DNA from: an uncultured Alphaproteobacteria bacterium
GTDB taxonomy: Bacteria > Pseudomonadota > Alphaproteobacteria > HIMB59 > GCA-002718135
Length of the DNA stretch: 64,000 nucleotides
Assembly (NCBI GenBank): GCA_902607435.1
Contig: CACLJX010000003.1
Coordinates: 1 to 64,000 of the forward strand
Direction of reading: 5' to 3'
Part shown: positions 1 through 64,000 of the stretch, in pieces
How positions within the stretch are numbered: position 1 is the first letter of the stretch
Layout: every line of letters starts with the position of its first letter
Notes under the pieces: model-generated
Databases searched by the model: none
What the model was told of the DNA's origin: nothing
The model's input: only the letters and a program-made list of their open reading frames with translations
Position numbers and translations under genes: made by a program

Positions 1-225
1 AAAGATATTTGTATTAAAAACAAATTAAATTATTTTAAAATTTTTTCTCAAAAAAATTTTTTAATAAAAAATGGAATTATTGAAAGAAAAAATAAAATTT
101 TAATTAATAGTACAAAAAAACAAAAAAACGATATTGAAAAAGGATTGTTGAGATTAATATCCGATGACCAAATGGGTTCCTTATTTAAATGTTTAGTTGT
201 TTCAACTAATACCATTTATGAATAA
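1..225 (+). CDS. C-terminal fragment of SAM-dependent methyltransferase, MidA/DUF185-like
   Basis: Open frame from window start to TAA at 223-225, ending ...SDDQMGSLFKCLVVSTNTIYE, resembling the MidA C-terminus; overlaps the next gene's possible ATG at 218. Confidence 0.5.
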   Translation, partial: KDICIKNKLNYFKIFSQKNFLIKNGIIERKNKILINSTKKQKNDIEKGLLRLISDDQMGSLFKCLVVSTNTIYE

Positions 226-1003
226 AAAAAATAATAATAAATATTTCAAAGTAGATGACTTAAAGAATCAAAGTATTCGGTATGGTTTTTTTTCACGCTT
301 AGGGGGTTATTCTGAAAAAAAATATAAATCATTAAACTGTAGTTTAAACTCAGGTGACAAAAAAGAAAGTGTAATAAAAAACATAGAACTAACAAAAGAA
401 ATCTTAAATCTACAACGTACTAAAATTAAATTTCTAAATCAAACTCACAGCACAAATGTAGTATTAATTGATAATCAAAATTTTAATAAAAATATTGTTG
501 CAGATGGAAGCATAACATTAAATAAAAATATATGTCTTGGAATATTAACTGCTGATTGTGCTCCAATATTTTTATTTGACAGAAAAAATCATTTAATTTG
601 TGCACTACATATTGGTTGGAAAGGTTGCTTGGATAATATAATTTATCAAGCAGTACAAAAAATTAACAATATCGTTAAGAATAATAATAAACTAATAGCA
701 ATTGTTGGCCCATGTTTAAATCAAAATAATTTTGAAGTTGATGAAAATTTTAAAAAAAAATTCTTAAAAAAAAATTTAATTTATAAAAAATTCTTTAATT
801 ATAATCGACATCTTAAAAAAATTTATTTTGATATGAGAGGTTTAATAGATTTTCAATTAAAAAAAATGTTTATTTATAAAATCTATCATATCAAAAAAGA
901 CACGTACTCAGAAGAAAACATTTTTTTTAGTCATCGCCGAAATACTCATAGAGATTCTTTGCCCACAGGTAGAATGATCAATATTATTGGATTTAAACAA
1001 TAA
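197..1003 (+). CDS. pgeF: Polyphenol oxidase/laccase-domain protein (YfiH/PgeF family); true start may be 218
   Basis: Motifs LTADCAPIFLFD, ALHIGWKGCLDNII, GPCLNQNNFEV, FFSHRR. Confidence 0.85.
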   Translation: MFQLIPFMNKKNNNKYFKVDDLKNQSIRYGFFSRLGGYSEKKYKSLNCSLNSGDKKESVIKNIELTKEILNLQRTKIKFLNQTHSTNVVLIDNQNFNKNIVADGSITLNKNICLGILTADCAPIFLFDRKNHLICALHIGWKGCLDNIIYQAVQKINNIVKNNNKLIAIVGPCLNQNNFEVDENFKKKFLKKNLIYKKFFNYNRHLKKIYFDMRGLIDFQLKKMFIYKIYHIKKDTYSEENIFFSHRRNTHRDSLPTGRMINIIGFKQ

Positions 1004-1063
1004 ATTTATTAAAATTTTACTATTGAACTATTGTCAATCTAATATAATTAGCATTTAATAATC

Positions 1064-2008
1064 ATGAAACTCATTGCTGGTAATAGTAATATTGAACTAG
1101 CCAAATCAATATCTTCATATATCGGTGTTAAATTAGCAGATGCATCTATTCGCAAATTTGCAGATGGTGAAAACTTTGTAAAAATTAATGAAAACATCAG
1201 AGGAGAAGATGTTTTTATTATTCAGTCTACTTCCCCTCCAGTAAATGATCATTTGATTGAATTGTTAATAGCAATTGATGCTGCTAGACGTGCTTCTGCA
1301 AAAAGAATTACTGCGGTCATGCCTTATTTTGGCTATGCCAGACAAGATAGAAAGGATGAAGGAAGAACTTCAATTTCTGCAAAATTAATTGCAAATCTTA
1401 TTACTTCAGCTGGAGCTAACAGAGTAGTAACAATAGATTTACACGCAGGACAAATTCAAGGTTTTTTTGACATACCTCTTGACAATTTATTTTCTGTGAA
1501 TGAATTAATTCAGGATATGAAAAAAATTAGTATTAGTCAAAATAGTCATGATAGCCTTGCCATTGTCTCTCCTGATGTAGGAGGTGTTGTAAGAGCTCGA
1601 GCATTCGCCAAAAGAATTAATGCTGCACTTGTAATTATAGATAAAAGAAGAGAGAAAGAAGGTGAATCAGAGGTAATGAATATTATTGGTGAAGTCAAAA
1701 ATAAAACTTGTATTATTCTTGATGATATTGCTGATTCAGCAGGCACTCTTTGCAATGCAGCCAGAGCCTTAAAAGAGAATGGGGCTAATGATATTTATTC
1801 TTATATTGTTCACGGAGTTTTATCTGGAAATGCTTTGGAAAAAATAAAAAATTCAGATATTAAAGAATTAGTTCTAACTGATAGTATTCAAGCTTCAGAA
1901 GTAATAAAAAATACAATAAATATTAGACATATTAGTATTGCTCCTTTAATGGGAGAGGCGATAAAACGGATTCATAGTGACTCCTCAGTCTCAGCACTGT
2001 TTAGTTAG
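1064..2008 (+). CDS. prs: Ribose-phosphate pyrophosphokinase
   Basis: [58 protein letters not shown] loop. Confidence 0.97.
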
Positions 2009-2020
2009 TATAAAAAATTT

Positions 2021-2755
2021 ATGGAAAATTATAAAATAGTTACAAGAACAAAAGACAATGGTTCTACTAAATCTTTGCTGAAAAATGGCATGGTACCAGG
2101 AATATTATATGGGCAAGGAACTGAATCAATAAAAATTTCTTTTGAAGAAAAAACTCTGAAAAAAATAATGGGTGCAGGAAGTTTTTATTCAAAAATTCTA
2201 GATCTTAAATTTGATGGAAAAACAGTAAAAGTTTTACCAAAGGATCTTCAATATCATCCAGTAACAGATCAGCTTATCCATTTTGATTTTTTAAGAGTAC
2301 AAGACAATACTAAAGTAACTGTTGATGTTCCGGTTGAATTTTTAAATCAAGATATTTGTCCAGGACTCAAACAGGGAGGAGTACTAAATTTAGTTAGAAG
2401 ATTTGTAGAGCTAGTATGTGATGCAAGTAACATTCCTGAAAAATTAAAATTTGATTTAATCAATAGTGATATTGGTGACGCAATAAAAATTAGTAATATT
2501 GAATTACCAAAAGGTGTAAAGCTAACAATTACTGATAGGGATTTTGTAATTGCAACACTTGTGCCACCAACAATTGAAGTTGAACCAGAACCTGAAGAAA
2601 AAGCTGAAGGAGAAGAAGGAGCTGAAGAAGGAGCTGAAGAAGGAGCTGAAGGAGAAGATAAAGATGAAACCAAAGGAGAGGCTAAGGGGGAAGCTAAGGG
2701 GGAATCGGGAACTGAAGACAAAAAAGAAGAATATTCTAAAGATAAGTCTAAATAA
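2021..2755 (+). CDS. rplY: 50S ribosomal protein L25/Ctc with long acidic C-terminal tail
   Basis: L25 N-terminal and TL5 domains (VPGILYGQGTE, HFDFLRV); low-complexity EEGAEEGAEEGAEGED tail. Confidence 0.93.
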   Translation: MENYKIVTRTKDNGSTKSLLKNGMVPGILYGQGTESIKISFEEKTLKKIMGAGSFYSKILDLKFDGKTVKVLPKDLQYHPVTDQLIHFDFLRVQDNTKVTVDVPVEFLNQDICPGLKQGGVLNLVRRFVELVCDASNIPEKLKFDLINSDIGDAIKISNIELPKGVKLTITDRDFVIATLVPPTIEVEPEPEEKAEGEEGAEEGAEEGAEGEDKDETKGEAKGEAKGESGTEDKKEEYSKDKSK

Positions 2756-2791
2756 GCAGACAAAATCTCAATCTATCAATATAATTATAAC

Positions 2792-3364
2792 ATGTGGCTA
2801 ATCTGTGGGCTTGGTAATCCAGGTAAAAAATATCAGAACACACGTCATAATATTGGTTTTGATTTTATAGATGCATTTGTTAAAAAAAGAAATTTTAAAT
2901 TAATAAAAAAAAATAAATCTAAAGAAATTTACAAAGGGTTAATCAAGAATAATTCATGTCTTCTTTGTAAGCCTCTTACCTTTATGAACTTATCTGGGTC
3001 ATCTATTCAAGAGATTATGGTTTTTTATAAAATTTTAAAATCAAATATAATCGTTGTACATGATGATCTTGATTTACGTATAGGAAAAATAAAAATAAAA
3101 CTAGGTGGTGGGAATGGTGGTCATAATGGATTGCTTAGCATTGATCAATCGATTGGCGTTGCATACAACAGATTACGTATAGGTATTGGTCATCCTGGTG
3201 CGAAAGAAGTAGTAAATAAGTATGTTCTAGCAAAATTTAAAAAAGATGAAAAAATGATTATTAATAAAATTATAGAATTATCAATTAAAGATTTTCATCT
3301 ATTATTTAATAACAAATCATTATTCTTAACTAAAATTGCTTCTAAATTAAAAGTATCTTTTTAA
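2792..3364 (+). CDS. pth: Peptidyl-tRNA hydrolase
   Basis: GLGNPGKKYQNTRHNIGFDFID, KPLTFMNLSG, GGNGGHNGL. Confidence 0.97.
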   Translation: MWLICGLGNPGKKYQNTRHNIGFDFIDAFVKKRNFKLIKKNKSKEIYKGLIKNNSCLLCKPLTFMNLSGSSIQEIMVFYKILKSNIIVVHDDLDLRIGKIKIKLGGGNGGHNGLLSIDQSIGVAYNRLRIGIGHPGAKEVVNKYVLAKFKKDEKMIINKIIELSIKDFHLLFNNKSLFLTKIASKLKVSF

Positions 3365-4464
3365 TGGGGTTTAAATGCGGAATTATAGGATTGCCTAATG
3401 TTGGCAAATCAACCTTATTCAATGCACTTACTGAATCAAATAAGGCTGAAGTTGCTAATTATCCATTTGCAACCATTGAACCTAATATTGGGAAAGTAGC
3501 TATTCCGGATGAAAGATTAAAAATTCTATCCAAAATATGTCGTAGCAAAAAAACTATTCCTTCATATATTGATTTTGTTGATATCGCAGGCCTTGTGAAG
3601 GGAGCATCTGTTGGAGAGGGACTCGGAAATAAGTTTCTTGCCCATATTCGTGAAGTAGATGCAATTATCCATGTTGTGCGATGTTTTGAAAATGAAAATA
3701 TTACTCATTTATCTTCTTCAATTAACCCTATTGATGATATTGAAACTGTTGTTACAGAATTAAAATTAGCAGATTTAGAAATATTAGAAAACAGATTAAA
3801 TAATCTTAAAAAAAAAGTTAATAATGATGATAAGCAATTAATAAAACAATTAGAAATTATTGCTATAATTATAGAAAGAATAAATAATAATAAAACAATT
3901 TCTCTTACAAAATGGTCAACAGAACAATGCAAATATATTTATTCACTTAATCTTATTACAACAAAGCCAATGCTCTATGTTTGCAATGTTGATGAAAGTT
4001 CTATTGCAAAAGGCAATACGTTTTCTGAGAAAGTACATAAAAGAGCAATAAAAGAAAATAATCAATCAATCATTGTATCTGCTGAAATAGAATCACAGAT
4101 TGCGGAACTTAAAAATGAAAAAGATAAAATAGAATTATTAAAAGATTTAAATCTAAATGAAACAACGCTTAAAAAAGTTATTTATGCAGGCTATAATCTT
4201 TTAAATTTGATTACTTTTTTTACTTGTCGACCCAAAGAAACACAAGCTTGGACTATCACTATAAATTCAACAGCTCCGGAAGCAGCCAATAAAATTCATA
4301 CAGATTTTAAAAAAGGATTTATTCGTGCTGAAACAATAGCATATGATGATTTTGTAAATCTAAATGGTGAAGTGGGATGCCGTGAGGCAGGAAAATTACG
4401 ACAAGAAGGAAAAAATTATTTAGTAAAAGATGGAGACGTGTTTAATTTTTTATTTAATGTTTAA
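3364..4464 (+). CDS. ychF: Redox-regulated ATPase/GTPase YchF
   Basis: GLPNVGKSTLFNALT, NYPFATIEPN, TGS-like C-terminus. Confidence 0.97.
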   Translation: MGFKCGIIGLPNVGKSTLFNALTESNKAEVANYPFATIEPNIGKVAIPDERLKILSKICRSKKTIPSYIDFVDIAGLVKGASVGEGLGNKFLAHIREVDAIIHVVRCFENENITHLSSSINPIDDIETVVTELKLADLEILENRLNNLKKKVNNDDKQLIKQLEIIAIIIERINNNKTISLTKWSTEQCKYIYSLNLITTKPMLYVCNVDESSIAKGNTFSEKVHKRAIKENNQSIIVSAEIESQIAELKNEKDKIELLKDLNLNETTLKKVIYAGYNLLNLITFFTCRPKETQAWTITINSTAPEAANKIHTDFKKGFIRAETIAYDDFVNLNGEVGCREAGKLRQEGKNYLVKDGDVFNFLFNV

Positions 4465-5213
4465 TTAACATCTCTCCATAGTCTTTGTTTTATTAAATAA
4501 ATAATTATTCCAAAAATAATAAAAAATAAAATAACCTTAATTCCTATTTTTTTACGAATCTCTAGTTCAGGTTCTGCAGACCATGCAAGAAAAGTTACAA
4601 CATCCTCAGCTAATTGAGGAAGTGTATTTTCTGTACCATCATCATAATCTACATATCCTTCATCTAAAGGAGGAGCCATTGCAATTTGGTTACCTTCAAT
4701 CCATTTATTGTAGTACATCCCTTCTCCAATCTCAAAACCTTCAGGTGGCTCTTTGTATCCAAGTAAGAGATTGTATAAATAATCAACACCATTTTTTCTT
4801 GCTTTTGTTATAACAGAAAGATCTGGTGGATAAGCGCCATTATTACTAACTCTTGCTTCCTGTTCATTAGCAAATGGTGACACAAAACGATCTGATGGTC
4901 TTGCTGGCCGTTCAAACATTTCTCCTTCATCATTTGGTCCATCAATAATAGTGTAATCTGCAGCTATAGCTTTAACCTGTTCCTTTGAAAAACCGATATC
5001 GATTAAATCTCTATAATATAGTAACTTCATTGAATGGCATCCTGAGCAAACTTCTCTATAAACTTTAAGTCCCCGCTGCACTGATGCTCTATCAAATGTT
5101 CCGGTGAAACCACTAAAGGACCATTTATGCTTAGGCTTTGAACTGTTAGAATTCTCAGCTAGAAGATTATAATTTGGAAGTAAAAAAATAATTGCTATTA
5201 GTAAAATTCGCAT
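4461..5213 (-). CDS. petC: Cytochrome c1
   Basis: CSGCHSMK haem-binding motif, MAPPL region, C-terminal TM anchor; follows cytochrome b. Confidence 0.95.
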   Translation of the reverse strand: MRILLIAIIFLLPNYNLLAENSNSSKPKHKWSFSGFTGTFDRASVQRGLKVYREVCSGCHSMKLLYYRDLIDIGFSKEQVKAIAADYTIIDGPNDEGEMFERPARPSDRFVSPFANEQEARVSNNGAYPPDLSVITKARKNGVDYLYNLLLGYKEPPEGFEIGEGMYYNKWIEGNQIAMAPPLDEGYVDYDDGTENTLPQLAEDVVTFLAWSAEPELEIRKKIGIKVILFFIIFGIIIYLIKQRLWRDVN

Positions 5214-5214
5214 T

Positions 5215-6480
5215 CTAATGTAATTCTGTCTCAGATTTTGATTCTTTTATATTATTTCCTTTATTCATAAAAAAATCACTAATACTGGCTGGCAAAGATT
5301 TTGGGGTTTCAATTTTACCAATCAATGGAGTTAAAACTAATAAAAAACCAAAATAATAAATAAGACCTAGTCTTGCAATTAGAAGATAAATCCCTTCTGC
5401 TGGTTTCATTCCAACATACCCAAGTATAAAGAAATTCACAAAAAACAACATCATAAACCATTTGTAAACAGGTCTATAATTACAGCTTTTTGTTTTAGAA
5501 GTATCAAGCCATGGCAAAACAAAAAGAATTAATATTGCTCCAAACATTAATGTAACGCCACCTAATTTATCAGGAATAGCACGTAAAATTGCATAAAAAG
5601 GAGCTAAATACCAATTAGCTACGATATGAGAAGGCGTGACTAAAGGGTCTGCAGGAATATAATTATCTACTTCTGCCATAAGATTTGGACCAAAGAAAAT
5701 TACTACTGCAATTACCACTCCTAATACACAAGTAGCTAAAGTATCTTTAACAAGCATATAAGGAAAAAATTTAACAGAATCATCTTTTGATTTAATATCT
5801 ATGCCTGTTGGATTATTTGATCCATGAACATGTACAGCAGCAATATGCAAACCAACAACACCAAAAATTACAAAAGGAAGAACATAATGCAATGCAAAAA
5901 ATCTATTTAGAGTTGCATTGCCTAATGTATAGTCACCTAGTATCCATGTTTTAAGTCCTTCTCCAATTACAGGAATTGCACTAAATAAATTTGTTATTAC
6001 TGTTGCTCCCCAATAAGACATTTGACCCCAAGGAAGGACATAGCCTAAAAAAGACGTCGCCATCATTAAGAGATATATAAACACACCTAAAATCCAATTT
6101 AATTCTCTAGGATATTTATACGAACCATAATACATGCCGCGTAAAATATGAATATAAACAATAATAAAAAAGAAAGCTGCTCCATTCGAATGCATATATC
6201 TCAGTAACCAACCATAATTTACATCACGCATAATGCGTTCCACACTATCAAAAGCCATGTCAGTATGTGGTGTGTAGTGCATTGCTAAAAAAATACCGCT
6301 TACAATCAACACAACCAACAAGATGGAGGCTAAAGCACCAAAGCTCCAAAAATAATTACAATTTTTGGGCATAGGATAATCACCGTATTCTTTTTCCATA
6401 TAAGAAATAATAGGTAGGCGGTATTCAATCCAGTTGAGGAAAGAGTTTTTATACCTTCGAGTTTCTGGTGATTTTTCCAT
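5215..6480 (-). CDS. petB: Cytochrome b of bc1 complex
   Basis: [50 protein letters not shown]. Confidence 0.97.
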
Positions 6481-6599
6481 ATGCTAGATAATCTTATATC
6501 TTAAAAACCATAAAAAATAATGATTTTTTTATGTGCCAGCTTGACGCGCATTCATCATATTTTGTATAGAAGTTAAAAAACAGAATATTAGCAAAACAA

Positions 6600-7058
6600 A
6601 TGAGGATAGCTCTCTATCAACCAGATATACCACAAAATACAGGTAACATATTTCGTTTAGCCGCTTGTTTAGGAGTAAGTGTGGACGTAATAGAGCCTGC
6701 AGGATTTGTTTTTGATGATAAACGCCTTCAGAGATCTTTAATGGATTACATAGATTTTCTTGATTACAAAAAACATGTTGATTGGGAAACTTTTTATCAA
6801 TGGTCCAAAATCCATAATTATAAATTAATTTTACTAACAACCAAATCTCAAAAAAAATATTACGAATATAAATATAAAAATAATGATATTTTACTCTTTG
6901 GTCGTGAAAGTGCAGGCGTACCAAAAGAGATTCATCAATGCGTAGATGAAAGACTTCTCATTCCTATGCAAAAAAGACTAAGATCTTTAAATGTTAGTAG
7001 TGCTGCATCAATAGTTGCAGGTGAAGCATTAAGACAATTAAATAGTTTTAATCAGTAA
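6600..7058 (+). CDS. trmL: tRNA (cytidine(34)-2'-O)-methyltransferase (SPOUT)
   Basis: ALYQPDIPQNTGNIFRLAAC, LLFGRESAGVP, SLNVSSAASIVAGEALRQ. Confidence 0.95.
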   Translation: MRIALYQPDIPQNTGNIFRLAACLGVSVDVIEPAGFVFDDKRLQRSLMDYIDFLDYKKHVDWETFYQWSKIHNYKLILLTTKSQKKYYEYKYKNNDILLFGRESAGVPKEIHQCVDERLLIPMQKRLRSLNVSSAASIVAGEALRQLNSFNQ

Positions 7059-7080
7059 GAGTTACACCAAAAGAAAATAT

Positions 7081-7944
7081 TTAAAAAATATTTCCCATTT
7101 TTCCTTTTTGATAATCTATAACTGCTTGCTTTATTTCTTCTTCAGTATTGGCAACAAATGGCCCGTATCTGGCTATGGATTCATTTAGTGCTTTGCCTGC
7201 TAGAACAAGATAAGATCCCTGTTGAGAAAGGGAATGCAAGTGAAGATTGTCTGCACTTTGATCAAAATAAACCATTTGTCCTTTTGTAGCTAAATTTTCT
7301 GTATCTTTAAATTTAAGCTCGCCTTTAATAATGTAGACCATCGCTATTTGCTCGCTAGGTATAGAGAGGCTAAACTCATTTTGTTTTGTAAACTGTATAT
7401 CGAATATTGAGACAGGTGAATACGTATTCACGGAGGATGACTGTCCCAAAACTTCACCTACGAGAATTTTTATATTCACATTATTTTCTTCTAATTCCAC
7501 AGTCGGGATCTTATCTTTATGAATGTGCTGATATCCTGGTTTTACTTTCTTATCTTTATGTGGAAGATTGACCCAGATTTGTAAGCCCTGCATAATACCA
7601 CCATGTTTTTTAAAATTATCCGTTACTAATTCTGAATGTATTAACCCTGAACCTGTTGTCATCCATTGAATATCTCCTGCCTTAATCGTAGCTTTTCCTC
7701 CCCAAGAATCCTTGTGTTCTACTTCACCATCTAATAAATACGTAATAGCTTCAAAGCCACAATGAGGATGTGCTGGTACACCTGTGCCACCACCTGGGCT
7801 ATATCTAATTGGACCAAAGTGATCAAATAGCAAAAAAGGATCAACTTCACGCATACTTGGTACAGGAAAAGCACGGTTAACAGGAATTCCATCACCTTCA
7901 AATGTTTGCATACAGTCTTCTATGTTAAGAATCTTTCTATTCAT
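7081..7944 (-). CDS. Pirin family protein
   Basis: DPFLLFDHFGP, PAHPHCGFEAITYLLDGEVEHKDS, GDIQWMTTGSGLIHSE. Confidence 0.95.
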   Translation of the reverse strand: MNRKILNIEDCMQTFEGDGIPVNRAFPVPSMREVDPFLLFDHFGPIRYSPGGGTGVPAHPHCGFEAITYLLDGEVEHKDSWGGKATIKAGDIQWMTTGSGLIHSELVTDNFKKHGGIMQGLQIWVNLPHKDKKVKPGYQHIHKDKIPTVELEENNVNIKILVGEVLGQSSSVNTYSPVSIFDIQFTKQNEFSLSIPSEQIAMVYIIKGELKFKDTENLATKGQMVYFDQSADNLHLHSLSQQGSYLVLAGKALNESIARYGPFVANTEEEIKQAVIDYQKGKMGNIF

Positions 7945-7947
7945 AAA

Positions 7948-8772
7948 TTAGATATCAAGGATTATTTTTTCAACCTTGTTCATGCAACGATTAAGCCCAA
8001 GCTGGTACTTATCATCAATCCACCATTGTTTTATTGTTTTAATTAAATCATTAGCTTCACTAGGATTTACAAAACTCACGAAAGAATTTTTATTAAAAGT
8101 ATTTTTTAACATTTTTAATATTTCCTCCCTTATACGTTCATGTGTTACATGATTTTTTAATTGAAAAATATTTTTTTGAAGAATTTTTTCGTAATTATTA
8201 ATAATATTTACATTTTGAAATATTCCTAAAAAACGAAAATAACGTAATATTCTTAAATAATCTTCATGAAGACGTTCTTCAATATCCCCTATAAAACGCA
8301 CTGTCTGTAATTGAATATCATTTTTGCCAAAAAAATAATCAGTAATTTTTCCAAATGGAGACATGTACATTGCATTAAATGTAAAATCTCGTCTCCGTGC
8401 ATCTTTAGACCAGTCACTTGTATATATAATATCTGTATATCGTCCTCTCTGATTTTGATCTTCTCGAAGTGAAGTAATTTCGAATCTATTTTTTTTTATT
8501 ACTGCTGTTATTGTTCCGTATTTTTTTCCATATTCTAAAACAGCTATATTATTGTTTGATAATACTTTTGCTGTTGTATTTGGATCACAATTTATAGAAA
8601 AATCAATATCAAAAATTTTTTTCTCCATTAAAGCATCTCGAATACATCCGCCCACGAATTGAATTTCAATTTTTTCTTTGTCAAAAACTTCAATTATTTT
8701 ACTAACTCCAATTACAGAAAAAAAATATGACAGATAGTTTTTATCTATATTAAATGTTATTTTTTGTTTCAT
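7948..8772 (-). CDS. cca: CCA tRNA nucleotidyltransferase/poly(A) polymerase family, short form
   Basis: FVGGCIRDALMEKKIFDIDFSIN, RRRDFTFNAMY, LHEDYLRILRYFRF. Confidence 0.88.
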   Translation of the reverse strand: MKQKITFNIDKNYLSYFFSVIGVSKIIEVFDKEKIEIQFVGGCIRDALMEKKIFDIDFSINCDPNTTAKVLSNNNIAVLEYGKKYGTITAVIKKNRFEITSLREDQNQRGRYTDIIYTSDWSKDARRRDFTFNAMYMSPFGKITDYFFGKNDIQLQTVRFIGDIEERLHEDYLRILRYFRFLGIFQNVNIINNYEKILQKNIFQLKNHVTHERIREEILKMLKNTFNKNSFVSFVNPSEANDLIKTIKQWWIDDKYQLGLNRCMNKVEKIILDI

Positions 8773-8951
8773 CTAACATAATATATAGCCAAATTATTAA
8801 CGAACCTAGTGAAAGTCTAAATCAAAGATATTGTAAGAAATTTCTAACTTTATTTCTCTGAATACCCTTCAATATTATAATATATCAAACTAACTATTTG
8901 ACTTATACACCATCAATTCGTAATAGAGATCATTTTTAAACAAAAACTGAG

Positions 8952-9089
8952 ATGAAAAAGACAACATATCAACCAAGCAGAATTGTGAGAAAAAGACGTC
9001 ATGGTTTTCGTGCTCGCATGGCAACTAAAGCTGGAAGACAAATAATTGCACGTCGTCGTGCAAAAGGAAGAACCCAACTTAGCGCTTAA
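8952..9089 (+). CDS. rpmH: 50S ribosomal protein L34 (45 aa, absent from supplied ORF track)
   Basis: Translated by eye: [45 protein letters not shown]. Confidence 0.97.
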
Positions 9090-9098
9090 TTAGGCCTT

Positions 9099-9428
9099 AT
9101 GGCCCATCCTCTTAAAACTATAAGTAAACGATCAACATTTATTATGTTAAGAAAAAAAGGAGAGTTCATACATGGAAAAGCTTTTAATCTTCAAATCTTA
9201 CAAGACTCAAGTTTGGAAGGTATTGTATTTGTTGGCTTCACAGCTACGAAGAAATTGGGAAAGTCAGTAAAAAGAAACAAGGCAAAAAGAATTATGCGAG
9301 AATTAGCAAGAAAAGTAATTACAAAATATGGTAAAATAAATTCATATTATGTGTTAATAGCAAAATCTTCAATTTTTGAAATTCCTTTTGACTTACAAGA
9401 AAATGAGCTAAAAAAATTAATTTCATGA
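9099..9428 (+). CDS. rnpA: Ribonuclease P protein component
   Basis: GFTATKKLGKSVKRNKAKRIMRELAR; between rpmH and yidD. Confidence 0.93.
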   Translation: MAHPLKTISKRSTFIMLRKKGEFIHGKAFNLQILQDSSLEGIVFVGFTATKKLGKSVKRNKAKRIMRELARKVITKYGKINSYYVLIAKSSIFEIPFDLQENELKKLIS

Positions 9429-9682
9429 TCAAAAAATTATTCAATATCTTAATTATTTATCCTATAATTTATGTTATTAAATTTTATCAATTAATTATAT
9501 CGCCTATTTTAAAAACTGATTGTCGATACTTGCCCACTTGTTCAGATTATTCGATATCAGCCTTAAAAGAACATGGATTATTTATAGGCATTTATTACTC
9601 TTCTAAAAGAATCTTATCATGTCATCCTTTTGGAGGAAAAGGTTTTGACCCTATTCCAAAAAAAACAAAGAAAAAGATATAA
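9425..9682 (+). CDS. yidD: Membrane protein insertion efficiency factor YidD
   Basis: YQLIISPILKTDCRYLPTCSDYSISALKEHG...HPFGGKGFDPIP. Confidence 0.95.
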   Translation: MIKKLFNILIIYPIIYVIKFYQLIISPILKTDCRYLPTCSDYSISALKEHGLFIGIYYSSKRILSCHPFGGKGFDPIPKKTKKKI

Positions 9683-9684
9683 AT

Positions 9685-11424
9685 ATGGGAGATCAAAAAA
9701 ATTTATTTTTAGCTATTGGATTATCTGTTGCTATTATCATTATATTTCAATTTTTATTTCCACAACAAACTGCAATGTCTCCTCAAATTCAAAATGAGAC
9801 CACTCAAATACAACCATCAACCTCCATTGATCAAACTCAACAAATAAGTGAAGGCATTACAAAAACTAAAGAAGAAATTATTACATTAAATAATCGTGTT
9901 TCTATTAATACACCTTCCCTTAAAGGTTCTATTAATCTAAGAGGTGCAATTTTAGATGATTTAGTTTTATTAAATTATAATGAATCTCTGGATAAGAATT
10001 CAAAAAAAATTAATCTTTTCTTACCTGATCAAACAGCTAATCCTTATTTTATTGAATTAGGTTGGAAATCACTTGCAAATGATTCAACTCATACCCCTTT
10101 ACCAGATTTAAACTCAGAGTGGAATACAACTTCAACCTCCTTAACTCCAAACTCTCCTATTACATTAAATTGGACTAATAAAGACAATATAACTTTTAAA
10201 ATTCGTTTTGAAGTTGATGAAAATTATTTATTTCAAGTAACACAAGAAATTGAAAATAATAGCACAAAAACTTTAGAAGTTTTTCCTTACAGATTGATAA
10301 AAAGAATTAATTTACCCGATACAATTAATTTTTTCATACTACATGAAGGATTAATTAGCTTATTTAATGATGAGTTATTAGAAAAAAAATACAAACATTT
10401 ATCTGCTGATTGTTCAGTAACTCAACAAATAAAAAAAATATTTTGTGATCAAAAAGCCACAGGAGGTTGGTTAGGTTTTACTGATAAATATTGGATGTCG
10501 GCATTAATTCCAGATCAAAATGAATCAATAAATGTTAATTATCGACACAATAATAATGGTAGAGATAATTTCCGAGCTGGTTATGCAGGACAAATAGTTA
10601 ACATTCAACCTGGTACAAATCATAAGTATACAGGCAAAATATTTGCAGGAGCTAAAGTATTAAAAATACTAAAAAAGTATCAAAAAATACATAATATTAC
10701 ACGTTTTGATGATGCTATAGATTGGGGGTGGTTTAGTTTTTTAACTAAACCAATTTTTATAGCAATCAATTGGTTTTATGGTCATGCTGGTAATTTTGGT
10801 ATTGCCATTATTGCTTTTACTTTTTTAATGCGATTAATATTGTTTCCACTTGCACACACCTCCTTTAAATCTATGGCTAAGATGAAAAAACTTCAACCAG
10901 AAATGCAAAGATTGAAAGAAACTTATCCAGATGATCGACAAAAAATGCAACAAGCCTTGATGGCTCTTTATAAAAAAGAGGGAGCCAATCCTATTGCTGG
11001 TTGTTTGCCTATTGTGGTTCAAATACCAATCTTTTTCTCTTTATATAAAGTTCTATTTGTTACGATTGAAATGTACCATGCCCCTTTTTATGGATGGATT
11101 CATGATCTCTCAGCTCCTGATCCTTTGGGTTTGCTAACTTTATTTGGTCTTATTAAATGGAATGTTCCAGATATTCTTTCACTTATTAATATTGGCATAC
11201 TCCCTATTTTTATGGGTTTTACCATGTGGTTGCAACAAAAACTAAATCCCGCACCTGCTGATCCCACACAAGCAAGAATTTTTGCTATACTTCCTTTTGT
11301 GTTTACTTTCATATTAGCAGGTTTTGCAGCCGGTCTTGTACTTTATTGGGCAGTCAATAATATTTTGTCAATTTCTCAACAGTGGTTAATTCAAAGAAAA
11401 ATTTTAGCTAAAAAAAATGACTGA
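9685..11424 (+). CDS. yidC: Membrane protein insertase YidC
   Basis: YidC periplasmic domain plus KMKKLQPEMQRLKETYPDDRQKMQQALMALYKKEGANPIAGCLPIVVQIPIFFSLYKVL. Confidence 0.97.
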   Translation: MGDQKNLFLAIGLSVAIIIIFQFLFPQQTAMSPQIQNETTQIQPSTSIDQTQQISEGITKTKEEIITLNNRVSINTPSLKGSINLRGAILDDLVLLNYNESLDKNSKKINLFLPDQTANPYFIELGWKSLANDSTHTPLPDLNSEWNTTSTSLTPNSPITLNWTNKDNITFKIRFEVDENYLFQVTQEIENNSTKTLEVFPYRLIKRINLPDTINFFILHEGLISLFNDELLEKKYKHLSADCSVTQQIKKIFCDQKATGGWLGFTDKYWMSALIPDQNESINVNYRHNNNGRDNFRAGYAGQIVNIQPGTNHKYTGKIFAGAKVLKILKKYQKIHNITRFDDAIDWGWFSFLTKPIFIAINWFYGHAGNFGIAIIAFTFLMRLILFPLAHTSFKSMAKMKKLQPEMQRLKETYPDDRQKMQQALMALYKKEGANPIAGCLPIVVQIPIFFSLYKVLFVTIEMYHAPFYGWIHDLSAPDPLGLLTLFGLIKWNVPDILSLINIGILPIFMGFTMWLQQKLNPAPADPTQARIFAILPFVFTFILAGFAAGLVLYWAVNNILSISQQWLIQRKILAKKND

Positions 11425-12046
11425 TGCTAGTCGCTTCTTAAATATTTTTTTTTCTAAAAATAATTTTATTGGTTCTTTTAACGAAGTACAAAATATCCCA
11501 AATAAACATCTACCAGAATGTTGCTTTTTAGGACGCTCCAATGTTGGTAAATCAAGTATAATTAACGCAATAACAAAATCTAAAAAACTAGCCAAAACTA
11601 GTAAAACACCAGGAAGAACTCAGGCAGTAAATTTATTTGAAATAAACAAAAAAATAAATATTGTTGATTTGCCTGGTTATGGTTATGCTAAGATTTCAAT
11701 AAATATTCGTGATCAACTTCAACATTTAACTAAGTCCTATCTAACACAAAGAAATAATTTAAAAAAAATTTTTATTTTAATAGATTGTAAGTTAGGAATA
11801 AAAAATTTAGATATTTACAATTTTGATTTTATTGCAAATTCAAATAAGCTTTTTTCTATAATATTAACTAAGATTGATAAAAACTCTAAAAATTTTATAA
11901 ATGAACAAAAAAATTCACTTTTTTCTTTAATGAAGAATTACCCAAACAATTTTTCTAATATTTATGTTTCTAGCAGCAATAAAAATATAGGAATATTAGA
12001 TATACAAAAAGATATATATAATTTATCAAAAAACTATGAAATTTGA
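11417..12046 (+). CDS. engB: Ribosome biogenesis GTP-binding protein YihA/YsxC
   Basis: FLGRSNVGKSSIINAI, KTPGRTQAVNLFEI, DLPGYGYAK. Confidence 0.96.
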   Translation: MTDASRFLNIFFSKNNFIGSFNEVQNIPNKHLPECCFLGRSNVGKSSIINAITKSKKLAKTSKTPGRTQAVNLFEINKKINIVDLPGYGYAKISINIRDQLQHLTKSYLTQRNNLKKIFILIDCKLGIKNLDIYNFDFIANSNKLFSIILTKIDKNSKNFINEQKNSLFSLMKNYPNNFSNIYVSSSNKNIGILDIQKDIYNLSKNYEI

Positions 12047-12947
12047 TTTTTTGTCAGAAAGTGATCAAGCGTATTATATTCACAAAGCATCAACTCTTGT
12101 TGAAGCTTTGCCTTATATTCGTGAACATACTGGAAAAAACATAGTTATTAAATACGGTGGTCACGCAATGGGAGAGCCCAAACTTGCTAAAAATTTTTCA
12201 AAAGATATTGCCCTTTTAAAAGAGATTGGAATTAAACCTATCATTGTTCATGGTGGTGGTCCTCAAATTGGACAAATGTTAAAGAATAAAAATATTAAAA
12301 GCAATTTTATTGAAGGATTGCGTGTTACCGATATAGAAACTGTAAAGATTGTTGAAAAAGTTCTTTCTCAAGAAATAAATAAACAAATTGTTGATAACAT
12401 CAATGTTACTGGAGGAAAAGCTTTCGGAATTTCAGGACATCAGCAGGGTTTAATTAGCGCTGAAAAAATCCAAATGATAGTCAAAGAAAGTGATTCAAAT
12501 ATTGAAAAATTATTAGATTTAGGTTTTGTTGGCAAACCAACCAGTGTAAATTCAAAAATTATTGAGGATAAAATCAAAGAAGGATTAATCCCTGTTATTG
12601 CTCCTCTAGGTAGGGATAAAAACAAGAATATTTACAATATCAATGCTGATACTGTTGCAGGAATTATAGCTGGAACAATGAAAGCAAGTAAATTACTTTT
12701 GTTAACTGATGTAGCGGGAATACTGGATCAAGAAAAAAAACTAATACCATCTTTATCTGTCAATGAAGCAAAAAAAATTGTTAACAAAGATTTTATTAGT
12801 GGTGGAATGAAACCTAAAATTCAAACATGTATTGATGCTATTGATCAAGGTGTCAAACAAGCAACAATATTAGATGGTCGCATTCCTCATTCTTTAATTT
12901 TAGAATTATTTACAGAACATGGTATAGGAACACAAATTTACTCCTAA
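12036..12947 (+). CDS. argB: Acetylglutamate kinase
   Basis: IVIKYGGHAM, PIIVHGGGPQI, GGMKPKIQTCIDAI. Confidence 0.97.
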   Translation: MKFDFLSESDQAYYIHKASTLVEALPYIREHTGKNIVIKYGGHAMGEPKLAKNFSKDIALLKEIGIKPIIVHGGGPQIGQMLKNKNIKSNFIEGLRVTDIETVKIVEKVLSQEINKQIVDNINVTGGKAFGISGHQQGLISAEKIQMIVKESDSNIEKLLDLGFVGKPTSVNSKIIEDKIKEGLIPVIAPLGRDKNKNIYNINADTVAGIIAGTMKASKLLLLTDVAGILDQEKKLIPSLSVNEAKKIVNKDFISGGMKPKIQTCIDAIDQGVKQATILDGRIPHSLILELFTEHGIGTQIYS

Positions 12948-12952
12948 ACATA

Positions 12953-13627
12953 ATGCTGCAAAATAATAAAATTGATACCTGGATATTTGATTTGGATAAT
13001 ACACTCTACTCAGCGGATAGTGGTATTTTTCAACAAGTGCACAAATTGATGGGAAAATTTATTGTAGAACATTTAAAGGTCGATATAAATAAAGCAAAAA
13101 ACATACAACGTAGATACTATAAACAACATGGTACAACTCTAAGAGGTTTAATGGATAATCATGGCATAGATCCTGATTCTTTTTTAGAAGAGGTTCATAA
13201 TTTAGATTATTCTATAGTTAGTCCTAATTTGAAACTAGCAAAGAATTTAGAGAATTTAAATGGAAAAAAATTTATTTTTACAAATGCAAATAAAAAACAC
13301 GCTGATATTATATTAGATAAACTACAAATAACTAATCTATTTGAAGGAATATTTGATATTAAAATGGCAAATTATATTCCTAAGCCCGAAATTCAAACAT
13401 ATGAAAAACTGATAGAAACATATAATATAAATCCAAACAAAACGATTATGTTTGATGATATAGCAAAAAATCTTGTCCCCGCATCCAAAATAGGATTCAC
13501 AACTGTATGGATTGATGTTGGTCATGAAAATTTTAGTGATGATATAGCTTCTTCTAAAAAATATTTAGATCATCAAACAAAAGATTTATCTAATTGGTTA
13601 AGTAATATCAATATGAGGTCAACATGA
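12953..13627 (+). CDS. HAD hydrolase, pyrimidine 5'-nucleotidase-like
   Basis: WIFDLDNTLYSADSGIF, FTNANKKHA, KTIMFDDIAKNLVPA. Confidence 0.88.
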   Translation: MLQNNKIDTWIFDLDNTLYSADSGIFQQVHKLMGKFIVEHLKVDINKAKNIQRRYYKQHGTTLRGLMDNHGIDPDSFLEEVHNLDYSIVSPNLKLAKNLENLNGKKFIFTNANKKHADIILDKLQITNLFEGIFDIKMANYIPKPEIQTYEKLIETYNINPNKTIMFDDIAKNLVPASKIGFTTVWIDVGHENFSDDIASSKKYLDHQTKDLSNWLSNINMRST

Positions 13628-14454
13628 GTAATGCTGAAAAAATTATAAATGATGCTTGGGAAAATAAGGATATAATCACTCAAAATTCTGAAGAATCAAT
13701 AATTAATGCAATAAATCAAATAATTGAAGATCTAGATCAAGGAAAAGCACGCGTAGCAGAAAAGATTAATGGAAAGTGGATTACTCACCAACATATTAAA
13801 AAAGCTATAATGTTAAGTTTCAAAATCCATGGAATGGAAGCTTTGTCAGGACCTTATAGTTCTTGGTATGACAAAGCTCATCTGGTCAAAGGAAAAACTG
13901 CAGGGTGGACCAAAGAAGATTTTGTAAAAGCTGGTTTTAGAATGGTTCCTAATACGCCTGTAAGAAAAGGATCTTACATTGCTAAGAATGTTGTTCTGAT
14001 GCCATGCTTTATTAATATAGGAGCATACATTGGATCTGGAACTATGATGGATACATTTTCAAGGGCTGGGTCTTGCTGCCAAATTGGGAAGAACTGTCAC
14101 ATATCAGCAGGAAGTGGAGTTGGGGGTGTGCTAGAACCTGCTCAAGCTCTTCCAACAATAATTGAAGACAACGTTTTTCTTGGAGCAATGTCAGAAGTTG
14201 TTGAAGGTGTAATTGTAGGTGAAGGGTCAGTGCTTAGCATGGGTATGTGTATCGGACAATCAACAAAAATCGTTGATAGAAAAACTGGCGAGACTACATA
14301 TGGGAAAATACCACCTTATTCTGTTCTTGTACCTGGTTCATTGCCAGATAAAAAAAATCCTATGGCACCCTCATTAAATTGTGCCGTTATAATTAAACAA
14401 GTTGATGAAAAAACAAGATCAAAAACATCTATTAATGATTTATTACGTGACTGA
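13624..14454 (+). CDS. dapD: 2,3,4,5-tetrahydropyridine-2,6-dicarboxylate N-succinyltransferase
   Basis: FRMVPNTPVRKGSYIAKNVVLMPCFINIGAYIGSGTMMDTFSRAGSCCQIGKN. Confidence 0.97.
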   Translation: MSNAEKIINDAWENKDIITQNSEESIINAINQIIEDLDQGKARVAEKINGKWITHQHIKKAIMLSFKIHGMEALSGPYSSWYDKAHLVKGKTAGWTKEDFVKAGFRMVPNTPVRKGSYIAKNVVLMPCFINIGAYIGSGTMMDTFSRAGSCCQIGKNCHISAGSGVGGVLEPAQALPTIIEDNVFLGAMSEVVEGVIVGEGSVLSMGMCIGQSTKIVDRKTGETTYGKIPPYSVLVPGSLPDKKNPMAPSLNCAVIIKQVDEKTRSKTSINDLLRD

Positions 14455-15635
14455 TGAATAATATAAATTTTGACCCAATAGAATTAACTCAAGCCTTAGT
14501 AAGGTGTCAAAGTGTTACGCCAGCTGATAATGGCGCCCTTGATATTGTAGAAAATCATTTAACTCATTTAGGTTTTCTATGTACTCGACTTCCTTTTTCT
14601 GAGATTAATTATGATGACATTGATAATTTATTTTCAAGTATTGGTTCAACAGGAAAAAATTTAGCTTTTGCAGGACACACAGATGTTGTACCGCCTGGAA
14701 ATGAATCATCTTGGAAATACCCGCCATTTTCAGCAACTATAGACGGAGATAAGTTATATGGAAGAGGATCTGAAGACATGAAAAGTAATATTGCATGCTT
14801 CATTTCAGCTACAAATGATTTTATTAATAAACATGGCAGAGATTTTAATGGACAAATATCATTTATTATAACTGGTGATGAAGAAAAAAAAGCTGTTAAC
14901 GGAACAATCAAAATGATGGAGTGGGCTAAGAAAAATAACATAACCTTTAATCATTGTATTGTCGGTGAACCAACTTCAAATAAACAAATGGGCGACAAAA
15001 TAAAGATTGGAAGAAGAGGTTCAATTAGTTTTTTTTTGACAGTAAAAGGTGTACAAGGTCATACCGCTAGTTCTCATCGTGCAGAAAATCCAGCGCATCA
15101 TCTAATTACTATGTTACAAAAAATTATTTCTACACCCTTAGATTCAGGCAATGAATACTTTCTTCCAAGCTCTATCCAAATACCAACTTTTGACATTAGC
15201 AATCCTGCAGTAAATGTAATTCCTGAAACAGCAAGAGCTACAATCAATATTCGCTTTAATGACCAGCATACTAGTGAGAGTTTAATAAAATGGATGCAAA
15301 AACATATTGACGAAATATTTAAACCTTTGGAAAATGCTAGTTGCACATTTACTTGTGATGAAACTGGTGAATCTTTTCTAACTAAGCCTGGAGAATTGAC
15401 TACATTAATGTCAAAATCAATTTCAGAAGTAACCGGCCAAAATATAGAACCTGAGCTAGCCACAGATGGAGGAACTTCTGATGCACGGTTTATAAAGGAT
15501 TATTGCGAGGTAGCAGAACTTGGAATTAGAAATCAAACATTACATCAAGTAGATGAATTTGTATATCTATCTGACATAGAAGAATTAAAAAAAATTTATT
15601 TTCGAATAATTGAAAACTATTTTGAAAAAAATTAA
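14454..15635 (+). CDS. dapE: Succinyl-diaminopimelate desuccinylase
   Basis: NLAFAGHTDVVPPG, YGRGSEDMKS, TGDEEKKAVNGT; follows dapD. Confidence 0.96.
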   Translation: MNNINFDPIELTQALVRCQSVTPADNGALDIVENHLTHLGFLCTRLPFSEINYDDIDNLFSSIGSTGKNLAFAGHTDVVPPGNESSWKYPPFSATIDGDKLYGRGSEDMKSNIACFISATNDFINKHGRDFNGQISFIITGDEEKKAVNGTIKMMEWAKKNNITFNHCIVGEPTSNKQMGDKIKIGRRGSISFFLTVKGVQGHTASSHRAENPAHHLITMLQKIISTPLDSGNEYFLPSSIQIPTFDISNPAVNVIPETARATINIRFNDQHTSESLIKWMQKHIDEIFKPLENASCTFTCDETGESFLTKPGELTTLMSKSISEVTGQNIEPELATDGGTSDARFIKDYCEVAELGIRNQTLHQVDEFVYLSDIEELKKIYFRIIENYFEKN

Positions 15636-16567
15636 TAACCTTTAACAAGATTTATATCATTTTTTATTCTGCCATTTTTTAAATATTCACAATATTTAGA
15701 ATACATATATTCCACTGCTGTATCTATTGCTGTTATACTAGCAATATGAGGAGTAATGATCACATTAGACATTTTCCACAATGGATTTGATTTTAAAAGT
15801 GGTTCTTTCTCAAATACATCTAAAGATACATAAAATTGTTTGTTTTTTTTTAAATGTATAGTTAAGTCTTTCTCATTTAACGTAGACCCTCTACCTACAT
15901 TGATTAATAATGATTTTTTTTTCATTGCCCGTAAAAAAAATTTATTAATCATATGTTTAGTTTCTTGAGTAGAAGGAAGCATGTTGACAACTACATTACT
16001 ATTATGAAGAAATTTCTTTAAATTATTTTTATTATATAAAACCGGAAAAGAATAATTTTTTATTGGTTTTGAGTATTTAAAACCAATGACATTATATCCA
16101 AGTTTTTTTAATTGACTACTAGTAAATGAACCCAAAAAACCAAGGCCAAGAATGCCAATTGTTATATCTTGATTTAGAATAGGCTCTATGTCTTCTATCC
16201 ATTTTTTTCTCTGTTGCGCATTTAGGTATGTATTTAAATTCAATTGATAAAATAATAGTTGTGATAAAACATGATTTGCCATTCTTTCTGCCATAACTTT
16301 GTCTTTAAGTCTTATGATTGGTTGACTGCGATAATTGGAAAGATTTAAGATATGATCAACTCCAGCTCCTAGTGAAAATAAAACTTTTACATTTTTCATT
16401 TCTTTTAAAATATTATTTGGTAAGTTCCAAATAATAGCAAATTTTATTTTTGATAAATGTGGTTTATCTTGAAGAGTAAATATTTTTTCATTCTTAAACT
16501 TTTTCTTTATTTCAATAAACCACTGATTTTGATTATGCCATGGACAGTAAAAAAGTATACTCATCAA
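15632..16567 (-). CDS. D-2-hydroxyacid dehydrogenase, glyoxylate/hydroxypyruvate reductase A-like
   Basis: GILGLGFLGSFTSSQLKKLGYNVIGF, LINVGRGSTLNEKDL, PHIASITA. Confidence 0.88.
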   Translation of the reverse strand: MMSILFYCPWHNQNQWFIEIKKKFKNEKIFTLQDKPHLSKIKFAIIWNLPNNILKEMKNVKVLFSLGAGVDHILNLSNYRSQPIIRLKDKVMAERMANHVLSQLLFYQLNLNTYLNAQQRKKWIEDIEPILNQDITIGILGLGFLGSFTSSQLKKLGYNVIGFKYSKPIKNYSFPVLYNKNNLKKFLHNSNVVVNMLPSTQETKHMINKFFLRAMKKKSLLINVGRGSTLNEKDLTIHLKKNKQFYVSLDVFEKEPLLKSNPLWKMSNVIITPHIASITAIDTAVEYMYSKYCEYLKNGRIKNDINLVKGY

Positions 16568-16570
16568 TAA

Positions 16571-17671
16571 TTAATTATTTATTAAAGAAAGATATTTTTT
16601 TGAAACAATTTCCCAAGTAAATTCTTCAACGGCTCGTTTTTTAGCATTTGATCCTAAAAGGTTTAGTTTTTCTTTATTAGACAATAAGTTATAAAGTACA
16701 GAACTAAAATCTGCTTCGTCATTAACAATTAAACCTGTTTTTTCATGCAATACTGCCTCAGGCGTCCCTCCTATATTTGATGCAATTGAAGGAACACCAA
16801 AAAATGCTGCTTCTAAATAAGCAATGCCAAATCCTTCAATAGATCTATTATTGCTTTCATCCAATGTTGGCATAACCATTAAATCAGAATTTTCATATAA
16901 ATATTTTTTTTGTTTATCAGTTAATATACCAGTAAAATTAACATTTTTATCTAAATCAGATTTTTTAATAATTTTTTTTAAATTTGATTTTTCAATTCCT
17001 TCTCCTGCTATTAAATACTTAATTTCAGGAAATTTTTGTCTCAATTTTTTTAAAGCTTCTAAAATCTTAATATGCCCTTTTCTTTTTTCTAATCTTGAAA
17101 GCGTAATTAAAACGGGTTCACCTGAAATTTGCATAAATTTATCAGATTGAACTACTCTTAAATCTTCTGCTCCAGGGTAAACAAATTTTATTTGACCCTT
17201 ATCTTGAATAATATTTTTTATAAGATTAGTAGTATAATTTGAGTTAGGAATGATTGTTGTTACCTTTTCAAGTGTATTAGTGATACGTTTTAATTTACTT
17301 GCTTTGTCTGATAAAAGTTCATTACCATGAGCTAAACATGCTACAGGAATTTTTTTGACATTTAGGTAATCAACAACAAGTTCCAAACTTTTCCAAGTAT
17401 CAGCTAAAACTAATTTAACTTGAGTGGATTCGATAAAAGTTTTTAATTCTTTAATTTTTTTTCGTCGTCGAAAAAATTTTAAACCAGCAAATCTTCTGAT
17501 TAAAATAATATCTTTATATTTGTTATCATAAATAGCATCATTAATAATATTATGACGATCAGCAAATACAATTACTTTATTTTTTTTTCCTAAACTTAAA
17601 GCAAGATTGCTAACTAAGGATTCAATTCCTCCAACTCTACTAGGAAAACACTGGGTGAGAATAATATACAT
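16571..17671 (-). CDS. Glycosyltransferase family 4
   Basis: FPSRVGGIESLVSNLA, LSRLEKRKGH, EGFGIAYLEAAFFGVPSIASNIGGTPEAV. Confidence 0.92.
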   Translation of the reverse strand: MYIILTQCFPSRVGGIESLVSNLALSLGKKNKVIVFADRHNIINDAIYDNKYKDIILIRRFAGLKFFRRRKKIKELKTFIESTQVKLVLADTWKSLELVVDYLNVKKIPVACLAHGNELLSDKASKLKRITNTLEKVTTIIPNSNYTTNLIKNIIQDKGQIKFVYPGAEDLRVVQSDKFMQISGEPVLITLSRLEKRKGHIKILEALKKLRQKFPEIKYLIAGEGIEKSNLKKIIKKSDLDKNVNFTGILTDKQKKYLYENSDLMVMPTLDESNNRSIEGFGIAYLEAAFFGVPSIASNIGGTPEAVLHEKTGLIVNDEADFSSVLYNLLSNKEKLNLLGSNAKKRAVEEFTWEIVSKKYLSLINN

Positions 17672-17760
17672 TATTAAATATTAATTAAAATTTTTGATAA
17701 GCTTACGCAATTATTTTATACCAGTCTACTATAATGAATTTAAATGTAATAACACATTCT

Positions 17761-19518
17761 TTAAAAACTAAGAGGTTGTGTGACTTTTTTTAACCAGCTT
17801 TTCTCTTTAGCATTTAGTTTATCCTTAAGCTTTTCATAAACTTTCCAATGATAATTATTTAACCAAGAAACTTCATCAGAAGATAACATATTGATATTTA
17901 TTAAATCTAGATCTATAGGAGCCCAAGAAATAGTTTCAAATGTTAAATCTGAATCTGATTCCTTGTTTACAATAATTAAATTCTCAGTTCTTATTCCATA
18001 TTCTTTCTTTTTATAATAACCGGGCTCATTTGATAAAATCATTCCTTCTTTTATTATACCATCACTTAAACCTTGTGGTTTTGCAATTCGCTGAGGTCCT
18101 TCATGAACACTTAAAAAGCTTCCTATGCCATGACCTGTTCCATGATCGTAATCACAACCAATTTCTTGCAAACTTTTACGAGCAAGTGAATCCAATGCTG
18201 AACCTTTGGAATTTATATTAAAAATAGTAGTGGCAATGGCTATATGACCTTTTAAAACACGAGTAAAACGATCTTTTTGTTCTTTCGTTGCTTTGCCAAT
18301 AATTACGGTCCTTGTAATATCTGTTGTACCATCAAAATATTGAGCTCCAGAATCAACTAAATAAATTGTATTTTTTTTAAATGAGAAGTTAGATTTATTT
18401 GTTACACGGTAATGAGGCAATGCAGAATGTTCACCAATAGCTGAGATAGTTTCAAAAGATAATGAATAAAATAATTCATTATTTTTTCTAATATCTAATA
18501 AAAACTTTGCAGCATTCATTTCATTGGTTTCACTAATAATCATTTCATTCTTCAGCCAATAAAGAAATTTAGTGATACTTGCTCCATCTCTAATGTTAGC
18601 CTTTCTAGCTCCTGCTAACTCAATATCATTTTTTTGCGCTTTCGGATAATTACATGGATCACTTAAGTATTTAACTGATAATTTATTTTCATGACAAATT
18701 TTATTAAATATAAAAGGTGTTTTTTCTTTATCTATACCTATAATTGACTCTGAAGAAATTGTAGTAATAAAATTTTTAACTTTTTCAAAAGAATGAAAAT
18801 TAACAAAAAGATTTAAATCATCACGTATATTTTCAATCTTTTTTTTATTTATAAATAAATCTACTTTTTTATGAAGACTTATAATTGCATATGCAAAACT
18901 TAGAGGTGTATAGTCAATATCATTACCTCTAATATTTAATAACCATGCTATTGAATCAAGTGCTGTTAATACAAAATAACTAATTTTATTCATTTTTAAA
19001 ATTTGTTGTATTTGCCTTATCTTCTCCTCTGTAGATTTTCCACTATACTTAATATCATGAATAAATACGTTGGATTTAGGAGGTAAAGGTTGGTTCTCCC
19101 ATAATATATCAATTGGATTTTTTTCTAAAAAATTAATTTTTGACTTATAATCTTTGGCTATTTTTTTTATTTTTTCAATATCATTTTTAGAATGCAAGAA
19201 TGGGTCTAATCCAATTATAAAATTTCCTGATGTATTTTTTTTAAGCCAATCCCAAAAATTTTTAAAATGTTGAATTTGAAAAATTTTATTATCAACTTCT
19301 TCTGCTGCTTGAAAAGTATATCTGCCATCAATAAAAATTGCAGCTGAATTCTTTAATATAATTGCCTTTCCAGCAGAGCCTGAAAAATTAGTTACCCATT
19401 TTAATCTCTCCGCATAAGAAGCAATATATTCTCCTAAAAATTCATCAGTTCGATTAATAATAAATATATCTATATTGTTTCTTTTCATCCAAAGTTGGAG
19501 TTTGGATAAATTATTCAT
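17761..19518 (-). CDS. pepP: Xaa-Pro aminopeptidase (M24 family)
   Basis: YLVDSGAQYFDGTTDITRTVIIG, DYDHGTGHGIGSFLSVHEGPQ, ILSNEPGYYKKKEYGIRTENL. Confidence 0.94.
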   Translation of the reverse strand: MNNLSKLQLWMKRNNIDIFIINRTDEFLGEYIASYAERLKWVTNFSGSAGKAIILKNSAAIFIDGRYTFQAAEEVDNKIFQIQHFKNFWDWLKKNTSGNFIIGLDPFLHSKNDIEKIKKIAKDYKSKINFLEKNPIDILWENQPLPPKSNVFIHDIKYSGKSTEEKIRQIQQILKMNKISYFVLTALDSIAWLLNIRGNDIDYTPLSFAYAIISLHKKVDLFINKKKIENIRDDLNLFVNFHSFEKVKNFITTISSESIIGIDKEKTPFIFNKICHENKLSVKYLSDPCNYPKAQKNDIELAGARKANIRDGASITKFLYWLKNEMIISETNEMNAAKFLLDIRKNNELFYSLSFETISAIGEHSALPHYRVTNKSNFSFKKNTIYLVDSGAQYFDGTTDITRTVIIGKATKEQKDRFTRVLKGHIAIATTIFNINSKGSALDSLARKSLQEIGCDYDHGTGHGIGSFLSVHEGPQRIAKPQGLSDGIIKEGMILSNEPGYYKKKEYGIRTENLIIVNKESDSDLTFETISWAPIDLDLININMLSSDEVSWLNNYHWKVYEKLKDKLNAKEKSWLKKVTQPLSF

Positions 19519-20494
19519 AGTCTTGATTCACAATTGATGAAAAAAAATTATAATCTATATTTCCACCTGAAATCATTACAACAACATTTTTATTTTTGAT
19601 ATCTACTTTATTAAAAAGTAAAGCAGTTGCTGCTACTGCGCCACCAGGCTCAGCTATTATTTTTAGATTTTCCGCTAGTTTTATAATTGTTTTTTTTACT
19701 TCTAAATCGCTAACCCCAAAACCTCCACTTAATATTTCTTTATTAATTGCAAAAGTCAAATTACCTGGCTGTGTTGCTAATAAGGCATCACAAATAGATT
19801 GTGAAGATTTATTATTTGATACAATTTTTTTATTTTCAAGAGAAAGTTGTGTATCATTAAATTGTTCTGGTTCTACAGAAAAAATTTTTATATTAGGATA
19901 ATAATGTTTTAAATAAAGCGATGAACCTGAAATTAATCCACCTCCACCACAACAACACAGATACATATCTGGTGTAATATTTTCTAACCTTAATTGTTCT
20001 ACAATTTCTTTTCCAACAGTCCCTTGGCCAGCTATAATATCTAAATCATCATAAGGTTTAATAATTGTTTTGTTCTCTTTTAATGAAATTTCAGATGCAA
20101 TTTTTTCCCTATTTTCATGCAACGGATCATATAAAATAACCTTTGCACCATATTTTTTTGTATTCTCAATTTTTATTTTAGGTGCATTTTTCGGCATTAC
20201 AATTGTTGCTGGAATTCCATAATAATTTGACACATATGCTACGGCTTGAGCATGATTCCCAGATGAATAAGAAATTATACCATTAGTTTTTTCTTCATTA
20301 GATAATTGAGAAATTTTATTACTAGCTCCTCTTATTTTAAAAGATCCTGTCTTCTGTAGATTTTCTAATTTAAAGTAAACTTTAGAATTTGTACTATTAT
20401 TGATTGTTTCATTGCTTATAAGGGGTGTTTTCATAATTAAAGATCTAATTCTTTCATAAGCTTTATCAATTTCGTCAAATGTTAATATTTCCAT
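19511..20494 (-). CDS. Threonine/serine dehydratase, PLP fold-type II
   Basis: FKLENLQKTGSFKIRGASNKI, SSGNHAQAVAYVSNYYGIPATIVMPKNAP, CCGGGGLISG. Confidence 0.92.
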   Translation of the reverse strand: MEILTFDEIDKAYERIRSLIMKTPLISNETINNSTNSKVYFKLENLQKTGSFKIRGASNKISQLSNEEKTNGIISYSSGNHAQAVAYVSNYYGIPATIVMPKNAPKIKIENTKKYGAKVILYDPLHENREKIASEISLKENKTIIKPYDDLDIIAGQGTVGKEIVEQLRLENITPDMYLCCCGGGGLISGSSLYLKHYYPNIKIFSVEPEQFNDTQLSLENKKIVSNNKSSQSICDALLATQPGNLTFAINKEILSGGFGVSDLEVKKTIIKLAENLKIIAEPGGAVAATALLFNKVDIKNKNVVVMISGGNIDYNFFSSIVNQDYE

Positions 20495-20574
20495 GGTGTT
20501 CTTTTATGTCTCCATTCCATATATCTCAACTAGTTTTATTGAATATAGTTATAAAAGAATATATTTTATTTGAT

Positions 20575-20844
20575 ATGAATAATGAAAATATTACATCACC
20601 TTGTATCAGTGTTTGCAAAACCGACCCAGTGACAGATTATTGTTATGGTTGTGGAAGAACAACTGAAGATAAAATAATGTGGAAAAATCCTGATACACCA
20701 GATGAATGGAAAAAATCTAATCTTAAATTAACTAGAAGTAGATTAAATGGATGGCAACAAAAAGCATGGGATAAATCTTACGCTTTTAAAAAAGAAACGG
20801 GAATATCACTTCTTAAACAAAAATTATTACAGCAAAAAAAATAA
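20575..20844 (+). CDS. DUF1289 domain protein
   Basis: CISVCKTDPVTDYCYGCGRTTEDKIMWKN cysteine motif; 20575 start preferred over track start 20479. Confidence 0.8.
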   Translation: MNNENITSPCISVCKTDPVTDYCYGCGRTTEDKIMWKNPDTPDEWKKSNLKLTRSRLNGWQQKAWDKSYAFKKETGISLLKQKLLQQKK

Positions 20845-20895
20845 ATGTTTATTCTAGATAAATTAGTATAAAATAATTTTTTTTAAGGAGCTAAT

Positions 20896-21312
20896 ATGAG
20901 CAATTTAATACTAATACATGGCGGAACAATACCATTTATTTGTCATATATTTTTAATATTTTTTGGTGGCTTCATGTCATTATCCATGATTTTCAATCCT
21001 AATTTTGTTAAAGGAATGGGCTTTGAATCCATAGAAGCAAGTTTTATGGGCAGAGCAATAGGTTTTTCTGTACTTGCCATAACTTTGGTTTTTATTGCAA
21101 CATTATTTCAATGGGGAAGATTCACTTCATTTTTTGAAATTTATACAGTATTATTCTTGTTTACGTTGTTTGGTTTTTTAAACCAACTTCTTATGTTTTT
21201 CAAAATTATAAAAACGCATAATGATCAACCTGTAAAAATGGTGAATGTAATGAGACCTTTAATTCCATTAATAGTGATTATTATTCGTAGATTAACTTCA
21301 ACTAACTTTTAA
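20896..21312 (+). CDS. Small multi-TM protein of unknown function
   Basis: 138 aa hydrophobic ORF; SD AAGGAG at ~20885. Confidence 0.6.
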   Translation: MSNLILIHGGTIPFICHIFLIFFGGFMSLSMIFNPNFVKGMGFESIEASFMGRAIGFSVLAITLVFIATLFQWGRFTSFFEIYTVLFLFTLFGFLNQLLMFFKIIKTHNDQPVKMVNVMRPLIPLIVIIIRRLTSTNF

Positions 21313-21391
21313 AATTAAAGGAACCTTTATTATAAAAAAATTATTTATTGATAACTGTAATGTGAAATAAAAAATCAAAAAGGATGAAAAA

Positions 21392-21982
21392 ATGAAAAGA
21401 GAGTTTATGTTTCCAGTTGAAATATGGAAAAGTGAACTGAATATAGATAACGCAAAATTATCAAATTTTATACTTGATTTAGAAAAAAAAACTAAAACAG
21501 TTAAAGTATCAAATGTGGGAGGATGGCAGTCCAAGTCTGATTTTATTTTTTTGCCGGAACTAAATGAATTGAAAAATACCATTAACGTATTATTAGATAA
21601 AGTTTCAAAAGCTAATGCTTACAAAGATAATGTTTCTATAACATTTAGTAATGGATGGGCAAATATTAATAGATATAAAGACTATAATACAAATCACCAG
21701 CATCCTCTATCTCATTGGAGTTCTGTATATTATGTTAAAATTCCTGAAAATTCTGGAAACCTCTATTTTATCGATCCTAAAGTTTCACGAACAATGATAG
21801 TTGAATATCCCTATGCAAAAAATCTTGTTAATCCATCACAAACTCCGCATATTAAAATTGGACCTTCGGAAGGACTCTTCGTTCTTTTTCCTAGTTACTT
21901 AGAACATTCAGTTGGACCAAATATGTCAAATAAACCCAGAATCAGTATATCGATAAATTTTATTTTAAAAAAAAATAAATAA
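21392..21982 (+). CDS. TIGR02466-type putative 2OG-Fe(II) oxygenase
   Basis: GGWQSKSDF, SFSNGWANINRYKDYNTNHQHPLSHWSSVYYVK, LFPSYLEHSVGPN. Confidence 0.85.
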   Translation: MKREFMFPVEIWKSELNIDNAKLSNFILDLEKKTKTVKVSNVGGWQSKSDFIFLPELNELKNTINVLLDKVSKANAYKDNVSITFSNGWANINRYKDYNTNHQHPLSHWSSVYYVKIPENSGNLYFIDPKVSRTMIVEYPYAKNLVNPSQTPHIKIGPSEGLFVLFPSYLEHSVGPNMSNKPRISISINFILKKNK

Positions 21983-22107
21983 TATTAAAACAAAAAAATT
22001 ATTTAAATTTTTCCATAATTCAAACTATTTAAAATATTTACTTTGGAATTATTAAATAAAGTTTTTTTTAATAAAAAGAAAATTATGAAAAATTTATTGT
22101 GATTAGT

Positions 22108-22860
22108 TCAATATTTAACTTTTGTTAAATATAAACCGTTTGCAGGAGCTGTTATCCCAGCTTTTGTTCGATCTTTGCTCTCAATAATATTTCTAATATT
22201 TAATGAGTTAATTTTTTCTTTACCAACCTCTACAAGTGTTCCAACAATAATTCTGACTTGAGAATGAAGAAAAGATTTAGCAGCTATTTCTACCTTTATA
22301 AATTCATTTTCATATTTGACTTGACATTTATCTATAGTTTTTATTGATGATATAGATTGACAGTTAATAGATCTAAAGCCATTAAAATCATGTTTTCCTT
22401 CAAAATAATATGCTGCTTCTATCATTTTATTTATATTTAATTTTTTATGAACAACCCAAGCTTGATTTTTTTGAAATGTTAGCGGAGATCTGCGACTAAT
22501 AATATGGTACTCGTAAACTCTTTGTTTCGCAGAAAATCTTGCGTGAAAATCTTTATCTACATACTCTGCACTAAGTATAGCGATAGGCAGAGGTCTAAGA
22601 TGTTGATTGATACCATCTCTAATACTATCTAACGGAAGATTATTAATTAATTCAAAGTGAGCAACTTGTCCTTTAGCATGTACTCCAGAATCTGTACGTC
22701 CTGCACCAAAAACTGTTACTTTCTCATTAGAAAATTTTTTTACTGCCTTTTCTATAGAGGATTGTATAGATACTCCATTGTCTTGACGTTGCCATCCTAT
22801 AAAATCTTTACCATCATATTCAATTATTAACTTATATTTATGCATTAATCTTTTGACCAA
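22108..22860 (-). CDS. truA: tRNA pseudouridine(38-40) synthase
   Basis: YDGKDFIGWQRQ, GAGRTDSGVHAKGQVAHF, SFLHSQVRIIVGTLVEVG. Confidence 0.96.
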   Translation of the reverse strand: MVKRLMHKYKLIIEYDGKDFIGWQRQDNGVSIQSSIEKAVKKFSNEKVTVFGAGRTDSGVHAKGQVAHFELINNLPLDSIRDGINQHLRPLPIAILSAEYVDKDFHARFSAKQRVYEYHIISRRSPLTFQKNQAWVVHKKLNINKMIEAAYYFEGKHDFNGFRSINCQSISSIKTIDKCQVKYENEFIKVEIAAKSFLHSQVRIIVGTLVEVGKEKINSLNIRNIIESKDRTKAGITAPANGLYLTKVKY

Positions 22861-23764
22861 CAGTGAAACGAAAACCTTTTAAAAATTCTTCAATTTTCAT
22901 AGGTTTTTTTCCTTCACGTTGAACAATTAATGGCTCTATTAATCCATCCCTACATCCTAAATGAAATTTGTTGTTAATAATTATTGAAGGCTGTCCTTCT
23001 TCGTATTTCTTTTTGCATTTTATAATTTTTATTTTATCATTACCAATAACACACCAAGCAGATGGAGTTGGGGAAAAAGCTCTTACTTTATTAAAAACAT
23101 TATTTACACTAGTATAAAAATCTATTTTTCTATCTTTTGAATGTATTTTATGAGCATAAGTTGATTCAATATCTTTTTGCTCCCTTAAAGGGATTTTATT
23201 ATCAAGATAATTTGGTAAAGAATTAATTAGTAATTCTTTTCCAATTTGATTTAATTTCAAGATAAGATCATTTTTATTCATGTCATCCGCAATTTCTATA
23301 GATTTAGAAGAAATAATAGGACCAGCATCAAGTTTATTAATTAAACGGAAAATTGTAACTCCTGTTTTTTTATCTCCATTAAGCAAAGCATGTTCTACAG
23401 GAGCCGCTCCCCTCCATCGGGGTAATAGTGAAACATGAATATTAATACATCCATATTGAGGTATTTTTAATATTTCTTCAGGAAGAAATAAGCCATAAGC
23501 CATGACAATTATTAAATCTGCTTTTAATTGATAAAATAGTTCTAAGTTTTGTTTATTATAAAAATCATTTGGATGAAACACATTAATATTATGTTTTAAA
23601 GACTCTTCATGTACAGATGATTGTTGAATACTCATGCCCCTACCTTTTTTTCTAGGAGGCTGGGTAAATGTAGCTATTATATTATAATTGTTTTCAATTA
23701 AAATTTTTAAATAACCACAAGCAATTAAAGGAGTGCCCATAAATATAATACGTTTTTGGTTCAT
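22838..23764 (-). CDS. fmt: Methionyl-tRNA formyltransferase
   Basis: FMGTPLIACGYLKIL, CINIHVSLLPRWRGAAPVEHALLNGDKKTGVTI. Confidence 0.96.
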   Translation of the reverse strand: MNQKRIIFMGTPLIACGYLKILIENNYNIIATFTQPPRKKGRGMSIQQSSVHEESLKHNINVFHPNDFYNKQNLELFYQLKADLIIVMAYGLFLPEEILKIPQYGCINIHVSLLPRWRGAAPVEHALLNGDKKTGVTIFRLINKLDAGPIISSKSIEIADDMNKNDLILKLNQIGKELLINSLPNYLDNKIPLREQKDIESTYAHKIHSKDRKIDFYTSVNNVFNKVRAFSPTPSAWCVIGNDKIKIIKCKKKYEEGQPSIIINNKFHLGCRDGLIEPLIVQREGKKPMKIEEFLKGFRFTVGQKINA

Positions 23765-24276
23765 TATATTTCACCTAATTTTTTTAATTTTTGAACTTTT
23801 TTTATTAGTCTATTTCTTTTAAGAGATGATAAATGGTCTACAAAAAGTATTCCTGATAGATGATCTATTTCATGTTGTAAAATTCTGGCTTCATAGCCAT
23901 TTTTTTTTTCTAGAATAATGTTATTCTTCTCATTAATATATTGAAGTTCAATAGATTTTGGCCTTTCAATTTCTGCATATTGTTGTGGAACTGACAAACA
24001 TCCTTCTTCCATTACTACTGTATCCTTAGAATATTTGGTAATGATTGGATTAAATAACGCGTATAATTTTTCTATATTATTTTCCTTGTCTTGAATATGA
24101 ATAGTAACAATTTTTTTTAAAATACCTATTTGATTAGCAGCTAAACCTACGCCTGGAGCAATTTTCATTATTTGCATCATTTGCTTTGATATTTCAATAT
24201 CTTCTTTTGCAACATTGTCTAAAGCTTTAGCTTTTTTACGTAATGTGGGGTGTGGAACTATTAATATTTCATGCAT
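23764..24276 (-). CDS. def: Peptide deformylase
   Basis: GVGLAANQIG, EEGCLSVP, LQHEIDHLSGILFVDHL. Confidence 0.97.
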   Translation of the reverse strand: MHEILIVPHPTLRKKAKALDNVAKEDIEISKQMMQIMKIAPGVGLAANQIGILKKIVTIHIQDKENNIEKLYALFNPIITKYSKDTVVMEEGCLSVPQQYAEIERPKSIELQYINEKNNIILEKKNGYEARILQHEIDHLSGILFVDHLSSLKRNRLIKKVQKLKKLGEI

Positions 24277-24283
24277 CTTAATT

Positions 24284-24883
24284 TTAAACTATTTTTTTTC
24301 GAGATTGAAAAGCAGCATTTAATGTATTTTCATCTAAATAATGAACTTCACCTCCTATCGGCACTCCTTGGGCAAGCCGTGTTACTTCTAAACTATTTAG
24401 TGATTCAAGTTTGTCGGCAATAACATGACTTGTAATTTGACCTTCTATAGTCGTACTTAAAGCTAATACCACTTCTTGTACTTTTTGATTTTTTATTCTT
24501 TCTATGAGTTTCTTAATTGTTAATTCATTTGTGCCAATTCCATTTATTGCAGATAAAGATCCTCCAAGCACATGATACATTCCTTTGTAAAAACCAATTC
24601 GCTCAAAAGTCCATAAATCAGATACATCTTCAACAATACATATAGTTTGCAAATCTCTTTTTGTATTTTGACACAAAGAGCACGGTGAGATCGTATCGAT
24701 ATTACCGCATGTATCACAATCCATAATTTTCTGATTTGCTTTTTGCAATGATTGCAATAGTGGAAGCAAAGCTTTTTCTTTATTTTTTAATAAATATAAT
24801 GCAATACGTTGAGCTGATCTTCTACCTAAGCCTGGTAGTTTGGAAATTTCATTAATTATTTTATCAATTTCAGAGTTATGCAT
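24284..24883 (-). CDS. recR: Recombination protein RecR
   Basis: LPGLGRRSAQRIALYLL, CDTCGNIDTISPCSLC, HVLGGSLSAINGIG. Confidence 0.96.
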   Translation of the reverse strand: MHNSEIDKIINEISKLPGLGRRSAQRIALYLLKNKEKALLPLLQSLQKANQKIMDCDTCGNIDTISPCSLCQNTKRDLQTICIVEDVSDLWTFERIGFYKGMYHVLGGSLSAINGIGTNELTIKKLIERIKNQKVQEVVLALSTTIEGQITSHVIADKLESLNSLEVTRLAQGVPIGGEVHYLDENTLNAAFQSRKKIV

Positions 24884-24895
24884 TAAAAAAACTAA

Positions 24896-25219
24896 TTAAA
24901 AAGGTAATTTCATACCTGGAGGAAGAGGCAGCCCTCCTGTAACATTTTTCATTTCTTCTTGAGCAGCTGTTTCACCTTTTTGTTTTGCATCATTTATAGC
25001 CGCAACAATTAAATCTTCAGTAATTTCTTTTTCTTCAGGCTTTAAAATTGATTCATCAATCGTAATTTTTTTAATTTCTCCTTTTGCTGTAGAAACAACC
25101 TTGACTAAACCGCCGCCAGAGACGCCTTCTACTTCTATTGAAACTAATTTTTCCTGAGCATCAGCTATTTTTTTTTGAAGTTGTTGTGCCTGTTTCATCA
25201 TATTGCCAATATCAACCAT
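24896..25219 (-). CDS. ybaB: Nucleoid-associated protein YbaB/EbfC
   Basis: NMMKQAQQLQKKI...GGLPLPPGMKLPF. Confidence 0.95.
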   Translation of the reverse strand: MVDIGNMMKQAQQLQKKIADAQEKLVSIEVEGVSGGGLVKVVSTAKGEIKKITIDESILKPEEKEITEDLIVAAINDAKQKGETAAQEEMKNVTGGLPLPPGMKLPF

Positions 25220-25221
25220 TA

Positions 25222-26925
25222 TTACTCCTTTATTTGTTGATGTTCTTTTTTATCAATTTGCTCATCCGTTGTTGCACCTATATCAGTAATTGAGTGAATT
25301 ATAACTTCTGGATATTTATCTAATATTAGTTTTACTTCTGAATCATTTTTCATCAATTCTATTTCCTTTTGCTGATTTATAACATCTTCTTCATATAAAG
25401 TTTGACCTATATTACTGCTAGAGCTACTAACTTGCCATATTCTTCCTGTCCATTTAGAAATCAACCTGGCTATAGTACGAGGAAAATTAGAATCTGCTAT
25501 TTTTTCTGCATTAATTATAACTTTGCCTTCTTTAAAAGAAATAAGTTTTGTATTGTTGTAAAGGTAAGTATGCAACATTCCTTCTCTTCTTTGATAAAAC
25601 AAATCAACAAATTGTCTAAAAGATTTAACTGGTAAAATACTAGTAGGTTCTGTTGTTTTATTATTATTTTGATTCTCTTTATAAACTTCTAATTTAGTTG
25701 AAGGGTTTGAAATTTCAGTCTTAATATTATTCTGCGTAGAAGATTGAAGAGGTTGATTTTCAGAAACTTCTTTTTTAATTTTTTTTACTAAGTCATCAGG
25801 AGAGGGTCCTTCATATAAATAGATTAATCGTATAATTAGCATTTCTCCATGTTGAAAAAGATGTGATCCATACTGCAGCTCTTGGTATCCTTTAAACAAA
25901 ACTTGCCAAATAGTCCCAAGTGAAGACATTGATATTTTTTCTGCCATTTCAGCGCCTTTTGTTCGCTCAAGCTCTGGGATATAAATATCATTTTTTATTT
26001 CAGGAAAAATTTTTATTTGAGTTAAGAAGTGAGTGATTTTCAACATTTCATCAAAAATCATCAACACATCGGCACCTGCCTGATAAATATTATTAAAAAT
26101 ATTGAGAGAAGCATTTGCTTCACCTTTAAAAATTGCATCTAATAAATCAAATACTTGTCCTCGATCCGCTAAACCTAACATTTTAATAATTATTTTTGTT
26201 GATACAGTTTCATTTTTATTTACAATAGCTTGATCTAACAAACTTAAACCATCACGAACCGATCCATCAGCCGCGCGTACAATCAAAGCAATTGCATCTT
26301 TTTCAATTTTTATATTTTCTTTTTCTGCTATTGATAATAAATGTGATGTTAATTTTTGAGACTCAATACGACGTAAATCAAAACGCTGACAACGTGAAAT
26401 TATAGTTATGGGTATTTTTTTAACTTCTGTTGTTGCAAATATAAATTTGATATGAGGAGGTGGCTCTTCTAACGTTTTTAACAGTGCATTAAAAGCATTT
26501 TTAGATAACATATGTACTTCATCAATAATAAATATTTTATACTTACAATTAACAGGTTTATATTTTACATTATCAATTATCTCACGAATATCATCTACAC
26601 CTGTTTTGCTTGCGGCATCCATTTCAATAACATCCAAATTACGATCATCTCTAATAGAAATACATGAGTCACAATTGCCACAAGGCTCACATGAATCATT
26701 TGTTTTCAATTCACAATTTAAACTCATTGCGATTAAACGTGCAGTAGTAGTTTTGCCAATTCCTCTTACCCCTGTTAAAAGATAAGCATGTGCAGTACGA
26801 TTAGTTGTTATGGCGTTAGTAAGTGTCAGAACTAAAGAGTCCTGACCAATTAAATCATCAAATTTTTGTGGTCTATATTTTCGTGCTAAAACTTTATATT
26901 CTGTTAAAATTAAATTATTTTTCAT
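25222..26925 (-). CDS. dnaX: DNA polymerase III subunit gamma/tau
   Basis: ARKYRPQKFDDLIGQDSLVLTL, LLTGVRGIGKTTTARLIA; start set at 26925 because the longer track ORF runs through the SRP RNA. Confidence 0.95.
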   Translation of the reverse strand: MKNNLILTEYKVLARKYRPQKFDDLIGQDSLVLTLTNAITTNRTAHAYLLTGVRGIGKTTTARLIAMSLNCELKTNDSCEPCGNCDSCISIRDDRNLDVIEMDAASKTGVDDIREIIDNVKYKPVNCKYKIFIIDEVHMLSKNAFNALLKTLEEPPPHIKFIFATTEVKKIPITIISRCQRFDLRRIESQKLTSHLLSIAEKENIKIEKDAIALIVRAADGSVRDGLSLLDQAIVNKNETVSTKIIIKMLGLADRGQVFDLLDAIFKGEANASLNIFNNIYQAGADVLMIFDEMLKITHFLTQIKIFPEIKNDIYIPELERTKGAEMAEKISMSSLGTIWQVLFKGYQELQYGSHLFQHGEMLIIRLIYLYEGPSPDDLVKKIKKEVSENQPLQSSTQNNIKTEISNPSTKLEVYKENQNNNKTTEPTSILPVKSFRQFVDLFYQRREGMLHTYLYNNTKLISFKEGKVIINAEKIADSNFPRTIARLISKWTGRIWQVSSSSSNIGQTLYEEDVINQQKEIELMKNDSEVKLILDKYPEVIIHSITDIGATTDEQIDKKEHQQIKE

Positions 26926-26937
26926 AAAATTATGTTC

Positions 26938-27032
26938 AAGGAAGGTATGAGTGACCCAAATAATCTTGTTACAGCTGCTTCTTTTCAGATCTGACTGGAT
27001 TGGCAAGTTATATGCCCACTCAACCCTCCGGT
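26938..27032 (-). ncRNA. ffs: Small SRP RNA (4.5S-like)
   Basis: Minus strand contains CCAGTCAGATCTGAAAAGAAGCAGCTGTAACAAG, matching SRP domain IV; flanks can pair; location just upstream of dnaX. Confidence 0.88.
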
Positions 27033-27083
27033 ACATAGTATAACATCATCTACCAAAAAGAAATACTCTGACTTGTTGTTTTG

Positions 27084-27932
27084 CTAAGATTTTTTTCTAA
27101 AATTAGAGGCTTTATAAACACCTAAAATATTAATTTCTTTACAAAAAAATTTCATTTCCTCAAGAGCTAACTTAACTGAGTTAGTCTTAGGGTGTCCTTC
27201 AAAATCAATGTAAAATTGTGCAACATCAAATCCTTTAGGATGAACATAACTTTCTAATTTTGTTATATTAACACCGTTACTGGCAAAACCTCCTAGTGAT
27301 TTATATAAGGCTGCTGGTAGACTTCTTACTGAAAAGACTAAAGTGGTCATAACATCTTGTTCCGTTTGCACAATATCCAACATTTTTTTAGACATAACAA
27401 GAAAACGAGTAACATTATTGTTAGAATCTTGAAAATTAGAACGAATTACTTCAAGATTATAAATTTTTGCTGCTAGTTTAGAAGCTATTGCTGCATCACT
27501 TTTATTATTCCATTCAGCTACTAACTTTGCTGCTCCTGCAGTATCAGCAGCAACGATCATTTCTTTGCCTTTGTTGATTAAATTATTTCTACATTGTGTA
27601 ATGGCTTGCTCATGACTATGAACTCTCTCAATGGTTTCAAATGAAGATCCTTTGGGAGCAAGTAAACAATGATTAATTTCTAGAAAAAACTCTCCAATTA
27701 TTTTTAATTTTGAATTTGGGATCAATCTTTGTGTATCAGCAACACGACCAGCTCTTGAATTTTCAATTGGAACAATAGCTGTATTGGCTTTTTCTTTCAT
27801 AACACATTCAAACAATTCTTCAAATGTTTTACAAGGAATAGAATTTGCTTCAGGATAAATTTTTTTGCCAGCTAATTCACTATAAGCACCATTTACTCCT
27901 TGAAATGCAAAAATGCTGTTTGCTTCATTCAT
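27084..27932 (-). CDS. pheA: Prephenate dehydratase
   Basis: FQGVNGAYSELAGKKI, IVPIENSRAGRVADT, NNVTRFLVM, ESYVHPKGFDVAQFYIDFEGH. Confidence 0.95.
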   Translation of the reverse strand: MNEANSIFAFQGVNGAYSELAGKKIYPEANSIPCKTFEELFECVMKEKANTAIVPIENSRAGRVADTQRLIPNSKLKIIGEFFLEINHCLLAPKGSSFETIERVHSHEQAITQCRNNLINKGKEMIVAADTAGAAKLVAEWNNKSDAAIASKLAAKIYNLEVIRSNFQDSNNNVTRFLVMSKKMLDIVQTEQDVMTTLVFSVRSLPAALYKSLGGFASNGVNITKLESYVHPKGFDVAQFYIDFEGHPKTNSVKLALEEMKFFCKEINILGVYKASNFRKKS

Positions 27933-28657
27933 AAATTTTTTATAATATTTTCTACTTTTAATAAATCTTCTTTTGTATCTACACTAATTGGAATGTTTTT
28001 AACATAAGTTACTCCAATAGTCATTTTTGCATCCAAAGCTCTGAGCTGTTCCAATTTTCTCTTAATTTCATTTTTGCTTGGAGACATTGATATAAATTTT
28101 TTGAGAGTTTCATAACGAAAACTATATATGCCTACATGATGATAAATATTATTATCAGTGCTATTAAAAATGCCTTTCTTGAAATCTAATGCTTTTCCAA
28201 TTTTGTATTTATTAATCCATTCAATTTTAGCCTTTGTAATATTTATATCTTTTGTTTGATCATGAGTTAATTCAGTTACCAAAGTACCTATATCAAAACC
28301 TTGTTCTAAGGGAATATTTACCTTTTCTATATCTTTAGGATTAATGATCGGCATATCTCCCTGCAAATTTATTATGCTATCATAATGTGAAATATTAGCA
28401 TAATTACTAATTGCTTCAAAAATTCTATCAGTTCCAGAAGGTAAATCAGGATCTGTCATTTCTGCTTTTCCTCCTAGTGAGGTAATATGATCATAAACCT
28501 CAGTTTCGGAACATGCCACAATCACTTCTCCTATATTAGATAATATTGCCTGCTCCCAAACTCTTTGTATCATTGTCTTTCCTGCAATTAGAGCCATTGG
28601 CTTATTTGGGAACCTTGTGGCAGCCATTCTTACAGGAATCAATATAAGAGTTTTCAT
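27929..28657 (-). CDS. kdsB: 3-deoxy-manno-octulosonate cytidylyltransferase
   Basis: LIPVRMAATRFPNKPMALIAGKTMIQRV, SGTDRIFEAI, NLQGDMPIINP. Confidence 0.95.
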   Translation of the reverse strand: MKTLILIPVRMAATRFPNKPMALIAGKTMIQRVWEQAILSNIGEVIVACSETEVYDHITSLGGKAEMTDPDLPSGTDRIFEAISNYANISHYDSIINLQGDMPIINPKDIEKVNIPLEQGFDIGTLVTELTHDQTKDINITKAKIEWINKYKIGKALDFKKGIFNSTDNNIYHHVGIYSFRYETLKKFISMSPSKNEIKRKLEQLRALDAKMTIGVTYVKNIPISVDTKEDLLKVENIIKNL

Positions 28658-28750
28658 CTATTTTATTTATCAATAATGTAATTAAATTTTAATGATATTA
28701 AAATTAGAGATGTTTTCATTTTATTAAATAATCTATATATAGTCCATATC

Positions 28751-29302
28751 ATGTCTGGATTTGAAATTAACAAAATTATTGCGTCTATTATTCTTGCATT
28801 AATCGTGATTGGTATCATAAGTTATGTAGGAAACTTTGTTGTTAACGTTGATTATAAAGAAAATCAAGAAACAGCTTATAAAATTGATATTCCTGAATCT
28901 GACACAGGCACACCAACCAGATTAAATGAAGGAACTGAGATTATTGAACCTATTTCTTCTTTATTAATTAATGCTTCTTTTGAAAAAGGTGAAAAAATTT
29001 ATAAAAAATGTGCGTCATGCCATAATTATCAAAAAAATAGCTCTGCAAAAATTGGACCAAATTTATGGGACTTAATTAATCGTCCAAAAGGGACAATGGA
29101 GGGATTTTCTTACTCTAAATCTCTTGTAGAGTTTGGTGGTAAATGGACTTACGAAGAATTAGCCAATTTTCTTTATAAACCTAAAAATTATATAAATGGA
29201 ACAAAAATGAATTTTGCTGGTTTAAAAAATGTGAATGATCGGGCAAACCTTATTTTTTGGTTGCGCCAACAATCAGATAACCCAGTTCCTTTACCTGAAT
29301 AA
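28751..29302 (+). CDS. Membrane-anchored c-type cytochrome
   Basis: N-terminal TM, YKKCASCHNYQKN, GPNLWDLINRPKGT, GTKMNFAGLKN. Confidence 0.94.
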   Translation: MSGFEINKIIASIILALIVIGIISYVGNFVVNVDYKENQETAYKIDIPESDTGTPTRLNEGTEIIEPISSLLINASFEKGEKIYKKCASCHNYQKNSSAKIGPNLWDLINRPKGTMEGFSYSKSLVEFGGKWTYEELANFLYKPKNYINGTKMNFAGLKNVNDRANLIFWLRQQSDNPVPLPE

Positions 29303-29320
29303 TCTCTTTATAAAATTATA

Positions 29321-30106
29321 ATGCTTCATGATAATCAACTAGAAGAATTTATTTCTTTTGCAAATTTTTTAGCAGATGAATCTGCTAAAGTTATTTTAAA
29401 ATTTTTTCGTCATACTTTTACATCTGTAAATAAAGAGGATGATACTCCTGTAACAATTGCAGATAAAAATTCTGAATTAATAATTCGTGATCTGATTAAT
29501 AAAAATTATCCAAGGCATGGTATTCTAGGAGAAGAATTTGAAGGAATTAATCTTGATTCTGAATTTACTTGGGTAATAGATCCTATTGATGGCACAAGAA
29601 GTTTTATCGCAGGACATAAAGATTTTGGGACGCTTATTGCCCTTTTATATAAAAAAAAACCTGTGCTAGGAATAATCAATTGCCCTGCTCACAAAGAAAG
29701 ATGGGTTGGTATAGAAAATCACATAACAACACTTAATGGAAAAAATATTCAAACTTCCAAAAAAAAATCAATCGAAGATTGCTATACAATTACTACTGGT
29801 CTTTATTTTGAAAATAAAACATTTAGAAATAGTTTTAATAATATTATTAATAAATCAAAATATTATATATTTGGAGGAGATTGTTATATGTATGGTATGC
29901 TTTCTTCAGGATTAGTGGACATAGTTGTAGAAGACACTCTTCAAGTACATGACTATATGGCTTTAATCCCAGTAGTTCAAGGCGCTGGAGGAGTAATCAC
30001 TGACAAATATAACAAACCAATTACACTAAACTCAGATGGCAGTGTAGTAGCTACAGCTAATTCTCTTATACACAAACAAGCAATAAATTTGATTAATTTA
30101 CAATAA
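29321..30106 (+). CDS. hisN: Inositol monophosphatase family/histidinol-phosphatase
   Basis: GEEFEGINLDSEFTWVIDPIDGTRSFIAG, GGDCYMYGMLSSGLVDIVVE. Confidence 0.88.
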   Translation: MLHDNQLEEFISFANFLADESAKVILKFFRHTFTSVNKEDDTPVTIADKNSELIIRDLINKNYPRHGILGEEFEGINLDSEFTWVIDPIDGTRSFIAGHKDFGTLIALLYKKKPVLGIINCPAHKERWVGIENHITTLNGKNIQTSKKKSIEDCYTITTGLYFENKTFRNSFNNIINKSKYYIFGGDCYMYGMLSSGLVDIVVEDTLQVHDYMALIPVVQGAGGVITDKYNKPITLNSDGSVVATANSLIHKQAINLINLQ

Positions 30107-30115
30107 CTAAAATTT

Positions 30116-31984
30116 ATGAAAAAGTTTATATTATTTATAATGAATAAAATTTTTTTTATAAAATTATATATTTTTTTTATTTTATTGATTGTCACTCCTA
30201 GTATTGCTGAAATAAACATATCCCATGCAATAGCAATGCATGGAGAGCCTAAATATAAGAGTGATTTTGAACATGTTGATTATGTGAATCCTAATGCTTA
30301 TAGAGGTGGGAAAGTAATTTTTAGTTCTATAGGCTCATATGATACTTTCAATCCTTTTACTTTAAAAGGTACTGCTGCTTCTGGTATTGGAAATTTATTT
30401 GAAACATTAACGACTTCGTCAAGTGATGAGGCTTTCACAGAATACGGATTACTCGCTGAAACTATTGAATGGCCAGATGACCGATCTTGGGTAGCTTTTA
30501 ATTTGCGCAAAGATGCAAAATGGCATGATGGGAAAAGGGTAACTCCAGAAGATGTAATTTGGACTTTTAATACTCTTATGGAAAAAGGGCATCCTTTTTA
30601 TAAATATTATTACGGAGATGTAGAGGAGGTTATAAAAGAAGGTGATTTAAAAGTACGCTTTAACTTTAAAGGAAATACAAATTTAGAACTACCTCTGATT
30701 GTAGGACAATTGCCTATTTTACCTAAACATTATTGGGAAAATATAAATTTTGAAGAAACTACACTTAAAATACCTTTGGGAAGTGGACCATATAAAATTA
30801 ATTCTTTTGATGCAGGAAGATCCATTACTTATGAAATAGACATGAATTACTGGGGATTCAATATTCCCATTAAAAAAGGAACTGAGAATTTTGGATTAAT
30901 AAAATATGAATATTATAAAGATAGAGGAATTGAACGTGAAGCATTTAAATCCGGTGAAATTGATTTCTTTTCAGAAAACACTTCAAAAGACTGGGCCACT
31001 AGTTATGACATTCCCGCAGTTCAAAAAGGATTAATAATTAAAGAGAGTATTGGGCATGAAAATCCTCAAGGCATGCAAGCTTTTGCTTTTAATATACGTA
31101 AAGAATTTTTTAAAAATAAAAAAGTGCGTGAAGCTTTATCATATGCTTTTGATTTTGAATGGACAAACACAAATCTTTTTTATGGTGCATACAAAAGAAC
31201 AAATAGTTTTTTTGAAAACTCTGAATTAGCATCTTCAGGAATTCCAGAGAATAAAGAGTTAGATCTTTTACAAAACTTAGGAAATAATAATGATGATTTT
31301 CTCCCTCCAAAAGTTTATTCAATGGAATTTAATCCACCTAAAACTGATGGTTCAGGATTTATTAGGAAAGAATTATCTAAAGCAACTTCTTTACTTAATG
31401 AAGCGGGATGGGAATTAATTAATGGTATGCTAACTAATAAAGAATCAGGAAAAAATTTTGAATTTGAAATACTTTTAGTATCTCCAGCTTTTGAAAGAAT
31501 TGTAATGCCATTTAAGGATAACTTAGAAAAATTAGGCATATCTGTTACTGTTAGAACAATTGACAGTTCTCAATATCAACAAAGATTAGAAACTTTTGAT
31601 TTTGATATGATTGTCTCCTCATTCCGACAAAGTTTGTCACCAGGAAATGAACAAAGAAATTTTTGGGGCTCAGATGCTGCTGATACAAATGGATCTAGGA
31701 ATATTATTGGAATAAAAAATCCTGTCATTGATTTACTAATTTCAAAAGTTATTTCAGCAAAAAATAGAGAAGATTTAATTATCACTACTAGGGCCTTAGA
31801 TCGTGTACTACTTTGGAATCATTATGTGATTCCTCAGTGGCATATATCTTCTTACAGAACTCTTTATTGGGATATATTTGATAAACCCAAAGTTCGGCCA
31901 AAATATTCACTTGGGACAAATACTTGGTGGATAGATACAACTAAAGCTTCAACGATAGACAAAAGAAAAAAATCTATTCAATAG
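30116..31984 (+). CDS. yejA: Extracellular solute-binding protein, peptide ABC transporter (YejA-like)
   Basis: Signal peptide; HAIAMHGEPKY, FNPFTLKG, NLRKDAKWHDGKRVTPEDV. Confidence 0.92.
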   Translation: MKKFILFIMNKIFFIKLYIFFILLIVTPSIAEINISHAIAMHGEPKYKSDFEHVDYVNPNAYRGGKVIFSSIGSYDTFNPFTLKGTAASGIGNLFETLTTSSSDEAFTEYGLLAETIEWPDDRSWVAFNLRKDAKWHDGKRVTPEDVIWTFNTLMEKGHPFYKYYYGDVEEVIKEGDLKVRFNFKGNTNLELPLIVGQLPILPKHYWENINFEETTLKIPLGSGPYKINSFDAGRSITYEIDMNYWGFNIPIKKGTENFGLIKYEYYKDRGIEREAFKSGEIDFFSENTSKDWATSYDIPAVQKGLIIKESIGHENPQGMQAFAFNIRKEFFKNKKVREALSYAFDFEWTNTNLFYGAYKRTNSFFENSELASSGIPENKELDLLQNLGNNNDDFLPPKVYSMEFNPPKTDGSGFIRKELSKATSLLNEAGWELINGMLTNKESGKNFEFEILLVSPAFERIVMPFKDNLEKLGISVTVRTIDSSQYQQRLETFDFDMIVSSFRQSLSPGNEQRNFWGSDAADTNGSRNIIGIKNPVIDLLISKVISAKNREDLIITTRALDRVLLWNHYVIPQWHISSYRTLYWDIFDKPKVRPKYSLGTNTWWIDTTKASTIDKRKKSIQ

Positions 31985-32035
31985 TTAATTTATTAAACAT
32001 TATTTATTCATAATTAATGTTATAATTACACATAT

Positions 32036-33142
32036 ATGACCGCATACATTTTTAGACGGTTACTACTTGTAATTCCAACATTATTCGGCATCATGCTTAT
32101 AAATTTTGCCGTAATACAAATAGTTCCAGGCGGACCAGTCGAACAAATGATTGCACAAATGACAGGAACAGCTGTTGAATCAACTGCCAGATTTTCGGGT
32201 GAAGGAGAAGGTGAAAATCTTAATTTTGATTCAAGTGATAAATCAAATTTTGATTCTAAATATCGTGGAGCCCAAGGTTTAGATCCAGATATTATTAAGG
32301 AAATTGAAGAAATGTACGGTATGAACAGACCGGCCCATATTCGTTTTTTTTCTATGATGAAAGATTATTTGACATTTAATTTTGGAGAAAGTTTTTTTCG
32401 TGATCAAAAAGTAATTAATTTAGTATTAGATAAAATGCCAGTTTCAATTTCTCTAGGCATTTGGACAACCTTGTTAGTTTATCTAATTTCAATACCTTTG
32501 GGAATAAGAAAAGCAATTCATGATGGTAGTCGTTTTGATATAACTTCTAGCAGTATTATTACAATTGGCTATGCTATTCCAAATTTTTTATTCGCTGTTA
32601 TTTTAATTGTTTTTTTTGCCGGAGGGAGATATTATGATTTTTTTCCTTTACGTGGTCTTGTTTCAGATAATTTTGATGAATTAAATTTTTTTTTAAAAAT
32701 AAAAGACTATTTCTGGCATTTGACTTTACCTTTATTGGCAATGATAGTAAGTGGTTTTGCTGGTCTAACTTTTTTAACAAAAAATTCTTTTTTAGATCAA
32801 ATTAATCAGCAATATGTCATGACTGCTAGGGCGAAAGGCCTTACTGAAAAAAAAGTATTATATGGACATGTTTTTCGCAATGCTATGCTAATTGTCATAG
32901 CTGGATTTCCTTCAGCTTTTATTGGAATTCTTTTTTCTAGTTCTCTTTTTATAGAAGTTATTTTTTCACTCGATGGATTAGGTTTGCTAGGATTTGAAGC
33001 TGCTTTGTCAAGAGATTACCCTGTAATTTTTGCAACTTTGTATTTTTTTTCATTATTAGGACTGGTTATGGGAATTATAGGAGATATAATGTATTCAATT
33101 ATAGATCCTCGAATAGATTTTGAATCTAGAGATGTGCAATGA
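32036..33142 (+). CDS. yejB: Peptide ABC transporter permease YejB-like
   Basis: [51 protein letters not shown]. Confidence 0.93.
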
Positions 33143-34170
33143 TTATATTGTCTCCTCTTAATATAAGACGTTTTCAAAATTTTAAATCAAATAAGCGTGG
33201 TTGGTACTCTTTTTGGATTTTTACTTTTTTATTTTTTGTATCAGTTTTTTCTGATTTTATAGCTAATGATAAACCTCTATTAGTTAAATTCAAAGATAGC
33301 TACTACTTTCCTATTTTAGAATCATACCCTGAAACAACATATGGAGGATATTTTGAAACGGAAGCTGATTACCGAGACCCTTATGTAAAAGATTTAATAA
33401 AGAACAATGGTTGGTCAATATGGCCAATAATACCCTACTCGTATGATACAATAATTCGTGATCTTGACTTGCCTGCTCCTGCACCTCCATCTAAAAAAAA
33501 TTGGCTTGGAACAGATGATCAAGCAAGAGATGTGCTAGCAAGACTTATCTATGGTTTTCGTATTTCAATATTATTTGGCTTTATTCTGACCTTTTTTTCA
33601 ATGATAATTGGTGTGTCCGCAGGGGCTATTCAAGGATATTTTGGAGGTAAAATTGATTTATTTTTTCAGCGCTTTATGGAAGTTTGGTCTGCTATCCCAA
33701 CTTTATATGTGCTTATTATTTTAGCAAGCATAGTTCAGCCAAATTTTTGGTGGCTTTTAGGTATATTGCTTTTATTTAGTTGGATGGGGTATGTTGGTGT
33801 TGTTCGAGCTGAATTTTTAAGAGCTAGAAATTTTGATTATGTTAGAGCCGCTCAAGCACTTGGGGTATCAAATTATACGATTATGCTTAGACATCTATTG
33901 CCCAATGCTACTGTTGCCACGATTACTTTTCTTCCTTTTAGTCTAAGTGCTTCAGTTACAGCTTTATCTGGTTTAGATTTTTTAGGATTTGGTTTACCTC
34001 CAGGATCTGCTTCACTTGGAGAAATGGTTAATCAAGGTAGAAATAATTTGCAAGCACCTTGGTTGGGTTTAACCAGTTTTTTTACATTAGCTTTAATGCT
34101 TGGTCTTCTTGTATTTGTTGGTGAAGCAATTCGTGATGCTTTAGATCCAAGAAAGACTTTTACTTCATAA
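33139..34170 (+). CDS. yejE: Peptide ABC transporter permease YejE-like
   Basis: [49 protein letters not shown]. Confidence 0.93.
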
Positions 34171-34171
34171 T

Positions 34172-35761
34172 ATGAAAACACTAGTTGAAATTAAAAATTT
34201 AAGTGTTGGTTTTTTTTCTCAAAAAAGTTCTTCAAACGTTGTAAATTCTATTTCATTTAATATTTGGAAAGGTAAAACAATTGCTCTAGTAGGAGAATCT
34301 GGTTCTGGGAAAACAGTAACTGCATTAAGTATATTAAAATTATTGCCATACCCATCTGCATTTCATGATTCAGGAGAAATAATTTTTCAAAATCAAAATC
34401 TCCTTTCATTAAATCAAAATAAAATTCAAAAAATTAGAGGAAAAAATATTTCCGCTATATTTCAAGAGCCTATGACTAGTTTAAATCCTTTGCATACAGT
34501 TGAAAAACAAATTAATGAAATTATAATGCTACATTCTCCATTAAGTTATTTAAATGCAACTAAAAAAACTGTTGAATTATTAAAACAAGTAGGTCTTTAT
34601 GAAATTTCGAAAAGAATACATTCATATCCTCATGAGTTATCTGGTGGACAACGTCAGCGTGTTATGATTGCCATGAGTATTGCTAATAATCCAGATTTAT
34701 TAATTGCTGATGAACCCACAACTGCACTTGATGTAACCGTACAATTACAAATACTTGATTTACTTAAAAATATTCAAAAAAAAATTGGTATGTCAATTTT
34801 ATTTATAAGTCATGACTTAGCTGTAGTTAAAAAAATTGCTGATTATATTTGTATAATGAAAGATGGTTTAATCGTAGAACAAAATACAACTGAAAAAATT
34901 TTTACTGAACCTAAGCATCATTACACCAAAGAGTTAATTTCTTCTCAAACAAAAAAGAAAATATTTTCATTAAACTCTTCTCCATCAATTTTAAAAGTAG
35001 ATAATTTAAAGGTATGGTATCCAGTCAAAAAAGGCCTACTCAAACGAGTAACAGACCATGTTAAAGCTGTTGATTCTATAAGTTTTAAATTGAATGAAAA
35101 AAAAACAATTGGAATTGTTGGGGAATCCGGATCAGGAAAAACTTCTTTAGTTTTAGCATTATTAAAATTAATTTCATCAGAAGGTAGGGTTTTTTTTGAC
35201 GGTGAATACTTAGATAAAATAAATAAAAAAACATTAAGATTTTTTAGAAAAAAAATGCAAATCGTTTTTCAGGATCCTTTTAGTTCATTAAGCCCAAGAA
35301 TGACTATTGAACAAATAATACAAGAGGGACTTAACATTCATGAGAAAAATATCACAAACCAAGAAAAAATTAATAAAATAAAAACTGTAACAAAAGAAGT
35401 AGGTTTAAATTTTGAACAAATTCGCAACCGTTATCCGCATGAATTTTCTGGAGGACAAAGACAAAGAATTTCAATTGCAAGAGCTCTGATATTAAAGCCA
35501 AAATTATTAATCTTAGATGAGCCTACCTCAGCTTTAGATGTGAGTATTCAAACTCAGATATTAAACTTGTTAAATGATTTGCAAAACAAATATAATCTTA
35601 GCTATATTTTTATTAGTCATGATATGAAGGTTATCAAAGCTGTTTCTGATTACATCATAGTATTAAAAAATGGAAAAATAGTTGAAGAAGGGGAATCTGA
35701 GTTAGTATTTAATAATCCAAAAGAAAATTATACTAAAAATTTATTACAAGCTATTGTTTGA
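34172..35761 (+). CDS. yejF: Peptide ABC transporter dual ATPase YejF-like
   Basis: Two full NBDs (GESGSGKT twice, LSGGQRQR and FSGGQRQR, two DEPT). Confidence 0.95.
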   Translation: MKTLVEIKNLSVGFFSQKSSSNVVNSISFNIWKGKTIALVGESGSGKTVTALSILKLLPYPSAFHDSGEIIFQNQNLLSLNQNKIQKIRGKNISAIFQEPMTSLNPLHTVEKQINEIIMLHSPLSYLNATKKTVELLKQVGLYEISKRIHSYPHELSGGQRQRVMIAMSIANNPDLLIADEPTTALDVTVQLQILDLLKNIQKKIGMSILFISHDLAVVKKIADYICIMKDGLIVEQNTTEKIFTEPKHHYTKELISSQTKKKIFSLNSSPSILKVDNLKVWYPVKKGLLKRVTDHVKAVDSISFKLNEKKTIGIVGESGSGKTSLVLALLKLISSEGRVFFDGEYLDKINKKTLRFFRKKMQIVFQDPFSSLSPRMTIEQIIQEGLNIHEKNITNQEKINKIKTVTKEVGLNFEQIRNRYPHEFSGGQRQRISIARALILKPKLLILDEPTSALDVSIQTQILNLLNDLQNKYNLSYIFISHDMKVIKAVSDYIIVLKNGKIVEEGESELVFNNPKENYTKNLLQAIV

Positions 35762-35807
35762 AAAAAAAAAAATTTTAGGAAAACAAGTAGCTTAATTAGT
35801 TACAAAA

Positions 35808-36185
35808 TTAAAGCAAGGAAAGTATATTGCTGTCCCCTTCTGCAAAATCATATTTATGAAAATCTTTTTTTTCTACCCAAGCAAAATTTTCATGCTCATT
35901 AAGTTTCATATTACCGCTATGTTTTGTACATAAATAATAATGTAAAATTACATCTATTTTATCATCTTGGTATTTTTCGTAAGTAATTTTGTCATGCTTT
36001 CTAATTAAAATATTTAACTCTTCTTTTATTTCTCTAATCAAAGCTTCTTCAAAGGTTTCATTAGAATTGACTTTTCCGCCAGGAAATTCCCATTTTAATC
36101 CAAGGTGTTTTTTTCTATTCCGTTGAACAATTAAATATAAGTTATCTTTTTTAATTATTGCTGCAACAACGTTAGTAGGATTCAT
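35808..36185 (-). CDS. mutT: NUDIX hydrolase, MutT-like
   Basis: WEFPGGKVNSNETFEEALIREIKEELNI. Confidence 0.9.
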   Translation of the reverse strand: MNPTNVVAAIIKKDNLYLIVQRNRKKHLGLKWEFPGGKVNSNETFEEALIREIKEELNILIRKHDKITYEKYQDDKIDVILHYYLCTKHSGNMKLNEHENFAWVEKKDFHKYDFAEGDSNILSLL

Positions 36186-36431
36186 AAATTATTTATTTTT
36201 TTTTAGTAATGTTTTTGTCTTTTGTAAGTTTTTCCAAATCTTGATTTATAGCTTTGTTGAATCAATTAAAATCTTTTCTTATTTTAGGTACTATATTCTT
36301 GATTGTTAATTTCAACAAATTATCAATTATTTTATTATTAATTTTTTTTTATTTTCAATTACTTCTCAAAATCAACCGTGAGTAATGCCAGTTAAAAACA
36401 AAAAAATTGTCAAACAATTGTAAAAAATTAT

Positions 36432-36782
36432 TCAGGCTTCTCCCTCACCCCTTTGACCACAAAAGAAACCCAAACCAAAATTGTTCGTGGAAAAAGTAAT
36501 CGAAGTACCTTTAGGAAAATAAAAAAGATCTCCTGCTTTGGCTGAAACTTTTTGTCCTGTTTCATCTTCAATTATAAAACTTCCTTCAACAATAAATTTC
36601 ATTTCATGATAAGTGTATGTGTACTTAAGTGATTCACCAGCTTTTAGCCGAAACAATCCACTTGTAATTGGCTTTTCTAAATCTTCTGAAACCGAAAAAT
36701 CTTTTAGAAAAGCTTGCACATTATCAATTTCCATTGATGGTAGTTCTTGAGTCTTAATTTGTTCATAAAATTTAAAAGCCAT
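36432..36782 (-). CDS. Cupin domain protein (EutQ-like)
   Basis: MKFIVEGSFIIEDETGQKVSAKAGDLFYFPKGTSI. Confidence 0.82.
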   Translation of the reverse strand: MAFKFYEQIKTQELPSMEIDNVQAFLKDFSVSEDLEKPITSGLFRLKAGESLKYTYTYHEMKFIVEGSFIIEDETGQKVSAKAGDLFYFPKGTSITFSTNNFGLGFFCGQRGEGEA

Positions 36783-36872
36783 CCTTAATTCCTTTCTTAA
36801 AAATTAATTTATACTTACCTTGTTTAATTATTAACAACTACTCTACCACTAACTAAGGGGTAAGTTTAAGAA

Positions 36873-37382
36873 TTATTTATTGTTATAGGGAGTAAACTTT
36901 GGAAACAGCATTGGTACATTTTTTTTATAGTTTTCATAGTCAGCTCCAAATCGTTTAATAAGTTCTTTTTCTTCAATAATTTTAAAATAAATTATATTTC
37001 CTGCAAAAAATACTATGGCCCATAGCAACAATATTATTGAAGTAAAAAGAGCTGATTCAAACAAAATTAAATCCACAACTCCAAGTATCATTGGATTACG
37101 AACATAGCGGTAAGGACCACTAATAATAAGATTACTAACTGGGCGCCAGGGACCAGGGGTACCATCACCTCCTTTATTATAAAAAGTTCGTACTGACCAA
37201 ATTGCCAAAAATAAACCTAATGCTAAAAAAAACATAGCAATATAAAAAAGAAGGTTATGAGGACTAACTAAATTATAGGAATAAGAATTTCTGGTAAACA
37301 AAAAAAGTAGCAAAGGAATGGTGACAAGAACATTCCCGGGTAAAATTAAAACGACTTTAAAATACTCTTTTCTTTTCATCAT
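36873..37382 (-). CDS. Isoprenylcysteine carboxyl methyltransferase-family membrane protein
   Basis: GPYRYVRNPMILGVVDLILFES, EEKELIKRFGADYENYKKNVP. Confidence 0.88.
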   Translation of the reverse strand: MMKRKEYFKVVLILPGNVLVTIPLLLFLFTRNSYSYNLVSPHNLLFYIAMFFLALGLFLAIWSVRTFYNKGGDGTPGPWRPVSNLIISGPYRYVRNPMILGVVDLILFESALFTSIILLLWAIVFFAGNIIYFKIIEEKELIKRFGADYENYKKNVPMLFPKFTPYNNK

Positions 37383-37448
37383 AAAAAATAAAGATTAAAG
37401 TTTTCATTAAAATCATTATACCACCAACAATAATAATAGTGAAATTCA

Positions 37449-38318
37449 ATGAAATTAATTAAAAAAAATTCTGGGCCTTTATTAGTTTTTTTAGGTGCTT
37501 TTTGTCTAAGTTTTGGTGGTTTAATTATTAAATCAATTGAAGATGCTAACCTATGGCAAATTCTTTTTTGGAGACAAACTTTTTTTGCTATTATTGTCGC
37601 TTTATATTTGTTTATCATTTACAAAAAAAAATTTTTTATATCATTTTATAATGCCGGTCTTTCAGGTTTTATAGCTGGATTTACTTTATCCATTGGCTTT
37701 GCAGCCTATGTATTTTCTATGTATTATACGACTGTAGCAAATACGAATTTTATAATCACAACAGAGACAATTTTTTTAGCAATATTTGGATATTTTTTTT
37801 TAAAAGAAAAAATAAATTTTATAACTTTTATTTCAATTATTGTTGGCATGTCAGGAGTTTTGTTGATAGTTGGAAGCTCCTTGTCTATTCAATCTAACGA
37901 ACAATTGATTGGAAATATCGTGGCATTTTTAACGCCAATCTCTTTTGTAATATTAGTTATAATAATAAGAAAATCACCAAATGTTGACATGGTTCCAGCC
38001 CAATTTATAGCTGGAGTTTTTACTGCTATTATTGGTTATTTTATTGCTGGTAAATTATCAATTTCTCCACATGATCTTTTTTTAGCTTTAATAGCTGGTT
38101 TTTTTCAAATTGGATTTGGATTTATTTTAATTACTATTGGATCACAAACAACGCCTTCTGCGGTGGTTGGCGTTTTAATGTTAACTGAAGCGGTGTTTGG
38201 ACCATTATGGGCTTGGCTATTTATAAATGAGACGCCACCAATGAGTGTACTAATAGGTGGTGGTATTATTATTTTTTCAATTTTGATGCAGTCATTTTAC
38301 GGTAAAAAAATTATATAA
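37449..38318 (+). CDS. EamA/DMT family transporter
   Basis: Multi-TM ORF, duplicated EamA architecture. Confidence 0.88.
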   Translation: MKLIKKNSGPLLVFLGAFCLSFGGLIIKSIEDANLWQILFWRQTFFAIIVALYLFIIYKKKFFISFYNAGLSGFIAGFTLSIGFAAYVFSMYYTTVANTNFIITTETIFLAIFGYFFLKEKINFITFISIIVGMSGVLLIVGSSLSIQSNEQLIGNIVAFLTPISFVILVIIIRKSPNVDMVPAQFIAGVFTAIIGYFIAGKLSISPHDLFLALIAGFFQIGFGFILITIGSQTTPSAVVGVLMLTEAVFGPLWAWLFINETPPMSVLIGGGIIIFSILMQSFYGKKII

Positions 38319-38390
38319 CTTTATTATAATCAACAAAATTAAATGCTAAAAAATATTAAATTTAATATAATAAGCAGATAGAGTTGCCTT

Positions 38391-39734
38391 ATGGTTTCCA
38401 AGTTTTTTAATCGAAGACAGTTTATCTCTTATATTTTATCTGTTCCATTATTAGTAAATATACCTAAGTTTTCATTAGCTTCAAATCCAGATGTTATTGT
38501 TATAGGAGCTGGAGCTTCAGGATTGGCAGCTACTGAATATCTTTTGCAAAAAGGTAAATCTGTTATTTGCATAGAAGCAAACAATCGTATCGGTGGTCGT
38601 TGTTATACTGATAATGATTTTTTTGGTGTTCCTTACGACGTAGGTGCTCACTGGATTACAAATAATAAAACTAATCCATATGTTAATTATTGGAGAGATA
38701 ATAAAATTGAAGAATTTAATCTGTATGAAGAAAAAGAACAAGAAACTGTCTACGACGGAAAGAAAAGACTAATATCTCCAGAAGATAAACCCTTATGGGA
38801 CCAATATTATTCCATTATTGAAAATATTGGCAATTCAAGTAATAGAGATATTTCGCCATCAGAAGTTATCTCAAATAAATCTTCTGAATGGTATGACACT
38901 GCTCATCTGATAATAGGTCCTTATGATATGGCAAAAGACTTTAATCATTTTTCATGTATGGATTGGTGGAATTATTTAGAACCTGAAACTAAAAGTTGGT
39001 TTTGCAATGAAGGATATGGTTCTCTTGTTAAGTATAGATGGAGAAATATTCCAGTACAGTTTAACACTGCTGCTCAAAAAATAAAATGGGATGGTCAGGG
39101 TGTACAAGTTGAAACAAACAAAGGAACTATTTCTTCTCAAGCTTGTATACTTACTGTGTCCACAGGTGTTTTAGCCTCAGGTAAAATCAAATTTATACCT
39201 ATGTTAGCACAAGAAAAATATGATTCATTTTCAGGTATTAGTATGGGTGTTTATAATCATATTGCACTTCAATTTAAAAAAAATTTTTTTCCACACAATA
39301 AAGATGGTTATATTTATTATAAATTAAATAATCAAAAAAAATCTTACCCCAGAGGTGTTGCCGGTCTTACTAATGTAAGTGGTAGTAATTTATCTTACTT
39401 TGATTCAGGTGGAGAGTTTGCCCGTGAACTTGAAAATGCTGGTGAAAAAGTAGCAATAGATTTTGTTCTCGATGAGCTTAAATCAATATTTGGATCAAAG
39501 ATAGAAAAGTATTTAATTAAAGCACATGCTACTAGTTGGGCTTCCAATCCTTTTACGCTAGGTTCATATGCTTCAGCTGAACCAGGGTCATTTTATTTAC
39601 GAAAAATTTTAAGGCAATCTATTGGTGATAGAATTTTCACTGCTGGTGAAGCCACAGCTGTGGAATGGGCAACAGTAGCTGGTGCAACTAGATCAGGTTT
39701 AAGAGCGGCAAAAGAAGTTATTAAAATTCTCTAA
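38391..39734 (+). CDS. FAD-dependent amine oxidase
   Basis: VIVIGAGASGLAATEYLLQKGKSVICIEANNRIGGRCYT, C-terminal FTAGEATAVEWATVAGATRSGLRAA; N-terminal RR signal-like. Confidence 0.92.
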   Translation: MVSKFFNRRQFISYILSVPLLVNIPKFSLASNPDVIVIGAGASGLAATEYLLQKGKSVICIEANNRIGGRCYTDNDFFGVPYDVGAHWITNNKTNPYVNYWRDNKIEEFNLYEEKEQETVYDGKKRLISPEDKPLWDQYYSIIENIGNSSNRDISPSEVISNKSSEWYDTAHLIIGPYDMAKDFNHFSCMDWWNYLEPETKSWFCNEGYGSLVKYRWRNIPVQFNTAAQKIKWDGQGVQVETNKGTISSQACILTVSTGVLASGKIKFIPMLAQEKYDSFSGISMGVYNHIALQFKKNFFPHNKDGYIYYKLNNQKKSYPRGVAGLTNVSGSNLSYFDSGGEFARELENAGEKVAIDFVLDELKSIFGSKIEKYLIKAHATSWASNPFTLGSYASAEPGSFYLRKILRQSIGDRIFTAGEATAVEWATVAGATRSGLRAAKEVIKIL

Positions 39735-39781
39735 ATTTTAATTAATATCATTATCCTAACAACAACCAAGAGGAAAATTAA

Positions 39782-40363
39782 TTAGTTTTTGTTAAGAAGT
39801 TTGATTAATAGAAGTGCATACTCTCTAGCATCTTCAATTGCTTTATGCGAATGTTTTGTATTATCATGCAATTCTTTGGGGTAATTGTCACGATCTATCT
39901 CTGTATACTCCTTGTTTAGTACAGCTTTTGCAAAGGTTTTAATATCAAAAGCACTCTGTCCTTTACTATCAAAGAATGGGCGAGTGAATGGAGGTTCTTC
40001 CAATCGATCTGCTAAAAAAGTTTGTATGTACCAGTTCACCCACATAAAATCTAACGGAGCTGGATGGGCAGCCATGACACGGGGTTTTGGAAGGGTAAGA
40101 AGCCAATCTCCAAATTTGTTCATAGCTTCTTTAGCAGGAATTTGATTTTGCTTAGCATATTTCAAAGCTTCAGAAGCATGGGATACAAACCATTTCATTG
40201 TTATAGGATGAGGTTTAGCGTTCTTTAATGGAAGAAAATTTATTTCAAATTCCCCAAGTTGTTTACCTTCTTTATTAACTGCGACTGCTCCTAAACTAAG
40301 CATAGAATGTGGTCCTGGGATCGGACCGTCTGCTTCTATGTCACAAACCACATAAGTTATCAT
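39782..40363 (-). CDS. DnaQ-like 3'-5' exonuclease family protein
   Basis: VVCDIEADGPIPGPHSMLSLGAVAV and HSHKAIEDAREYALLL (DEDDh-like). Confidence 0.82.
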   Translation of the reverse strand: MITYVVCDIEADGPIPGPHSMLSLGAVAVNKEGKQLGEFEINFLPLKNAKPHPITMKWFVSHASEALKYAKQNQIPAKEAMNKFGDWLLTLPKPRVMAAHPAPLDFMWVNWYIQTFLADRLEEPPFTRPFFDSKGQSAFDIKTFAKAVLNKEYTEIDRDNYPKELHDNTKHSHKAIEDAREYALLLIKLLNKN

Positions 40364-40422
40364 AGAAAACTACTATCACCAACCGCAAGGAATGTTGAGG
40401 ATTAGTTACTTGTTTTTAGAGA

Positions 40423-40599
40423 TTAGTTTACTACAAAAAGAAAATTAACCATCCAGATAAAAAGAAAAATAACAGCAAATAGCCATGAGTTAATTTTAAT
40501 ATAGTTATAAATTATCTTATCTAACCCAAATACAATTAAAGTTCCGACAACAACAGTAAAGACCGAAAGCAGTATAAGAAATACTTTTATCGTTATCAT
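40423..40599 (-). CDS. Small membrane protein, 58 aa (not in ORF track)
   Basis: Translated by eye: MITIKVFLILLSVFTVVVGTLIVFGLDKIIYNYIKINSWLFAVIFLFIWMVNFLFVVN; SD-like AGGAAAGG upstream. Confidence 0.6.
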   Translation of the reverse strand: MITIKVFLILLSVFTVVVGTLIVFGLDKIIYNYIKINSWLFAVIFLFIWMVNFLFVVN

Positions 40600-40717
40600 A
40601 AGCCTTTCCTATCACGATACCTAAGAACTATAAATACTATGAATTTATCTCTCAATTAAAAAAACAAAGTTTATGGGAGTTGATGAAAGTAAAAAAATTA
40701 ATTTAAAATAAAATATT

Positions 40718-41380
40718 TTATGATCTTTGTTTTATTTCTTCTAAAATATCTTTGGTTTTTCTAATTCTACAATATCCCTTGACTCCTTTTAAGGAATTAT
40801 CATGTCGTTCTTGTGTGTGAGTAGCACAAGCATCTTCGATCAAAGTTATTAAAAATCCTTTATCACAACCATCTCTTACCGCTGTTTCAACACACTGATC
40901 TGTTACAATACCAAAAATCATTAAATATTGAATTGAAAGATTTCTTAATACATATTCTATATTAGTTGAATTAAATACACTTGATGATGTTTTTGGGATA
41001 ACTATCTCATTATCAAGCGGCTTTATTTCATCAATTACTTCAGCCCCTTCAGAATTTTTTGGACAAAAAATTCCAGAAATCTTATAATCAATTCCTCTAT
41101 CTCTTCCATCTTTGGTATATGATTCAATCACAGTAAAAATTACCTCAATTTTATTTTGTCTACATTTCTCAATTATTTTTTTTCCATTTGGCAAGACGAC
41201 ATTTTGAATTCTATCCCACATGTAATTGTCCTGAGGTTTTTCTCTTATGAGTCCAGGATTATATTCTCCTTTTTGCAAATCGATAATTAAGAGAGCTGTA
41301 TTATTTATATCTATCTTTTGTTCACGAAAATTTACATCACCTTTTATAGGTATGGATGAAATATCTTCTTTATTAATCAT
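40718..41380 (-). CDS. Isochorismatase-family cysteine hydrolase
   Basis: ALLIIDLQKGE, IVIPKTSSSVF, FGIVTDQCVETAVRDG (Asp-Lys-Cys triad). Confidence 0.9.
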   Translation of the reverse strand: MINKEDISSIPIKGDVNFREQKIDINNTALLIIDLQKGEYNPGLIREKPQDNYMWDRIQNVVLPNGKKIIEKCRQNKIEVIFTVIESYTKDGRDRGIDYKISGIFCPKNSEGAEVIDEIKPLDNEIVIPKTSSSVFNSTNIEYVLRNLSIQYLMIFGIVTDQCVETAVRDGCDKGFLITLIEDACATHTQERHDNSLKGVKGYCRIRKTKDILEEIKQRS

Positions 41381-42189
41381 AGATGATTTTTTTCTTGATA
41401 GTATTTTGATATTCTATTTGATGGCTTAAGACAATATTTTAGTGATTCATTTTTAAAATTTTTTTTTAAAATTTTAGTAATTAAATTTGACCAATAATTT
41501 ATTGAGTGATTATTTATCAATAAATCTTGGCGAATTTCTATTAAAACATTAGGCAATCCATAAGTTTCAGAAAAATATGGTATTGTAAAATCACCACTTA
41601 AATCAAGTTTATAAGGTTGATTAATTCCTAATGTGATTTTTTTATATTTTTTGATTTCTTTAATGAATAGAGAAGAAAGTCTTTGATCTGATCTTTGTAA
41701 AATACCCATATGCCATTTCCTTGTTTTTCCTAAATATACAGGTGTAAAAGAATGGATCGATATTAAACTTGGAATAATATTTTTTTTTAAACTATCTTTA
41801 ATAAATTTATTTATTTGGTTATGATATGGAAAATGATATCTTTTGTAACGAAGAATTTTTTCTTCCTGAGAAAGATTAAAATTTCCTGGGATTTTAATAT
41901 CTTCACTTTTTTTTAAAAACGCTCCTTTAGATTTAAGAGATCTATTACAATCAATCAATAATCGAGAATATCCAGAATGAATTAAAGTACTATTAATATT
42001 CTTTGATATTTTTTTAGCAACTTTTAAAGCTCCTATATCCCAACCAATATGCTTTTTTAAATTATTATTTGTAAGACCAAGTTTATTGTATCTTTTTGGA
42101 ATATTATAAGAAGCATGATCACATAAAATAATAAAATTATTAAATTTTTTTTGGTTAATAATTTTGTATGGTGTGTAATGAATAGCCAT
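41377..42189 (-). CDS. N-formylglutamate amidohydrolase family protein
   Basis: LCDHASYNIP, HIGWDIGALKVAKKIS, SIHSFTPVYLG, GLPNVLIEIRQDL. Confidence 0.85.
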   Translation of the reverse strand: MAIHYTPYKIINQKKFNNFIILCDHASYNIPKRYNKLGLTNNNLKKHIGWDIGALKVAKKISKNINSTLIHSGYSRLLIDCNRSLKSKGAFLKKSEDIKIPGNFNLSQEEKILRYKRYHFPYHNQINKFIKDSLKKNIIPSLISIHSFTPVYLGKTRKWHMGILQRSDQRLSSLFIKEIKKYKKITLGINQPYKLDLSGDFTIPYFSETYGLPNVLIEIRQDLLINNHSINYWSNLITKILKKNFKNESLKYCLKPSNRISKYYQEKNHL

Positions 42190-42225
42190 TTAGATTTAAA
42201 ATAAATAAAAAATAATCAATTTTAT

Positions 42226-43566
42226 TTAAAAAACTTCAAAATATTTATCTCTCTCCCAAAGATGTACAGCTGTTTCAAATTGACGTAATTCTGTTTCTTT
42301 AATTTTAATAAACTCATCAAATATAATTTTACCAAGATATTCTCTTAATAGATTGTTTTTTTTGAGATAAGATAGTGATTCATTAAGAGTTCTAGGCAAA
42401 ACTTTTAACTTACTTTTTTTGCTTACATCTGAAAACTGTCCTGCATCGTCTACTATTGGTTGTTCTAGTGGCAATTTATTTTTAATTCCTTCTAATCCTG
42501 AAGCTAGAACGGTATTTATATAAATATATGGATTATTTATATTATCGCCATGTCGTAATTCTATATGTTTTCTATCTCCTTTACCTGGTATCCTGATAAG
42601 TGTTGACCGATTTTCACTACCCCAACATATATGTGCGGGAGACCATGAACCTGGAAGTATTCTTTTGTAAGAATTTATAGATGCACAACCAGTTGCTGTA
42701 AGGGAATGAGCATTTTTTAGTAATCCTGCAACAAAATTTGAGCCAACTTCGGATAAGGGAAAATCATCATTATCAGAACAACTAATTTCATTATTATTTC
42801 CATCCCAAAGACTTAAATGAATATGCAATCCATTGCCAGGAAGATGATCATATGGTTTAGGCATAAATGTTGCAAAATAACCATGTTCCCTCATTATGGT
42901 TTTTACAAAATCTTTAAAATTTAAATAATTATCTATAGATGTAATCACTTCATCATATTTCCAAGTGGCTTCATATTGACCCGGGCCATATTCTTTTCCA
43001 ACTTGTTCAATATTAATATTACATCCCTGAAATGATTCATAAAGATCTTGCCATACCGGATATATTTTATCCATACCAGATATGGTAAACATGCCATCAA
43101 AACTGAAAGGATCAAATTTATCTTCATTTTTTTTATATATTGAAAATTCAGGCTCTAAACTTATCTTGATTTTTATATCTAGTTCATCGTATTTATTAAG
43201 AATTTTCTGTAATTGATTTCTTGGGCAGCCAGGCCAATTATTACCTGATTCATCCAACATATTAGAAAAAAAACGTGCAATACCTGGTCTGTGTTTTAAA
43301 AAAGTATAACTATTAAAATCAGGATTAGCTAAAAAATCACCAGTGTTAGCAAGGAATGTGGCCTCTTCTGCAAAATGATCGTCCAATCCAAAACTAAGAT
43401 TTGCTTTAGCAAAAACAACTCCTTTTAAAATTACTGATTTAATTTTAGAAATTGGAATTATTTTGCCACATAGTCGCCCACTATAATCAACATAACAAAT
43501 TTGAATTTGATTAATATTATCTTTCTTAAGTTGGGATTCAAGATTTGATAAGGAGGTCATATTCAT
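42226..43566 (-). CDS. Glutamine synthetase family protein (probable gamma-glutamyl amine ligase)
   Basis: LEPEFSIY, PGNGLHIHLSLWD, SYKRILPGSWSPAHICWGSENRSTLIRIPG, IELRHGDNINNPY. Confidence 0.9.
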   Translation of the reverse strand: MNMTSLSNLESQLKKDNINQIQICYVDYSGRLCGKIIPISKIKSVILKGVVFAKANLSFGLDDHFAEEATFLANTGDFLANPDFNSYTFLKHRPGIARFFSNMLDESGNNWPGCPRNQLQKILNKYDELDIKIKISLEPEFSIYKKNEDKFDPFSFDGMFTISGMDKIYPVWQDLYESFQGCNINIEQVGKEYGPGQYEATWKYDEVITSIDNYLNFKDFVKTIMREHGYFATFMPKPYDHLPGNGLHIHLSLWDGNNNEISCSDNDDFPLSEVGSNFVAGLLKNAHSLTATGCASINSYKRILPGSWSPAHICWGSENRSTLIRIPGKGDRKHIELRHGDNINNPYIYINTVLASGLEGIKNKLPLEQPIVDDAGQFSDVSKKSKLKVLPRTLNESLSYLKKNNLLREYLGKIIFDEFIKIKETELRQFETAVHLWERDKYFEVF

Positions 43567-44234
43567 TTATCAAAAAAAGATTTAACTTCACCTAAATTAA
43601 CAACATGACAATAAATCATATTAATAATCTCTAATTCATGATTATGTAATTCTTCAGTAGCTGCTGCACAACAATCCTCAACAACAACTACATTAAAACT
43701 TTCATCAACTAAACTTCTGACTGATGAAGAAACACATTGATCAGTAAAAATACCTGTACAAATAACGTTTTTAATACCCATATTATGTAGTATCAATCTT
43801 AAATTTGTCCCTGTTAAAGCACTATCAGTTGTTTTCATCATTACTATATCTTCTGATTCTGGTTTTAATTCGTCTACAATTTGACCATTAGGTACTTCTT
43901 TAGGAAGTAATAAATAATTAAAACCTGGTTTTTTTTGACTCAAAGAACGATCAAGACCACTTTCTTTATGGCAAGCAATTCTTGCAAAAATATTTTCAAC
44001 ATTTTTATTTCTTAAAAAAGAAATAAGATTTTTTATATTTGGTATTACTATATCATTCATTCTATTAAAAAAAGGTTGCCATTCAGCATTTTCTTCAGGA
44101 CTTGGTTTTGGCTCTAGATATGTTTTTTGGACATCTATTATTAAGTGGGCAGTTTCTTCAGGTTTTAAAAAAATATCATCAGGGTCTTCCGCATACTTAT
44201 AATAAAAACTTCTATGACGTTTTTTCCAATTCAT
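43563..44234 (-). CDS. Isochorismatase-family cysteine hydrolase (second copy)
   Basis: HLIIDVQKTYLEP, DIVMMKTTDSALTGTNLR, TGIFTDQCVSSSVRSL. Confidence 0.9.
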   Translation of the reverse strand: MNWKKRHRSFYYKYAEDPDDIFLKPEETAHLIIDVQKTYLEPKPSPEENAEWQPFFNRMNDIVIPNIKNLISFLRNKNVENIFARIACHKESGLDRSLSQKKPGFNYLLLPKEVPNGQIVDELKPESEDIVMMKTTDSALTGTNLRLILHNMGIKNVICTGIFTDQCVSSSVRSLVDESFNVVVVEDCCAAATEELHNHELEIINMIYCHVVNLGEVKSFFDK

Positions 44235-44241
44235 ATTGCTA

Positions 44242-45270
44242 TTATTCCTTTTTAATTATTTTATTTATTGTATCTCCTATTTCTTTAAATGGAAATAATC
44301 CTTTTGGTTTAGTGATTAAAAAAATTATTATAGTAATTGATAATACAATTTCTGTTAAGCCAATAAATTCAAAAGTTATGACATCGCTAAATTTAATGAC
44401 TTTTTCAGTCCAGCGTAAAAACTCATAACCAATTGTAACTAACAAGGCTCCTGCTATTGCTCCTGTTACAGTAAATGATCCTCCAATAATGATCATCGAA
44501 ATAACTAAAAAAGTTTCCTTTAAATAAAAGGATTTTGGAGAAAATGATGTAATAAAGTGACCCCACAAGCCTCCAGCTATACCTGCTAAAAAAGCGCTTG
44601 CTATAATTGCAAACCATCTTAAATATACAATATTTGCACCAATTGACTCTGCAGCAATATCATTATCACGCGAAGCCCTTAGCAATAATCCAAATTTAGA
44701 ATTTTTATAAATAAATGCAAAGATTACAGTTAGAAAAGAGAATATTAATGCTATTTCTAAAGTGGTAGCTTTAGGTAAGCCAAAGAAAGTTCTAGGGCCA
44801 TTGGTTACTGCGCTCCACCCTACAACTATAGAGTGTATAACCATTAATAATGCAAATGATGAAATTACTGCAGCTGCATCATTAAGCCTCATTAAAGGCA
44901 AAGTTAATATAGCAGCAATAATTGCAGTAAAAATACCTCCAATCAAAATTGATAATATTGGATCAAAAGCAACATTTTCGAAAATAGGGTAAAGGTCTCT
45001 TAGTACAAAACCTTTCATTTTTATAGGCATTGATAAGAGTCCTGAACTGTAAGCACCAATACTCATAAAGCCTATATGTGCAAATGAGAGTATGCCAGAA
45101 TTACCCATAAATACCTGCAAACCCACAACCAAAATTATGTAAATAAAAAGATTTGTAACAGTTCTTTCAAAAATAGCAGAACCAACAAAAAAATTAACAA
45201 AGTAAATTATAATAAATAATATTAAAAAAAATAAAATACTAAAGGTGTTTTCATTATTAATTATCTTCAT
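44242..45270 (-). CDS. livM: Branched-chain amino acid-type ABC permease
   Basis: LQVFMGNSGILSFAHIGFMSIGAYSSG; permease core. Confidence 0.92.
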   Translation of the reverse strand: MKIINNENTFSILFFLILFIIIYFVNFFVGSAIFERTVTNLFIYIILVVGLQVFMGNSGILSFAHIGFMSIGAYSSGLLSMPIKMKGFVLRDLYPIFENVAFDPILSILIGGIFTAIIAAILTLPLMRLNDAAAVISSFALLMVIHSIVVGWSAVTNGPRTFFGLPKATTLEIALIFSFLTVIFAFIYKNSKFGLLLRASRDNDIAAESIGANIVYLRWFAIIASAFLAGIAGGLWGHFITSFSPKSFYLKETFLVISMIIIGGSFTVTGAIAGALLVTIGYEFLRWTEKVIKFSDVITFEFIGLTEIVLSITIIIFLITKPKGLFPFKEIGDTINKIIKKE

Positions 45271-46154
45271 TATGTCCTAATCCCCGTTGCCGGTCCTTTA
45301 ACTAGACCTTGAGGTCTAATTAAAAGAATTAAAATTACTATAGAGAATGTAAAAACATCCCTAAATTTAAGAATGTCTTGGGGTAACAAATAATTAAAGC
45401 TCATATCTATAAAGGCTAAAATAAAACCTCCCAAAACTGCACCATGTACACTTCTCATACCCCCTATAACTGTAGCTATAAATGCTATTAGCAATGGCTC
45501 TAAACCAACTCCAGGAAATACATTTGCAATCTTGCTCATCCAAAGCGTTCCTGCAATTCCAGCAAGTAAACCACTCATTGCAAAAGCCGATGTTATCACT
45601 AAGTTAGCTGGAATACCTAACATTCTTGTCATATTAAAATTTGTTGCTGCTGCTCTCATAGCTAAACCAAGAGTTGATCTTTTCATAAATTGATAAAAAA
45701 TAATTAAACAAAGAAAAGTTACAAAAATTGAAATGAGATTTCGAACTGGAGTAATAACTCCTAGGAATTGAACACTATCAGATAAAAAACTTGGCATTGG
45801 TACATTTTTTGGTTTGGCTGAAATTAAAAGGAGAGCAGCGTTTTGTAACAAGGTAGCAAAAGCAAAAGAAGTAATTAAAACAGCCGTAACTGATTTTTCT
45901 CTAACTGGTCTGAAAGCAACGTAATCTGTAAAAATTGAAAATACAATTGACATCACAATGGCTGTACCAGCCATAAAAAACCAAGGGAAAGGGCTCCCCT
46001 TTAGAAGAAAAATTGAATAACCTATGACTAAGACTAACTCACCATAAGCAAAATTTACAAGTTTTAAAATGCCATATACTAAAACCAATCCAAGAGCAAA
46101 AAGAGCATAGAGACTCCCTAAACTCAATACATCAACTATATATTGTAAAAACAT
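45270..46154 (-). CDS. livH: Branched-chain amino acid-type ABC permease
   Basis: ALGLVLVYGILKLVNFAYGELVLVIGY, AFIATVIGGMRSVHGAVLGGFILA. Confidence 0.93.
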   Translation of the reverse strand: MFLQYIVDVLSLGSLYALFALGLVLVYGILKLVNFAYGELVLVIGYSIFLLKGSPFPWFFMAGTAIVMSIVFSIFTDYVAFRPVREKSVTAVLITSFAFATLLQNAALLLISAKPKNVPMPSFLSDSVQFLGVITPVRNLISIFVTFLCLIIFYQFMKRSTLGLAMRAAATNFNMTRMLGIPANLVITSAFAMSGLLAGIAGTLWMSKIANVFPGVGLEPLLIAFIATVIGGMRSVHGAVLGGFILAFIDMSFNYLLPQDILKFRDVFTFSIVILILLIRPQGLVKGPATGIRT

Positions 46155-46156
46155 TT

Positions 46157-46873
46157 TTATTCACCAAAATATATTTTTTTAAAATCTGTCTTTTCTTTTA
46201 AATCTGACGCTTTTCCAGAGGAAACTATTTCACCTAATCGTAAAAAATATACTCTATCTGCTATAGATAAGGCTTTCATTGCATGTTGTTCAACTAATAA
46301 TATTGTTAAATTTGTATTTTTTTTTAATTGTTCAATATGTTCATATATTTTTTCAACAATTGTTGGTGCTAAACCCAAAGAAGGTTCATCTAATAGCAAT
46401 ATTTTAGGTTTGGACATAAGCGCCCTTCCAATAGCTAACATCTGTTGTTCACCACCAGATAAGGTGCCAGCAACTTGAGAATTTCTTTCAGATAAAATAG
46501 GAAAAAGATTGTAAACTTCTTCTATCGTATCTTGTAAAATATTGTTTTTTTTACGATTTATATAACCTCCTAATACGAGATTTTCTTTAACTGAAAGATC
46601 GGGAAAAATATCTCTATTTTCAGGTACTGTAGCTATGCCTAGAGTAAGTATTTTCTCAGGAGAAAATTTAGTAATATCTTTTCCTGAAAATTCTACTTTT
46701 CCCAAAAGTTTATTTGCAACACCAGCAATAGATAAAAGAGTTGAAGATTTACCTGCTCCATTAGCTCCAAGCAAAACTACAGTTTCTCCTTGGTTAACAA
46801 ACAAATCAACTTTTTTCACTGCTATTACTGGTCCATAATTAACCTGCAAATTATTAATTTCAAGCATTCTCAT
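46157..46873 (-). CDS. livF: Branched-chain amino acid-type ABC ATPase
   Basis: LLGANGAGKSSTLLSIAG, LSGGEQQMLAIGRALMSKPKILLLDEPSLGLAP; start set at 46873 to limit overlap with livG. Confidence 0.93.
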   Translation of the reverse strand: MRMLEINNLQVNYGPVIAVKKVDLFVNQGETVVLLGANGAGKSSTLLSIAGVANKLLGKVEFSGKDITKFSPEKILTLGIATVPENRDIFPDLSVKENLVLGGYINRKKNNILQDTIEEVYNLFPILSERNSQVAGTLSGGEQQMLAIGRALMSKPKILLLDEPSLGLAPTIVEKIYEHIEQLKKNTNLTILLVEQHAMKALSIADRVYFLRLGEIVSSGKASDLKEKTDFKKIYFGE

Positions 46874-47591
46874 TTTTAAATCCTTCTCCAAGGTATGCTT
46901 TAACAACATCAGGATGTGTCTTTACTTGATCAACCAAACCTTCTGCAATTGTTTTACCAGAATCTAATACATGCAATCTATCACAGAGTTTCATGATTAA
47001 TGACATATCGTGATCTATAATCAGTATACCTAAATTAAATTTGTTTGGAATTTCTCTCAACATTGTTAAAAGTATTTCTGATTCGTCATCATTCATACCT
47101 GCAGCGGGTTCATCCAAAAGTAAAAAGTCTGGATCTGTAGCCATAGCTCTCGCAATTTCAACTCTTCTTCTATCTCCATAATTCAGAGTATTAGCAAGAA
47201 CATGTTTGATTCTATCTAGGTTAAGATAACTAATGATTTCATCACAAAATTTAATTTTATCTGAATAATTCATATTGCTAACTAGTGAAGCTGACTTAAT
47301 ATTTTCAAAAACATTCAATGAGTCAAAAGTTCTAACAATTTGAAAGGATCTTGCTAATCCATTTTTAACTCTATGTTGAGGAGTAAATTCCGTAATATCA
47401 AGATTGTCTTTGAAAATATTACCTTTAGTAGGTTTTAATTGCCCACCAATTGTATTTAATAAAGTAGTTTTGCCCGAACCATTTGGTCCTATTAAGCCTA
47501 AAATTTCTTTTGTTTTTACAGATAATGAAACTTGATCAAGAGCCCTTAAGCCAACAAAATCAACAGTTATTTTTTCACAGGATAATTTCAT
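46860..47591 (-). CDS. livG: Branched-chain amino acid-type ABC ATPase
   Basis: LIGPNGSGKTTLLNTIGG, NYGDRRRVEIARAMATDPDFLLLDEPAAGMN. Confidence 0.93.
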   Translation of the reverse strand: MKLSCEKITVDFVGLRALDQVSLSVKTKEILGLIGPNGSGKTTLLNTIGGQLKPTKGNIFKDNLDITEFTPQHRVKNGLARSFQIVRTFDSLNVFENIKSASLVSNMNYSDKIKFCDEIISYLNLDRIKHVLANTLNYGDRRRVEIARAMATDPDFLLLDEPAAGMNDDESEILLTMLREIPNKFNLGILIIDHDMSLIMKLCDRLHVLDSGKTIAEGLVDQVKTHPDVVKAYLGEGFKNENA

Positions 47592-47608
47592 AAAAAAATT
47601 TTAAAAAA

Positions 47609-47635
47609 AAAGAGGGAAAATAATTTTCCCTCTTT
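47609..47635 (-). terminator. Intercistronic hairpin/attenuator between substrate-binding gene and livG
   Basis: Perfect 12-bp stem AAAGAGGGAAAA-TAA-TTTTCCCTCTTT; on the minus strand followed by a T-rich run. Confidence 0.8.
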
Positions 47636-47652
47636 AAAAAGTAAATTTATAA

Positions 47653-48834
47653 TTAAGGTGCTGGAGGATTTTCCGGATTTCTCCAACCTAAAAATGATGG
47701 ATTGCCTTCAGTCAAACCAACTAAAGCAGCAGCTTTGTAAGGGTAATGACCATCTGCAGCATTACTATAATCAAGATCTCCTGTTAATAAATTGAATTCA
47801 TTATCTTCAAGAGCTTTTGCAACAGCAGCACCATCAGTAGTTCCTGCTATTTCAGCTGCTTGAGCAAATAACATCACTGTATCCCATCCAGTTGCAACAA
47901 ATGCTGTATCAGGAGCTGAACCATGATAATCTGTATACAATTTCACAAATTCCGGCATATCAGGATGTCCTTCTGCTGACCCCATCCAAGTGTGAGTTAC
48001 AAAATAAACATCAGAACCAAATTTAGTACCTAAAGCTTCCCAAACAGAAGGATCATCATATGAATCTCCTCCAAGTATTGGGGCTGTTATGCCAGCTTCT
48101 CTTAATGTTTTAGTGATAAGAGCAATATCTATTCCATAAGAAGAAATAAATATAACATCAGGTTCTTCATCTAAAGCTTTAAGCCTAGCAAGTTGGGCAG
48201 AGAAATCATTATCTCCATTTGTGTAAGTATCTTCTAATAATATTTTTCCGCCAATAGCATCAAAATGAACTAAAAAATACTCAGACAAACTTCTGGTATA
48301 TGCAATGATTTGGTCTGTAACAACATAAGCTGTTTTCCAGCCCTTTTCATTATATGCAAACTCTGCAGCAGTAGCACTCATAGTTGTATTCCACATAGAC
48401 AGAGTAAATTGTTTATCTCCCAAAGACCAAGAGCTAAAAAGTGGATCAGAGGCACAAAGTGACATGCCAACAATACCAGCATCCTGAGCGGCCATGCTTG
48501 CAGGACCTCCAAAATCAAAATCACATGGTGCTATAATAAATTCAGCACCTTGAGCAATAACTTCTAAAGCTGAATTTCCTACAGTCACAGGATCAGATTT
48601 ACCATCAAGATTTACAAATTTAACCGGTCTACCTAATATACCGCCCTTTTCATCGTTAAGATATTTTACAGCAACTTTGGCACCGTTAATACCAGGCGTA
48701 TCTAGAGGAGCCTGCATACCTGTTTCACAAGCAGCACCTCCAATCAAAACTTCTTTTGCATAAAGAGTTGTCCAACTAAAAAAAACAATAGTTGAAAAAA
48801 CAAAAATGCATAATTTGGATAAATTTTTTTTCAT
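47653..48834 (-). CDS. Branched-chain amino acid-type periplasmic substrate-binding protein
   Basis: Signal peptide; Peripla_BP_6-like, KVAVKYLNDEKGGILGRPVKFVNLDGKSDP. Confidence 0.92.
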   Translation of the reverse strand: MKKNLSKLCIFVFSTIVFFSWTTLYAKEVLIGGAACETGMQAPLDTPGINGAKVAVKYLNDEKGGILGRPVKFVNLDGKSDPVTVGNSALEVIAQGAEFIIAPCDFDFGGPASMAAQDAGIVGMSLCASDPLFSSWSLGDKQFTLSMWNTTMSATAAEFAYNEKGWKTAYVVTDQIIAYTRSLSEYFLVHFDAIGGKILLEDTYTNGDNDFSAQLARLKALDEEPDVIFISSYGIDIALITKTLREAGITAPILGGDSYDDPSVWEALGTKFGSDVYFVTHTWMGSAEGHPDMPEFVKLYTDYHGSAPDTAFVATGWDTVMLFAQAAEIAGTTDGAAVAKALEDNEFNLLTGDLDYSNAADGHYPYKAAALVGLTEGNPSFLGWRNPENPPAP

Positions 48835-48953
48835 AATACCTCCTATAATATGGATAAAAAATTGTATTAATTATGCTAGATGATAAGAACAAAGAAATCT
48901 ATACTTATTAATATATAAAAACTATGTAAAAATAATTAATATATATCAAATAT

Positions 48954-50276
48954 TTACCATCCTTTATACTTTTCAATAACGCTATCTGGAACTAAGTCGT
49001 TGGAAACATCAGTGAAAGCCTGATTAAGGATTTCTAGACCTAATTTAGACTCATTTTCATTCATTATTAGCGGAGGTGTCAATTCTAGTACGTTTGATTC
49101 CATACCTACATAAAAAATGATAAGACCCAATTCATATGCTCTGTAAACTATCTTTGCAGTTTCAAGTTTTGCAGCTTTCTTTTCTTTGTGACGATTTTTT
49201 ACTAATTCAACACCAATAGCTAGTCCTCTGCCGCGAACATCTCCTATTAATTCATGTTGATTGGCTAGTTCTCTAAAACCATCTTGTAAATTTTTACCAA
49301 CAATATTTGCATTAGAAATTAAATTTTCATTTTCAATTGTTTTTAATACAGTTCTACCAGCAGATACAGACACTGGATTTCCAGAAGCAGTCATAATTGA
49401 AAACGCTGGTGCAAAATCCATTATTTCTGAAGGACCAACAACTGCAGATAAAGGCAAACCTCCTCCTAAAGCTTTTCCAAAGGTAATAATATCCGGAGTT
49501 AGACCATCATGTTCAAAAGCATGCATTAATCCAGATCGACCAAGACCAACTTTTACTTCATCTACAACAATAAGAATTCCGTGTTCTCTACATTTTTTTT
49601 CTAAAGATTTCATAAAACCACTTGGTGGCACAATTACTCCTCCATCTGATTGAATAGGTTCAATAAACACTGCAGCTACTTCTTTAGGTGGACAAGTTGT
49701 ATTAAATAATTGATCAAGTTTTTTTAAAATATTTTCAGGTGAATTATCTTCAAGCTCTGAGCGATAAGGGTTAGGATAGGTCAAATACACAACACCTTCT
49801 CGCTTAGGTGAATGCGTCTGGGAACTATGGCCAGATACTGACATTGAACCAGAAACACCACCATGATAAGCACCATAAAAAGAAATGAATCTTCTACGTC
49901 CTGTTGCTGCTTCTAATAAACGAACAACCATATCATTAGCATCAGATCCTGAATGTCCAAACCATACTTTCCGAGGGATATTGCCTGGTACAATGGAAAT
50001 TAATTCTTCAGCTAAAGCAATTGCTGGCTCTGAAGCATAAGAAAGTAAACTTGCAGAGGCCATGCTTTTTGATGCTTTTTTAATAGCTTCTGTAATAGCT
50101 GGATGGCTGTATCCTAATCCTGCAGCTCCCCAAGAACCTGCAAAATCAAGAAGTCGTCTGCCATTTTCTTCTATTATATAGCATCCATCCCCTCCAATTG
50201 GTGCAACAGGGAAAAAACGAATTTTTTCTATTTCTGCTATATATTTTGAATCGCGGTTTATAAGATTTTTACTCAT
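48954..50276 (-). CDS. Class III aminotransferase
   Basis: FGHSGSDANDMVVRLLEAATGRRRFISFYGAYHGG, DEVKVGLGRSG, ITFGKALGGGLPLSAVVG. Confidence 0.92.
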   Translation of the reverse strand: MSKNLINRDSKYIAEIEKIRFFPVAPIGGDGCYIIEENGRRLLDFAGSWGAAGLGYSHPAITEAIKKASKSMASASLLSYASEPAIALAEELISIVPGNIPRKVWFGHSGSDANDMVVRLLEAATGRRRFISFYGAYHGGVSGSMSVSGHSSQTHSPKREGVVYLTYPNPYRSELEDNSPENILKKLDQLFNTTCPPKEVAAVFIEPIQSDGGVIVPPSGFMKSLEKKCREHGILIVVDEVKVGLGRSGLMHAFEHDGLTPDIITFGKALGGGLPLSAVVGPSEIMDFAPAFSIMTASGNPVSVSAGRTVLKTIENENLISNANIVGKNLQDGFRELANQHELIGDVRGRGLAIGVELVKNRHKEKKAAKLETAKIVYRAYELGLIIFYVGMESNVLELTPPLIMNENESKLGLEILNQAFTDVSNDLVPDSVIEKYKGW

Positions 50277-50318
50277 TTCTTATTTATTCATTTTATAAAA
50301 TAAATTTGCAGTATCAAC

Positions 50319-52451
<2,133 letters not shown>

Positions 52452-52620
52452 TTAATTTCTCCTTTAAAGAAAATTAATTAAAACAAATATAATTAGATTA
52501 TATTAAACCAAAGATGTTCTAGCAAGTTTATCATACGTGAATCCAAAATATTTTTTAATATTTAAGAACTAACCTTTCATATCGTAAAAGATTTTACCCA
52601 TAACTAAAACATTCGCATAA

Positions 52621-52643
52621 AGCACCCTACAAGTTAGGGTGCT
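52621..52643 (-). terminator. Hairpin downstream of GYD gene
   Basis: Perfect 9-bp stem AGCACCCTA-CAAGT-TAGGGTGCT just past the minus-strand stop. Confidence 0.6.
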
Positions 52644-52651
52644 AATAACAA

Positions 52652-52969
52652 TTACTCGTGTGGCGCTGTGAATTGAGCTTTTTTTGCGATGTTGCTTATT
52701 TCATTAATATCAACTGATTCTAAAATGGCCAAATCGTTAACAGTTCCACTACCTTTAGCAATTAAAGCCAATGCTGCCACCATTTCAAAAGATTCGGCTT
52801 CAACTATGGCGCAAAAATCATATTTACCACGGGTAATGTGATAATCCAGCAATTTAGCTCCAACACTGCTGTGAAAAGTTTCCATCACTGCTCTACGATC
52901 AGTTTTACCCTCAACAAGTCCTCCAGCACCTTCATTAGAATAAGTTCCTAAAGTTATAAATACAGACAT
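52652..52969 (-). CDS. GYD domain protein
   Basis: FITLGTYSNEGAGGLVEGKTDRRAVME, GKYDFCAIVEAESFEMVAALAL. Confidence 0.85.
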   Translation of the reverse strand: MSVFITLGTYSNEGAGGLVEGKTDRRAVMETFHSSVGAKLLDYHITRGKYDFCAIVEAESFEMVAALALIAKGSGTVNDLAILESVDINEISNIAKKAQFTAPHE

Positions 52970-53052
52970 TCAAGTTCCTCCTTAAATTTTTTAACTTATT
53001 AATTATCTTATCATCAACAATGATAAAAGTTGAAGTGAAAAAAGCTTCGTCA

Positions 53053-53072
53053 GTGTGATCTATGTGCGATCC
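53053..53072. repeat. Putative integrase arm-type direct repeat (GTGTGATC-TA-TGTGCGATCC)
   Basis: About 47 nt left of the 53120 tRNA fragment, matching the arm distance left of the intact tRNA. Confidence 0.5.
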
Positions 53073-53119
53073 AAAACCTTTTTATGAATTAATAATTAAA
53101 GAAAAAATCTAAATTTTAG

Positions 53120-53186
53120 CGGAGAGAAGGATTTGAATTCTCGATAATATTGCTATTATACACGCTTTCCAAACGTGCTAATTAAA
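53120..53186 (-). repeat. Degenerate tRNA-Ser(GGA) 3'-half fragment / att site 1
   Basis: cggagagaaggatttgaattctcgataatattgctattatacacgctttccaaacgtgctaattaaa; aligns to the intact tRNA with substitutions and a short deletion. Confidence 0.85.
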
Positions 53187-53200
53187 CCCCACTTCACTCA

Positions 53201-53494
53201 TCATGCACCAGCATTGGTAAGATAGGAAATTGAAAATTCAGCTTCCAATATTTCTTTCATAAAGTCTTCAAATCCATTCTCTATTCTAAAACCCAGATAT
53301 GCTTGATGGTCCTCTTTTGTCTCCCATTGTTCGTATATCCACATTGTTTTGTTATCTTCACCAACTAAAAGTTCGATATGCTTAAATCCCTTGTGTGTTC
53401 TTGTCACTGAAAATCCATCGTCACTTTTTGCCCACTCAATAAGCTTCGACGCTCCTTCTTCATGACACGGACACTTAACAATTACATAAATCAT
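53201..53494 (-). CDS. Antibiotic biosynthesis monooxygenase (ABM)-like protein
   Basis: IVKCPCHEEGASKLIEWAKSDDG...MWIYEQWETKEDHQAYLGFR. Confidence 0.82.
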   Translation of the reverse strand: MIYVIVKCPCHEEGASKLIEWAKSDDGFSVTRTHKGFKHIELLVGEDNKTMWIYEQWETKEDHQAYLGFRIENGFEDFMKEILEAEFSISYLTNAGA

Positions 53495-53573
53495 TTTTCA
53501 CTCCTTTATAGTTTTTATTGAATTATTTTTAATAATACTATCAAAATTTAATCAAAAATATAGTAGTTTATTG

Positions 53574-53642
53574 TGGAGAGAGAGGGATTCGAACCCTCGA
53601 TAATGTTTCCACTATACACGCTTTCCAAGCGTGCTGATTAAA
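53574..53642 (-). repeat. tRNA-Ser(GGA) 3'-half fragment / att site 2
   Basis: 69 nt colinear with the intact tRNA 3' end through D-loop edge; differences mainly in the variable arm; tRNA 5' half missing. Confidence 0.92.
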
Positions 53643-53702
53643 AACAAATTCTAGAGTTTCCAAGAAAAATTAAAGGTGGTTATTAAATTGATTGATGTCA
53701 GG

Positions 53703-53720
53703 TTGCTACCTATGTGCTAC
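53703..53720. repeat. Putative integrase arm-type direct repeat (TTGCTAC-CTAT-GTGCTAC)
   Basis: Begins 61 nt right of the att core end at 53642. Confidence 0.6.
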
Positions 53721-53887
53721 CAAATACATTTTTGCTAAAAAATCGTTAGAAAAATAATCAATTAATTGAACCAAATTAATAAAATGAAAAAAACTCTTGT
53801 TACTCGTTGGGTTGGTTGTTTTCTTAAAGCCAAGTTGCTAGAAAATAAAAAATGATTTAGAATAAGTAAAGATTGGAGTAATTAATT

Positions 53888-53983
53888 ATGGCAAAAGGAT
53901 TAAATAAAAAAAAAGAAGTTAAAAAGCCTAAAAAAAGCATTAAGGAAAAAAAAGCCGCCAAAAGAGAAAAAAAGAAAAAATAA
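53888..53983 (+). CDS. Very small lysine-rich protein, 31 aa
   Basis: Translated by eye: MAKGLNKKKEVKKPKKSIKEKKAAKREKKKK; SD-like TTGGAG upstream. Confidence 0.55.
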   Translation: MAKGLNKKKEVKKPKKSIKEKKAAKREKKKK

Positions 53984-53997
53984 TTTGGAGAAAATAA

Positions 53998-54252
53998 ATG
54001 GCTGAACTACCACCAATCAAGAAACCTTCAAAACAATCTTCAAATGGACTAAATTACTTTTTTGCCCCAACAAAAGGAAAAAAATCTCGGTTAAAATGGA
54101 TTTTAGAAAACCCCACAAATTGTGCGGCTACTTTTGGAGGACTAGGTTTTTTATTTGGTGTAACAATCGAGGGTGGTGGATTAATATCTTCTTTAATATG
54201 GAGTGGAATAATGGGTGTATTAATTTATTTTATATTTCGTATTTTAAGGTAG
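53998..54252 (+). CDS. Small predicted membrane protein, 84 aa
   Basis: SD TTTGGAG upstream; C-terminal hydrophobic hairpin. Confidence 0.65.
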   Translation: MAELPPIKKPSKQSSNGLNYFFAPTKGKKSRLKWILENPTNCAATFGGLGFLFGVTIEGGGLISSLIWSGIMGVLIYFIFRILR

Positions 54253-54285
54253 TCGCTCCTTGAACATTAACTAAATCTAAAGGGT

Positions 54286-54312
54286 ACACGCTTTCCAAGC
54301 GTGCTGATTAAA
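54286..54312 (-). repeat. Core-only tRNA-Ser att site 3
   Basis: Exact 27-nt ACACGCTTTCCAAGCGTGCTGATTAAA without the T-arm/acceptor half. Confidence 0.9.
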
Positions 54313-54373
54313 AACAAAGTCTAGGATTTGTAAGGAAAATTAAACGTAAAAAATTAAATATCTGGTGTGTAAA

Positions 54374-54391
54374 TGCGTCGTATGTACGTCG
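54374..54391. repeat. Putative integrase arm-type direct repeat (TGCGTCG-TATG-TACGTCG)
   Basis: Begins 62 nt right of the core end at 54312. Confidence 0.65.
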
Positions 54392-54398
54392 AGAATTT

Positions 54399-54974
54399 TT
54401 ATAATTTTTTCCAATCAACATGAAACATAGCTTCATTACGTCGAAGCATCGGTAGAGTAAAAGGTGCATTGTATGTTGCCTTAATAGCAGGACCTATAAT
54501 TTCTATTTTATCTTCTATTAGATTCTCTTTCAGAATTTTCTTATGTTTATTAAAGTTCTTATCGGTTAATCTACCTGAGTATTTGATAACAGCATAGTAA
54601 CCTTCTTCTATAGTTATGAGCTCAACTCTAGAATCGGTAGGAACAGGGGCTGTTTTTTTTGTAAATTTTGAAGGAAGATAAAACTGCATTACCATTTCTG
54701 AACTTTCCTCAGATTGTGTAACTGGTGTAGTCATTGTTATTTTTTCTGAATCTATGTTTGCTCCAGAAATATAATTGAAGAGATTCCGAAAACTGCTATT
54801 TTGATTGGTATAAGTTGCTTGAACAGCTAATCGGTCAACGTAATGACGAATTTCATAAACATCAGTTTGATGAACAATATTAAAAGATGATTCCTCGTAT
54901 GCCATTGCGTGTGAATATATAAATAGGAGTGTTAAAAAAATATTCAACCTAAAAAGTAAAACTAATTTAATCAA
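54399..54974 (-). CDS. SOUL-family haem-binding-like secreted protein
   Basis: Signal peptide; YEIRHYVDRLAVQATY, KITMTTPVTQ, YYAVIKYSGR, RRNEAMFHVDW. Confidence 0.88.
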   Translation of the reverse strand: MIKLVLLFRLNIFLTLLFIYSHAMAYEESSFNIVHQTDVYEIRHYVDRLAVQATYTNQNSSFRNLFNYISGANIDSEKITMTTPVTQSEESSEMVMQFYLPSKFTKKTAPVPTDSRVELITIEEGYYAVIKYSGRLTDKNFNKHKKILKENLIEDKIEIIGPAIKATYNAPFTLPMLRRNEAMFHVDWKKL

Positions 54975-54983
54975 AATTAGTGG

Positions 54984-55052
54984 CGGAGAGAGAGGGATTC
55001 GAACCCTCGAAAGTATTGCTACCTTACACGCTTTCCAAGCGTGCTGATTAAA
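54984..55052 (-). repeat. tRNA-Ser(GGA) 3'-half fragment / att site 4
   Basis: 69 nt with a single mismatch to the intact tRNA, then diverges. Confidence 0.95.
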
Positions 55053-55113
55053 TACAAAGTGGGGGCTTTCTAAGAAAAATTAATAGTTAAATTTAAAAAA
55101 CTTTGATGGAAAT

Positions 55114-55131
55114 GTTGCCGTATGGTTGTCG
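55114..55131. repeat. Putative integrase arm-type direct repeat (GTTGCCG-TATG-GTTGTCG)
   Basis: Begins 62 nt right of the core end at 55052. Confidence 0.7.
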
Positions 55132-55167
55132 AGAAATTTACAATAAATCATGAAGAGCATTGAGAAG

Positions 55168-56475
55168 TTATTGAAATTTTTTAATTCCCTTATCAATTAA
55201 CAATTTCATTTTTTCCTTACGCCCTTTAATAGTTTGAATTTCATCATCATCTTCTTTAGCCCATTTGACTAATTCTTTATTTACCCATTTAATGACTTTT
55301 GTTGCTTTATCTTCAGAAAGAGAATTTTTACGTATAATTTTTTTAGAAATTCTATCGGTTAAAGTTTTTATATATCTCTCTTCTTTACTTTCTTCAGATA
55401 TAGAAAGTGTTTTATTTTCAATAGTTGCAACTTTATCTTCAATTACATCTGGTTTATTTTTACCACCTTCGTCTAAGGCATCGCATGCATAACCAAGTCT
55501 TTCTAATTCAAGTTCTTTACAAGATTTTTTTCTCCACACTTCATCCCAATATATTACAATTGGTTTTTCAAATTCTGCATCAGTAACTAATTTTCCTCTT
55601 TCATTGTCATTATACATACCGTAAGTGAAAGTTGCTTTGTATCTAGATCCATGCTCTTTTGAATCGTGCATTGTTTTACCTTGATGGTTAACTACTTGTT
55701 TGCCATTAATCCAAAGTTTAAAGTGTCCGTTATCTTTTTGACCCCATTTAACGTTTATAATAAAGTCAATCCATTGACCTCTATATGAATAAAATTCTTT
55801 TAGTGACATCAAGTTATATTTCCAATATTGTTTTTCACACCAATGATGCGTGTGATTTTCCCCAGTAGCTTCGTTCATAGATTCCAAAGAATTACTTGAT
55901 CCAAAACAAGCATCATATCTTTTCTCTACACCGCCTGATACAGAATTCCATAATTGAAATCCATCTTGATCGGAATTGTTAAATAACTTAAATTCCCACT
56001 GTGATGGCATTGGTCCTTGATTAGAGTGAAATTGTCCTAAGCCTGTCTTCCTATGAATTAATACATAATCTTCCGGTGGATATATAGACCAAGTAATCCA
56101 ATACTCCGAATTAGGTTTCATGTAGAAACTATCATTAACCGGTGTTTCTATTCTAGCAGTTGATGCTCCATCTCCTCTATCACAATCGCCTACCTCTGTT
56201 GTGCAAGCTAAACCTCTTAATTCATACCTCTGTGATGTATCTCCCCACCTAACTGGGAAACCGTCTTTAGCTTCAACTACATCATACACATATAAAAACT
56301 CTCCCTTTTTAATGCGTTTCTTTAAGTGTTTATTTGCCTTGAACTTCCAACCTTGAATGGTTGTATCCTTTTTTTTTATTCCAATATTCTTTTTAAGTAA
56401 ATCGTGTTTCTCTTTTGCAATCCCAACATTGCACCACAATAAACCCAAAACCAAGATCCCTAGGAATGTCTTCAT
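55168..56475 (-). CDS. Secreted polysaccharide lyase, heparin lyase I-like
   Basis: Signal peptide MKTFLGILVLGLLWCNVGIA; RYELRG, WSIYPPEDY, GQFHSNQG, WIDFIINVKWGQKDNGHFKLWINGKQVV, TFTYGMYND. Confidence 0.75.
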   Translation of the reverse strand: MKTFLGILVLGLLWCNVGIAKEKHDLLKKNIGIKKKDTTIQGWKFKANKHLKKRIKKGEFLYVYDVVEAKDGFPVRWGDTSQRYELRGLACTTEVGDCDRGDGASTARIETPVNDSFYMKPNSEYWITWSIYPPEDYVLIHRKTGLGQFHSNQGPMPSQWEFKLFNNSDQDGFQLWNSVSGGVEKRYDACFGSSNSLESMNEATGENHTHHWCEKQYWKYNLMSLKEFYSYRGQWIDFIINVKWGQKDNGHFKLWINGKQVVNHQGKTMHDSKEHGSRYKATFTYGMYNDNERGKLVTDAEFEKPIVIYWDEVWRKKSCKELELERLGYACDALDEGGKNKPDVIEDKVATIENKTLSISEESKEERYIKTLTDRISKKIIRKNSLSEDKATKVIKWVNKELVKWAKEDDDEIQTIKGRKEKMKLLIDKGIKKFQ

Positions 56476-56530
56476 TGATATAAATATATCACAAGCTGGG
56501 AAAAAATTTATCTAAATTTTCTTTTAGTAT

Positions 56531-56548
56531 GTTGTCGTATGGTTGCCG
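56531..56548. repeat. Putative integrase arm-type direct repeat (GTTGTCG-TATG-GTTGCCG)
   Basis: 48 nt left of the intact tRNA 3' end; same motif as 55114-55131. Confidence 0.7.
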
Positions 56549-56596
56549 AACAACTTATTTGAAAATTAATCGTTAAAGAAAATACTAGGTTTTTGG

Positions 56597-56683
56597 CGGA
56601 GAGAGAGGGATTCGAACCCTCGAAAGTATTGCTACTTTACACGCTTTCCAAGCGTGCTGATTAAACCGCTCTCACATCTCTCC
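56597..56683 (-). tRNA. tRNA-Ser (anticodon GGA)
   Basis: GGAGAGATGTGAGAGCGGTTTAATCAGCACGCTTGGAAAGCGTGTAAAGTAGCAATACTTTCGAGGGTTCGAATCCCTCTCTCTCCG; 7-bp acceptor stem, long variable arm, GGA anticodon. Confidence 0.96.
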
Positions 56684-56804
56684 GTTTGAAGTTGCAAGAG
56701 CTAAATGGAGGATAAAACCAAGTTAATCACTAATATTTTTACTACCTTGTTCACTCTAATTCTTGATTCATATTAACACATTCTAGTATTCAATGGGAAA
56801 TTAA

Positions 56805-56832
56805 GTGACGCCAAGTGACGCAAAAGTGACAC
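56805..56832. repeat. GTGACGC direct repeats (two exact plus GTGACAC)
   Basis: GTGACGC at 56805-56811 and 56815-56821, GTGACAC at 56826-56832. Confidence 0.85.
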
Positions 56833-56888
56833 AACCAAACCAACAAGTAAGAAGAGTTTTTTCATCATAATTATCCTAAGTAATATTG

Positions 56889-57608
56889 TTACCAATTATA
56901 TTTATCCTTGCAATCTCGAACACTTATAAAATTTCCATCTTGATCATACACTTGCATTCTTTTGCAAGAATGATTGAACAATTCATCTCTAGATAATTTT
57001 CTTTGATTTGAATATCCATCCCAATATTGTTTAATTTCTTTATATTTACTTGCTAAAACTTCATCGCTAGCCATTTCCCATTGAGTAAAATATTGTTCGG
57101 CTAAAGTTGCTCTTTGTTGAATATTTTTATTTAACTCTCCCCATGTCAGCATGCCATTATAAACATTAATAAAATCCATGATTGTTTGTGACCAAATAAT
57201 TTGTGATTGAAGCAATAAGCTTTTTAATGAATTATTATTAATTTTATTGGGATCAATCCTAGTAATGCACACTTCAATCTCTTCGACAAAAGCAACGATC
57301 ATATCTTTTTCACTATTATTGGCACGCCCATTATCTGAAAGGTGTTGGTAGGATATTAATTGCGGAACAGGGGATTTTTTATTTAAATGATCATACTTAC
57401 TTTGTTTCTCAACATATTGAATACAGCCAGCGAATTCTTTAAGGATTGCATAGTCTTCAGGAGATCCTTTTACTTTTTGTTTAGCACCTTGTTTTTCAGC
57501 ATTTTCATTTAATTGTTTTAGAGCACCCGATAAAAATGAAGCCCAATCCGCGTGAACTTGAAAAGAAAAAAATAAGAATATGATTAATAAAATTGTTTTC
57601 ATCAACAC
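56889..57608 (-). CDS. Secreted protein of unknown function, 239 aa
   Basis: Signal peptide MLMKTILLIIFLFFSFQVHA; no family recognised. Confidence 0.7.
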   Translation of the reverse strand: MLMKTILLIIFLFFSFQVHADWASFLSGALKQLNENAEKQGAKQKVKGSPEDYAILKEFAGCIQYVEKQSKYDHLNKKSPVPQLISYQHLSDNGRANNSEKDMIVAFVEEIEVCITRIDPNKINNNSLKSLLLQSQIIWSQTIMDFINVYNGMLTWGELNKNIQQRATLAEQYFTQWEMASDEVLASKYKEIKQYWDGYSNQRKLSRDELFNHSCKRMQVYDQDGNFISVRDCKDKYNW

Positions 57609-58900
57609 CCCGTGAATATTGGAAAGCGTGTTTTAGTTGTGCTTCCACACGCATTTAAATTTTTTGGAATATCTGCGATTAATATTGGATCTTTATTAAA
57701 ATCTGAGTCTACACTAGAAGTGGCTTGCGAAGAGTTCGAGGAATATTTACTTTTACAAGCTTCCTTTATAGCAATCGCAGCTTCATCACTTGAAATATTT
57801 TTCATATTCTCAAGAATACAATCATTGTATCCGTCAGTATTAATTGTATTTGTTGTTTGTTTAGTTTGAGTTTGTTTTTTTGTTTGGGTTTTAGTTTGAG
57901 TTTTTGTTTCAGTTTTTTTTGTATTTTGTTTTGTAGTACTTGCAACTTGAGTTGATATTTCGTTCTCGTTATAAAATAAATTAGAAAAATTTTTATATGT
58001 TTGCAGTGCAACTAAACAATAATTGTCTCCTAAACCTATTTTATTTCTATTAAGAGTAGTAAAAATTTTTGAGTTATCAATTTTTTGTAGAATACGAAAA
58101 TATCTAGATGAAAATTTATCTCCAAGCCTTCCAAATCTAGAACAGGAACAGTAGAAATTTTTTTCACTTTTAGCTTCCGAGTATAAAGTTTTGGAACTTT
58201 CGCAAGGATTAAAATCAGGAAGATCAGACCTTGCATAAAATACCGCAGCATTTTCAGTATTTTTAGTTTTTATATATCCATTCCAAGGTCCGTCTCCTTT
58301 AAAACCAAGATATTTATCTGAACTTACTTGTTGAAGCATAAAAGAAAGTTGAGGTTGGTATGAACCATCACCTTTTAATCCCGCTGATTGTCCTATAATA
58401 ATTGCATTAAATAGGAATTCATCACTATTTTTGCATTTTCTTATAGAAATAGTGTTTCCAAATCTTAAGCATTTATTTTGCTTAGTTTGTATTTTGAAAT
58501 AAGAATTGGACCTATGAAGGAATAATTCTTCATTTTCAAATCTAAACAAGTATAAATTTTTTTTATATTCTCCTCCACCCCATTGGCCAGTGTAAAAATC
58601 TTCAGACAATTCATCATAGATTTTTACTTCAGCAAACAAATTAGTTTCAACTTTCTGTGTTTGATCATTCGTACTAGCAATATTTTTAAAATTCAAAAAA
58701 TCTTCCCTTGTAACTTCCTTGTCTGAAAATGGACAAATTTTTTCTTTGTTATAATATTCTACTGTCAAACCTCGTGGTGGCGGAATACCAGGAGTTTCAT
58801 AAATATTACCAGTAGAAGTTTTACAATAAAGTTTTTTTTCATACGCTTGTATTGAAAAAGAAAAAAACAAAACAAGGATTGTAATTAAAATTTTCATCAA
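57602..58900 (-). CDS. Secreted Cys-containing protein of unknown function with KTQTK-rich linker, 432 aa
   Basis: Signal peptide MMKILITILVLFFSFSIQA; linker TKKTETKTQTKTQTKKQTQTKQTT; C-terminal YNDCILENMKNISSDEAAIAIKEACKSKY. Confidence 0.7.
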   Translation of the reverse strand: MMKILITILVLFFSFSIQAYEKKLYCKTSTGNIYETPGIPPPRGLTVEYYNKEKICPFSDKEVTREDFLNFKNIASTNDQTQKVETNLFAEVKIYDELSEDFYTGQWGGGEYKKNLYLFRFENEELFLHRSNSYFKIQTKQNKCLRFGNTISIRKCKNSDEFLFNAIIIGQSAGLKGDGSYQPQLSFMLQQVSSDKYLGFKGDGPWNGYIKTKNTENAAVFYARSDLPDFNPCESSKTLYSEAKSEKNFYCSCSRFGRLGDKFSSRYFRILQKIDNSKIFTTLNRNKIGLGDNYCLVALQTYKNFSNLFYNENEISTQVASTTKQNTKKTETKTQTKTQTKKQTQTKQTTNTINTDGYNDCILENMKNISSDEAAIAIKEACKSKYSSNSSQATSSVDSDFNKDPILIADIPKNLNACGSTTKTRFPIFTGC

Positions 58901-59000
58901 TTCATCCTACCACGATTACGATACGGGATTAAGGGGGAAAATAACTAGAGAAAGAATAGGTTTTTAGTTGCTCAAAAGAACAACCAAAGCAAAATTAAAA

Positions 59001-59321
59001 TTAGCCCCGTCCAAATTGAGAGAGGTATAAATTACCTATGGGAAAGCGTTTGAGATAGTTAACCTCGTATTCAAATCGCCTTACGTTCTTGGACTTGCTT
59101 TTTGTCTTATCGAAGAAGATATCCAAGAGTTCGCCCAACTTAATTTGATTTAATCTTTCTGCTTTCTTTAACGTTAAGTAAGACCCGGTCTCTATCTGAG
59201 CTTCGATCTGATAAGCCCATTTGCTTGCATCACTCTTCTTCCAAAAGGATTTTGCAATGCTAATATTTTTCTTACGAACGCGAGCTTGCCACTTCTTACC
59301 GTGCTTAGTTAAATAAGCCAT
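59001..59321 (-). pseudogene. Truncated phage-type tyrosine integrase (N-terminal arm-binding/SAM-like region only)
   Basis: MAYLTKHGKKWQARVRKKNISIAKSFWKKSDASKWAYQIEAQIETGSYL...; stops at 106 aa, no catalytic RHRY domain. Confidence 0.8.
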
Positions 59322-59335
59322 TTATACCTTTCCGA

Positions 59336-59353
59336 GTGACGCATATGTGACGC
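59336..59353. repeat. GTGACGC-ATAT-GTGACGC direct repeat
   Basis: Two exact copies just upstream of the integrase remnant; same motif as 56805-56832. Confidence 0.85.
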
Positions 59354-59430
59354 AAGTATGTTACATGCGTTTCTCTTTGGTAATATTTGTTGGTTATCCT
59401 AGATTAATTCCTCTTGAGTCACGCTACACG

Positions 59431-59475
59431 ACACGCTTTCCAAGCGTGCTGATTAAACCGCTCTCACATCTCTCC
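59431..59475 (-). repeat. tRNA-Ser(GGA) 5'-half fragment / att site 6
   Basis: acacgctttccaagcgtgctgattaaaccgctctcacatctctcc, identical to the intact tRNA 5' half; 3' half absent. Confidence 0.95.
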
Positions 59476-59596
59476 GGCTTATTTTTCCTATGATTTATCA
59501 CAAAAAAAATCAATAATATAAATTATATTATCACATTAATGACATACCCTATATTAACTGCTATCATTGATTTATTAACAAAGGAGAAATATTTTT

Positions 59597-59701
59597 ATGC
59601 AAAATATGCACCGTATTTTTTTCTACATATTGATTATTTTACTTCCCTTCATTTTACAAGGTTGCCAAGGATGGTTGGCACCTAATGTTGGTGCTTTCTA
59701 A
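59597..59701 (+). CDS. Tiny predicted lipoprotein, 34 aa (not in ORF track)
   Basis: MQNMHRIFFYILIILLPFILQGCQGWLAPNVGAF; LQGC lipobox; SD AAGGAG upstream. Confidence 0.65.
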   Translation: MQNMHRIFFYILIILLPFILQGCQGWLAPNVGAF

Positions 59702-59768
59702 TTAATTTTATTGAATAATAAAAATAGTTATTATTTGTGTAGGGAGTTGGATTACTGTGATCAAAATA

Positions 59769-60842
59769 TTAAATGAGATTTTTATTTTGATAAATACAGC
59801 AGTGCTCTGCTGGGATATTTAATAAAACAACATCATGTGGTATAGTAGTTTCCCTCTCAACTTTAGCTTTAATTATAAGATTGTTTTTATTAACAGTAAT
59901 TAATTTATAATTACCGAAATCTTCAACAATTTCAATTTTAGCCTCTATTGTATTCTCGCTTTTATTATTAACCAATTTAATAAATTCAGATCGAATGCCT
60001 ATTTTTAACTGGCCTGATTTCACATTAGATAAATTAGTGCTTGTTTTTAGTTGTATATTGCCAATAGAAACATCAAAATCAGATAAAACCGCACAATCAT
60101 AAATATTCATTGCAGGAGAACCAATAAAATATCCAACAAATGTTGTTTGAGGTCGTTCAAATAGTTCTTTTGGGTTTCCTACTTGAACTATATTGCCTGA
60201 ATCCATTACAATAATCTTTTTAGCAAATGTCATCGCTTCGTTTTGATCATGAGTTACATAAATAAGAGTTGTATTGTATTTTTCATTTATTTCTTTTAAT
60301 TTTCTTCTTAATCTAAATTTTAGATCTGGATCAATTACCGTTAAAGGTTCATCCATTAATATTGCTGCAACATCTTCTCTAACTAACCCTCGACCAAGAG
60401 AAATTAATTGTTTTTGATCAGCAGTTAAATCCTTTGCTGCTTTATCTAAAAATAAATTTAAATTTAAAATTTCTGCAACTTCAATAACTTTAGATTTAAT
60501 TATATTTTCATCAAAATTTCTACATTTAAGAGGAAAAGCTAAATTAGAATAAACGGACATGGTATTATAAATTACTGGAAATTGAAAAACTTGAGCTATG
60601 TTTCTTTTTTCAGTTTTTACAGAAGTAATGTCAGTTCCATCAAAGAGAACAGATCCTTTAGAAGGAGAAACTAAACCTGACATGATGTTTAACATAGTAG
60701 TTTTGCCACATCCTGATGGTCCTAAAATTGCATAACAGCCCCCATCTTCCCACGTTAAAGAAAATGGATTAAGGGCATACGTAGGGTTTTCTGATTTATA
60801 ATCATAAGAATGCGCAATATTTTTTAATTCAATCTCAGCCAT
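59769..60842 (-). CDS. glpT: Glycerol/sugar-type ABC transporter ATPase (GlpT-like)
   Basis: LGPSGCGKTTMLNIMSG, VTHDQNEAM, degenerate signature LTADQKQLISLGRG; adjacent paralogue. Confidence 0.8.
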   Translation of the reverse strand: MAEIELKNIAHSYDYKSENPTYALNPFSLTWEDGGCYAILGPSGCGKTTMLNIMSGLVSPSKGSVLFDGTDITSVKTEKRNIAQVFQFPVIYNTMSVYSNLAFPLKCRNFDENIIKSKVIEVAEILNLNLFLDKAAKDLTADQKQLISLGRGLVREDVAAILMDEPLTVIDPDLKFRLRRKLKEINEKYNTTLIYVTHDQNEAMTFAKKIIVMDSGNIVQVGNPKELFERPQTTFVGYFIGSPAMNIYDCAVLSDFDVSIGNIQLKTSTNLSNVKSGQLKIGIRSEFIKLVNNKSENTIEAKIEIVEDFGNYKLITVNKNNLIIKAKVERETTIPHDVVLLNIPAEHCCIYQNKNLI

Positions 60843-61919
60843 TTATTTATTTTTAAAAGGAGAGAAAATAAGATTACCTTTTTCATTAAAAACATAAAGG
60901 TTTTCACTCATTATTTTCAACATCACTTTATCTCTGTTATTAAAATTTTTTACTTCATTAATTAATGATACAAATTTAAGATTATCTTGATGCAAATGTA
61001 AAATAGTTTCAGATCCGGATATTTCTGCAAGATCAACTACAAATTGAAAACCACTATCATCTAACACTATATCACTGGCTCTCAATCCAAAAAAATATTT
61101 TCCAGGTTTTATGGTTTTTAATTTATCAGGTAAATCAATCTGAACATCTTTATTCAAAATTATTTTTTTTGATTCAATACTTCCGTTCACAATGTTCATT
61201 GCTGGTTCATTTGTTATCTCAGCAACTCTAACATTTGATGGATTTTCAAAAACTTCTTTAGCTGAATCATGTTGAAGAATTTTTCCTTCATCAATGACAA
61301 TAATATTACCATTAAGTTGCATAGCTTCTAGAGGATCTGTGCTGGCATAAATTAAGATTGATTGAGAAGATAAATCACCACTAAAAATATTTTTAAATTC
61401 ATTTCTTAAATCTTCACGTAATTTATAATCTAAATTAACTAAAGGTTCGTCCAAAAGTAATATTTTTGCTTTTTTTGCTAAAGATCTAGCCAAAGCAACC
61501 CGTTGTTGTTGCCCACCTGATAATTCTTGAATTTTTCGTTTTTCAAAACCTTGAAGACCTACTTTTTTTATAGCAGAAGAAACTTCATTTTGAATATCAG
61601 AGAATTTCATTTTTCTTTGTTTTAAAGGAAATGCAATATTATCAAATACAGTCAGATGGGGGTAATTGATGAATTGTTGATAGACCATTGCTACATTTCT
61701 TTTCCAAACAGGAATAGAATTAAAATCTTTTCCTGCAAATGTAATCTGTCCCGAATCCACGGGTTGCAAACCAGCAATAGTTTTTAAAAATGAAGTTTTG
61801 CCTGAAAGTGTTCTTCCTAATAAAGTGTATAAATTGCCTGCTTTAAATTCTAATGAAATATCATTCAAATAATATTCATGCTCAGGTTTAAAGCATAAAT
61901 TTTCAGTAATCAGATTCAT
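60843..61919 (-). CDS. glpS: Glycerol/sugar-type ABC transporter ATPase (GlpS-like)
   Basis: LGRTLSGKTSFLKTIAGL, LSGGQQQRVALARSL, YASTDPLEAMQL lacking the H-loop His. Confidence 0.8.
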   Translation of the reverse strand: MNLITENLCFKPEHEYYLNDISLEFKAGNLYTLLGRTLSGKTSFLKTIAGLQPVDSGQITFAGKDFNSIPVWKRNVAMVYQQFINYPHLTVFDNIAFPLKQRKMKFSDIQNEVSSAIKKVGLQGFEKRKIQELSGGQQQRVALARSLAKKAKILLLDEPLVNLDYKLREDLRNEFKNIFSGDLSSQSILIYASTDPLEAMQLNGNIIVIDEGKILQHDSAKEVFENPSNVRVAEITNEPAMNIVNGSIESKKIILNKDVQIDLPDKLKTIKPGKYFFGLRASDIVLDDSGFQFVVDLAEISGSETILHLHQDNLKFVSLINEVKNFNNRDKVMLKIMSENLYVFNEKGNLIFSPFKNK

Positions 61920-61920
61920 A

Positions 61921-62769
61921 TTATTTTAAAGCTCCTGAGAGATTTCCTTTGGATAAGTATCGCTCAACAATAAAAGCTACAATGATTAATGGAGCTACAG
62001 AAACTAAGGCTGAAGCAGATAAGCTCCACCAAGGAGTAACTGATGAATTTAAAGCTACAATGGCCACTGGTAATAATTGAACTTTAGTAAATGTTAAAAT
62101 AAAGGCGAAGAAAAAATCAATCCAACCAAAAATAATGCAAAATAACCCTGCAACAATTAAACCTGGAATTGAATTGGGTAATACAACTTTAAAAAAAGCT
62201 TCAAAAGGATTGCACCCATCAATTAAAGCTGTCTCATCAATTTCTTTTGGAACTCTATTAAAAAAATCTACCATAATCCAAACAGCAATAGGCATTAACA
62301 AAACCATATAAACAAGAATCAAACCTAACAAACTGTCCAGCAATCCCAAAAAACCTAACATTAAAAAGAAAGGTATTGATAAAACAATAGGTGGCATAAT
62401 TCGTTGAGAAATAAAAAAGAAAGTGATATCGTTATTTTTTATAAATCCTGCTTTAAAGGTAAATCTTGATAAAGCATAAGCTGCTAGCGTACCAAAAATG
62501 ATACTAAGCAAACTTGCGGAACATGTTACAAATACACTATTAAAATAAGGCTCTATAATATTAACACCCCCTTTTCCTTGTGAACGAATTAGTACGCTCC
62601 ATCCTTCAAGGGAAGGCTCAAATTGTAACCAAGGAATGTATTTAGCTCCACCTGTAACAGAATTAAAATCTTTAAAAGAAGTTGAAAGAGCCCATAAAAA
62701 TGGAGCTATGACAAACATAGACCATATGGTTATAAAAAAATATTTTATAAATATATAAAAGGTTCTCAT
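61921..62769 (-). CDS. glpQ: ABC transporter permease (GlpQ-like)
   Basis: EAA-type loop EIDETALIDGCNPFEAFFKVVLPNSIPGL. Confidence 0.8.
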   Translation of the reverse strand: MRTFYIFIKYFFITIWSMFVIAPFLWALSTSFKDFNSVTGGAKYIPWLQFEPSLEGWSVLIRSQGKGGVNIIEPYFNSVFVTCSASLLSIIFGTLAAYALSRFTFKAGFIKNNDITFFFISQRIMPPIVLSIPFFLMLGFLGLLDSLLGLILVYMVLLMPIAVWIMVDFFNRVPKEIDETALIDGCNPFEAFFKVVLPNSIPGLIVAGLFCIIFGWIDFFFAFILTFTKVQLLPVAIVALNSSVTPWWSLSASALVSVAPLIIVAFIVERYLSKGNLSGALK

Positions 62770-62774
62770 ATTAA

Positions 62775-63638
62775 TTATTTTTTAATTAGTAATTTTACAA
62801 GAAGTTTTGAAATGATAGTCAAACTTATGATCATAATAATCAAATATGTAAATGATAATGCCGCTGAGTAACCAAATTGAAACTCTCTTAGTCCTTTAAC
62901 AAAAATATAATAACTTGAGGTTTCTGTGGAAGTGCCTGGTCCTCCTGAAGTTAATACATAAACAGTATCCATTATTTTTGATGCTTCAATTAGTCGAATA
63001 ATAATTGCTCCAATTGATATGGGTGCCATAAGAGGAAATGTAACGTAAATAAATTTTCTTATCGGGCCAGCACCATCAACTGAAGCTGCTAAAAAAGGTT
63101 CCTTAGGTAATGACAGAAGGCCAGCTAATAAAAGTAAAAACATAAAAGGTGTCCATTGCCAGACTTCAACTATAATAATTGTAACTTTTGCCAAGTGTTC
63201 ATTTGTTAACCAGGGAGGAGCAATTCCAAATATACTCAGAATATCATTAACAGGACCCAATGACTCATGAAAAAAAGTTCTCCAAATAACTGTCATGATA
63301 ACTGGAGTAGTCATCATGGGGATTAAAAATAAAACTCTAAAAAATCTTTTAAAAATTATATCTCTCCAAACCATTAAAGCTAATGAAAAACCAATGATGT
63401 ATTGAAGGGATACTGTAGTAACTGACAGGAAACTTAATCTAAAAAAAGACTCCCAAAATCTACTATCATCAGTAAACAATCTTACATAATTTTCTATACC
63501 TATAAAATCTAATCCAGGATAAAAAGTATCCCAACTTGAGAGACTTAAACGAATCATAAAACCTATAGGAAAAATTAAAATTCCAATCAGGACAAACAAA
63601 CCTGGAAATAGAAATGCAAATTTATGTTTAAAATTCAT
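62775..63638 (-). CDS. glpP: ABC transporter permease (GlpP-like)
   Basis: Multi-TM; EPFLAASVDGAGPIRKFIYVTFPLMAP. Confidence 0.8.
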   Translation of the reverse strand: MNFKHKFAFLFPGLFVLIGILIFPIGFMIRLSLSSWDTFYPGLDFIGIENYVRLFTDDSRFWESFFRLSFLSVTTVSLQYIIGFSLALMVWRDIIFKRFFRVLFLIPMMTTPVIMTVIWRTFFHESLGPVNDILSIFGIAPPWLTNEHLAKVTIIIVEVWQWTPFMFLLLLAGLLSLPKEPFLAASVDGAGPIRKFIYVTFPLMAPISIGAIIIRLIEASKIMDTVYVLTSGGPGTSTETSSYYIFVKGLREFQFGYSAALSFTYLIIMIISLTIISKLLVKLLIKK

Positions 63639-63657
63639 AGTTTGGGATAAATGTGTG

Positions 63658-63680
63658 TGATCGCCTAAAATAGGCGATCA
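63658..63680 (-). terminator. Intercistronic hairpin between substrate-binding and permease genes
   Basis: Perfect 10-bp stem TGATCGCCTA-AAA-TAGGCGATCA. Confidence 0.75.
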
Positions 63681-63695
63681 CTAGTTTATATAAAT

Positions 63696-64000
63696 CTAAT
63701 TTATATTGTCTTCAAGTTTAACCCCAACTGCGTATGCTTCTCTAACAACATCTTTGCCTACTCTATCGAGGATTTTATTCCACTCTGCGGCAACTTCATC
63801 TAATGCCTCTTGTGGACTAAGTTGTCCAGCTAATGCTTTAGATGTGCCAACTGCAACAGCACTTGTGAATTGAAAAACACCAGGTACTCTTAGTGGGAAT
63901 ACACGATTAGTATTAAATTCTTCCATACCAACAATTGTAGCTGCATAACTTTTCGCTATCAAAGGGTCCCAGCCTTGATGATCAATATATATTTGAGGAT
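63696..64000 (-). CDS. glpV: C-terminal part of ABC substrate-binding protein (GlpV-like), truncated by window edge
   Basis: SAVAVGTSKALAGQLSPQEALDEVAAEWNKILDRVGKD; upstream of permeases; frame likely continues past the window end. Confidence 0.7.
   Translation of the reverse strand, partial: PQIYIDHQGWDPLIAKSYAATIVGMEEFNTNRVFPLRVPGVFQFTSAVAVGTSKALAGQLSPQEALDEVAAEWNKILDRVGKDVVREAYAVGVKLEDNIN

Follow-up and report, generated by a model that had tools for sequence, protein, structure and literature searches.

A 106-aa open reading frame in a 64,000-nucleotide stretch of an uncultured alphaproteobacterial genome (the window) is the 5' end of a tyrosine integrase gene that remained after an internal deletion of the catalytic part. 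The stump is located on a unit of an array at tRNA-Ser(GGA), and it is probably the deletion remnant on a non-autonomous tRNA-Ser cassette which was moved by an integrase supplied in trans. In this model, a tyrosine integrase gene was shortened to its 106-aa 5' stump, and the 2.8-kb cassette carrying it (56684-59457) entered the chromosome at tRNA-Ser(GGA) by way of the anticodon arm. This unit retains the substrates of an integrase, an att core and a matching putative arm site of 11-bp period at either end. This type B cassette and the integrase-free type A cassettes would be non-autonomous units, either CIME-like or satellite-derived, that an integrase acting in trans excises and inserts, now or until recently. 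The helper may be an element akin to those of the small autonomous int(+primase) kind that are present at other tRNA genes of these bacteria.

The integrase stump

The stump ORF reads from ATG to TAA on the minus strand (59001-59321). Residues 1-103 displayed 54-56% identity to the N-termini of full-length integrases of the family, which confirmed the original prediction of an integrase N-terminus. The similarity stops near codon 102, where the stump continues from YLSQF into GRG and the stop codon and the relatives continue as YLSELTGSMLARFRD... An AlphaFold model displayed strand-strand-strand-helix for residues 2-45 (E2-7, E10-17, E20-26 and H29-45) with a pLDDT of about 90, followed by helices of lower confidence. 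Identity and model agree in placing in the stump the beta-beta-beta-alpha N-terminal arm-binding domain of phage-type tyrosine integrases. The arm-binding domain is therefore predicted to be complete and the SAM-like core-binding domain to be retained in part, so that the earlier claim of a preserved arm-binding/SAM-like region appears right for the former and only partly right for the latter.

Family and structure searches gave little additional information. The match to PF14657 (Arm-DNA-bind_4) was below the cut-off (E=0.011), no PHROG or NCBIfam family was matched, and Foldseek against the PDB returned nothing significant (best E 0.6), with the HPI integrase arm domain at rank 38 in the list. 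No frame of the stump ORF, or of the array around it, contained the catalytic domain PF00589, in agreement with the predicted stop before any catalytic domain, and an enzymatic role of the stump is improbable. Both a ribosome-binding-site-like sequence and an arm site are kept upstream of the ORF.

Organization of the array at tRNA-Ser(GGA)

The intact tRNA-Ser(GGA) gene is present here as a single copy. The core ACACGCTTTCCAAGCGTGCTGATTAAA corresponds to its anticodon arm and was identified six times in the 1.5-Mb genome, as five exact copies and one with 1 mismatch. All six copies are located inside 53160-59457 in a single orientation, and a reversed-pattern control gave 0 copies. The features of the array are as follows, with the strand in brackets where one applies.

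53160..53186, degenerate copy of the core, probably older than the rest
53616..53642, att core plus a 3' half of the tRNA (53571-)
53998..54252 (+), type A cargo, 84-aa ORF of no family
54286..54312, type A att core that lacks the tRNA 3' half
54399..54974 (-), haem-binding SOUL protein (PF04832) as type A cargo
55026..55052, att core that bounds type A units, together with a 3' half of the tRNA (54981-)
55112..55140, putative left-end arm region of the polysaccharide-lyase unit (type A), TTGCCGTATGGTTGTCGA, repeat D10
55168..56475 (-), type A cargo, polysaccharide lyase (PF14099)
56529..56557, putative right-end arm region of the polysaccharide-lyase unit (type A), TTGTCGTATGGTTGCCGA, repeat D10
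56594..56683 (-), intact tRNA-Ser(GGA), integration target, at the junction of type A and type B units
56811..56834, putative arm-type site at the opposite end of the type B unit, GTGACGC-AAAA-GTGACAC (repeat D12)
56889..57608 (-), type B cargo, 239-aa ORF without a confident family assignment, its hydrophobic N-terminus suggesting secretion
57602..58900 (-), type B cargo, 432-aa ORF without a confident family assignment, its hydrophobic N-terminus suggesting secretion
59001..59321 (-), 106-aa integrase stump, predicted whole arm-binding domain and start of the core-binding domain
59332..59355, putative int-side arm-type site, GTGACGC-ATAT-GTGACGC, 11-bp period, abutting the stump start codon upstream
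59431..59476, att site at the outer end of the type B unit, displaced 5' half of tRNA-Ser(GGA) comprising core ACACGCTTTCCAAGCGTGCTGATTAAA, D-arm and acceptor strand

The type B unit (2.8 kb, 56684-59457) is located on the 5' side of tRNA-Ser(GGA) and is arranged, from its outer end, as displaced tRNA 5' half, arm site, stump and two cargo ORFs. It displays exact att cores at 56639 and 59431 and arm sites at 56811 and 59332, and the two arm sites match each other, with GTGACGC repeated at 11 bp. The putative arm-site sequence for binding by the 106-aa protein is TGCGTCACATATGCGTCAC. The unit's own genes are the stump and two ORFs without a known family, with neither integrase nor transfer genes.

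The type A units are located on the 3' side of the tRNA gene, bounded by cores and mostly carrying a tRNA 3' half. There are three such units opposite the stump-bearing one, all with cores and without an integrase. ARAGORN called a second tRNA-Ser at the core region 53616-53642, where the native 5' half is missing. Some window units look disabled, since the site at 54286 is without the tRNA 3' half and right-end arms were not recognisable in two type A units. No replication or primase module was found among the window units, and no PADLOC match identified their cargo as defence genes.

Putative arm-type sites across the family

Direct repeats of 8 bp, spaced with a period of 11 bp, lie upstream of 18 of the 21 integrase or stump starts, compared with 2% in shuffled sequence. 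Other spacings from 8 to 15 were found at only 0-2 of the 21 starts. These starts belonged to the bacterial family of the window genome and were distributed at several different tRNA or tmRNA genes. Similar repeats of 11-bp period were present at the ends of many integrase-free type A units. From their position and the plan of a lambda-type attP, we infer that these repeats are arm-type integrase sites. The matching of arm sequences inside units was not significant (p=0.07 over nine units) and is suggestive of paired arm specificity.

Full-length relatives and diversity of stumps

Full-length integrases were detected in a 5.7-kb element at tRNA-Gln, which also encodes a VapE/DUF5906 primase-like protein (L093), in an element of about 5 kb at tRNA-Gly (L177), and behind a displaced tRNA-Gln 5' half with the same geometry as in the window (L094). 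These elements resemble phage satellites, and in both L093 and L177 a tyrosine recombinase is combined with cargo at a tRNA gene. Many full integrase genes, including those of L011, L012, L027, L029, L146 and other loci, have directly behind them a conserved mini-ORF for a transmembrane peptide of about 27-35 aa. A hairpin with the invariant loop AAGGCCTAT (GGGTTAGTGGTAAGGCCTATCACTAGCCC) follows several full integrases, often together with the mini-ORF, and the conservation of this loop across diverged integrases is beyond the needs of a plain terminator.

Four stumps at tRNA-Gly (G063, G012, G101 and G014) displayed one common deletion scar, in which the catalytic part and the downstream mini-ORF are gone and the int terminator hairpin is kept. 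A single deletion, starting inside int and ending directly ahead of the hairpin, explains all four scars, the junction being read by eye. Pairwise comparison of these stumps gave dS of 0.30-0.78, dN of 0.02-0.06 and dN/dS of 0.04-0.11, with the frames kept. Where comparable, the flanking chromosome had diverged similarly, which fits long retention of the stump. The substitution pattern thus argues for selection on the tRNA-Gly stump lineage, unless recombination with full-length genes refreshed the stump.

Stump lengths clustered below about 140 codons, and full genes started near 320. This clustering was not taken as proof of selection, because the search used an N-terminal query and the same pattern would follow from successive deletions.

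The constraint on the four tRNA-Gly stumps, which combine kept frames, low dN/dS, one scar and a retained hairpin, bears on the tentative idea that a stump is a functional free arm-binding domain. Such a protein would occupy the arm sites and repress the int promoter or compete with a helper, and would thereby stabilise or control the cassette. The mechanism is plausible, since integrases at tRNA genes are often autoregulated via arm sites in attL (PMC2951348), and the window stump is accompanied by its ribosome-binding-site-like sequence and arm site and retains the arm-binding fold in the model. However, stops or frameshifts occur early in the stumps of G037, G011 and G069, and the type B ends of L078 and L086 are without any stump. 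The selection may also be older than the truncation or reflect the recombination mentioned above, and close relatives, which a selection test would need, are missing for the window copy. That arm-binding stumps are a selected, recurrent part of cassettes which lost the catalytic domain, retain a small protein recognising their arm sites and restraining their mobility, and rely on helpers, with tRNA genes hosting integron-like systems driven by borrowed integrases, seems unlikely.

Transfer of integrase-less and stump-bearing units

A 12.2-kb type A cassette without an integrase was near-identical in three species belonging to two genera. The copies of G043 (L069) and G106 (L070) were 98.9% identical over 12,281 bp, ending at the cores, and those of G106 and G105 (L071) were 99.6% identical, the alignment again stopping at the cores. 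The corresponding identities of rpoB fragments were 79.3% for G043/G106 and 90.9% for G105/G106. The copies are located as follows.

L069:908-13128
L070:3058-15277
L071:1323-14616, with extra genes

The cargo of this cassette comprises an ABC sugar transporter, a LacI regulator, SnoaL proteins, a histidinol dehydrogenase, an SDR and catabolic enzymes. A unit of 1.0 kb was also shared between G106 and G058, with 93.9% identity from core to core and 78.5% in rpoB.

Stump-bearing units displayed the same kind of exchange. A tRNA-Gly(GCC) unit with the integrase cut at codon 45 was 98.0% identical over 1,177 bp, att to att, between G070 and G092, where it occupied different array positions with flanks of 80.7% identity. 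Stumps at tRNA-Ser were identified in three relatives (G020, G026 and G095, with ORFs of 44, 46 and 68 codons). Their att and stump module was about 96% identical and followed by different cargo, and rpoB identity among them was 79-80%. Near-identical units from att to att amid diverged other DNA indicate that the transfer of integrase-less and stump-bearing units postdates the loss of the integrase. Site-specific recombination in trans would be the simplest mechanism, and homologous recombination through tRNA repeats could be another route for blocks with such ends. Among the options in the original prediction, mobilisation in trans is best supported, given att-to-att units of 98-99% identity in genomes with about 80% identity in other DNA.

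These transfers also bear on whether the window unit is an immobile relic, that is, an old element decayed in place in an array that is a graveyard kept by the cargo genes alone. The degenerate core at 53160, the core at 54286 without its tRNA half, the deleted integrase and the stops in some related stumps are consistent with decay. However, comparable units were transferred recently and precisely, and the core of the window unit is identical to the others, with arms intact at both ends, which makes this explanation doubtful. The relic proposed earlier holds for the gene itself, which is a deletion stump, and stops or frameshifts occur in some stumps of other genomes; for the unit it fits poorly with the recent transfer of comparable units.

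Search for an integrase or helper

A six-frame scan of the whole genome for PF00589 detected only one recombinase, of 352 aa, on another contig (C9:35899-36477), consistent with the earlier claim that the array holds no other recombinase; the assembly is fragmented and 84% complete, and absence from the remainder of the genome is unproven. A second integrase N-terminal relic, with two internal stops, was found at C2:82089-82349 (L003) beside tRNA-Arg(CCT). It is followed by an apparent acyltransferase fragment.

The comparison set consisted of 110 genomes of the family; records of relatives are single-cell genomes of uncultured Alphaproteobacteria (e.g., AG-359-G09 and AG-913-F06) and marine MAGs, and the size of the genome and the structure of the family hint at the HIMB59/AEGEAN-169 order. 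The tRNA-Ser core was carried by 80 of the 110, and an intact integrase near it was found in none of these 80 genomes, drafts mostly 55-90% complete in which absence is not proof. Hence a catalytic domain at the same position in another strain, the counter-case named in the original prediction, did not appear. No phage-type integrase was located near the core among about 40 family matches listed, as compared by eye, and the lone integrase sharing a contig with the core among these matches was more than 200 kb apart.

A full recombinase matching the N-terminus, for which a search of the rest of the genome and of phages had been suggested, was found neither in this 84% complete assembly nor in IMG/VR. 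IMG/VR was scanned with an integrase alignment, the 22-mer core, the type A arm, a generic pattern for arms and the hairpin of the int terminator; none of these scans, which ran without a positive control, gave a tRNA-Ser helper or other match. A relative's integrase retrieved only matches below 60% at the amino acid level from INPHARED, with the best rows at 31%. Since no intact integrase targeting tRNA-Ser was present in the 110 genomes and the core was absent from IMG/VR, the helper of the tRNA-Ser units is hypothetical.

Most genomes of the family encode a single-copy recombinase of about 354-369 aa, represented in the window genome by the 352-aa C9 protein. Its presence as one copy in most family genomes, and as the sole complete recombinase found in the window genome, might indicate that this host enzyme moves the cassettes in an integron-like manner. 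This is very improbable, because the C9 protein (L001) gave weak scores with XerA/XerD/XerC models, far below the NCBIfam cut-offs of XerC and XerD, and matched no arm-binding or SAM family, whereas the cassettes bear arm sites of the phage-integrase type. Single-copy conservation fits chromosome-dimer resolution, a task for which the C9-type protein may be the only recombinase in these bacteria.

An assembly or sequencing artefact that cut short a real integrase can hardly account for the truncation even in such a fragmented, incomplete draft, because the junction lies inside a 126-kb contig and junctions of this type recur in independent genome assemblies with different cargo.

Relation to known systems

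The ssrA islands of Dehalococcoides are arranged in tandem and bounded by att sites, some of them without an integration module (PMC3146451). Like these islands and CIMEs, the units described here are in tandem at an RNA gene with att repeats and no integration genes of their own, and mobilisation with or by neighbours was proposed for those systems (PMC3146451). The type B unit combines att flanks with the absence of its own integrase and transfer genes, and a helper integrase may have moved it, as judged from the att-to-att transfer of comparable units. In contrast to CIMEs and the Dehalococcoides islands, the sites here are those of a tyrosine integrase with arm repeats of 11-bp period, units are as small as 0.7 kb, the same tRNA has no integrase-bearing neighbour, and an integrase-less unit alone crosses genera.

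Tycheposons and the tRNA cassettes of streamlined plankton, as far as the accounts go, are likewise cargo islands at tRNA genes with tRNA-fragment repeats and exchange between genera (PMC10872708, PMC7771536). The Methylophilaceae tycheposon is described with a tyrosine recombinase (PMC10872708), whereas the recombinase in the window array is truncated or absent. Arm-site anatomy and stumps are not among the features that these accounts describe for Methylophilaceae and Actinomarinales cassettes (PMC10872708, PMC7771536).

The 5.7-kb L093, with int and a primase-like gene, is similar to small phage satellites of the PICI/PICMI type, but the window units have neither a primase nor an intact integrase. 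In their working they resemble integron cassettes, being small gene-plus-site units in tandem with the recombinase encoded elsewhere. Unlike in integrons, the units recombine at what looks like the anticodon arm of a tRNA, accompanied by putative arm-type sites at attP-like ends, and no attC was seen among the sites recognised. No IntI integrase was found, the sole recombinase detected in the genome being Xer-like and under the NCBIfam cut-offs. CIME-like islands and plankton tRNA cassettes are thus already known in the form these reports give (PMC3146451, PMC10872708, PMC7771536). The defined ends, the movement of integrase-less units between genera and the recurrent arm-binding stumps distinguish the present arrays.

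Recognisable mobile elements are scarce in streamlined ocean bacteria, although the gene content of these bacteria is strongly variable. The arrays provide concrete units of exchange, cassettes that range from one gene to 13 kb, end at defined sites, lack an integrase and were recently transferred between genera. Cassettes without an integrase would be missed by integrase-based surveys, and the arm repeat of period 11 together with tRNA cores allows a search without an integrase marker. The discovery of a helper would open two questions to testing, whether tRNA genes are integron-like platforms and whether stumps are regulators or mere marks of deletion.

Flanks of the target tRNA genes

The type B insertion parts the intact tRNA-Ser from a native-looking upstream region (56684-56760 is now upstream; the displaced region lies at 59477-59520). 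With the apparent native region displaced to 59477 onward, the inserted element presumably now provides the promoter of tRNA-Ser. In L170 (G021:C4, 3198-4278), a full integrase reads away from the 5' side of tRNA-Gly and a stump is located on the 3' side. This tRNA-Gly is therefore flanked by two element types, as is the tRNA-Ser of the window.
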